Assembly: GCA_021791495.1 (NCBI GenBank) | Contig: JAJYWN010000007.1 | Coordinates: 1-34,875, forward strand | Source: Bacillota bacterium | GTDB taxonomy: Bacteria > Bacillota > Sulfobacillia > JAJYWN01 | Direction: 5' to 3' | DNA: 34,875 nucleotides | Part shown: positions 1 to 34,875 of the stretch, in pieces | Layout of the letters: the number at the start of each line of letters is the position of its first letter | Position numbering within the stretch: the first letter of the stretch is position 1 | Notes under the pieces: model-generated | Databases searched by the model: none | What the model was told of the DNA's origin: nothing | The model's input: only the letters and a program-made list of their open reading frames with translations | Program-made: the position numbers and the translations under genes

Positions 1-16
1 CTGTAGAGGTTCTTAA

Positions 17-310
17 GGGGGCGTGGGGGCCGGGGTCCCGCAGCCGCCAGCGCAGCCGGGCTTCGCCCGGCGGAGCGTTCGGGCGGCGGAGGGAGCGGCC
101 ACCACCAAGTTCGGGGGCGTGGGGGCCGGGGTCCCGCAGCCGCCAGCGCAGCCGGGCTTCGCCCGGCGGAGCGTTCGGGCGGCGGAGGGAGCGGCCACCA
201 CCAAGTTCGGGGGCGTGGGGGCCGGGGTCCTGCAGCCGCCAGCGCAGCCGGGCTTCGCCCGGCGGAGCGTTCGGGCGGCGGAGGGAGCGGCCACCACCAA
301 GTTCGGGGGC
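17..310. repeat. Three 96-bp tandem repeats with internal hairpins
   Basis: Copies run 17-112, 113-208 and 209-304, followed by a 6-base start of a fourth (305-310). They are almost identical; I see one clear substitution, C at 135 becoming T at 231. Each copy contains a perfect 7-bp hairpin with a TTC loop (GCCGGGC/GCCCGGC at 55-71, 151-167, 247-263), nested in further CCGCC/GGCGG complementarity. The unit length is a multiple of three and has no stops in one frame on each strand, so spurious open frames of Pro/Ala/Arg-rich repeats cross it on both strands. The array ends about 65 bp before the hutU start. Its function is not known to me; it could be a transcribed structured leader or an expanded intergenic repeat. 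Confidence 0.93.
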
Positions 311-376
311 AGTCGGCCCCTTGTAATACATGACCAGTTGTGCCCAAGAATAGCTTTGCAAAGGGGGTAGCACCCG

Positions 377-2026
377 ATGTCACCCTTAGTCCGCGCACCA
401 AGGGGAAGGGAGCTGAACTGCAAAGGCTGGCACCAAGAAGCCGCGCTCCGGATGCTCATGAACAACCTGGACCCTGAGGTGGCCGAGAAACCGGATGACC
501 TCATCGTGTACGGGGGGACGGGCAAGGCGGCGCGAAACTGGGACGCGTTCTGGGCCATCGTCTCCAGCCTGAAGAACCTGGAGAACGACGAAACGTTGCT
601 GGTGCAGTCGGGGAAACCGGTGGGCGTTTTCCGCACCCATCCTTACGCCCCCCGGGTGCTCATCAGTAACGCCATGCTGGTACCCAAATGGGCAAATTGG
701 GAGACCTTCTGGGACTTGGAGGACAAAGGCCTCACCATGTACGGGCAGATGACCGCCGGGAGCTGGATCTACATCGGCACCCAGGGCATCATCCAGGGGA
801 CCTACGAGACTTTCGCCGAACTGGCGCGCCAGCACTTCGGCGCGACGCTCAAGGGAAAGCTGGTCCTCACGGCGGGGCTGGGCGGCATGGGCGGGGCTCA
901 GCCGTTGGCGGCGACAATGAACGAAGGGGTCATCATCCTGGTGGAGGTGGACCCGGCCCGTATTGCCCGCCGCCTGAAAACAGGCTTCTGCGACGTCCAG
1001 GCAAAGGACCTGGACGATGCCTTGCGGCTGGCCAAAGACGCGCTGGCGAAGGGGCGCCCGCTCTCCATCGCTCTCCAAGGAAACGCCGCCGAGACCCACC
1101 CCGAACTGGTGCGGCGCGGCGTCATCCCCGACGTGGTCACCGACCAGACCTCGGCCCACGACCCGCTGAACGGGTACGTTCCGGTCGGCCTCTCTCTGGA
1201 CGAGGCCCGGGAACTGCGCCACTCCGACCCGAAGGAGTACGTCCGGCGGGCGAAGGAAAGCATGGCCGTCCAGGTCCAGGCGATGTTGGCCATGAAGGCC
1301 CAGGGGGCCGTGGTCTTCGACTACGGGAATAACCTGCGCCAGGGCGCTCTGGAGGCCGGCCTGGCGAACGCCTACGACTACCCTGGTTTCGTCCCGGCCT
1401 TTATCCGGCCGCTTTTCTGCGAGGGTAAAGGGCCCTTCCGGTGGGCGGCGCTCTCGGGCGATCCGAAAGACATCTACCGCACCGACGAAGTCATCCTAAA
1501 GGAGTTCCCTGAGAACGAGGGCTTGGTCCGCTGGATCCGCCTGGCCCGGGAGAAGATCCCGTTCCAGGGCCTACCCGCCCGCATCTGCTGGCTGGGCTAC
1601 GGTGAGCGGGACCGCATCGGCCTCATCTTCAACGACCTGGTCAAGCGCGGCGAGATCTCGGCGCCCATCGTTATCGGCCGGGACCACCTAGACAGCGGCT
1701 CGGTGGCCTCGCCCAACCGGGAGACCGAGGGCATGCGGGACGGCAGCGACGCCATTGCCGACTGGCCCATCCTGAACGCCCTGGTGAACGCGGCGTCCGG
1801 CGCCAGCTGGGTCTCGGTGCACCACGGAGGTGGCGTAGGGATCGGTTATTCCATCCACGCCGGTATGGTGGTGGTGGCCGACGGGACCGGCGAAGGCGAA
1901 TGGCGTTTGTCACGCGTTCTCCGGACGGACCCGGGCACGGGCGTCATGCGCCATGCCGATGCCGGATACGAAAAGGCCATCGAGACGGCCAAGGATCGGG
2001 GCGTCAAGGTGCCGATGCTCCAATAG
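377..2026 (+). CDS. hutU: Urocanate hydratase (urocanase)
   Basis: This enzyme converts urocanate to 4-imidazolone-5-propionate, the second step of histidine breakdown, in the cytoplasm with tightly bound NAD+. The 549-residue protein is full length for the family (about 550-560). It shows the early [11 protein letters not shown] motif (45-55), the [12 protein letters not shown] segment, a glycine-rich GLGGMGGAQ nucleotide-binding loop (167-175), the [12 protein letters not shown] block, and ARICW with the conserved active-site cysteine at residue 404. The C-terminal [14 protein letters not shown] and [14 protein letters not shown] blocks are also present. The ATG at 377 follows AAGGGGG at 361-367. 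The gene lies directly after the 96-bp repeats and opens a run with ftcD, hutI and fchA, consistent with a hut operon. No hutH is visible here. Confidence 0.98.
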
Positions 2027-2067
2027 CGCAGCCGTCAACTGGCGGCCCGCCTGCGAGAGCCGGCCGG

Positions 2068-2085
2068 CGGGCCCGCGCGGGCCCG
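2068..2085. repeat. 18-bp perfect GC palindrome after hutU
   Basis: The gap between hutU and the NHL gene (2027-2119) holds a perfect self-complementary sequence, GGGCCC-GCGC-GGGCCC with one further C/G pair. It overlaps a second hairpin, GGCCCGCC (2044-2051) with GGCGGGCC (2066-2073). There is no T-run, so it is not a standard intrinsic terminator; it may slow RNA polymerase or protect an mRNA end. Confidence 0.6.
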
Positions 2086-2119
2086 AGGGTGCAGGTGCCC
2101 CCCGTGAGGGGTGGGCCCT

Positions 2120-3283
2120 TTGAGAAACTGGATTACTGTTCGCGTTGCCGGCCGGGGACGGTTGGTCGCCGTCGGCGCGGCGCTCTTGGCCTTGGCGCTC
2201 CTCGTCGCGGCCTTTTCCTTGCCAAACCTCCTCCGCGGGCTGAATCACCCGACCGCCATGGGGCGCGAAGTTCTCTTCCAGGGCACCTGGGGCGGCGGGG
2301 ACGGTCAACTGGGCCGGTACCAGGGCGCCGACGGGAAGGTGCACGGGCCCCAGTCACTGGCCTTGGCGCCGTCCGGCTGGGTCTATGTGTTGGACACGTA
2401 TAACCGGCGTGTTGCCGTGTTCGACGCGTCCGGCAAGCCGCTACGCACTATCAACCTGCCCAAGGGAAACGTCGAGGGCTACAACCTGCCCGCTTTCCCC
2501 GACGACATCGCCGTGGACGGGAAGGGCCATGTCTATCTGGCCGATAACCGGAACTTGGCTATCATAGTCTTCGACACCGCTGGCAAGTATCTGGGCCTTC
2601 TCCGGGTGACGCCGCCGGGTGAGGTCAAGGGTGACGGGAAAACCGATTTCTACGGCCGCCTGGAGAACTTGTACGCTGCCGCCGACGGCGTCTACACCGA
2701 CGAGTTTTGGATCAACGGTGAGGAGGCTTTTCGGCTAATCCGCCGGTACCCGGTCCCCGGTGCCGGCGGTTGGGCGGGGACGGCCCAGACTGTGCTCCAG
2801 GCCACCTTTTCCCTGGGGCTGAAAGGGCCCAGTCTGACAGGTGGGGCGGCCGGGTTCACTTCTTCGTACATGGATGGGGACCGATTCTACCTTGAAGGGC
2901 CGGTATCGGACGCCGCTCCCAGTAACCGGGCGGTGACCGTCGCCGACACGGACGGCCACCGCCGCCGCGTGGTCACGGTGGCAGGGTCCACCTCCTTGGC
3001 GGGAGCCGCTCTGCTGGGAGTGGCCCGTGACGGCCGTCTATATTTTGGCGCGGGCCTGACGCACGGTGAGGGCCAGTTGATCATCGCCGAAGCTACCGGA
3101 CACGTGGAAAGGACCTACAGCGTGGGCGGCGCCAATTTCGAAGCGGTCCACCCGGCCCGCCTGCGGCCCAACGGCGACGTTTACCTCCTGACGGGAACGG
3201 CGGAGGGGGTGCAACTGACAAGGTTGGTCGCCCAGAAGAGCCTGCGGTTCAGCGGCAAAACGTTGGGGGACCAAGGGCCGTAG
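2120..3283 (+). CDS. Membrane-anchored NHL-repeat beta-propeller protein
   Basis: This gene encodes about 387 residues. A positively charged N-terminus (RNW...VRVAGRGR) leads into one hydrophobic segment (about residues 14-34, rich in Leu/Ala/Val), so the bulk should lie outside the membrane. The rest has spaced NHL-like blades of the form SLALAPSGWVYVLDTYNRRV, DDIAVDGKGHVYLADNRN and ARLRPNGDVYLL. I prefer the TTG at 2120 because GAGGGG (2106-2111) sits 8 bases upstream; a GTG at 2111 would have almost no spacing. NHL propellers usually bind proteins or small ligands, and a few are enzymes; no catalytic residues can be assigned. Its place between hutU and ftcD suggests co-expression with histidine use, but I cannot name a role. 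Confidence 0.85.
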   Translation: MRNWITVRVAGRGRLVAVGAALLALALLVAAFSLPNLLRGLNHPTAMGREVLFQGTWGGGDGQLGRYQGADGKVHGPQSLALAPSGWVYVLDTYNRRVAVFDASGKPLRTINLPKGNVEGYNLPAFPDDIAVDGKGHVYLADNRNLAIIVFDTAGKYLGLLRVTPPGEVKGDGKTDFYGRLENLYAAADGVYTDEFWINGEEAFRLIRRYPVPGAGGWAGTAQTVLQATFSLGLKGPSLTGGAAGFTSSYMDGDRFYLEGPVSDAAPSNRAVTVADTDGHRRRVVTVAGSTSLAGAALLGVARDGRLYFGAGLTHGEGQLIIAEATGHVERTYSVGGANFEAVHPARLRPNGDVYLLTGTAEGVQLTRLVAQKSLRFSGKTLGDQGP

Positions 3284-3439
3284 ACTTATAGGGCGGTCCA
3301 TAGAGTTTGAAATTTTCGGGAATAGGAACTGTAAAAGGGATTGCCATTTTCGCCGTAGAAAGTGGGCCCATCCCCGGCCCTCCAGTTGAGTGCGTAGAGT
3401 GACTCCCAGGAGGGCTTTGTGGCGTATGGAGGATAGCCC
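3284..3439 (+). other. AT-richer leader upstream of ftcD
   Basis: This 156-bp gap differs in base composition from the genes around it. Positions about 3302-3365 are clearly AT-richer (for example GAAATTTTCGGGAATAGG and GCCATTTTCGCCGTAGAAAG). A weak promoter-like pair exists (TTGAAA near 3306 with TGTAAA about 17 bases on), but the match is poor. The gap ends with the strong GGAGG at 3428-3432 that serves ftcD. Confidence 0.45.
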
Positions 3440-4363
3440 TTGGCCGAAGAATCCGCAACAGCCATCATCGAAAGCGTACCAAATTTCAGCGAAGGCCGTC
3501 GCCCCCACATCATCGAGGCTATCGTGTCCGAAGCCCGGCGAGTGCGGGGCGTAGGGGTGCTCGACGTCTTGTCCGACCCGGACCACAATCGTACGGTGGT
3601 GACGCTGATCGGCCCGCCCGCGCTCGTGGCTGAGGCGGTGATGGCCATGACCGGTGCGGCGGCACGGCTCATCGACATGGAAAACCACCACGGCGCCCAC
3701 CCACGCATCGGGGCCATGGATGTCATCCCCTTCGTCCCCGGACTGAACACCACCATGGAGCAATGCGTCGAACTGGCTCGCTCCGTGGGGCGGGAAATCG
3801 CCTCCACCCTGGGCATCCCGGTCTATCTCTACGGTGAGGCCGCCTCTTCGCCGGAGCGCCGGAACCTGGCCTATATCCGGCGCGGCGAGTATGAAGCCCT
3901 GAAAGAGGAAATAGGCCGGCCCGACCGCCTCCCCGACTTCGGTCCACCGGTCTTGCATCCTTCCGCCGGGGCCACCGTGGTCGGGGCGCGAGCGCCGCTG
4001 GTGGCCATGAATGTCAACCTTGGCACGACCGATCTCTTCGTGGCGAGAGTCATCGCCCGCAAGATCCGTGAGTCGTCGGGAGGCCTTCCAGCGGTGATGG
4101 CCAAAGCCGTCGCGTTGGTCGAACGAGGTATGGTGCAGGTCACCATGAACCTCACCGACTACCGGGTGACCTCGCCGCTGACTGTCTTGAAGACCATCAC
4201 CCAGGAGGCCGAAGCCCACGGGGTTTCCGTGGTGGAATCGGAGATCGTGGGGTTGGTCCCCATGGACGTGCTGGTGGACTTGGCCCGCCAGTCGCTGGCG
4301 GCCAAAGGCTTCAGCGCCGCCCAGGTGCTGGAGACTCATCTTAAGGAGAGACCACGGGAATGA
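3440..4363 (+). CDS. ftcD: Glutamate formimidoyltransferase
   Basis: The enzyme moves the formimino group of N-formimino-L-glutamate to tetrahydrofolate, giving glutamate and 5-formimino-THF. The 307 residues match the N-terminal and middle domains of animal FTCD, without the cyclodeaminase domain, which is the separate gene fchA downstream. Visible family blocks are ESVPNFSEGR at the start, the His-rich NHHGAHPRIGAMDVIPFVPG (residues about 82-101, carrying the conserved catalytic histidine region), and the central VGARAPLVAMNVNLGT with the following folate-site region. The start is TTG at 3440, set by GGAGGAT at 3428-3434. The stop overlaps the hutI start by four bases (ATGA), which indicates translational coupling. 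Confidence 0.96.
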   Translation: MAEESATAIIESVPNFSEGRRPHIIEAIVSEARRVRGVGVLDVLSDPDHNRTVVTLIGPPALVAEAVMAMTGAAARLIDMENHHGAHPRIGAMDVIPFVPGLNTTMEQCVELARSVGREIASTLGIPVYLYGEAASSPERRNLAYIRRGEYEALKEEIGRPDRLPDFGPPVLHPSAGATVVGARAPLVAMNVNLGTTDLFVARVIARKIRESSGGLPAVMAKAVALVERGMVQVTMNLTDYRVTSPLTVLKTITQEAEAHGVSVVESEIVGLVPMDVLVDLARQSLAAKGFSAAQVLETHLKERPRE

Positions 4364-5649
4364 CCTCTGCTCCCGACCTCCTGGTCGTGAACGCCCGGGA
4401 AGTCGCAACGATGGCCGGCCCTTCGGGCCGCCCGGGCCTTGCGGGGCCCCGGCGCCGCGCTCATCTGGCCGAGCTCGGTAAGATCATGGGCGGTGCCATA
4501 GCGGCGCGGGGTGGGCGGATTCTGGAAGTCGGTCCCCAAGACGAGGTCCTACGGAAGTATCCCGCGGGTCCCGCCACACAGGTGGTGGATGCCGGCGGCG
4601 GGGTGGTCACTCCGGGACTGGTGGATGCCCACACGCACTTAGTCTTCGCCGGCTCGCGCGAGGGAGAGTTTCTGCGGAAGCTTCAGGGTGTGTCATACCT
4701 CGACATTCAGAGAGCCGGCGGGGGAATCAGTTCCACCGTGAGGGCCACGCGCGGGGCTTCGTCGGAAGACCTTCGGGAGCTGGCCCTGGGCCACCTGCGG
4801 CGCATGCTCCGTGAAGGAACCACCACCGTCGAGGTGAAGAGCGGGTATGCGTTGACCTTGGAGGGTGAGCTGCAGGCCCTCGAGGTGGTGGCCGACCTGG
4901 CCGGAAGGCAGCCGGTGCGCCTCGTGCCGACCTTGATGGGGGCGCACCTCGTACCGCCGGAATACGCCCGGGACCGCCGGGGATACGTGGAGATGCTGAA
5001 CCACGAGTTGACACCAGCTGTGGCGGCGCGGGGTCTGGCCCGGTTCTGCGACGTGTTCTGCGAAGAAGACGCTTTCACGCTGGAGGAGAGCCGGTCCATC
5101 CTAGAAACCGCCAAGGAATGCGGGTTGGCTCCAAAAGTCCACGCCGACGAGCTGTCTCCGTCCGGAGGGGCGGAACTGGCGGTGGAGGTGGGCGCCGTTT
5201 CCGCAGACCACCTCCTTTGCGTCGACCAAGGGGGCATCGCGGCCTTGGCGGCGTCGTACACCGTCGCCGTGCTTTTACCTGGGACATCTTTTTCCCTGAT
5301 GTCGGACAAGCATGCGCCGGCGAGGCGCCTGGTGGAGGCGGGGGCGGCGGTGGCGCTGGCCAGCGATTTCAATCCCGGTTCTTCACCGGTGGACTCCATG
5401 GTGACGGTGATGGCCCTAGCCTGCCGCCTGCTGCGGCTGACGCCCGCCGAAGCGCTGGTGGCAGCCACGGTGAACGCGGCTTATGCGGTGGGAATGGGCG
5501 GCGAAGTGGGTAGCCTGGAATCGGGGAAAGCCGCCGACATGGTCCTTTTCGACGCACCCAGCGCTGAGTACATCCCCTACCACATGGGGGCAAACTTGGT
5601 GGAAAAGGTGATTGTCGGAGGGCGGTTGGTTTCTTCCAGACCATCGTGA
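4360..5649 (+). CDS. hutI: Imidazolonepropionase
   Basis: HutI opens the ring of 4-imidazolone-5-propionate to N-formimino-L-glutamate, the substrate of the gene just before it. It is a metal-dependent amidohydrolase-fold enzyme of 429 residues. The metal-site signature DAHTH gives H91 and H93; a third ligand histidine fits H261 in KVHADE, another lies in SADHLL, and the late Asp is in SDFNPGSSP. Family blocks LVFAGSREGEF, EGTTTVEVKSGYAL and LVPTLMGAH are clear. The ATG at 4360 overlaps the ftcD stop and follows AGGAG at 4344-4348. The N-terminus carries a short Pro/Gly/Arg stretch (about residues 20-34) encoded by a GC hairpin, CGGCCC-TTC-GGGCCG at 4416-4430, which looks like an added loop. 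Confidence 0.97.
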   Translation: MTSAPDLLVVNAREVATMAGPSGRPGLAGPRRRAHLAELGKIMGGAIAARGGRILEVGPQDEVLRKYPAGPATQVVDAGGGVVTPGLVDAHTHLVFAGSREGEFLRKLQGVSYLDIQRAGGGISSTVRATRGASSEDLRELALGHLRRMLREGTTTVEVKSGYALTLEGELQALEVVADLAGRQPVRLVPTLMGAHLVPPEYARDRRGYVEMLNHELTPAVAARGLARFCDVFCEEDAFTLEESRSILETAKECGLAPKVHADELSPSGGAELAVEVGAVSADHLLCVDQGGIAALAASYTVAVLLPGTSFSLMSDKHAPARRLVEAGAAVALASDFNPGSSPVDSMVTVMALACRLLRLTPAEALVAATVNAAYAVGMGGEVGSLESGKAADMVLFDAPSAEYIPYHMGANLVEKVIVGGRLVSSRPS

Positions 5650-5674
5650 ACCCATAGTGAAGGAGGGGGAGGAT

Positions 5675-6010
5675 TTGCAGGGGGCCGAGGAGACCAGGAA
5701 ACCTGGAAACGAAGGGGAGCCCGAAGAAACGCCTGAGGATAAGTCCACGCCTGAGGATGCGGCCGAAGACCAGGCCGAAAACCGGGCCGAGGACGAGGCC
5801 GAGGATCAGAACGGGGATCAGGCCAAGGACGAGTCGGCGGACGAGTCTGAAGGGGCCCTGACTTCGTGGGACGATCCCTATGGCGAACAGGACGAAGATG
5901 ACGAGGATGAGGTGAAGAGAAGGCGGAGCAACCAGACGCGGACCTGGATTCTCTTGGCCTTGGGTCTTCTCCTGGGCGCTTTGACCGGCAAGGCCTGCCG
6001 GGGCGGGTAG
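5675..6010 (+). CDS. Small acidic tail-anchored membrane protein
   Basis: The gene encodes about 111 residues. The first 75 or so are extremely rich in Glu and Asp (repeats such as AEDQAEN, AEDEAED, DEDDEDE). They are followed by a basic KRRR stop-transfer cluster and a single hydrophobic segment (TWILLALGLLLGALTG) ending just before the C-terminus. This predicts a C-terminal membrane anchor with the acidic part and the basic cluster on the cytoplasmic side. I place the start at TTG 5675 because AGGAGG (5661-5666) is 8 bases upstream; the frame is open further up but overlaps hutI. I do not recognise a family, and low-complexity acidic sequence makes any homology weak. It sits between hutI and fchA, so it is probably co-transcribed. 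Confidence 0.7.
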   Translation: MQGAEETRKPGNEGEPEETPEDKSTPEDAAEDQAENRAEDEAEDQNGDQAKDESADESEGALTSWDDPYGEQDEDDEDEVKRRRSNQTRTWILLALGLLLGALTGKACRGG

Positions 6011-6051
6011 TACGCCGGACGGTGCGAAGAGGTAAGGGAGGGAGGACGGCA

Positions 6052-6705
6052 GTGGCGGAGAACGGTGCAAAGCTCGTGGACGGGACCGTCCGGAGTTTTC
6101 TCGACAGCCTGGCTTCGGAGAGTCCCGCTCCCGGCGGGGGTAGCGTGGCGGCGTTGGCCGGCGCGCTGGCGGGAGCGCTGGTGGCCATGGTCGGCCGCCT
6201 GACCCTTGGCCGTAAGAAATATGCCGCGGTGGAGGCGGAGATGCGCGTAGTGGTGGACCGCGCCGAGGAACTGCGGAAGCGTCTGACGGCGCTGGTGGAT
6301 GCCGACACCGAGGCCTACAATCGTGTTGCGGCCGCCTACGGTCTGCCGAAGGAATCCGCCGAGGAGAAGAGCGTCCGTACCAGAGCCATTCAGGCCGGAC
6401 TCCGGGCGGCGGCCGAGGTGCCCCTGGAGGTTTGCCGGGCCTGCGTGGAAGTGTTGTCGTTGGCGGAGGACGCAGCGGAAAACGGGAATACCAATGCCGC
6501 GTCCGACGGCAAGGTGGCGGCCTTGCTGGCGGCGGCCGGCTTCGAGGGAGCCGCGGCCAATGTAGCTATTAATCTGTCCTCCATGGATGACTCGGAATTC
6601 CGGACGCAGGCAGAGAAGGCTTTGCAGGAACTCCGGGGAAAGGTCGGCGAACATAGTTCGAATGTGCACGAAAGCCTGGCACGGAGAGCCGGGTTGCCGG
6701 TTTAG
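6052..6705 (+). CDS. fchA: Formimidoyltetrahydrofolate cyclodeaminase
   Basis: FchA releases ammonia from 5-formimino-THF and forms 5,10-methenyl-THF, following ftcD. The 217-residue product matches the all-helical FTCD C-terminal domain family. It has the N-terminal FLDSLASESPAPGGGSVAALAGALAGALVAMV block, with the conserved glycine run that lines the folate site, then long amphipathic helices. GTG at 6052 is preferred: it lies about 6 bases after GGGAGGGAGGA (6036-6046), and the family motif begins about 20 residues later. An upstream in-frame GTG at 6022 lacks such a site. Together with ftcD as a separate gene this is the split arrangement known from clostridial purine and histidine degraders. 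Confidence 0.93.
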   Translation: MAENGAKLVDGTVRSFLDSLASESPAPGGGSVAALAGALAGALVAMVGRLTLGRKKYAAVEAEMRVVVDRAEELRKRLTALVDADTEAYNRVAAAYGLPKESAEEKSVRTRAIQAGLRAAAEVPLEVCRACVEVLSLAEDAAENGNTNAASDGKVAALLAAAGFEGAAANVAINLSSMDDSEFRTQAEKALQELRGKVGEHSSNVHESLARRAGLPV

Positions 6706-6797
6706 CAGCAATAGCTCGGTCCGGAGCGGGGCAGACGCAGCAGAGCATTCAAGTTTGGTGAGTCTAAGAGATCGGTAGCAAAAGGAGTGAGCAGTCG

Positions 6798-8492
6798 GTG
6801 AAGAGCGATATCGAGATCGCCCAAGAGGCAAAACTGCAACCCATCGTCGAGGTCGCTAAGAAGATGGGGCTCAGCGAAGATGACCTGGAGATGTACGGTA
6901 AGTACAAGGCCAAGATCAGCCTGGATGTTCTTCCGCGCCTGCAGGGCCGTCCGCAGAGCAAGTACGTCGTGGTGACCGCCATTACCCCCACACCCCTGGG
7001 GGAAGGCAAGACTGTCACCACCATCGGCCTCGGTCAGGCCTTGAACCGTATCGGGAAGAAGACGGTCACCGCTATCCGCCAGCCATCCCTGGGGCCGGTG
7101 TTCGGCATCAAGGGCGGCGCCGCCGGCGGCGGTTACTCGCAGGTTATCCCCATGGAGGACTTCAACCTTCACCTCACCGGTGACGTGCACGCCGTGAGCC
7201 TGGCGAACAACCTTCTGGCCGCTTTCATCGACGCCAGCATCATGCACGGTAACCCCTTGGGCATCGATCCCTACTCCATCACCTGGAACCGCGTGGTCGA
7301 CGTTTCCGACTCCGCTCTGCGTAACATCATCATCGGCCTGGGCGGGAAAAACAACGGGCGCCCCCGCGAGACCGGGTTCGACATCGCCGTGGCCTCGGAA
7401 GTCATGGCCATTCTGGCCCTGACCACCAGCCTGAAGGACATCCGCGAGCGGTTGGGCCGCATCGTCGTCGCCTACACCGCCAAGGGCGACCCCATCACGG
7501 CCGAAGACCTGAAGGCCGCCGGCTCCATGGCCATGCTCATGAAGGATGCCATCAAGCCGAACCTCCTCCAGAACCTCGAGGGTGATCCGGTCATGGTCCA
7601 TGCCGGCCCCTTCGCGAACATCGCCCACGGCAACAGCTCCATCCTGGCCGATATGATCGCCACCCGGTCGGCGGACTACGTGGTGACCGAAGCCGGTTTC
7701 GGCGCCGATATCGGGGCCGAGAAGTTCATGAACATCAAGTGCCGCTACAGCGGCCTGAAGCCCAACGCCGCCGTCCTCGTAGCCACCGTCCGCGCCCTGA
7801 AGATGCACGGCGGCGCCGGTCGTGTGGTCGCCGGCAAGGACCTGCCGAAAGAGCTCATCGAGGAGAACTTCCCCGCCCTCGAGGCTGGCTGCGAGAACCT
7901 AACCAAGCAGATCGAGAACATGCGGCTCCACGGGGTCAACGTCGTGGTGGCCATCAACCAGTTCACCACCGATACTGACAAGGAAATCGAGTTCATTCGC
8001 AACAAAGCCATCGAGGCGGGCGCTGAGGACGCGGTCCTGTCTCAGGTGTGGGCCAAGGGCGGCGCCGGCGGCAAGGCGCTGGCCGAAGCGGTCATCAAGG
8101 CCTGCGAGAAGGGCAACGACTTCCACTTCCTCTACCCGCTCGAAGCCACCATCAAGGAGAAGATCGAGACCATCGCCACCAAGGTGTACGGGGCCAACGG
8201 CGTGGACTACCTGCCCCTGGCCGAGCAGCGCATCAAGCTCTACACCAAGCTGGGCTACGACAAGCTACCCATCTGCATGGCCAAGACGCACCTGTCGCTG
8301 TCCCACGACCCGAACCTCAAGGGCCGGCCGCGCGGCTTCCGCGTTCCCATCCGCGACATCCGCGCTTCGGTGGGCGCCGGGTTCCTGTACCCCCTCCTGG
8401 GCGAGATGCGGACCATGCCTGGCTTGCCGTCCGTGCCGGCCGGGACCAAATACGACATCGACGAACAGGGCCGCGTCGTAGGGCTGTTCTAG
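6798..8492 (+). CDS. fhs: Formate--tetrahydrofolate ligase
   Basis: The enzyme links formate and THF using ATP to give 10-formyl-THF, or runs in reverse to make ATP and formate from folate-bound carbon. The 564 residues are full length. Motifs include the [15 protein letters not shown]-terminus, the P-loop-like [13 protein letters not shown] (about 63-75), EPSLGP-type [35 protein letters not shown], and the C-terminal [10 protein letters not shown]. The GTG start at 6798 follows AAAGGAG (6781-6787), with spacing near 10. The gene follows fchA after a 92-bp gap, so it may belong to the same unit. In this setting it can turn the histidine-derived one-carbon unit into formate plus ATP, or feed a Wood-Ljungdahl-type pathway; the direction cannot be seen from sequence. 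Confidence 0.98.
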
Positions 8493-8545
8493 GCGCCGCA
8501 GTTCGGACGCGGTGGATTCGGTAACCTCGGTAGAGTAGACATGAA

Positions 8546-8577
8546 GAAGGCCCTCGCCCTGGCTGGTGGGGGCCTTC
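8546..8577. terminator. Hairpin downstream of fhs, possibly bidirectional
   Basis: GAAGGCCCTCGCC (8546-8558) pairs with GGTGGGGGCCTTC (8565-8577) around a 6-base loop, with only G-T and one A-less wobble position in 13 pairs. It lies 54 bp after the fhs stop and between convergent genes. No good T-run follows on either strand, so it is terminator-like rather than a textbook intrinsic terminator. Confidence 0.6.
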
Positions 8578-8584
8578 AACGTGT

Positions 8585-8680
8585 GACCCATTCGGACGCT
8601 CCCACGTCCTCTACCCGATCAGCTTCTTGTGGTATTCCGGCGCCGTAGGGTTGACCAACCCAGAAGGTCGTAGAGGGGTC
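8585..8680. other. Nested inverted repeats, possible structured RNA
   Basis: The gap after the fhs hairpin contains nested complementarity. CCTCTAC (8608-8614) pairs with GTAGAGG (8670-8676), enclosing a small GGGTT-gacc-AACCC hairpin (about 8649-8662), and GACC near 8585 can pair with GGTC at 8677-8680. On the - strand this is the 3' untranslated region of the DUF2892-type gene. It could be a second terminator-like fold or chance in GC-rich DNA. Confidence 0.35.
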
Positions 8681-8849
8681 AGTAATGCGTCAACCCGACC
8701 ACGGCCAGCACACCGCCGATAGCGCCCAGGATGGCCGCGGGGAAAGGTTGAATGCGATAGGCCAGGGACGTTCCGATTAAGGCTACTCCGACTACGATTC
8801 GAATCAGGGAGTCCAGAGACCCCACGTTCGGCCGGTAATCTAGTTTCAT
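8679..8849 (-). CDS. Small DUF2892-type inner membrane protein
   Basis: This is a short - strand gene of 56 residues, from the ATG at 8849 to the TGA at 8679-8681. It begins MKLDYRPNVGSLDSLIRIVV, then has two hydrophobic segments (about residues 17-30 and 38-53) and ends LTHY. The N-NVGSLD-x-x-IR-hydrophobic pattern followed by two short helices is characteristic of the DUF2892 (YgaP-like transmembrane) family. An SD-like GGGAGG (complement of 8859-8864) lies 9 bases before the ATG, which strongly supports a real start. Family members are often near rhodanese or redox genes, but none is adjacent here. It is convergent with fhs and divergent from the MFS gene. The biochemical role is unknown. 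Confidence 0.8.
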   Translation of the reverse strand: MKLDYRPNVGSLDSLIRIVVGVALIGTSLAYRIQPFPAAILGAIGGVLAVVGLTHY

Positions 8850-9046
8850 GCCATCATGCCTCCCACAAGGTGGAGAAATATGGCCGCGGCGCGATCCTGG
8901 CAGATACAGGCTCGTTGCGCAGCCTCATCGTACGGTAGCCAGGTAGCTGTCGTTTCATGTAAAATAGTAAGAAAGATCGACCTACCACTGCTACAAGACC
9001 TTTGTCACAGCTCCCATTTCGCCGCACTTGGAGATGAGTTTTCCCC

Positions 9047-10240
9047 TTGAACGACGACCAACAGACATCGCTACGCGGCGGACCACTGGCCACGGCTTCG
9101 TTCACCGCGGCGCACCTGATTAATGACACGTATCCGAACCTGTATCCGATATTGCTGCCGGAACTGATGGCCGCGATGCATTTCGGCACGGCCGCCGCCG
9201 GACTCATCAGCACTTTTACCTCCTTCACCACTCAACTGCTCCAGCCGTTCACCGGCTACCAGGCCGACCGGCTCGGCGGGCGGTGGTTCGTGGTCGGCGG
9301 GCTTTTGGTCGGGAGCATCTTGACCGCCCTGGCTCTGGCCTTGGCGCCGACCTACGCTTTCCTTTTGATAGCCCTGCTCATCAGCGGTGTGGGCAATGCC
9401 GCTTTCCACCCCCACGCCTCGAGCATCGTGGGCGGGCTGGCGCGGAAGTACAAAGGGTTCGGAATGAGCCTTTTCATGATCGGTGGTAACCTCGGACGCG
9501 CACTGGCGCCCGTCTTGGCCGCCGGTGCTTTCCTTCTGGGCGGCCGCCACGGGTTACTGGCTGTCGCCATACCCGGCTTGATTATGGCCGGTGTCATGTC
9601 CTGGGTGCTCACGCCCGCGCCCGCCCCCCGTCCGAAGATGGCACCGATGCTGACCCCGGAGTTTCTGGCCGGAGCGAAGCAGTCGGGGAACTTGCTGGTA
9701 GTGGTGGGCCTGCGCGCCATGACCACGCTCTCCACGCTGACACTGGTGCCGATTTGGTGGAAGGCTCTGGGCCGGCCCATGGCGGAGACGGCCACCATGC
9801 TTTCGCTGCTATTCGTCGTTGGCAGCTTCGGAAACGTGGCCGGCGGCGCCCTTTCCGACTTCTTCGGCGCCAAGCCGGTGCTGATTGGCTCGGCGGTCTT
9901 CTCCAGCGCGGCGCTATCATTGTTCCTGGCCACCCCGAAGACGGCCCTGAGCCTCCTTCTCGTGGCGCTCCTGGGCGGCGCCCTCTACTCCACGGGCGGC
10001 GTGGTCATGGTCTTCAGTCAGGCGCTCTTCCCCAACAACCGCGGCCTGGCTTCGGGGTTGACCTTGGGCATCGGCAACACGTTGGGGGCTCTGGGTGTCG
10101 CCGGCATCGGGCTTATCGCCGACCGGCACGGGCCGGCGGCGGGTTTGTGGGTTACGGCCATGGCACTCCTTGTGAGCGTCCCGTTCGTTTTGAGGTTGCG
10201 CTACCCAACGCCGGGCCAGAGGGTGGCGCGGGCGCACTAG
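9047..10240 (+). CDS. MFS transporter, fosmidomycin-resistance-like
   Basis: The 397-residue protein has about 12 hydrophobic segments typical of the major facilitator superfamily. The opening HLINDTYPNLYPILLPEL, the LLQPFTGYQADRLGGR loop (the usual inter-helix 2/3 basic loop region) and GVGNAAFHPHASSIVGG match the fosmidomycin-resistance (Fsr) branch of efflux carriers. The second half repeats the pattern with GNVAGGALSDFFGAK. The start is TTG at 9047, with GATGAG/GGAG 8-13 bases upstream; this is the best available start but not a strong one. The substrate cannot be deduced. The radical SAM gene starts 54 bp downstream, so the two are probably co-transcribed and the carrier may export or import something related to it. 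Confidence 0.9.
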   Translation: MNDDQQTSLRGGPLATASFTAAHLINDTYPNLYPILLPELMAAMHFGTAAAGLISTFTSFTTQLLQPFTGYQADRLGGRWFVVGGLLVGSILTALALALAPTYAFLLIALLISGVGNAAFHPHASSIVGGLARKYKGFGMSLFMIGGNLGRALAPVLAAGAFLLGGRHGLLAVAIPGLIMAGVMSWVLTPAPAPRPKMAPMLTPEFLAGAKQSGNLLVVVGLRAMTTLSTLTLVPIWWKALGRPMAETATMLSLLFVVGSFGNVAGGALSDFFGAKPVLIGSAVFSSAALSLFLATPKTALSLLLVALLGGALYSTGGVVMVFSQALFPNNRGLASGLTLGIGNTLGALGVAGIGLIADRHGPAAGLWVTAMALLVSVPFVLRLRYPTPGQRVARAH

Positions 10241-10294
10241 AGAGCAAAACATGGGACACAAGGCGTTTCGAAGTCTCCCTGGGGAGGTCGGTGA

Positions 10295-11263
10295 ATGAAA
10301 ACCCTACACTTCCTGGTGACCCTTCAATGCACGCGGGCCTGTCCTCACTGCTTTGTCTGGGGTGGACCGGGACAGCGCGCCACCATGGCCGTGGAGGACC
10401 TGCGTGCCTGGATCGGGGAGGCCGCCGACGCGGGCCTTTCCAGCTGCGCCTTCGAAGGCGGTGAGCCGTTCCTGTACCATCCCACGCTTCTGGAGGGCGT
10501 CAAGGAGGCGAAGAGGCGCGGCCTGACTGCCGGCGTCGTCACTAACGGTTACTGGGCGGTTTCGGACGACACGGCCCGGACGGCGCTGGAACCCCTGGCC
10601 AGGGCCGGTCTTGGGAGCATGATGATCAGCACCGATGACTATCACGGCGGTGCGGAAGCGGCCCGTCGGGCCAGGGTGGCTTTGGCGGCCGGCGAGGCCC
10701 TGGGGATCAACGCCTACCTGTCCGAGACCAGGCTGGAGGACGTGATGTTCCGGGGGCGGGCCGCCGAACGGCTGGCGCCGGCAGTCCTTTCGGGCGCTGA
10801 CACGGGCAGGGGCCCGGACACGGGCACCCGCCCCGACACTGGTGCGAGATCCCGGAAAAGTGCACCACCACAGGACTTTACCAGGTGCCCCCACGAATCC
10901 CTTGGGGACCCCGGCCGGGTCCACGTCGACCCCGACGGGAACCTTCACGTGTGCCAGGGGTTAGTGATGGGCAATCTCCGCCGGCGGCATTTGAAAGACA
11001 TCTTGGGAACGTTTCGTCCCGTTGAACACCCAGTCATCGGCCCCCTGCTGGCAGGCGGTCCGGCCGCCTTGGTCGTCATAGCGGCCGCCACGGCCTCTCC
11101 GACCAGTGCCGCCTCATCCGGCCGGCATCAACTCTTCGAGCCGCGCGCCATCTATGCCGATGCATGTCACCTCTGCTACGAAGCGCGGCGCGCTCTGCGC
11201 GGACGGTACCCCGAAGCCCTGGGCCCCAGATATCTCTATGGTGACGCGGCGGAGTCCGAGTGA
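10295..11263 (+). CDS. Radical SAM enzyme with SPASM-like C-terminal cysteines
   Basis: The 322-residue protein starts MKTLHFLVTLQCTRACPHC. The CxxxCxxC cluster (C12, C16, C19) binds the 4Fe-4S that splits S-adenosylmethionine, and FEGGEPFLY is the usual SAM-binding GGE motif. The C-terminal part has further cysteines: C198 in RCPHE, C220 in HVCQG within a VDPDGNLHVCQGLVMGNL block, and C291/C294 in CHLC. This is a SPASM/twitch-like pattern for extra iron-sulfur clusters. Such enzymes often modify peptides or activate other enzymes; no precursor peptide is visible next to it. Between the two halves lies a low-complexity stretch made of three 18-bp units (10799-10852; DTGRGP, DTGTRP, DTGARS). 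The ATG at 10295 follows GGGGAGG (10281-10287). The specific reaction is unknown. Confidence 0.88.
   Translation: MKTLHFLVTLQCTRACPHCFVWGGPGQRATMAVEDLRAWIGEAADAGLSSCAFEGGEPFLYHPTLLEGVKEAKRRGLTAGVVTNGYWAVSDDTARTALEPLARAGLGSMMISTDDYHGGAEAARRARVALAAGEALGINAYLSETRLEDVMFRGRAAERLAPAVLSGADTGRGPDTGTRPDTGARSRKSAPPQDFTRCPHESLGDPGRVHVDPDGNLHVCQGLVMGNLRRRHLKDILGTFRPVEHPVIGPLLAGGPAALVVIAAATASPTSAASSGRHQLFEPRAIYADACHLCYEARRALRGRYPEALGPRYLYGDAAESE
10799..10852 (+). repeat. Three in-frame 18-bp repeats in the radical SAM gene
   Basis: Units at 10799-10816, 10817-10834 and 10835-10852 all begin GACAC(G/T)GG and encode six residues each (DTGRGP, DTGTRP, DTGARS). They fall between the radical SAM core and the C-terminal cysteine region, so they form a flexible linker expansion. 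Confidence 0.85.
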
Positions 11264-11291
11264 TAGGTCGAAGAAGACCTCGATATGGCAG

Positions 11292-11332
11292 GATACCCGT
11301 GCGCTGACCAGGAATCGCTCCAAACGGGTATC
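11292..11332 (+). other. 9-bp inverted repeat between radical SAM and dedA genes
   Basis: GATACCCGT (11292-11300) is the exact complement of ACGGGTATC (11324-11332), with a 23-base loop, followed by AGTTTTAG. A second short stem follows, CCGCC-aagcgc-GGCGG (about 11348-11363). It could be a long-loop terminator after the radical SAM gene or a small leader structure before dedA. Confidence 0.45.
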
Positions 11333-11382
11333 AGTTTTAGGCCTGAGCCGCCAAGCGCGGCGGAAGGAATGGTTGGTTCAGG

Positions 11383-11994
11383 TTGATAGAGTGGCTGGCT
11401 GAGCACTTGACCGTCACGCTGGGCTCCACCGGCCTGGCAGGGCTTTTCGTGGCCATGCTTTTGGAGAGCGCCTGCATCCCTCTGCCCAGCGAGGTCGTGC
11501 TGCCTTTCGCCGGCATCCTGGTCCGCCAAGGTTTCTACGGATATTGGCCGGCGGTGTTCTGGGCCGTGACCGGGCAAATGGCGGGATCCATCCTCACCCA
11601 CGCGCTGGGCCGCTACGGCGGCCGTCCCTTCCTCCTCCGCTACCGCCACTATCTGCCCTTCCGACCGCATGAGTTGGGTCGGGCCGAGGGTTGGTTCGCC
11701 CGTTACGGCGAGGTTGCTGTTCTTGTGGGGCGCCTGCTCCCCGGGCTGCGGACTTTCATCTCCCTTCCGGCCGGCCTGGCAGGGATGCCCCTTCGGCGTT
11801 TCCTGCCCTATTCGGCGCTGGGGGCCATCCCCTGGACCGCCGGACTCATTCTGGCCGGTGTGCGCATCGGCGCCATCTGGGAAAACCCTGTCTGGGACCC
11901 CTTCTTCCGCGTCACTGAGGCCGTCGTGGGCCTAGCGCTCCTGGCCGGAGTTATCTACTATCTTCTCCGGCCATCGTCCCCACGCTCGAAGTAG
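11383..11994 (+). CDS. DedA family membrane protein
   Basis: The 203-residue integral membrane protein belongs to the DedA/VTT family, some members of which recycle undecaprenyl phosphate across the membrane. The diagnostic ESACIPLPSEVVLPFAG opening, a GQMAGSILTHALGRYGGR segment, and the GRLLPGLRTFISLPAG motif (with the conserved Arg pairs) are all present, followed by C-terminal hydrophobic helices and a short basic tail. The TTG start at 11383 is the only reasonable in-frame start before the first helix. Its SD is weak (AAGGA is about 14 bases away), so the start is less certain than the identity. The gene lies on its own between the radical SAM gene and hicAB. Confidence 0.92.
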   Translation: MIEWLAEHLTVTLGSTGLAGLFVAMLLESACIPLPSEVVLPFAGILVRQGFYGYWPAVFWAVTGQMAGSILTHALGRYGGRPFLLRYRHYLPFRPHELGRAEGWFARYGEVAVLVGRLLPGLRTFISLPAGLAGMPLRRFLPYSALGAIPWTAGLILAGVRIGAIWENPVWDPFFRVTEAVVGLALLAGVIYYLLRPSSPRSK

Positions 11995-12032
11995 CTCTCG
12001 TTTCACGACTGCTCTCTGTCGAATGATCGGAG

Positions 12033-12077
12033 TTGCTCCCGGACCGCCATTGGTGGTATCATATTTAATACCAAGAA
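12033..12077 (+). promoter_or_regulatory. Promoter with overlapping palindrome before hicAB
   Basis: TTGCTC (12033-12038) and TATCAT (12057-12062) are 18 bases apart and fit a sigma-A promoter. The -10 region sits inside an imperfect inverted repeat, TTGGTGGTAT...AATACCAA (about 12050-12074). That is a sensible operator for repression by the HicB antitoxin, which has a ribbon-helix-helix end. Confidence 0.5.
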
Positions 12078-12090
12078 GAACTGGTCTTAG

Positions 12091-12339
12091 GTGGACGAAT
12101 GGTTAAGCCAAAGGGATAAGTTCCTGGAAAACGTGAGGAACAACCCTGGCGGTATTCAGTGGCGCGAATTGGAGCCGTTTCTCCGGGCGATGGGGTTTCA
12201 GATTCGCAAGAGGAAGCACTTCGTGGTCTTTCATCCACTCCTCGAAACCCAACTCCCCATTCCTTTTGACAGGCCACTCAAGGCCACCTACGTGCGCCGA
12301 CTGTTGAATATGATCAAGGATCTGGAGGGTCACGAGTGA
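12091..12339 (+). CDS. hicA: HicA-type toxin (mRNA interferase family)
   Basis: The 82-residue protein has the HicA/YcfA double-stranded-RNA-binding-like layout: a short N-terminal helix, then NPGGIQWRELEPFLRAMGF, a basic RKRKHFVVFHP strand, and a C-terminal VRRLLNMIKDLE helix. The histidine in KRKHFVVF (H43) is at the place of the conserved catalytic histidine, although the family's usual G-S-H is R-K-H here. HicA toxins cleave mRNA in the cytoplasm until bound by HicB. The start is GTG at 12091 with only a weak SD, which is common for toxins. Its end overlaps the hicB start by four bases (GTGA), the usual coupled arrangement, though family pairs can be in either order. Confidence 0.82.
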   Translation: MDEWLSQRDKFLENVRNNPGGIQWRELEPFLRAMGFQIRKRKHFVVFHPLLETQLPIPFDRPLKATYVRRLLNMIKDLEGHE

Positions 12340-12764
12340 AACCCTATCGCATCACGCTCAGGCGGCTGACGGAAGATGAAGGTGGAGGTTGGCTGGCCGA
12401 AAACCCGGAGCTCGATGGGTGCATCGCGGATGGGGAGACCCCTGAGGAAGCGCTCTCCCGCCTAGCCGCCGCGCAAGACGACTGGTTGGCAGTGGCCGCC
12501 GAGATGGGCCGAAGCGTACCTGAACCCGGCTACGATGAGGAGTTATCTAAGAGCGGCAAGCTAAGCGTTCGCATCCCCAAATCGCTTCACCGGATGCTCG
12601 CACGAAGGGCCGAGGACGAGAACATCAGTATCAACGCCCTGGTCCAGTACCTGCTGGCTTACGGTTTGGGGGCTTTCTCCGAGAAAAAGGAAGAGCAACC
12701 CGCCAAGCGCGACGGGTTGCTCCCCGGCAAGTACAAAAGCAGTAGGCCAGTCCCTAGAGGCTAG
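12336..12764 (+). CDS. hicB: HicB-type antitoxin with ribbon-helix-helix end
   Basis: The 142 residues combine an N-terminal HicB fold (YRITLRRLTEDEGGGWLAENPELDGCIADGETPEEAL, including the W-A-x-x-P-E-L-x-G-C signature) with a C-terminal Arc-like ribbon-helix-helix (GKLSVRIPKSLHRMLARRAEDENISINALVQYLLAYGL). The first part should neutralise HicA; the second should bind the operator. The GTG at 12336 follows GGAGGG at 12324-12329 and overlaps the hicA stop. The last 30 or so residues (KKEEQPAKRDGLLPG and on) are charged and poorly conserved-looking. Their codons also contain the terminator for the convergent M28 gene, which constrains this tail. Confidence 0.88.
   Translation: MKPYRITLRRLTEDEGGGWLAENPELDGCIADGETPEEALSRLAAAQDDWLAVAAEMGRSVPEPGYDEELSKSGKLSVRIPKSLHRMLARRAEDENISINALVQYLLAYGLGAFSEKKEEQPAKRDGLLPGKYKSSRPVPRG
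12680..12722 (-). terminator. Intrinsic terminator of the M28 gene inside hicB
   Basis: GAGCAACCCG (12693-12702) pairs perfectly with CGGGTTGCTC (12713-12722) around a 10-base loop. Read on the - strand, the stem is followed at once by TTCCTTTTTCTC (complement of about 12681-12692), a good U-tract. It lies about 85 bases past the stop of the - strand M28 gene, within hicB coding sequence. Confidence 0.8.
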
Positions 12765-12805
12765 GCTCCGTGAAGCTCTACCGGCTCACGACGCCCACTC
12801 ACAGC

Positions 12806-14230
12806 CTAGCCCTTGAACGGGTACCTGAGTTCCAGCCTAAGCACTTCACCTAGACGGTAGTCTTCGAGGATGTCTTTAACCTGTGCTTCCGTCTGCCGCC
12901 GCGCCGGCCACGGGGCCACGTTCGACAGCTGCAGCATGAGCCGGGCGATGTGCATCGCCGCCGCCTGAAGGTTGGCCGGGTTCACCTTGTCCAAGGTGTC
13001 GGCCGCCGTGTGCCCCCAGCCCCGCACACCACTGGTTCCCGCCCCCGGCACCGGCCCCATCCGCGTATAGCTGCCCGCCGGTACACCGGCCAAGAAAAAG
13101 GGCAGGTGGTCGGAGTAGAGGGACAGAGCGTTATCGGCCATGGTCGGCTGGCCCGTGGCCGCCCCCGCCGCCCGGATGGGCCGCACCAGTTCGGTCCGGT
13201 CGCCGGCCAGCGAGATGCCGCCACTCTCCGACCCGCGCCCCGCGGCGTCCAAATTCACCATGAACTTGTGCTGGTCCAGCTCGGCGCGGTGGGCCTCCAC
13301 GTAGGCGTAAGAGCCGATGAGTCCGATTTCCTCCAGCGGGAAGCAGATGAACCGTAGGGTCCGCCCCACGCGCCCGCGCTGGCGGGCTAGAGCCCGTGCG
13401 ATTTCCAAGGTAACCACGGCGCCCGACCCGTCGTCCATGGCGCCGGGGGCGATGTCGTGTCCGTCGAAGTGGGCCCCGATGACCATGACTTCATTCGGAT
13501 GATCGCGACCGGTGATATCCCCTACCACGTTCCACGACTTGGTGCCGGGCCGGATGTCGTTCTTCGTCCGGATGCGTACACGCACCGGCCCCTTCCTGGC
13601 CAGGCGATTGATCTCCTCACCATACTCGCGACCCACGCCCACGCAAGGTACTTCCACCTCGCGGTTCCAACGGGCCGCGCCCGTCTCCGGCAGGAACCCG
13701 GCGTCCCAGCGCATCCAGATGAACCCTTTCGCGCCCAGGGCGATGGCCCGCCCGATCTTCTCGCAGCGGTGGATGCCGCGCCGGTAATAGTTGGGTGACC
13801 AGGCCGAGACCATCACGATTTTCCCAGGTATCTGGTTCCTCAGGCTCTCGAAGTCCGCCGGCGTCCCGTGGCCGACGTAAAGAAACTCCGCCTCTACGTC
13901 CGCCGTCCCCGTGTAAGGCAGGGAGATGCAGGGGAACTCCTTGACCACTGGCGAGGTGACTTCCAACTGCGCCGTGCCGCGGAACCACCCGTTATAGGCA
14001 AATTCCTCGGTGTGCGGGTTATCCAGGCCATATTCCTTCATCTTCGCCACCAGGTAGTCCCGGGCTCCGATCTCGCCTTCGGTCCCGCCGAACCTGCTGC
14101 CGAAGCGGTCGCACAGAACGACCAGGTTATTCCACGCCTCTCTGGAGGTGAAAAGATCCCCGGCCAGTTCTCGGTCGAGCGCGGCCGTGTCGGTCGCCAC
14201 GCCCCCGGTCTTGTCCTGCTCGCCGCCCAT
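12806..14230 (-). CDS. M28 family zinc aminopeptidase
   Basis: About 474 residues from the preferred ATG at 14230. The M28 metallopeptidase signature is complete: GAHFDGHDIAPGAMDDGSG supplies the first His and bridging Asp, PLEEIGLIGS the catalytic and metal Glu, NLDAAG the next Asp, and WGHTAADTLD the last His. The insert region between the N-terminal part and the catalytic domain (VEAEFLYVGHGTPADFESLRNQIPGKIVMVS) looks like a PA domain. No signal peptide is evident, so it is probably cytoplasmic. I chose 14230 because GGGGGAGGA stands about 5 bases upstream; the frame is open up to 14338, but those extra 36 residues look unstructured and overlap the nadA promoter. It is divergent from nadA. 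Confidence 0.93.
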   Translation of the reverse strand: MGGEQDKTGGVATDTAALDRELAGDLFTSREAWNNLVVLCDRFGSRFGGTEGEIGARDYLVAKMKEYGLDNPHTEEFAYNGWFRGTAQLEVTSPVVKEFPCISLPYTGTADVEAEFLYVGHGTPADFESLRNQIPGKIVMVSAWSPNYYRRGIHRCEKIGRAIALGAKGFIWMRWDAGFLPETGAARWNREVEVPCVGVGREYGEEINRLARKGPVRVRIRTKNDIRPGTKSWNVVGDITGRDHPNEVMVIGAHFDGHDIAPGAMDDGSGAVVTLEIARALARQRGRVGRTLRFICFPLEEIGLIGSYAYVEAHRAELDQHKFMVNLDAAGRGSESGGISLAGDRTELVRPIRAAGAATGQPTMADNALSLYSDHLPFFLAGVPAGSYTRMGPVPGAGTSGVRGWGHTAADTLDKVNPANLQAAAMHIARLMLQLSNVAPWPARRQTEAQVKDILEDYRLGEVLRLELRYPFKG

Positions 14231-14327
14231 GTCATCCTCCCCCTCGGCCCTCGGCCGTCCAGAATTCGGGGATTCCTTCGGGGCGTGCGGTTTATTTCCC
14301 TTCCCGAAATAACTAGCCTTCATTTCC

Positions 14328-14355
14328 TTGACACCCAATTTTGGCAGATTATAAA
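14328..14355 (+). promoter_or_regulatory. Sigma-A promoter of the nadABC operon
   Basis: TTGACA (14328-14333) and TATAAA (14350-14355) are separated by 16 bases, 25 bases upstream of the nadA start. This is a near-consensus housekeeping promoter in a locally AT-rich patch. On the opposite strand the same patch contains TATAAT (complement of 14348-14353), a possible -10 for the divergent M28 gene, but without a good -35. Confidence 0.82.
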
Positions 14356-14379
14356 ATGAGGTTTGATTGAGGTGGGGTA

Positions 14380-15303
14380 ATGAACTATAACCGCAAAATC
14401 CTAGACCTCCAAGCCAGGGCGATGAAGCTTAAGAAAGAGAAGAACGCCCTGGTTCTTAGTCATCTATACCAGAGGCCCGAAATTCAGGACATCGCCGACC
14501 TGGTCGGCGACTCGCTGGGGCTTTCCCAGGCCGCGGCGCGCACGGACAACCCCGTTATCATCTTCTGCGGCGTCCATTTCATGGCCGAGAGCGCCAAGAT
14601 CCTGTCACCCGAAAAGACGGTGGTGCTACCGGAGGCCTCGGCCGGGTGCCGGATGGCCGACATGATTACCTTGCGGGGCCTACGGGAGATGAAGGCCAAG
14701 TACCCCGGGGTACCCGTGGTCTGCTACGTGAACTCCTCCGCCGCCCTGAAAGCCGAAAGTGATATCTGCTGCACCTCGCGGAACGCCGTCAAGGTGGTGG
14801 AATCGGTGGAGGGCGACACCGTCCTCTTCGTCCCTGACCGCAACCTGGCGGCCTATGTCGCGACCAAGACGGCGAAAAAAGTCATCGCCTGGGAGGGCTA
14901 TTGTCCCACCCACGAGAACATCCTGGCCGCCGACGTGAAGCGGCTGCAGCGGGAGCACCCCGACGCCCTCACCATGGTCCACCCGGAGTGCACGCCGGAG
15001 GTCATCGCCCTGGCCGATCGGGTTTTCTCGACGCAGGGCATGCTAAATTTCGCCAAGGAGAACCCGGCGAAAACCTTCATCGTCGGGACCGAAGTCGGCA
15101 TTCTTCACCAGTTGAAGAAAGACAACCCGGACAAGATGTTCCTTTTCCCCACCGAGAAGGAGCAGATTTGCCCGAACATGAAGTCCACCACTCTGCAGAA
15201 AGTGGTCTGGGCCCTGGAAGAGCTGGAGCCGCAGATCACGGTGCCCGAGGAAATCCGCCTCCGCGCCGTGCACGCCCTGGAGAAGATGCTCGCCATCGGT
15301 TAA
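14380..15303 (+). CDS. nadA: Quinolinate synthase
   Basis: NadA condenses iminoaspartate (from NadB) with dihydroxyacetone phosphate to quinolinate. The 307 residues match the 4Fe-4S NadA family. The cluster cysteines fit those in SDICCTSRNAV, EGYCPTHENI and EQICPNMKSTTL. Substrate-site blocks LSHLYQRPEIQDIADLVGDSLGLSQ, FCGVHFMAESAKILSP and HPECTPEV are intact. The ATG at 14380 follows GAGGTGG (14369-14375). It heads the operon, with nadB starting 22 bases after its stop. Confidence 0.98.
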   Translation: MNYNRKILDLQARAMKLKKEKNALVLSHLYQRPEIQDIADLVGDSLGLSQAAARTDNPVIIFCGVHFMAESAKILSPEKTVVLPEASAGCRMADMITLRGLREMKAKYPGVPVVCYVNSSAALKAESDICCTSRNAVKVVESVEGDTVLFVPDRNLAAYVATKTAKKVIAWEGYCPTHENILAADVKRLQREHPDALTMVHPECTPEVIALADRVFSTQGMLNFAKENPAKTFIVGTEVGILHQLKKDNPDKMFLFPTEKEQICPNMKSTTLQKVVWALEELEPQITVPEEIRLRAVHALEKMLAIG

Positions 15304-15325
15304 GCCCGCGGCAGGGGGGGTTGGG

Positions 15326-17104
15326 ATGGCCCGCCGCAGCCCGCGCTACCTTTTCGACTTCGACGCCCGGGAACTCCCCCGGCAGTACAGTGATTTTCTC
15401 GTTCTCGGGACCGGCATAGCCGGTCTTTTCACTGCTCTCAAGGCCGCCCATCACGGTACCGTCACTGTTCTGACGAAGAAGAAGGTGGCCGACGCCAGCA
15501 CGGAGTACGCCCAGGGCGGCATCGCCGCCGCCATCGGGCGGGGCGACTCCCCGGCCCTTCATTACCAGGACACGCTGGAGGCCGGCCACGGCCTATGCGA
15601 TCCCGAGGCGGTGCGTGTCCTGGTGGACGAAGGCCCCGACTGTGTCCTGGAACTGGCCGCCCTGGGAGCGCACTTCGAGCGCGGTGAGGGCGGCTCCGGT
15701 TTCGCCCTCGCCCGTGAGGGAGCCCACAGCCGCAAGCGCATCCTCCACGCCCACGATGCCACGGGGGCCGAGGTGGAGCGAGCCCTGCTGTCGACGGTTA
15801 GCCGCCAGGACGGCATCCGCGTCCAGGAGGACGTTTTTCTGGTGGACCTTCTGACCGGCGACGACGGGGCCTGTTACGGTGCACTCTGCCTGGACGGGCG
15901 CCGGCAAGAACCCGTGGTCTACCTGGCACGGGCCACCATTCTGGCCACCGGCGGGGCCGGGCAGCTCTATAGGAACACCACCAACCCCTTGATCGCCACT
16001 GGTGACGGGATGGCGGCGGCCTACCGTGCCGGCGCGACCTTGAAAGACATGGAATTCGTTCAGTTCCACCCCACCGCTCTCGATGTGCCCGGTGGCCCTC
16101 CGGGGCAACCGCGTTTCCTCATCAGCGAGGCGGTGCGGGGCGAGGGTGCACTGCTCCTGAATGGGCGGGGCGAGCGCTTCATGCCCCGCTACCATCCCCG
16201 GGCGGAGCTGGCTCCGCGTGACGTGGTTTCCGCCGCCATCTTTCAGGAAACTCGCGCCGCCGGCCAGAGCCAAGGCCAGAGCCAGGGCCAGAGCCAGGGC
16301 CAGGGCCAGGATCAGGGCCAAGGTCAGGGCCAAGGTCAGGGCCAAAACCATGTTTGGCTGGACACCTCGCCCATCGGGCCGTCTTTCGTCAGGCGCTTTC
16401 CCACCATTTACGCGGCCTGCCGGCTGGCCGGGCTGGAGCCTCCGAAGGACCTGCTTCCTGTGGCCCCAGCGGCCCATTACTTCATGGGCGGGGTGGCCAC
16501 CGATACCGAGGGGCGGACCGGATTGCGCTCCCTCTTCGCCTGCGGGGAGGTGGCCTGCACGGGCGTGCACGGCGCCAACCGCTTGGCCAGCAACTCGCTT
16601 TTGGAAGGGCTTGTCTTCGGGCGGCGTATCGCCATGGTCTTGCGGGAGGGGGACGAGGTGCTGGAGGCGGTGGAGTTGCGGCGGTTCAGGCCGCCGGCGC
16701 CGGAGCAGGCTTACCGGCGCCGGGAGGCGGCGGCCGGCGACGGCCGGAGCGCTGTCACGACCGAAGCCGGTCCGGAAGAGATTCGCACCCGCCTCCAACA
16801 GTTGGCCTGGGACCACTTGGGCGTGGTCCGCGGCGGAGAAAGTCTTCAGGCTGTTCTGCAGGAAATAACCACCCTGGAAGCGCAGTTAGAAAGGGGGTCC
16901 GCCGCGTCTGCCACCGCCACCGTTTCCGCATGTGAGGTGGCCAACCTGCTGGCCATCGGCCGGCTGGTTGGCACCGCCGCTCTGGAACGGACGGAGAGCC
17001 GTGGAGCTCAGCGCCGGACCGATTATCCGAATCGGGATGACCGGCACTGGCGGAGGCACATCTTACAGAGGGTGCGGCGGTCTGCCGCCGCCATACGAAG
17101 TTGA
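15326..17104 (+). CDS. nadB: L-aspartate oxidase with a Gly-Gln repeat insertion
   Basis: NadB oxidises L-aspartate to iminoaspartate with FAD, feeding NadA. The 592 residues are longer than usual (about 530-540). The FAD-binding GTGIAG (28-33), STEYAQGGIAAA, HAHDATGAEVERAL, ILATGGAGQLYRNTTNP, FHPTAL, AELAPRDVVSAAI and GVHGANRLASNSLLEGLVFG blocks are all present, so the enzyme should be active. The extra length is largely a 28-residue run of GQSQ/GQGQ units (residues 313-340) just after the APRDVVS catalytic region, before HVWLD. In this family that is where a loop joins the capping domain. The ATG at 15326 follows a G-rich SD at 15314-15320. The C-terminal helical domain (about 470 on) is complete but ends in a basic tail. 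Confidence 0.97.
   Translation: MARRSPRYLFDFDARELPRQYSDFLVLGTGIAGLFTALKAAHHGTVTVLTKKKVADASTEYAQGGIAAAIGRGDSPALHYQDTLEAGHGLCDPEAVRVLVDEGPDCVLELAALGAHFERGEGGSGFALAREGAHSRKRILHAHDATGAEVERALLSTVSRQDGIRVQEDVFLVDLLTGDDGACYGALCLDGRRQEPVVYLARATILATGGAGQLYRNTTNPLIATGDGMAAAYRAGATLKDMEFVQFHPTALDVPGGPPGQPRFLISEAVRGEGALLLNGRGERFMPRYHPRAELAPRDVVSAAIFQETRAAGQSQGQSQGQSQGQGQDQGQGQGQGQGQNHVWLDTSPIGPSFVRRFPTIYAACRLAGLEPPKDLLPVAPAAHYFMGGVATDTEGRTGLRSLFACGEVACTGVHGANRLASNSLLEGLVFGRRIAMVLREGDEVLEAVELRRFRPPAPEQAYRRREAAAGDGRSAVTTEAGPEEIRTRLQQLAWDHLGVVRGGESLQAVLQEITTLEAQLERGSAASATATVSACEVANLLAIGRLVGTAALERTESRGAQRRTDYPNRDDRHWRRHILQRVRRSAAAIRS
16262..16345 (+). repeat. Seven 12-bp tandem repeats coding Gly-Gln in nadB
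   Basis: Seven consecutive codon-aligned 12-bp units (start positions 16262, 16274, 16286, 16298, 16310, 16322, 16334) follow the pattern GGCCAG(A/G)GCCA(A/G) with small changes such as GATCAG and GGTCAG. They code GQSQ three times, GQGQ, DQGQ, then GQGQ twice. The array is in frame, so gain or loss of a unit would not break the gene. Confidence 0.95.
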
Positions 17105-17129
17105 CGCGGACCCGGAGGAGCGTGGAGGA

Positions 17130-18002
17130 GTGACGATCGAACCCGAAGTGGTCCGGCGTGTGGTGGGAGCCGCGCTGGAAGAGGATATCGGCCCGGGCGA
17201 CGTGACGTCCATGAACCTGATCCCCGATAGCGCCATGGGGCGGGGGTACATGGTTGTGAAATCGCCGGGAGTGGTGGCCGGCCTGAACGTGGCCGCCACG
17301 GCCTTCCAACTGGTCGATTCGAGGATATCCTTCGTCCCCAAGGTCCGTGAGGGTCAGCGCGTGACGTCCGGGACCAAGATCGCCGACGTGGCCGGCCCGG
17401 CCGGGCGGATCCTCAGCGCCGAGCGCACCGCCCTGAACTTCGTCCAGCGACTCTCCGGTATCGCCACCTTGACGGCCCAAGCGGTGGAACTGGTCGGGGC
17501 CGGCGGGCCCCGCATCCTTGACACGCGGAAGACCACGCCCGGCCTGCGTCTGCTGGAGAAGTACGCTGTGCGTTGCGGCGGCGGAAGCAACCACCGCCTG
17601 GGGCTCTACGACGCGGTGCTAATCAAGGATAACCACGTGCGTGTGGTGGGCGGGGCGGCGGAGGCCGTCCGTATCGCCCGCGCCGGTGTGGGACCTTTCG
17701 TGAAGATCGAGGTGGAAGTGACCACCCTTGACGAGGTGCGGGCGGTCATGGCCGCGGGTGGTGGCGGCCTTCCCGACGTCATTCTCCTTGACAATATGGC
17801 CCCCTCCCTGATGCGCGAGGCGGTGGGCATCATCGGCGGCCGGGCGAAGGTCGAGGCTTCCGGCGGCATCACCTTGGCGAACCTGAAAGAGGTGGCCGCC
17901 ACGGGTGTCGACTACATTTCGATGGGGGCTTTGACCCATTCGGCCAAGGCGCTGGATATCAGCCTGGAAATTGAGATCGACCCCGACGGGGGCCAGGAGT
18001 AG
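17130..18002 (+). CDS. nadC: Nicotinate-nucleotide pyrophosphorylase (carboxylating)
   Basis: NadC converts quinolinate and PRPP to nicotinate mononucleotide, completing the de novo route started by nadA and nadB. The product is 290 residues, normal for the family. Motifs: LEEDIGPGDVTS, AERTALNFVQRLSGIAT, ILDTRKTTPGLRLLEKYAV with the conserved basic residues, GGGSNHRLGLYDAVLIKDNH, VEVTTLDEV, ILLDNM and EASGGITLANL...GVDYISMGALTHS. I place the start at GTG 17130, with GGAGGA at 17114-17119 about 10 bases upstream; the frame is open much further up but inside nadB, and the family begins near here. It starts 25 bases after nadB. Confidence 0.97.
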   Translation: MTIEPEVVRRVVGAALEEDIGPGDVTSMNLIPDSAMGRGYMVVKSPGVVAGLNVAATAFQLVDSRISFVPKVREGQRVTSGTKIADVAGPAGRILSAERTALNFVQRLSGIATLTAQAVELVGAGGPRILDTRKTTPGLRLLEKYAVRCGGGSNHRLGLYDAVLIKDNHVRVVGGAAEAVRIARAGVGPFVKIEVEVTTLDEVRAVMAAGGGGLPDVILLDNMAPSLMREAVGIIGGRAKVEASGGITLANLKEVAATGVDYISMGALTHSAKALDISLEIEIDPDGGQE

Positions 18003-18020
18003 CTGGAGCGGGAGGAGACC

Positions 18021-18890
18021 TTGGACACTTCGGACACGACTAACCCGAACGGGACGGAGGCAAAGGACCAATCTCCCGCGGAGCGGGCCCGGCGCCTGAA
18101 GGACGAAGGCTGGGACATGCTCCGGCTGGCCTACGGCGTCCACCGCGACTTCTACCAGGACGCCATGAGGAAGTTCCGCGAGGCGGAGGCGATTCTGCGC
18201 GCCGGCGAAGACCGGGAAGGGCTGGTGGACGTTCTGGGGGGAATGGCTTCGGCGCTGCGCGTCACGGGCGACCGGAGCGTTATGAAGGAGGCCGCGGGTT
18301 ACTATGAAGAGGAAGTGGAGATCCTCCGCGGCCTGGGGCGGGAGAACGAAGCTTTGGAGCGGGAAGTGGGCCTCTTGGCCGCCTACCGGGACCTGGTCAC
18401 ACTGGCGGTGGAGGGGGCGGTCGACTACCTAACTAAAGGGATCAACCTGGGCCGGCAACGCCTGGCGCAGGCCAAGGCCCTCGGGGACAAGAGCCTGACC
18501 GCGGCTTACTGCAATAACCTGGCCGACCTTAGCGCCCTCTTGGCGAGCTACGATGCCGAAATGGCAGAATCACATCTGAAGACGGCGACGGCTCTGTACC
18601 GCCAGGCGGAAGACCTCTGGGGCGACGGGGAGGCTGAGGGACAGGCGGCGGCCCGGATGGGGTTGGCCGAGACCTACATCCGGCTGAACACGAACCTGGG
18701 TGCGGCACGCGAGCTTTTGGAGAAGGTCCAGGCGTTCTACGAAAGCGCCGGGCACCGGGTGGAGTACCAGATCGCTCAGGTCAAGAGCCTCATGGCCATG
18801 CTGTACGAAGCTTCCGGAGATCCGGACCTGGCCCGTGCCTTCCGGGAGGAAGCTACCGCCATGTTCCGCCGCATGGGCTTCTCATCCTAA
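18021..18890 (+). CDS. Helical-repeat (TPR-like) protein of unknown function
   Basis: The 289-residue protein is predicted nearly all alpha-helical, with repeated helix pairs resembling tetratricopeptide repeats: DAMRKFREAEAILRAGEDREGLVDVLGGMASAL, EAAGYYEEEVEILRGLGRENEAL, AESHLKTATALYRQAEDLWGDGEAEGQAAARMGLAETY and ARELLEKVQAFYESAGHRVEYQIAQV. The first 25 residues are polar and probably disordered. There is no signal peptide or membrane segment. It begins with TTG at 18021 after GGAGGAGA (18011-18018), 18 bases beyond the nadC stop, and is followed within 20 bases by birA, so it belongs to the operon. TPR-like proteins are usually scaffolds; a link to NAD or biotin use is only suggested by position. 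Confidence 0.8.
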   Translation: MDTSDTTNPNGTEAKDQSPAERARRLKDEGWDMLRLAYGVHRDFYQDAMRKFREAEAILRAGEDREGLVDVLGGMASALRVTGDRSVMKEAAGYYEEEVEILRGLGRENEALEREVGLLAAYRDLVTLAVEGAVDYLTKGINLGRQRLAQAKALGDKSLTAAYCNNLADLSALLASYDAEMAESHLKTATALYRQAEDLWGDGEAEGQAAARMGLAETYIRLNTNLGAARELLEKVQAFYESAGHRVEYQIAQVKSLMAMLYEASGDPDLARAFREEATAMFRRMGFSS

Positions 18891-18909
18891 CGGGGAACCC
18901 CAAGACCCG

Positions 18910-19860
18910 ATGCCGGCAGACGACCCCACGCAACATCCTTCGGACACCTCCGAGGCCCTCCCCTCCTTCGACCAGGAGCGTTTCTACCGCTTGTTGGCCA
19001 CGCGGGATTTCGGGCGGCCTCTCCTCCACTACCCTTCGGTGACTTCCACCAACGACGTGGCGCGAGCGGCGGCCGAGGGCGGCGCGCCTTCGGGGACGGT
19101 GGTGGTAGCCGACCAACAAACCGCGGGGCGTGGGCGCCTGGCGCGGGTCTGGTTTTCGCCGCCGGGGCAAGGCCTGTGGACCACCGTCCTCGTCAGGCCT
19201 GGGGCGGGCCGGCCGGGGCTGTTGACGCGGTTGACGCCGCTGGCGGGCGTGGCGGCCGCCTTGGCCATCCGCAAGCGGTGCGGAGTCCCGGTGACGCTGA
19301 AATGGCCCAACGATTTGATGGTCGGTGGGCGGAAACTGGGGGGCATCCTGGCGGAGAGCCGGATGGAGCCGGGACCTACCTGCCGTTACGCGATTATCGG
19401 TCTGGGCCTGAACGTCAGGCAATCCGCCGCCGACTTCCCGGCCGAATTGGTGGGACGGGCGACCTCTCTGGCAATGGAGGGCGCGAGGAACGCGCGTGCC
19501 GGTGCCGGTGCTGGCGGTGCTGGCGGCGGCACTGGCGGCGGCGCTGGCGGTGGCGGCGGTGGTGGCGGCGCGCCGGACCGGGCGGACCTCTTGGCCGCCA
19601 TCCTGAACCGCCTGGAAGAAGAGTACTTGGCCCTGGTGAACCAGGGGGCGGAGGGCCTTCTCTGCCGCTACCGGATGCTCTGCTCGACCGTGGGGCAGAC
19701 GGTCACGGCCCGCCTTGGCGAGCGGACCTTGGAGGGGCTGGCCACGGGTATCGGCCCCGACGGCAGCCTCCTGCTCCTGCCCACCGGCTCGGCGGAGGAA
19801 ATCGCCATCCCCGCCGGAGAAGTCACCATCCGGCCGAAGAGCGGCCGCCCCTCCGAATAG
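18910..19860 (+). CDS. birA: Biotin--protein ligase with a Gly/Ala-rich insertion
   Basis: BirA activates biotin with ATP and attaches it to carrier lysines of carboxylases. The 316 residues carry the catalytic signature TSTNDVARAAAEGGAPSG, TAGRGRLARVWFSPPGQGLW, LKWPNDLMVGGRKLGGILAE and YAIIGLGLNV, then the C-terminal SH3-like domain (TVGQTVTARLG...GPDGSLLL). There is no N-terminal helix-turn-helix, so this is a monofunctional ligase, not a repressor. Residues 197-221 form a 25-residue run of Gly, Ala and one Thr between the catalytic domain and a following helix. The ATG at 18910 is chosen because the family motif begins about 40 residues later; its SD (GGGGAA about 10 bases before) is weak, and the frame is open further upstream inside the previous gene. 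Confidence 0.95.
   Translation: MPADDPTQHPSDTSEALPSFDQERFYRLLATRDFGRPLLHYPSVTSTNDVARAAAEGGAPSGTVVVADQQTAGRGRLARVWFSPPGQGLWTTVLVRPGAGRPGLLTRLTPLAGVAAALAIRKRCGVPVTLKWPNDLMVGGRKLGGILAESRMEPGPTCRYAIIGLGLNVRQSAADFPAELVGRATSLAMEGARNARAGAGAGGAGGGTGGGAGGGGGGGGAPDRADLLAAILNRLEEEYLALVNQGAEGLLCRYRMLCSTVGQTVTARLGERTLEGLATGIGPDGSLLLLPTGSAEEIAIPAGEVTIRPKSGRPSE
19498..19572 (+). repeat. In-frame Gly/Ala triplet-rich expansion in birA
   Basis: Twenty-five codons, all GGN or GCN except one ACT, with the sixmer GGTGCC/GGTGCT/GGCGGT repeated irregularly. It encodes a flexible Gly/Ala run within the ligase. The surrounding motifs stay in frame. Confidence 0.9.
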
Positions 19861-19884
19861 TACTGCTGATAGTCAGAAGGAACG

Positions 19885-20922
19885 GTGGATGGCGTGTACG
19901 GCAACATCACCGATGTCCCCGGTATCACCGTGGGCCACGCGGACGACCCCGAGGCCTTGACCGGTTGCACCGTTGTACTCTGTCCGGATGGGGCCGTGGG
20001 CGGTGGCGACGTCCGGGGCGGCGCTCCCGGCACTCGCGAGACCGACCTGCTACGGCCCGGGCAGCTGGTGGAGAAGGTCCACGGCGTGCTTCTGGCGGGC
20101 GGCAGCGCCTTCGGCCTCGACGCCGCCACGGGGGTCATGCGTTTCCTCGAGGAAAAGGGCTATGGGTTCGATACCATAGTCGCCAAGGTGCCCATCGTGC
20201 CGGCCGCCGTCATTTTCGACCTTGGCGTTGGTAACCCGCGGCGTCGCCCCGATGCCGCCATGGGTTACAAGGCCTGCCAAGACGCGCGCCGCGGCCGCAT
20301 CCGCCAGGGTAACGCCGGCGCCGGGATGGGTGCCACCGTGGGCAAGCTCTACGGCCCGGCGGGGGCCATGAAGGCGGGGATCGGTAGCTATAGCCTGCGG
20401 CTGGGTGGCGGTGTGGTAGTCGGCGCCATCGTGGTGGTGAACGCCTTCGGCGACGTCCTCGACTGGCGGACGGGCCGCATTCTGGCGGGGACGCGAAACC
20501 CGGAGACAGGAGAATTCGTAGACACAGCCGAAGCTCTGAAAGGCTTGGAGCGCAGGGGCGATAACCGGACCAGCCGCGGCGGCGGCGAAAGCGGCGGCGG
20601 CGAAGCCAAGGTCACCCGAGGCGCGCGGCCGGCGCCGGGGCAGAACACCACCATCGGCGTGGTGGCGACCAACGCGGCCTTGTCGAAGGCCGAGGTGAAC
20701 CGGGTGGCCTTGATGGCTCACGATGGACTGGCCAGGTCGGTCAGTCCCGTGCATACGATGTTCGACGGCGACACCCTGTTCGCGTTGTCGACCGGAGGCG
20801 AAGGAGGCGATGTCAGCCGGATAGGCGCCGCGGCGGTGGAAGCCGTGGCGGAGGCGGTGGGCCGGGCCGTGAAAGCGGCCGCAGGCATTCCGGGCTGTCC
20901 GGCGCGGAAGGAACTGAGGTAA
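19885..20922 (+). CDS. P1 (DmpA-like) self-processing peptidase
   Basis: The 345-residue protein belongs to the P1 N-terminal-nucleophile family (DmpA aminopeptidase, beta-aminopeptidases). Family blocks: ITDVPGITVGHADD at the start, GGDVRGGAPGTRETDLL, the central LLAGGSAFGLDAATGVMRFLEE, GNAGAGMGATVGKLYG and VVVGAIVVVNAFGDV. These enzymes cleave themselves before a Ser/Thr nucleophile; the best site is before T255 in QNTTIGVVATNA (residues 253-264), which starts the short C-terminal chain. A Gly-rich, charged loop (about residues 226-250) lies directly before that site. The GTG at 19885 follows AGAAGGA (19875-19881). The peptide substrate is unknown. It is 24 bases after birA. Confidence 0.92.
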   Translation: MDGVYGNITDVPGITVGHADDPEALTGCTVVLCPDGAVGGGDVRGGAPGTRETDLLRPGQLVEKVHGVLLAGGSAFGLDAATGVMRFLEEKGYGFDTIVAKVPIVPAAVIFDLGVGNPRRRPDAAMGYKACQDARRGRIRQGNAGAGMGATVGKLYGPAGAMKAGIGSYSLRLGGGVVVGAIVVVNAFGDVLDWRTGRILAGTRNPETGEFVDTAEALKGLERRGDNRTSRGGGESGGGEAKVTRGARPAPGQNTTIGVVATNAALSKAEVNRVALMAHDGLARSVSPVHTMFDGDTLFALSTGGEGGDVSRIGAAAVEAVAEAVGRAVKAAAGIPGCPARKELR

Positions 20923-21071
20923 GTAGCGGGCTCTGTAGACTTCTAGGTGGACGAAAGGCCGGTATCCCGCGATAAGGGAGCCGGACCCGTGGAGGGCCCC
21001 CAGGCAGAAGGAAGTCGCAGGTTCGGACGACCAGTATCCTCTTTAAGGAACTGGAACGGAGGTGCCTCATA
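20923..21071 (+). promoter_or_regulatory. Hairpin-rich leader of the ECF/coaX genes
   Basis: This 149-bp gap ends in GGAGGTG (21056-21062), 9 bases before the ATG. It contains an interrupted stem: CCGG (20959-20962) and CCC (20966-20968) pairing with GGG (20976-20978) and CCGG (20981-20984). A GGAGGGCCCCC segment follows. I compared it by eye with THF and other vitamin riboswitches and saw no match. No convincing promoter or terminator is visible. Confidence 0.4.
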
Positions 21072-21812
21072 ATGAAGATCAAGACCAGGCAGATCGTGGT
21101 CGCCGGTCTCCTCGGCGGCCTGTCCTATGTGATGGCCATCACCCCATGGCTCGGTTTCATCCCCGTACCCACGCCCGCCGGTTCCGCTACCACCATGCAC
21201 ATCCCGGCCATTCTGGGCGGAATCCTGGAAGGTCCCGTGGTCGGGGCGTTCGTCGGTTTCATCTTCGGGTTGTCCAGTTTCCTGCGGTCCACCACTCCCT
21301 TTTTCAAGAACCCGCTCATCGCCTTTGGGCCGCGCATTCTCATCGGCGTGTTCGCCTACTACGCCTACGCCCTCATTGGGAGAAAGCATGCCCGTCCCGT
21401 GGCGGCGGCGGCCGTGGGCCTGCTTATCGCGCGCCTGTCCTATGAGAGCGCGACGCTTTTCAACACCAAGTTTGCCAAGCTGGCCTCGGCGCCCACCTCT
21501 TTTCAGCAGGCTCTGCACGGTCTGACGGCCAACTCCCCCCTCACGGTAATCCTGGCCATCGTCCTGGGGGCTGTCCTGGGCTACCTGACGTTCCGCTTGG
21601 TCAAGAGCGACGACGCGCCGACGGCCGTCGCCGCCGTGGTGGGGACGTTGACCAACACCGTACTGGTGTTGACCCTCATCGGGGTGATCTTCCACCTGCC
21701 GGCGGACGCCCTGTGGCTGGTGGGCATCACCCAAGGGCTGCCGGAAGTCTTTGTCGCCGTGGTCCTCACGGTCGTGGTGGCCAAGGGTGTGCGACGCGCG
21801 CTAAACAGGTAA
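21072..21812 (+). CDS. ECF transporter substrate-binding (S) component
   Basis: The 246-residue membrane protein has about six hydrophobic segments. The N-terminal TRQIVVAGLLGGLSYVMAITPWLGFIPVPTPAGSATTMHIPAILGGILEGPVVGAFVGFIFGLSSFL is typical of S components of energy-coupling-factor vitamin transporters. It includes an Ala/Gly-rich first helix, the A-xxx-A-type packing surface for the T component, and the substrate loop. It should work with a shared EcfT/EcfA module encoded elsewhere. No catalytic residues are expected. The next gene is pantothenate kinase (coaX), 51 bases away, so pantothenate is a reasonable guess for the substrate. The ATG at 21072 has a strong SD. Confidence 0.88.
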   Translation: MKIKTRQIVVAGLLGGLSYVMAITPWLGFIPVPTPAGSATTMHIPAILGGILEGPVVGAFVGFIFGLSSFLRSTTPFFKNPLIAFGPRILIGVFAYYAYALIGRKHARPVAAAAVGLLIARLSYESATLFNTKFAKLASAPTSFQQALHGLTANSPLTVILAIVLGAVLGYLTFRLVKSDDAPTAVAAVVGTLTNTVLVLTLIGVIFHLPADALWLVGITQGLPEVFVAVVLTVVVAKGVRRALNR

Positions 21813-21863
21813 CAGAACAGACGGCGGCGACACGCTGCCTCGCCTTCCAAGGAGAGACAAGCT

Positions 21864-22643
21864 ATGGTCCTAGTGATCGATGTCGGCAACACTAATATCG
21901 TGCTGGGAGTGTACCGGGGGGGATACACCGACCGGGAGTTGGTGGACCACTGGCGGGTATCGACCGACCCGGCCCGGACGTCCGACGAGTACGGCATGCT
22001 GCTAAAGGAGCTCCTGGCCACCCATGGGCTGGAGATGGGAGATATCACCGACGTGGTCCTGTCGTCGGTGGTACCCACCGTCAACCGGAACCTGGAGTGG
22101 ATGTGCCACAAGTACCTGAACCTGGACGCGCTGATGGTCGAACCCGGAGTGAAGACGGGTCTGGTCATCCGTTACGATAATCCTAAGGAAGTCGGGGCCG
22201 ACCGCATCGTCAACGCCATCGCGGCTCATGAGAAATACGGCGGTCCCCTGGTGGTGGTCGATTACGGCACCGCCACCACTTTCGACGCCATCAACGCCGC
22301 CGGCGAATACCTTGGCGGGGCCATCGCCCCCGGTATCGGCATCTCCATGGAGGCTCTCTTCCAGCAGGCCGCCAAACTGTATCGGGTGGAACTGGTGAAA
22401 CCGAAGGCGGTCATCGGGAAGAACACCATCAGCAGCATGCAGGCGGGCATCATCTACGGTTTCGTGGGGCAGACCGACGAGTTGGTGCGGCGCATCAAGA
22501 GGGAGATGGACGCCCCCAAAGCTTTGGTGGTGGCCACCGGCGGCCTGGCCGACTTGGTGGCTTCGGAGTCGAAGACTATAGATAAGGTAGACCCGTTCCT
22601 GACCTTGGAGGGCCTGCTCCTGATCCACGAGCGCAATAGGTAG
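21864..22643 (+). CDS. coaX: Type III pantothenate kinase
   Basis: CoaX phosphorylates pantothenate, the first step of coenzyme A synthesis. Its 259 residues show the ASKHA-fold motifs: [14 protein letters not shown] (phosphate 1), [27 protein letters not shown] (phosphate 2, with the catalytic-site Asp), [16 protein letters not shown] and the adenosine motif [11 protein letters not shown]. The type III class usually needs K+ or NH4+ and is not inhibited by CoA. The ATG at 21864 follows AAGGAGAG (21850-21857). It is between the ECF S component and the bifunctional-nuclease gene in one probable operon. Confidence 0.97.
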
Positions 22644-22748
22644 AAGGCGATCGTTATGGCGGGTGAGACGGCCGGCGGGCGCGGCAAGGGCATGAGCGCG
22701 GCCCGGTAGCGCATAAGCTAAGCTTGCACTAAGGAGGGGGGCACGGCG

Positions 22749-23240
22749 GTGATCCTGCTCAAGGTCGAGCGTATTGGAGTGGATGTCAACAGTCATCAGG
22801 CCGTTGTCTTGCTCCACGAAGTCGAAGGCGAGCGCATTCTGCCCATCTGGATCGGCCCCTTGGAGGCCAACGCTATCGCCGTGTCCCTGGAGGGCGTCAA
22901 GCCCGCCCGCCCGCTCACCCACGATCTGACACTGAACATGCTGGAGGTGGCCGGCGGCAAGGTGGAGTCGGTGCTGGTGGACGACGTGCATGATGGGACC
23001 TTCTACGCGCAGATCACGTTCTCCATCGGCGGCGGCAACCGGGAAGTGGATTCCCGGCCCAGCGACGCCATAGCCCTGGCTCTGCGCGCCGGCGCCCCCG
23101 TCTACGCTACCGACAAGGTGATGGCCAGCGCGGCGGTGGCGGCGGTGCACGGTGGCGAAGAAGAGGAGGGCGAGGGCAAGAAGGACGACAAGGAAGAAGG
23201 AAAAGGGCCGGGGCCGGGAAGGTCCGGCCCCGTGGTGTAG
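22749..23240 (+). CDS. Bifunctional nuclease family (DUF151) protein
   Basis: The 163 residues match the BFN/DUF151 domain: VNSHQAVVLLHEVEGERILPIWIGPLEANAIAVSLEGVKPARPLTHDL, DDVHDGTFYAQITF, and RPSDAIALALRAGAPVYATDKVM. Some members have been reported to have DNase/RNase activity; the bacterial role is not settled. After residue 135 comes a charged, low-complexity tail (GGEEEEGEGKKDDKEEGKG) ending in GPGPGRSGPVV. The last codons form a perfect 9-bp hairpin (CGGGGCCGG 23209-23217 with CCGGCCCCG 23224-23232). The GTG at 22749 follows AAGGAGG (22731-22737). It is the last gene before a terminator. Confidence 0.92.
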   Translation: MILLKVERIGVDVNSHQAVVLLHEVEGERILPIWIGPLEANAIAVSLEGVKPARPLTHDLTLNMLEVAGGKVESVLVDDVHDGTFYAQITFSIGGGNREVDSRPSDAIALALRAGAPVYATDKVMASAAVAAVHGGEEEEGEGKKDDKEEGKGPGPGRSGPVV

Positions 23241-23251
23241 CCCCTGTTTCG

Positions 23252-23275
23252 GCCCGGGTTCCGCCGGGCTTCTTT
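23252..23275 (+). terminator. Intrinsic terminator after the coaX/DUF151 unit
   Basis: GCCCGG (23252-23257) pairs with CCGGGC (23264-23269) around a 6-base loop, and TTCTTT follows immediately. A second perfect 9-bp hairpin just upstream (23209-23232) overlaps the end of the coding region. The gene on the right is convergent, so termination here is expected. Confidence 0.8.
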
Positions 23276-23309
23276 CACGCGCTTTCTGGCGTGGCTCGTC
23301 CGGCCTAGA

Positions 23310-24539
23310 CTAAAGCTTCGGGGCCACGACCTCCGCCAGCCTCTTGATCCCCTGGCGCAGCTTCTCGCTGTCGTTGAAGGAGAAGCACAGGCGGACGAAG
23401 TTCTTGCCGCCGCCGTCCGGGAAGCAGACCGGCCCGTCTACGAAACTCACCCCGTTGGCCACGGCGCCGGCGTAGATTTCCCGCGAGTCCACATGGGTGG
23501 GCAGCTGCAGCCACACGAAGAAGCCACCCTCAGGCATGGACCAGCTGACACCCTTGCCGGCGGGGAGATTCTCTTCCAGGGCGCCCAACATGGCGTCACG
23601 GCGCTGCTTATACTCCTTGCGCAGCCAGGCGATGCGCTTGTCCAAGTCTCCGCTGCGGCAATACTGGTTCACCACGCTGGCGGCGAAGGGGGCCGTCCCG
23701 CCGTCGATGCGGGTGGCCGTCATGGTCGCGATCAGCGGCGCCGGTCCGATGACCCAGCCCAGGCGGACGCCCGGGGCAATGATCTTCGAGAAGGTCCCGA
23801 AGTGGACGACGCGCCCCGACTTGTCCATGGATTTCAAGGTGGGCAGGTCTTCCCCTTCGAAGCGCAGTTCTCCGTAGGCGTCGTCCTCGGCGATCAGGAA
23901 GTCGTACTTGTCCGCCAGTTCCAGCAGGCGCTTCCGGCGCTCCAGGCTCATGGTGGTTCCGGTCGGGTTCTGGAAGTTAGGGATGACGTAGACGAATTTG
24001 GCCTTCTTCCCGGCTGCTTCGGCGGAGGCCAGGATTATCTCCAGTTCGTCCATATTCATGCCATCTTTGTCCACGGTGGCTCCCTTGACGTCGGCCAACT
24101 GCATCTGGAAGGTGCGCAGCCCGCCGAAGAAGGTGGGCGCCTCGGTGATCACCAGATCTCCCGGGTCCACCAGGACGCGGGCCAGGAGTTCCAACCCCTG
24201 GGCGGAGCCGTAGGTCAAGAGGTAGTTGTCGGGCCCGGCGGGCATGCCGCGCTTGGCCATCCGTTCCAGAAGGAAGTCACGCAAGCCGGTGACACCTGGG
24301 CCGCCGCCGTATTGCAGGGCCGACGTCCCCTCGGCTTTCAGCATCTCCCCGGTAGCTTTCGTCAGGTCATCGATGGGGAAAGACCCCGGGAAGGGGTATC
24401 CGAAGGCCAGCTGGACGTTGTCCGGCCGGGGTTTGACCGTGCCGGCGCCGCGGGCCGCCGGCTGGCGCCCGGCACGTTTTTGGGCCGGGAGGGAGTAGAA
24501 AGCCTCATATTGCGGTGTGGCTGGTTGATTAGCGCTCAT
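23310..24539 (-). CDS. PLP-dependent aminotransferase, class I/II
   Basis: The 409-residue cytoplasmic enzyme is fold-type I. It has YGGGPGVTGLRDFL (about 77-90), the TYGSAQGLELLARV cofactor phosphate region, NPTG (191-194), IAEDDAYGELRF with the PLP-nitrogen Asp (219/220), the Schiff-base lysine K252 in GTFSKIIAPG, R259 and the C-terminal FVRLCFSF with the carboxylate Arg. The closest groups I recognise are the 2-aminoadipate (LysN) and MocR-type aminotransferase domains, but there is no N-terminal DNA-binding domain. The ATG at 24539 follows GGAGG. It starts 61 bases after the TPP enzyme and should share its transcript. The amino donor cannot be read from the sequence. Confidence 0.94.
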   Translation of the reverse strand: MSANQPATPQYEAFYSLPAQKRAGRQPAARGAGTVKPRPDNVQLAFGYPFPGSFPIDDLTKATGEMLKAEGTSALQYGGGPGVTGLRDFLLERMAKRGMPAGPDNYLLTYGSAQGLELLARVLVDPGDLVITEAPTFFGGLRTFQMQLADVKGATVDKDGMNMDELEIILASAEAAGKKAKFVYVIPNFQNPTGTTMSLERRKRLLELADKYDFLIAEDDAYGELRFEGEDLPTLKSMDKSGRVVHFGTFSKIIAPGVRLGWVIGPAPLIATMTATRIDGGTAPFAASVVNQYCRSGDLDKRIAWLRKEYKQRRDAMLGALEENLPAGKGVSWSMPEGGFFVWLQLPTHVDSREIYAGAVANGVSFVDGPVCFPDGGGKNFVRLCFSFNDSEKLRQGIKRLAEVVAPKL

Positions 24540-24600
24540 ATGAACCTCCGTCTCAGGTCAGTCGGCTCTGTTCTTCTTCGGTTTGCCCGGCCGGCAGCCC

Positions 24601-26226
24601 CTAGTAAGGCCGGGTGATCTCGATGACGGTGGGGCCGCCGGCGGCGAAAGCCTTATCCAAATCACGGGCCAGGTCCTCCGGGCTCCCCGCCTTCGCGGCG
24701 CGGGCGCCGAAAGCCTCGGCCATCTTCAGGTAGTCTGGGTTCACCAGGTCAACGGCAAAAGACCGTTTGAACTGGGACATCTGGTTGCGCTTCACTACCC
24801 CGTAGCTGCTGCTGTTTACCAGGACCAGCGGCAGGCTGATCTTATACTGGACGGCCACGGACAGTTCCTGGCAGGTGTAGCCGAAACCGCCGTCACCGGC
24901 GATGGCCACCACGCGGCGGTCGGGCCTGGCTACCTTGGCGCCGATGGCGGCCGGAAGTCCGAACCCCAGGGTACCAAGGACGCGCGGGAATAGGAAAGTG
25001 CGGGGCACATAGACCGGGAAGTGGCGGGTCGCCCCGTAAGTGGGTACGGTCATGTCGCAGGACAAGATGCCGTCGCGGCCCAGGGCCGTCCGGATGGCCT
25101 GCAGGTAGGGGTGCTCCCAGGTCATGCTGCCCCAACCCTGCCCGGCCAGGGCCCGCGCCAGGGCCTCGGCGCGGATGGACTTGACGCGGTCGGCCGCCTT
25201 GGCGGCGCGGTCGCTCTGGGCGAAGCCGTCCGGCAACGCCTTGAACAGGTCGTTTATGGTCTCCACCGCGTCGGCGACGATTCCCAGGGAGACGGGGTAG
25301 TTTTTCCCGATCTCGGCCGCGTCCAGGTCGATGTGCACCAGGGAGGCCGCGGGGAAGGGCGCCGTCCAGTTAACGGTGTTCATAGAGGAGAAGTGGGTCC
25401 CGATGGCCAGGATCAGGTCGGACTCACGGAGCCAGTCCTGGACGCCTTTCTCCTGGATGTGGCTCCCCAGGCACAAGGGGTGATCGTCGGGAAGGCAGCC
25501 CTTCGCGTTCGAGGTGAACATTACTGGGGCGCCCAGCTTCTCGGCCAGGGCCGCGATGAGGCCCAGTTCGCCGGCGTGCTGGGTACCGCCGCCCGCGAAG
25601 ATGACCGGGTTCTGGGCCTGGGCGACACGGTCCGCCAGGGCCTGGACCTTCGCGGGGTCGGGGCGAAGTGCGGGCAGAGGCGGCAGGTTGGCCCCAAGGT
25701 CCGCGGCGTCGGCCGTGGCGGCCTGGACGTCGGTGGGGATCTCCAGGTGGATGGGGCGGGGCCGGCGCGCGGCGAAATATCCCATAGCCTCCTGGATGCC
25801 GCGCTTTATCTCGGGCAGAGTGTTTAGCCGGCGGTTCCATTGCGTGACGGGGCGGGAAGTGGCCAACTGGTCCGTGAGTTCGTGCAGGGTGCCGCGCTCG
25901 CGGTCGGCCAGGCGCATGTCCACCTGGCTGGAGAGGAGCAGCACCGACGAGGAATCGGCGAAAGCCTCCGCCACCGGTGTGAGGGCGTTCAACACGCCTG
26001 GCCCGGTGATTACCAGGGCAACCCCGGGCCGGCCCGAGGCGCGGGCGTACCCGTCGGCCATGAAGCCGGCGCCTTGCTCGTGTCGGACGATGTAGTGCGT
26101 GATATCCTGCCGCCCAATGAAGGCGTCGTAGATGTGAAGTGTGTGTACGCCCGGGATGCCGAAGACGTCGCGGACTCCCGAGTCCACCAAGGTTTGAACG
26201 GCCACCTGACCACCGGTAAGACGCAT
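24601..26226 (-). CDS. Thiamine-diphosphate-dependent enzyme, acetolactate-synthase-like
   Basis: About 541 residues from the preferred ATG at 26226. The layout is the three-domain acetohydroxyacid synthase/decarboxylase fold. VFGIPGVHTLHIYDA and VRHEQGAGFMADGYARASGRPGV contain the conserved glutamate (E50) that activates the cofactor. A central domain follows (PVIFAGGGTQHAGE), then the diphosphate/Mg site GDGGFGYTCQELSVAVQY...LVNSSSYG. The ATG at 26226 is chosen over 26268 because GGAGGG lies about 10 bases upstream. Overall resemblance, to my memory, includes 2-oxo-acid decarboxylases of the AruI (5-guanidino-2-oxopentanoate) type as well as acetolactate synthases. Pairing with an aminotransferase favours a 2-oxo-acid decarboxylase, but a specific substrate is not shown. 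Confidence 0.9.
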   Translation of the reverse strand: MRLTGGQVAVQTLVDSGVRDVFGIPGVHTLHIYDAFIGRQDITHYIVRHEQGAGFMADGYARASGRPGVALVITGPGVLNALTPVAEAFADSSSVLLLSSQVDMRLADRERGTLHELTDQLATSRPVTQWNRRLNTLPEIKRGIQEAMGYFAARRPRPIHLEIPTDVQAATADAADLGANLPPLPALRPDPAKVQALADRVAQAQNPVIFAGGGTQHAGELGLIAALAEKLGAPVMFTSNAKGCLPDDHPLCLGSHIQEKGVQDWLRESDLILAIGTHFSSMNTVNWTAPFPAASLVHIDLDAAEIGKNYPVSLGIVADAVETINDLFKALPDGFAQSDRAAKAADRVKSIRAEALARALAGQGWGSMTWEHPYLQAIRTALGRDGILSCDMTVPTYGATRHFPVYVPRTFLFPRVLGTLGFGLPAAIGAKVARPDRRVVAIAGDGGFGYTCQELSVAVQYKISLPLVLVNSSSYGVVKRNQMSQFKRSFAVDLVNPDYLKMAEAFGARAAKAGSPEDLARDLDKAFAAGGPTVIEITRPY

Positions 26227-26335
26227 GGATTGTTCGCCCTCCGAGAGAAAAGTTTGGGCCCAGGACATTTCCTGAAGCTAAGGAATTGGAGGGGCTATTT
26301 CTCTGCGGGGTCTGGCAAATCCTGCCCTACGTGAA

Positions 26336-26363
26336 GGGCCGGAAGCGCGTCGGCTTCCGGCCC
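26336..26363 (-). terminator. Perfect 11-bp hairpin after the UPF0173 gene
   Basis: GGGCCGGAAGC (26336-26346) pairs exactly with GCTTCCGGCCC (26353-26363) around a 6-base loop, 12 bases past the stop of the UPF0173 gene. The following - strand bases (TTCACG) give a poor U-tract. It most likely ends that gene's transcript and separates it from the TPP/aminotransferase pair. Confidence 0.7.
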
Positions 26364-26375
26364 GGGTCCGTCTTC

Positions 26376-27041
26376 CTAAAACGTCAGTTCCCGCCCCGGC
26401 GTCAGGATGGCCACCGCCGTGTCGGTGTCCTTCTCGACCTTCCGCTTGAAGTCGTTGGGGTCGGCGGCGATAAGCGGCCAGGTGTTATAGTGCATGGGGA
26501 TGACCGTCTTGGCCTTTAGCATCTTCGCGGCCAAGACGGCGTCGTCCACACCCATGGTGTAGTTGTCGCCGATGGGGAGGAGGGCGATGTCGATATCCTC
26601 CAGCCGGCCCAGGAGTTCCATGTCCCCGAAAAGGCCGGTGTCCCCGGCGAAATAGACCTTCTGCCCAAAGAAATCGACCACGAATCCGCAGGCGTGGCCG
26701 CCCTCCACACCGGCGCCGTGGAAGGCGAGGGTGATGCGTACCGACCCGAAGGGGAAGGCCCTCTTACCGCCGATGTGCATGGCGTGGGTCTTGGCCCCTT
26801 CCGCGGCGCACTTCCCGGCCACCTCAGCGGTGCTGATGATCAGGCCGCCGCTGCGCTTGGCCATGGCCACCGCGTCACCGAGGTGGTCACCGTGGGCGTG
26901 AGAAACCAAGATGAAGTCGGCCTTGATGTTTTCGGCCTTTTCAGCGGCGGCGGGGTTTCCGCTCAGGTATGGGTCGAACACGAGCACGGTGCCCTTTTCT
27001 TCAAGGAGAAAGCAGGCGTGGCCCAGAAACCTAAGTTTCAC
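26376..27041 (-). CDS. UPF0173 metal-dependent hydrolase
   Basis: The 221-residue protein has a metallo-beta-lactamase fold. It opens with MKLRFLGHACFLLEE and FDPYLSGNP, and has the metal motif SHAHGDHLGD (H48, H50, D52, H53), a further FHGAGVEGGHACGFVV histidine region, AGDTGLFGDMELLG (metal-bridging Asp) and VIPMHYNTWP with the last histidine. These are the marks of the UPF0173 (YtkL-like) family of hydrolases, whose natural substrate is unknown. The start is GTG at 27041 with GGGAGG 9 bases upstream. A promoter (27078-27107) and a hairpin terminator frame it as a single-gene transcript. Confidence 0.93.
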   Translation of the reverse strand: MKLRFLGHACFLLEEKGTVLVFDPYLSGNPAAAEKAENIKADFILVSHAHGDHLGDAVAMAKRSGGLIISTAEVAGKCAAEGAKTHAMHIGGKRAFPFGSVRITLAFHGAGVEGGHACGFVVDFFGQKVYFAGDTGLFGDMELLGRLEDIDIALLPIGDNYTMGVDDAVLAAKMLKAKTVIPMHYNTWPLIAADPNDFKRKVEKDTDTAVAILTPGRELTF

Positions 27042-27077
27042 TAGTGAGGACCTCCCTCATCTTCAAAGGTCGCCACT

Positions 27078-27107
27078 ATCATAACAAGCCGTCGTCGCCA
27101 CTCGCAA
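27078..27107 (-). promoter_or_regulatory. Promoter of the UPF0173 gene
   Basis: On the - strand, TTGCGA (complement of 27102-27107) and TATGAT (complement of 27078-27083) are 18 bases apart, about 40 bases before the GTG start. This is a good sigma-A match in an otherwise GC-rich gap. Confidence 0.68.
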
Positions 27108-27172
27108 CGGAGGACGGATGACAGCTTTCGCCGCTGACGTCGCGGCAATGACAGAGGGAAAGGACGATTCAG

Positions 27173-27667
27173 ATGACCACAGCATCCAAAGCCGGATCTG
27201 AGGCCCCATCCGAGGCCGGCCAGTGCTTCTCGTCCGGCTTTCATTGTTCCGAAGCGGTTCTGATCGCGGGGGCCGGTGCTCTGGGGCGCAACGTTGCAGA
27301 GATTATTCCTTCGGTGGCCACTGCCTTCGGCGGCGGCATGCGCCTGGGCGGACCGTGCGGAGCGCTGACCGGGGCCTTGATGACCATTGGCCTGGCGGTG
27401 GGCCGGCGGGATCCCGAGGACAAGGGAAAAAAAGACCTGGCTGCCAGGCTTGGACCCGAGTTCGGCGCCATCTTCCTGAAGGAATTCGGCCATCTGACCT
27501 GCCACGAACTTACCGGCCACAACCCGGCGGTGCCTGAGGAATCGACCCGCTGGCGCGCCAGCAATGGTCGGCAGACCTTCTGCCTACCCCTGGTCGAGCG
27601 AACGGTCGATCTCCTGATGGCTTTCTTGAACGAAAACGGCCTGCTGGATTCGACAGGGAAAGAATAG
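27173..27667 (+). CDS. C_GCAxxG_C_C family redox-type protein
   Basis: The 164 residues match this small cysteine-motif family. FSSGFHCSEAVL holds the first cysteine (C25); FGGGMRLGGPCGALTGALMTIGLAVGR holds the C-G-A-x-x-G signature (C62); single cysteines follow in LTCHELTG and TFCLPLV, giving the late C...C. The conserved cysteines suggest metal or disulfide chemistry, but no function is established to my knowledge. The ATG at 27173 follows AAAGGACG at about 8 bases. It is on the opposite strand from UPF0173 and only 17 bases before dusB, so it is probably co-transcribed with that gene. Confidence 0.9.
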   Translation: MTTASKAGSEAPSEAGQCFSSGFHCSEAVLIAGAGALGRNVAEIIPSVATAFGGGMRLGGPCGALTGALMTIGLAVGRRDPEDKGKKDLAARLGPEFGAIFLKEFGHLTCHELTGHNPAVPEESTRWRASNGRQTFCLPLVERTVDLLMAFLNENGLLDSTGKE

Positions 27668-27684
27668 CCACGGGTGATTCGAGA

Positions 27685-28689
27685 GTGGTAGTGACTGGCG
27701 CCATGGCCACGGTTGGACCGTCCATCGGCGGCGTGAGATTGAACAACCCGCTTATTCTGGCTCCGATGGCGGGGGTCACGGATCAGGCCTTCCGCGTCCT
27801 CTGCAAGGAACAGGGCGCGGCGCTTCTGGTCACCGAGATGATCTCCGACCGCGCCTTCCTTTACGAAAACGCCCACACCTCCACCATCGTCGCCTTCACC
27901 CCGGCCGAGCGACCCATCGCCGCGCAGTTGGCTGGGGTCGAACCCGAGACCATGGCTGCCGCCGCCGCCAAGCTAGAGCGCGAGGTCGCTCCGGACATCA
28001 TCGACATCAACATGGGGTGCCCCGCGCCCAAGATCGTGAAAAACCACGAGGGATGCTCGCTGATGCGCGATGTCCCCCTGGCCGCCGCCATCGTCCGGGC
28101 CATCGCCAGCGCCGTGAGTGTGCCGGTGACGGTGAAGACCCGGAAGGGCTGGAGCGAGGACCAAGTCAACGCCGTGGAGCTGGCTCAGGCGGTGGTGGAG
28201 GCAGGCGCCGCCGGCATCACCGTCCACGGGCGTGTGCGCGGCCAGTACTACAGCGGCGTCGCCGATTGGAACATAATCCGCAAGGTACGGGAGGCGCTCC
28301 CCTCCTCGGTCCCCGTCATCGGTAACGGCGATGTGCGAGACCCCGAGTCCGCCTTGCGTCTGATGTCCGAGACAGGATGCGATGCCGTGATGATCGGACG
28401 GGCCGCCATGGGCAACCCTTGGATCTTTTCGCGCTGCCTGGCGGCCTGGCGCGGTGAGCCCGTCCCGCCAGAGGCGACCCTGGCCGAGCGGGTGGCCATG
28501 GCCGGCCGCCACCTGGACCTCCTCATCGCCCTGAAGGGCGAGCGTACCGCGGTGCTGGAGATGCGCCGCCACGCCCCGTGGTACATCCACGGCTTCCGGG
28601 GTGCCGCCCATGTCCGCGCCCTATTGGTACTGGCGACTAGCCCGGCGGAGTTGAAGGCGACTCTTTCGGACTTTCTGCACAGGTCCTAG
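27685..28689 (+). CDS. dusB: tRNA-dihydrouridine synthase
   Basis: Dus enzymes reduce specific uridines in the tRNA D-loop with FMN and NADPH. The 334-residue product shows the FMN-site APMAGVTDQAFR (26-37), the active-site INMGCPAPKIVKN with catalytic C112, TVKTRKGW, ITVHGRVRGQYYSG, and PVIGNGDVRD...GCDAVMIGRAAMGNPWIF. The DusB assignment over other Dus groups follows the GCPAPK motif and the gene order with greA and lysS. Several starts are possible (GTG 27685, GTG 27691, ATG 27703); none has a strong SD. The CPBP gene is convergent, with only 16 bases between stops. Confidence 0.96.
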   Translation: MVVTGAMATVGPSIGGVRLNNPLILAPMAGVTDQAFRVLCKEQGAALLVTEMISDRAFLYENAHTSTIVAFTPAERPIAAQLAGVEPETMAAAAAKLEREVAPDIIDINMGCPAPKIVKNHEGCSLMRDVPLAAAIVRAIASAVSVPVTVKTRKGWSEDQVNAVELAQAVVEAGAAGITVHGRVRGQYYSGVADWNIIRKVREALPSSVPVIGNGDVRDPESALRLMSETGCDAVMIGRAAMGNPWIFSRCLAAWRGEPVPPEATLAERVAMAGRHLDLLIALKGERTAVLEMRRHAPWYIHGFRGAAHVRALLVLATSPAELKATLSDFLHRS

Positions 28690-28705
28690 TCACGGCTCCC
28701 AGCGG

Positions 28706-29449
28706 CTAGCGAAACTTGAAGAAGCTCCCGCCAATGAAGTTCAGCAGGAAATGGCCGATCATGGGGGCGAGCAGGCCCCCACATTTCTGCCGAGCCAGAC
28801 CCAAGGGATAGGCGATGACAAGAATCGATCCGATTCTTAGAGCCCAGGGTATTCCACCCAGAGACACCAGGTGGACTACGGCGAAAGACAGGCTGGTGAG
28901 AAGCACGGCTTGATCCAGTGAAGCACCCAGAATCTTCAAGGGAGGCAGTCCTTGGCGGTTGAACCACCCCAGGAGCCAACCGCGGAACAGCAGTTCCTCC
29001 GAGATGGGGCTGCCCACGAAGGAGCGAAAGAGCATGACGTTGGGGGCCGGAAGACGGAAGATGGCCAATTGGTGGCCGCGCACCACCTCCGGGGTCATCC
29101 TGGCCACCGCCCAGACGTCCAAAGCCTGCGTTAGCAGGCCCACCCCGCTAATGAGGGCCAGGTACTTGAGGACCGTGATGGTCCTGGTCTCCTTGCCAAA
29201 CAGGGTCGCCCAACTCCTGACCCCGGTCAAGCGTGCCAGTACCATAGCAAGCGCCACAAACATCACTGGAGTCCAGAACACGCCGAAAGCCACTCTGCCC
29301 TTGGCGGGTACGGCAGTACTGAGTATCTGCAGAGCGCCAACGCCGACGAGGGTCAAGAGGGCGGTGGAAAGGTAGATATCTGCTCGGGACTGGGATTCGG
29401 CCTGGGTCGGAGACTGGGTCGGGGCCGGGTCCTGGGTCGGGGCTTCCAT
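28706..29449 (-). CDS. CPBP family intramembrane protease
   Basis: About 247 residues with roughly six to eight hydrophobic segments. The CPBP (Abi/CAAX-protease-like) motifs are PISEELLFRGWLLGW (motif 1, with the Glu pair and Arg), FAVVHL (motif 2, His) and GHFLLNFIGG (motif 3, His/Asn); these supply the membrane-embedded metal site. The N-terminus before the first helix is a Pro/Thr/Gln-rich repeat (PTQDPAPTQSPTQ), encoded by reiterated CTGGGTCGG-type units on the + strand. The ATG at 29449 is chosen because GGAGG lies 8 bases upstream; the frame is open back to 29476. Roles in the family range from prenyl-protein processing to bacteriocin immunity; no partner is visible. Confidence 0.9.
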   Translation of the reverse strand: MEAPTQDPAPTQSPTQAESQSRADIYLSTALLTLVGVGALQILSTAVPAKGRVAFGVFWTPVMFVALAMVLARLTGVRSWATLFGKETRTITVLKYLALISGVGLLTQALDVWAVARMTPEVVRGHQLAIFRLPAPNVMLFRSFVGSPISEELLFRGWLLGWFNRQGLPPLKILGASLDQAVLLTSLSFAVVHLVSLGGIPWALRIGSILVIAYPLGLARQKCGGLLAPMIGHFLLNFIGGSFFKFR

Positions 29450-29640
29450 GAACAAGACCTCCATCCCGCGCGCCACTGCGGTGCGCTTCTGTCTCGAGAT
29501 CGGGGTTCGCCGTTTTCAGTTCTCGATCGGGGAGGATCGTCCCTCTTCAAACCCACCCCTTTCCAAACCCGCCGTCCACTCGGAGTGCCCGGTGATGTCC
29601 GGCCTTGCCTTTTCACGCCTGTGCGGTCTGATGATACCCC

Positions 29641-29669
29641 TTGTAGCATCTGGCACCTGGTAGTAATAT
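29641..29669 (+). promoter_or_regulatory. Possible promoter of the HTH gene
   Basis: TTGTAG (29641-29646) and TAATAT (29664-29669) are 17 bases apart, about 70 bases before the preferred start. The match to the sigma-A consensus is moderate. The rest of the divergent gap (29450-29736) shows no gene that I can support. Confidence 0.45.
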
Positions 29670-29736
29670 CAGGCTGTACACAACCTTGTGCTCAGAGCTG
29701 ACTCAGGCGGGTGCACCTGGTCGATGGATCAGGCCG

Positions 29737-30282
29737 ATGGAGGTGGCCGGCAGCTTGGCGGGCTTCGAGTTCCAACGCATCGGGGACAAGCTCATCGACC
29801 GCTCGAAGATCGACCGCACGGTCGAGGAGATCCTCCGCCTGCGCGCCCAGGGCCACTCTCAGCAGGAAGTGGCCAACCGCCTTTCCGTCGACCGCACCTT
29901 CGTTTCGCGCCTGGAAGGCATCGGTGAGGTCCGCAAAGGCGGCTCCATCGCCGTCGTCGGATTCCCCGTCGCGAACAAGGAGGAAATTACGACGGCGGCC
30001 CGCGAAGAAGGCGTCGATTTTCTGTTTGTCCTTTCCCACCAGGAACGATGGGATTTCTTGGACAAGACCGGCGTCGTCCTGTTCGAGGAAGTCATGGAAC
30101 TGGTCACCGAGGTGCGCCGCCACGGCGCGGTGATTATCCTGGGACATAACAAACCCGCTCTCTTCATCAAAGCTCTCCTGGACCGGGATGTCACCGTCCA
30201 CCAGATGGCGCAGACCCCAGGGACCGAAGGCCATTTCGACGCCGGAGCCCTGCGCAGGGTGGTCAAGAGCATAAAGTCCTGA
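29737..30282 (+). CDS. Helix-turn-helix regulator-like protein
   Basis: About 181 residues from ATG 29737; a TTG at 29686 would add 17 residues of less protein-like sequence. After LAGFEFQRIGDKLIDRSKI comes a clear helix-turn-helix (TVEEILRLRAQGHSQQEVANRLSVDRTFVSRLEGIGEVRKG), in the style of transposase/Cro-type HTH domains. A C-terminal alpha/beta domain follows, with GSIAVVGFPVANKEEI, LFVLSHQERWDFLD, and GAVIILGHNKPALFIKALLDRDVTVHQM, which looks like a small-molecule-binding or Rossmann-like fold. It is 13 bases before the next gene, so the two form a pair. I recall this pair as conserved in Clostridia, but I know no characterised member. Confidence 0.82.
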   Translation: MEVAGSLAGFEFQRIGDKLIDRSKIDRTVEEILRLRAQGHSQQEVANRLSVDRTFVSRLEGIGEVRKGGSIAVVGFPVANKEEITTAAREEGVDFLFVLSHQERWDFLDKTGVVLFEEVMELVTEVRRHGAVIILGHNKPALFIKALLDRDVTVHQMAQTPGTEGHFDAGALRRVVKSIKS

Positions 30283-30295
30283 GGGAGGAGTATCC

Positions 30296-31198
30296 ATGAA
30301 GAGGGTTGTCAGCGTCAGCTTGGGCGGCTCGGACCGGAACAAGTCCGTGGAGGCCGAGTTCCTGGGCGAGAAGTTCCAGATCGAGCGCATCGGCACCGAT
30401 GGGAGCATCGACAAGGCCATCGCCCTCATCAAGGAACTGGATGGCAAGGTCGACGCGTTTGGCATGGGTGGCATCGACCTCTACATCTACATCGGCCGGC
30501 GGCGCTACGTCCTCCGGGACGCGACGCGCATCCGCAAGGCCGCCACAAAGTCGCCCATGGTGGACGGGACCGGGGTCAAGCAGACCTTCGAGCGGACCAT
30601 TGTCGATTACCTGAAGAAGGAACACGGCATCGATTTCAAGGGGAAGAAGGTTTTCGACGTCTGCGCCGTCTCCCGTTACGGGTTGGCCGAAGCGCTGGCG
30701 GAGTCGGGGGCGGAATGCGTCTTCGGGGACCTGATGTTCATCCTTGGCGTGGGCACTCCCATCCGTAGCCTGAGCATGCTGGGTGGCATCGCCACGGTCA
30801 TCGCCCCGGCAGTCACGCTCCTCCCCATCGGGATGTTGTATCCCACGGGCGAGGGGCAGGACGAGATCAAGCCCAAGTGGGAGAAGTTCTATGAGTGGGC
30901 CGACGTCCTGGCGGGGGACTGGCACTACATCCACCACCACATGCCGGAGAACGTGGCCGGGAAGATGGTCATCACCAACACCACCACGGCCAAGGACGTG
31001 GAGTTCCTGAAGAGCCGCGGTATCACGACCTTGGTGACGACCAGTCCCGATATGGAAGGTAGAAGTTTCGGAGCCAACGTTATCGAGGGCGTTATCGTGG
31101 CCTTGGCCGGCAAACGGCCGGAGGATATGACGTCGGAGGACTATCTCTCCATGTCCAAGCAGATGGGCCTGAAACCCGGGGTCAAGCAACTGAACTGA
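30296..31198 (+). CDS. Conserved protein annotated elsewhere as quinate 5-dehydrogenase-like
   Basis: The 300-residue protein begins MKRVVSVSLGGSDRNKSVEAEFLG. It has a central Rossmann-like stretch (KGKKVFDVCAVSRYGLAEALAESGAECVFGDLMF) and then a long conserved-looking C-terminal half with DWHYIHHHMPEN, MVITNTTTAKDVEFLKSRG and TTLVTTSPDMEGRSFGANVIEGV. Relatives in anaerobic Firmicutes are, as I recall, labelled quinate 5-dehydrogenase, but I see no shikimate/quinate dehydrogenase active-site motif and would not rely on that name. The ATG at 30296 has GGGAGGAG about 6 bases upstream. It is coupled to the HTH gene and followed by a strong terminator. It is probably cytoplasmic; the function is unknown. 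Confidence 0.85.
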   Translation: MKRVVSVSLGGSDRNKSVEAEFLGEKFQIERIGTDGSIDKAIALIKELDGKVDAFGMGGIDLYIYIGRRRYVLRDATRIRKAATKSPMVDGTGVKQTFERTIVDYLKKEHGIDFKGKKVFDVCAVSRYGLAEALAESGAECVFGDLMFILGVGTPIRSLSMLGGIATVIAPAVTLLPIGMLYPTGEGQDEIKPKWEKFYEWADVLAGDWHYIHHHMPENVAGKMVITNTTTAKDVEFLKSRGITTLVTTSPDMEGRSFGANVIEGVIVALAGKRPEDMTSEDYLSMSKQMGLKPGVKQLN

Positions 31199-31203
31199 CG
31201 TAA

Positions 31204-31242
31204 CCCCCCGGGCAGGAGACGAGGCCCGGGGGGTGTCTTCTT
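31204..31242 (+). terminator. Strong hairpin terminator containing the next SD
   Basis: CCCCCCGGGC (31204-31213) pairs perfectly with GCCCGGGGGG (31224-31233) around a 10-base loop, five bases after the stop of the previous gene. TGTCTTCTT follows and makes a fair U-tract. The 3' arm together with the next bases (GGGGGGTG, 31228-31235) is also the only SD-like sequence before the TTG at 31241. Confidence 0.82.
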
Positions 31243-32332
31243 GGAGATATGGCTGCTGACCCATGCGGGCCGCTTCCGCCCTTCCGGGTTAGCCGCGGTG
31301 CGTCCTTCGTGGGGCCTTTGCTCGTTCGCCTTGGCCGAAGACGCCAACGTGCGCGTGCTGCCGTGCCCCGCTCATCTGGCCGGCGACCTCCCCGGCTGGC
31401 TCGCCGGGCGCGCGAGGCGACTGCCTGTCCCGCCTCCGGATACCGTGCTGGTCGACTCAGTCCTGGGGATTTCCACAGCGGCGTCGGCCCGCTTCGGCGC
31501 GGAATCCGGAGTTCCAGTGCTGCCGACCGTCCTCTGGCGCCTGGAAGCACTGGCCCGCGCCCTGGAGCCGCTGGCGTCGACCGGAGAAACCTGGATCTTT
31601 TGGCCGGAGGGCCTGCCGGTCCGCGCTCCGGCCCAGGCGATGGCCCGCGTGGCGCTTGGGTTCATGGTCCGGCTGTCGCGTGAGGTCCGGTTGACGCGCT
31701 TTCCGGCGGTCGGGGCCGGCGGTCCGGAGCGCGCCCACAGTAGCCCTGGAGGGATGCCGGGTGGATCCGGCTACCGGTCCGGTACCAGGAATCTGGAGGA
31801 GGTCCGTCAGGTGATCCTGGAGACCAGCGGCACCCCCTGCCACATCGTGGACCGTCCCGAGACGCCGCTCTGGGCCTTTCCCGGGCCCCCCGCGGGGCCA
31901 TGTCTGGCCTACTTCCCGGGAAACGGGGGCGGGTCCCTGGCGGTGGACATCCTCGGGGTTTTGGAGACCGCATCGCCCGCCCGCCTGGTCCCGGAGCCGC
32001 CGGCCGGGGCCGTCCTGACCTCGGTCGGGGCGGACCTTCCCGCGGGGGTCACCTTCTCACCCCCGGCGTGGCCCGTGCATCTCCCCTTGACCACCCCGGT
32101 CGCCCGCAGTAGCCCTCTACCCGCATCCATAGCCGAGGCCCTAGTCCTGTCACGCCTGGGGCCGGCCGCCCTCCGCGCCCTCCAGCGCGCGGCCAGAGAC
32201 CCCACCTCGCCCAGGTTCTGGCACGAGGCGGCCTACCTCTACGGGCGGGCCGCGTCGGGGCTTCTGCCCACTTACCGGCGCTGGGCTTGGCGGCATTTGA
32301 ACTTCTTGACAAAAGGAGGTAAGGAGGCTTAA
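31241..32332 (+). CDS. Hypothetical protein of unknown family
   Basis: The 363-residue frame has the third-position G/C bias of neighbouring genes and no competing long frame on the other strand, so I think it is real. I do not recognise a family. The N-terminal half (WLLTHAGRF..., VLVDSVLGISTAA..., ETWIFWPEGLPV) reads like an alpha/beta domain. A Gly/Ser/Arg-rich linker follows (about residues 163-185), then CLAYFPGNGGGSLAVDILGVLE and a helical C-terminus (LVLSRLGPAALRALQRAARD...WHEAAYLYGRAA) with Trp/Arg-rich sequence. There is no signal peptide or membrane segment. The TTG start at 31241 follows GGGGGGTG inside the terminator stem. Its last codons hold the greA promoter. Confidence 0.65.
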   Translation: MEIWLLTHAGRFRPSGLAAVRPSWGLCSFALAEDANVRVLPCPAHLAGDLPGWLAGRARRLPVPPPDTVLVDSVLGISTAASARFGAESGVPVLPTVLWRLEALARALEPLASTGETWIFWPEGLPVRAPAQAMARVALGFMVRLSREVRLTRFPAVGAGGPERAHSSPGGMPGGSGYRSGTRNLEEVRQVILETSGTPCHIVDRPETPLWAFPGPPAGPCLAYFPGNGGGSLAVDILGVLETASPARLVPEPPAGAVLTSVGADLPAGVTFSPPAWPVHLPLTTPVARSSPLPASIAEALVLSRLGPAALRALQRAARDPTSPRFWHEAAYLYGRAASGLLPTYRRWAWRHLNFLTKGGKEA

Positions 32333-32335
32333 AAT
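32306..32335 (+). promoter_or_regulatory. Sigma-A promoter of greA
   Basis: TTGACA (32306-32311) and TAAAAT (32330-32335) are 18 bases apart. It overlaps the end of the upstream coding region. The greA start is 180 bases downstream, so the transcript would have a long 5' leader (about 32343-32514), in which I see no recognisable riboswitch. Confidence 0.75.
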
Positions 32336-32514
32336 TTAGGCCGCCAAAGTTCAAACCAATTTCGGCAGTCTGGTGTCCGGGCCCCATCGGCCTGGCACTC
32401 TTTTTCATCTTATAGGAGGGTAGTAGGGCTGCTTGGCATGAAAGGGTTTCCGCCTCGAATAAGATTGCTCTGCCCAGCGGGGTAGACTAGCGTGCGAAAA
32501 GGGAGCGGACGTCC

Positions 32515-33006
32515 ATGGGAGAAAAAGAGGTCATTCTCTCGCTTGAGGGCCTGAAGCGTCTGGAGCAAGAGCTGGAACACCTCAAGTCGGTCAAGCGGCG
32601 GGAAGTGGCTGATCGGATCAAGCAGGCCAGAGAGTTCGGCGATATCGGCGAGAACTCCGAGTACGACGATGCCAAGAACGAGCAGGCCTTCATCGAGGGC
32701 CGCATCATCACCCTTGAGAAGCTCCTCCGGAACGCCAAGATCATCGATGAAGCCACCAGCGACCCCACCCTGGTCAGTTTGGGCACCTCGGTCCGGCTCC
32801 GGGAGGTTGAGTCCGGGGACGTGCTGGAATACACTATCGTCGGGTCCACTGAAGCGAACCCCAGCGCCAACCGCATCTCCAACGAGTCTCCGGTGGGCAA
32901 GGCCATCATCGGCCAGAAGATCGGCACGACCGTGGAGGTGCAAGTTCCCGCGGGGATATTCCACTACGAAATCCTCGATGTCTTCCGCGAAGCAGCCGGC
33001 CGCTGA
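32515..33006 (+). CDS. greA: Transcription elongation factor GreA
   Basis: GreA enters the secondary channel of RNA polymerase and stimulates transcript cleavage so that stalled complexes restart. The 163 residues have the N-terminal coiled coil ([51 protein letters not shown]), with the acidic [12 protein letters not shown] tip, and the C-terminal FKBP-like domain ([25 protein letters not shown]...[27 protein letters not shown]). The ATG at 32515 is preceded by GGGAGCGG at about 5-8 bases. It is followed by lysS after 80 bases of repetitive spacer. Confidence 0.98.
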
Positions 33007-33060
33007 CCCCGGCGGACCCCGGCGGACCTCGCGGACTTCGTGGACCTCGCGGACCTCACG
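33007..33060. repeat. Near-exact 9-bp tandem repeats between greA and lysS
   Basis: After the greA stop come about six units of the form GGACC(T/C)CGC (with 9-10 bp spacing): GGACCTCGC, GGACTTCGT, GGACCTCGC, GGACCTCAC and two GGACCCCGGC-like copies. No stem or T-run is evident. It is a small simple-sequence array of the same GC-rich character as others in the window. Confidence 0.75.
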
Positions 33061-33086
33061 CCCAGTTGTTATCCAAGGGAGACCCC

Positions 33087-34577
33087 ATGACCGACTCCAG
33101 CGACTCTCTCGAACAACGAGACCTTAGCGAACAAGTCCTTATCCGCCGCCAGAAGATGGACAAACTCCGGCAGCAAGGAGTAGCCCCCTTCGGCCGTCGG
33201 TACGAGAGGACTCACCTGAACGCGGCCATCAAAGACGGATTCGAACTGCTGGACGGCCGGGAGGTGTCCGTAGCGGGGCGCCTCTTGTCCATCCGCAGCC
33301 ACGGCAAGGCCTCCTTCGCCGATCTGGCGGATATGACGGCGACCCTCCAGATCTACGTGAAGACCGACATCGTCGGGCAGCCGGCCTATGAGCTTTTCTC
33401 CTCCTTCGATATCGGCGACTTCATCGGCGTCCGCGGACGCGTCTTTCGCACGCACCGTGGCGAGGTGACCGTCGAGGCCCACGAGATCACGTTCCTCTCG
33501 AAAGCCCTGCGCCCTCTACCCGAGAAGTGGCACGGCCTGAAAGATGTGGACTTGCGCTATCGCCAAAGATACGTGGATCTCATCGTGAACCGCGACGTCA
33601 TGGAGACTTTCGTCCGCCGGACCCAGATCATTCGGGCCATCCGGCGGTTCCTGGACGGCCGCGGGTTCTACGAGGTAGAAACGCCGGCGCTGTCCGTCAT
33701 CGCGGGTGGCGGCCACGCCCGTCCCTTCTCCACGCACCACAACGCCCTGGACCTCGATCTCTCCATGCGCATCGCCCTGGAGCTGTTCCACAAGAGGCTC
33801 ATCGTGGGCGGATTCGACCGCGTCTACGAAATCGGACATTGTTTCCGGAACGAGGGCATCTCGACCAAACACAATCCCGAGTTCACCATGTTGGAACTCT
33901 ATCAAGCCTTCGCGGACTACAATGATATGATGAAGCTTTTCGAAGACATGGTCACGTCGGTCACCCAGGAAGTCCTCGGCACCCTGAAAATCGCTTATCA
34001 AGGGACGGACATCGACCTCACTCCACCGTGGCCGCGGCTGTCGATGATGGAGGCCATCAGGAAGTACGCCGGCATCGACTGGCAGAGCATCAAGACCGAC
34101 GCCGAGGCGGTAGCCATCGGCGAGAAGCTGGGTCTGGATCTCAAGAACAAGAAGACGAAAGGCATGGTTCTGGATGAGATCTGTTCAGAACTCGTCGAGC
34201 CGCACTTGGTGCAGCCGACGTTCTTGGTCGACTATCCAGTGGAAATCTCGCCTCTGGCCAAACGCCACGAGGACCACCCCGAACTGACCTACCGTTTTGA
34301 GTGCTTCATCTGGGGACGTGAGATGTCCAACGCCTTCTCCGAACTAAACGACCCGGTCGATCAGCTCGAGCGGTTCCTGCAACAAGCGAAAGAAAAGGAG
34401 AAGGGCAACGAAGAGGCGCACGTGTTTGACGAGGACTTCGTCAATGCATTAGAATACGGCATGCCGCCGACGGGCGGCCTTGGAATGGGCGTCGATCGCC
34501 TGGTGATGCTACTGACGGACAATCTGTCCATCCGTGACGTCATCTTGTTTCCACTGGCGCGGCCGCGCGCCGACTAG
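33087..34577 (+). CDS. lysS: Lysyl-tRNA synthetase, class II
   Basis: LysS charges tRNA-Lys. The 496 residues are full length. The N-terminal OB-fold anticodon-binding domain carries SVAGRLLSIRSHGKASFADLADMTATLQIYV and RGRVFRTHRGEVTVEAHEI. The catalytic class II domain has motif 1 around RFLDGRGFYEVETP, motif 2 FRNEGISTKHNPEFTMLELYQAFADY, and motif 3 GGLGMGVDRLVMLL. The ATG at 33087 follows AAGGGAGA (33075-33082); an in-frame TTG at 33066 would add seven residues without an SD. It closes the greA-lysS pair directly before the rRNA promoter region. Confidence 0.98.
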   Translation: MTDSSDSLEQRDLSEQVLIRRQKMDKLRQQGVAPFGRRYERTHLNAAIKDGFELLDGREVSVAGRLLSIRSHGKASFADLADMTATLQIYVKTDIVGQPAYELFSSFDIGDFIGVRGRVFRTHRGEVTVEAHEITFLSKALRPLPEKWHGLKDVDLRYRQRYVDLIVNRDVMETFVRRTQIIRAIRRFLDGRGFYEVETPALSVIAGGGHARPFSTHHNALDLDLSMRIALELFHKRLIVGGFDRVYEIGHCFRNEGISTKHNPEFTMLELYQAFADYNDMMKLFEDMVTSVTQEVLGTLKIAYQGTDIDLTPPWPRLSMMEAIRKYAGIDWQSIKTDAEAVAIGEKLGLDLKNKKTKGMVLDEICSELVEPHLVQPTFLVDYPVEISPLAKRHEDHPELTYRFECFIWGREMSNAFSELNDPVDQLERFLQQAKEKEKGNEEAHVFDEDFVNALEYGMPPTGGLGMGVDRLVMLLTDNLSIRDVILFPLARPRAD

Positions 34578-34610
34578 AGAAATTTCCGCAGCGAATATTT
34601 CTCGGCGTGG

Positions 34611-34640
34611 TTGACTAGGTCGGCGCCGCTGTGGTAGCCT
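34611..34640 (+). promoter_or_regulatory. Possible upstream rRNA promoter (P1)
   Basis: TTGACT (34611-34616) and TAGCCT (34635-34640) are 18 bases apart. The -35 is good, the -10 weak. Tandem promoters are usual before Firmicutes rRNA operons. Confidence 0.4.
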
Positions 34641-34649
34641 AGTAGATGC

Positions 34650-34663
34650 TTGCTGAACAGCAA
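34650..34663. repeat. Perfect 6-bp inverted repeat in the rRNA leader region
   Basis: TTGCTG-AA-CAGCAA lies between the two putative promoters. It may be an operator or a chance palindrome. Confidence 0.4.
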
Positions 34664-34703
34664 TTTCGTCGCGAATGCAGTAATGAGCGAGGTTTGCGGC
34701 AGG

Positions 34704-34733
34704 TTGACAGAGCGGTCGCGCGGATGCTAAGAT
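34704..34733 (+). promoter_or_regulatory. Strong rRNA operon promoter (P2)
   Basis: TTGACA (34704-34709) and TAAGAT (34728-34733) are separated by 18 bases, followed by AGGGCTCC. This is a near-consensus sigma-A promoter about 140 bases before the end of the window. Confidence 0.82.
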
Positions 34734-34875
34734 AGGGCTCCAACGACGGCAGGCAAGCGGTGCAAGAAGTCGTTCTTGGTCTTTGAAAACTGAACAGTGC
34801 GCAGGAAAAGACGGAGGAGTGCGGTTGGTTTTGAGACTGCACGAATCGTCTTGAGGCGAAAGCCTTAAGGCCGAT
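34734..34875 (+). other. 16S rRNA leader (antitermination region), partial
   Basis: TCTTTGAAAACTGAACA at 34780-34796 is a sequence I associate with the leader and spacer regions around Firmicutes rRNA genes. No 16S start (AGAGTTTGAT) is present before the window ends, so the mature 16S gene should lie just beyond. No gene is present in 34578-34703 apart from promoter signals and a weak GAGAAAT/ATTTCTC stem (34577-34603) after lysS. Confidence 0.75.

Follow-up and report, generated by a model that had tools for sequence, protein, structure and literature searches.

The window, i.e., the whole stretch of DNA analysed here (34,875 nt), is an entire contig (C31) of a 4.2-Mb draft genome of a Bacillota bacterium, which is assembled in 81 contigs and is 97% complete. 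On its forward strand, the window opens with the stop codon of hutH (TAG, positions 4–6), followed by a tandem array of a 96-bp unit (17–310) and by hutU, the gene for urocanate hydratase (377–2026; NCBIfam TIGR01228, E 1.4e-296). The hutU start at 377, which agrees with that in relatives of the same order, was adopted here, whereas our home-made gene caller had put it at 452. The body of hutH lies on a second contig, C41 (home-made gene call C41:28297-29784, named by NCBIfam). Because the hutH-bearing end of C41 (C41:29779-29893) is identical, base for base, to window positions 1–115 (forward strand), the array can be placed between hutH and hutU, with 66 nt from its end to the hutU start and a hutH–hutU gap of 370 nt in total. 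The first-pass annotation had put the array before the hut genes, which is correct with respect to hutU, but hutH lies upstream, so the array is a spacer within the hut cluster.

Tandem Repeats Finder delimited the array at 17–310, with a period of 96, 3.1 copies, 99% matches and 0 indels. On the forward strand, unit 1 (17–112) and unit 2 (113–208) are identical in sequence, unit 3 (209–304) differs by a single C to T change at position 231, and the terminal GGGGGC (305–310) matches the start of a further unit; the covariance model of this hairpin element, described below, matches at 19–111, 115–207 and 211–303. The exact period and the near identity of the copies, as first annotated, were thus confirmed, and the 7-bp stem with a TTC loop is present at the tip of the unit fold. 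A recent local amplification fits as well, with units 1 and 2 being identical and with a mean identity of 88.7% among copies within an array (14 pairs, identical rows removed) versus 83.4% between arrays (727 pairs). The spacer that follows (311–376, forward strand) is free of the repeat and holds, by eye, a likely ribosome-binding site, AAAGGGGGT, ahead of hutU. No Rfam covariance model (riboswitches, leaders) matched the window at the gathering threshold, and positions 1–600 contained neither a sigma-70-type promoter, as judged by a consensus scan, nor a terminator-like site (a GC hairpin followed by a T run) on either strand. The repeat of the array lacks a U run, and a role as an intrinsic terminator is not expected.

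The assembly breaks within the array, and the number of copies between hutH and hutU is therefore uncertain, 'exactly three' being the assembly's version only. Similarly, the contig ends next to infB (C17) and rbfA (C25) have 87 bases in common, within a repeat, and C28 terminates in an array, and copy numbers at these two places are uncertain, too. Arrays of this kind break assemblies, so that drafts may give a wrong picture of how many copies there are and of whether an operon is continuous. In all three same-order relatives compared, hutH and hutU are separated by only 56, 19 and 21 nt, without the repeat; a second, less similar HutU match is present in one genome of this comparison (G002). 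Among 19 hut loci of relatives, hutH lies directly upstream of hutU in seven, with gaps of 19–79 nt, while two have a longer interval (460 and 510 nt), one has hutH downstream, and nine have no hutH match in the stretch. Elsewhere in the window, positions 16262–16344 hold 13.8 copies of a 6-bp repeat, GGCCAG, which encodes a Gln/Gly-rich stretch (GQSQGQ...) within a 592-aa ORF (15326–17104) that by eye resembles L-aspartate oxidase.

Copies across the genome and in relatives

Confinement of the unit to this site, which the first-pass annotation had named as speaking against its reading, was not observed, as a DNA search detected 54 matches across the genome. A profile search of selected stretches gave 55 matches, including 47 that are nearly full length; they fall into 33 clusters, which correspond to 31 loci after merging two clusters split by contig overlaps. 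A covariance model built from 39 distinct copies gave 51 matches in the genome at E ≤ 0.001, or about 49 copies if one discounts the terminal matches of C41 and C17, which probably duplicate copies present on the overlapping contig. Each locus carries a run of one to four copies, and full-length tandem neighbours are spaced by 94–129 nt, apart from a single pair at 89. In five copies the match to the profile begins only at position 26, 32, 49, 50 or 57, and in a sixth at 14, whereas the 3′ part is missing in two copies, one at a contig end and the other merged with its neighbour. By eye, several copies (in L058, L056, L061, L007, L012, L050 and L055) are followed by an extra duplicate of about 20–26 nt of their own 3′ end (GCGGCCCCCACCAAGTT-like).

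For comparison, a background of 20 stretches of 20 kb, which were hand-chosen rather than random and used for gene spacing and the repeat scan only, was considered together with the window, and no copy was seen in them outside 17–310. The G+C content of the background stretches is 63.5%; including the window, 87.5% of the bases are called coding, and co-directional genes flank two thirds of the intergenic bases. A match to GPR (NCBIfam) and, by eye, a SASP-like ORF point to a spore former.

Genes were called with a home-made procedure based on codon usage and named by NCBIfam where a family is given. The repeat lies in sense between co-directional genes at 21 of the 31 loci and antisense to co-directional genes at four (rplL/rpoB, rpsE/rpmD, dapA/RNase J and the 3′ end of dnaE, which it overlaps); one further sense locus is on a contig that holds the downstream gene only, two loci are within genes (aspS in sense, gpmI in antisense), two between convergent genes and one between divergent genes, a tally in which single orientation classes may err as several neighbouring genes were called weakly and have no NCBIfam family (e.g., beside C34, C35:46030, C59:30916 and C77). 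Among the 25 co-directional intergenic loci, the ratio of 21 sense to 4 antisense has a binomial p of 0.0009. The loci antisense to their genes number five in total, and their copies do not score significantly lower than those of the 21 sense loci (medians of 94.8 versus 105.0 bits, Mann-Whitney p 0.07; the two truncated-only, two convergent and one divergent loci of the 31 were omitted from the test).

Genes of translation or transcription are touched at 11 of the 31 loci (infB/rbfA, nusA/rnpM, rpsL/rpsG, rpsB/tsf, rpsE/rpmD, rplL/rpoB, tuf, aspS, glyQ, prfB and tilS). Such genes make up about 5% of a genome, and the repeat looks enriched at them when judged against this general figure only. 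Further neighbours include atpA/atpG, ruvA/ruvB, smc, divIVA and a Clp-type chaperone gene. The called starts of atpG, rnpM, rbfA, tsf and rpsG lie 3–52 nt downstream of the repeat.

Two genes carry the repeat within their coding sequence, namely aspS, with two copies in sense and in frame (L011:802-2820; G000 C47:1781-3802), and gpmI, with one antisense copy, also in frame (L020:633-2303; G000 C29:19786-21459). Both reading frames are open across the inserts. The AspRS encoded here has 673 residues, with the two copies at residues ~379–440; in 19 of 20 relatives the match to it is split into two pieces flanking this region, the remaining relative having no match. The match to GpmI is likewise split around residues ~238–280 in 19 of 20 relatives, its two parts falling on separate contigs in G007. 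In some relatives the pieces abut exactly, e.g., in G001 for aspS and in G013 for gpmI, and the insert sites correspond to short loops of variable length, which are alanine/glycine-rich in the AspRS of two same-order relatives. These loops were read directly with a motif that recovered 4 of the 11 loci of relatives in the case of AspRS and 5 of 11 in that of GpmI. At the level of the predicted proteins, the comparison with relatives shows the repeat to be inserted in frame in both genes.

Relatives thus have no repeat at the three sites compared (hutH–hutU, aspS and gpmI). In the 100 nearest genomes, the closest of which belong to the same order and to a different family, the covariance model gave no match under stricter filters with 42 candidates per genome scored, nor did it in 153 other genomes of the class, a set that overlaps with the former and for which 27 candidates per genome were scored; weak relatives of the repeat could be missed at these settings. 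At the DNA level, 10 of 60 relatives gave weak matches (≤76 nt, E 1e-5 to 8.2e-4), which the structure model did not recover and which are regarded as due to chance. An exact 23-nt pattern of the repeat was found in a single record among species representatives, an Oscillospiraceae MAG, and in none of the viral contigs searched. Among the open-access papers found in literature searches, we recognised none describing this repeat.

Folding and covariation of the unit

In most copies, the unit is AGG-GGGYGTGGGGGCCG ... CGGCCMCCACC-AAGTT, with inverted ends, inner stems and a 7-bp tip, and a full copy forms an imperfect hairpin of about 91 nt. As RNA, a single unit is predicted to fold with −59.6 kcal/mol (z −2.84) and its reverse strand with −56.3 kcal/mol (z −3.12); folded as DNA, the single unit has a z of −2.43. 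The three strong stems in a row that had been proposed for the array are predicted when the flanks are included, but the preferred fold of the isolated 294-nt array pairs copy 1 with copy 3 (−186.7 kcal/mol).

RNAalifold predicted 26 pairs, with compensatory changes in 10 of them. The pairs are formed in 97.6% of 1012 cells, compared to a mean of 95.5% in shuffled alignments, and 26 cells show changes on both sides, compared to 4.3 in the shuffles (none of 500 being as high) and 2–4 in slid controls. Further pair types, on the other hand, were as numerous as in the shuffles (17 versus 16.7, with 270 of 500 as high), a control that does not favour the structure, and the structure was derived from the very alignment tested, which favours it. 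The one-sided changes comprise 24 G-U/U-G cells, of which a single pair accounts for 18, and nine A-C/C-A cells, without a clear strand preference. Based on these comparisons, we consider the hairpin to have been maintained, be it as RNA or as folded DNA. The earlier claim of a hairpin is strengthened because its pairs covary.

Affinity and possible role of the repeat

We consider it very probable that the array represents a single site of a non-autonomous family of palindromic repeats, i.e., REP/MITE-like small mobile DNA, so far seen in this genome only. REPs and REPINs are described, in parts of PMC3733652, as palindromes scattered over the genome, often in clusters, whose stems carry alternative but complementary residues; most are located between co-directional or convergent ORFs, and some inside ORFs including those of tRNA synthetases. 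On the basis of these parts, the repeat resembles them in being an interspersed palindrome with a covarying stem that occurs between co-directional genes and also in a tRNA synthetase gene. In contrast, REPs and REPINs measure 20–40 bp and have a GTAG/CGTC tag at one end, whereas the repeat is about 91 nt long and has no conserved end tag. In the same parts of PMC3733652, head-to-tail runs are absent or under-represented for most REP families, unlike in the repeat, and degenerate tags (GYAG) are given for some families. At the only place comparable to the REP tag, which is inside the hairpin, the 39 aligned copies have GCAG (23), GTAG (11) or another tetranucleotide (5). None of the six Y1_Tnp matches in the 97% complete draft was recognised as a RAYT gene, which REPs typically flank. 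A REP with its RAYT was thus rejected on size, tag and RAYT alike.

The repeat agrees with a MITE in being a short dispersed repeat with inverted ends that relatives do not have at the corresponding site. Rickettsia palindromic elements (RPEs) are small palindromic repeats lying in frame within conserved protein genes, according to parts of PMC10969869 and PMC2229807, and the open in-frame insertions in aspS and gpmI are of this type; the difference is that only 2 of the 31 loci are inside a gene body and that the host is a different kind of bacterium, the comparison being one of descriptions, not of sequences. ERIC and NEMIS/Correia repeats, in parts of PMC2229807 and PMC10969869, are palindromic, are co-transcribed with their neighbours and can alter mRNA processing or decay, in an orientation-dependent manner for ERIC. 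The repeat is likewise palindromic and, being known from sequence alone, is set beside them by description. By analogy with ERIC and Correia, its hairpins may change mRNA processing or decay. Placement in tandem, mostly forward and just upstream of gene starts at many loci is shared with the TAACTGA intergenic direct repeats of Beggiatoaceae, as portrayed in parts of PMC4679880, whose unit is a simple 7 nt instead of a 96-nt palindrome. Considering this, 'MITE-like palindromic repeat' is a fair label, and the repeat is not to be filed under RPE or ERIC without sequence homology. Integron attC sites and domain V of group II introns were weighed by eye only and dropped.

If the repeat is small mobile DNA of this kind, a copy would have been inserted between hutH and hutU after the lineage split from the sampled members of the order, and would then have multiplied in place through slippage or unequal recombination. 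In a hutH–hutU message, the two cistrons would be separated by at least one very stable hairpin of the repeat. The repeat may persist because it is tolerated in this orientation, or because it brings a mild benefit as a spacer between the cistrons or as an element of RNA stability, letting the hutH and hutU messages be processed or translated separately. The core of this explanation is ordinary; the orientation bias at many core operons and the in-frame insertions in conserved enzymes are uncommon. A hairpin repeat within highly conserved gene clusters and two enzymes, with the frames open and with a clear preference in orientation, offers a testable case for the tolerance or exploitation of mobile mRNA hairpins.

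An RNA-level function of the repeat that is under selection is a tentative proposition, which we regard as distinctly less probable than not. Read in this way, the repeat would be a functional cis-acting RNA for intercistronic mRNA processing or stability that the cell has put to use in many operons, its sequence and orientation reflecting selection, not insertion history, a reading that is possible though doubtful. The covarying hairpin, the 21:4 sense orientation and the position shortly before the called starts of atpG, rnpM, rbfA, tsf and rpsG are consistent with it, but copies also occur within aspS and gpmI and antisense at five loci, relatives have no match, and the scores of sense copies are not significantly above those of antisense copies.

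A retro-copied or transcription-coupled element appears unlikely. Its insertion would depend on transcription, with sense bias and crowding in core operons as the outcome and with 5′-truncated copies as incomplete events, and this is in line with the sense bias, with the number of loci at translation and transcription genes, and with six 5′-truncated copies versus two without the 3′ part (those at a contig end and merged with a neighbour). A reverse transcriptase domain (PF00078), however, was not found in the genome, on which ground a retro-element acting through a reverse transcriptase was rejected; one truncated copy (C54:111950) was stretched to full length by the structure model, yet with only 40 bits, and the truncations may have arisen through ordinary deletion next to the upstream gene. 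Little weight is likewise given to transcription-dependent insertion, e.g., into the non-template strand while it is single-stranded in highly transcribed operons, followed by use as a generic intercistronic hairpin. If true, it would account together for the sense orientation, for the apparent absence of harmful polarity and for the crowding in operons of translation, transcription and ATP synthase.

A regulatory leader specific to the hut genes and tuning hutU through its copy number, as first proposed, would suit an array ending so close to the hutU start but is highly improbable and largely refuted by the genome-wide distribution, given that the unit occurs at 30 other loci by unrelated genes, that hutH lies directly upstream, and that same-order relatives have hutH–hutU without it.

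Ends of the repeat and candidate enzymes

Mobile DNA, the reading we prefer, raises the matter of ends and enzymes. The left edge is AGG in most of the 24 first copies, and no matching right-hand duplicate indicative of a target-site duplication was seen at them. The left end of the repeat gave 36 matches, of which two are outside any copy (C8:57209-57225 and C36:34597-34613, one mismatch each), and a backward-read control gave one match; the two lone matches may be due to chance or may be remnants of a parent element. A transposase with ends matching the repeat was not found in the 97% complete draft.

The six Y1_Tnp matches are at five places in the genome and appear to be IS200/IS605 copies, next to which TnpB-like genes were seen by eye. 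Four of the places align as one IS200/IS605-like element, and the fifth has, by eye, a TnpB-like neighbour. A truncated repeat is located 2.8 kb from one of the matches. An origin of the repeat from IS605 left ends was rejected, as these gave only 8–12 nt matches; at the four places that can be aligned, the left end does not resemble the repeat. The IS200/IS605-like copies (L031, L032, L033/L036 and L034; G000 C44, C51, C60 and C73) are near contig ends, and some of their tnpA frames contain deletions, shifts of frame or stop codons.
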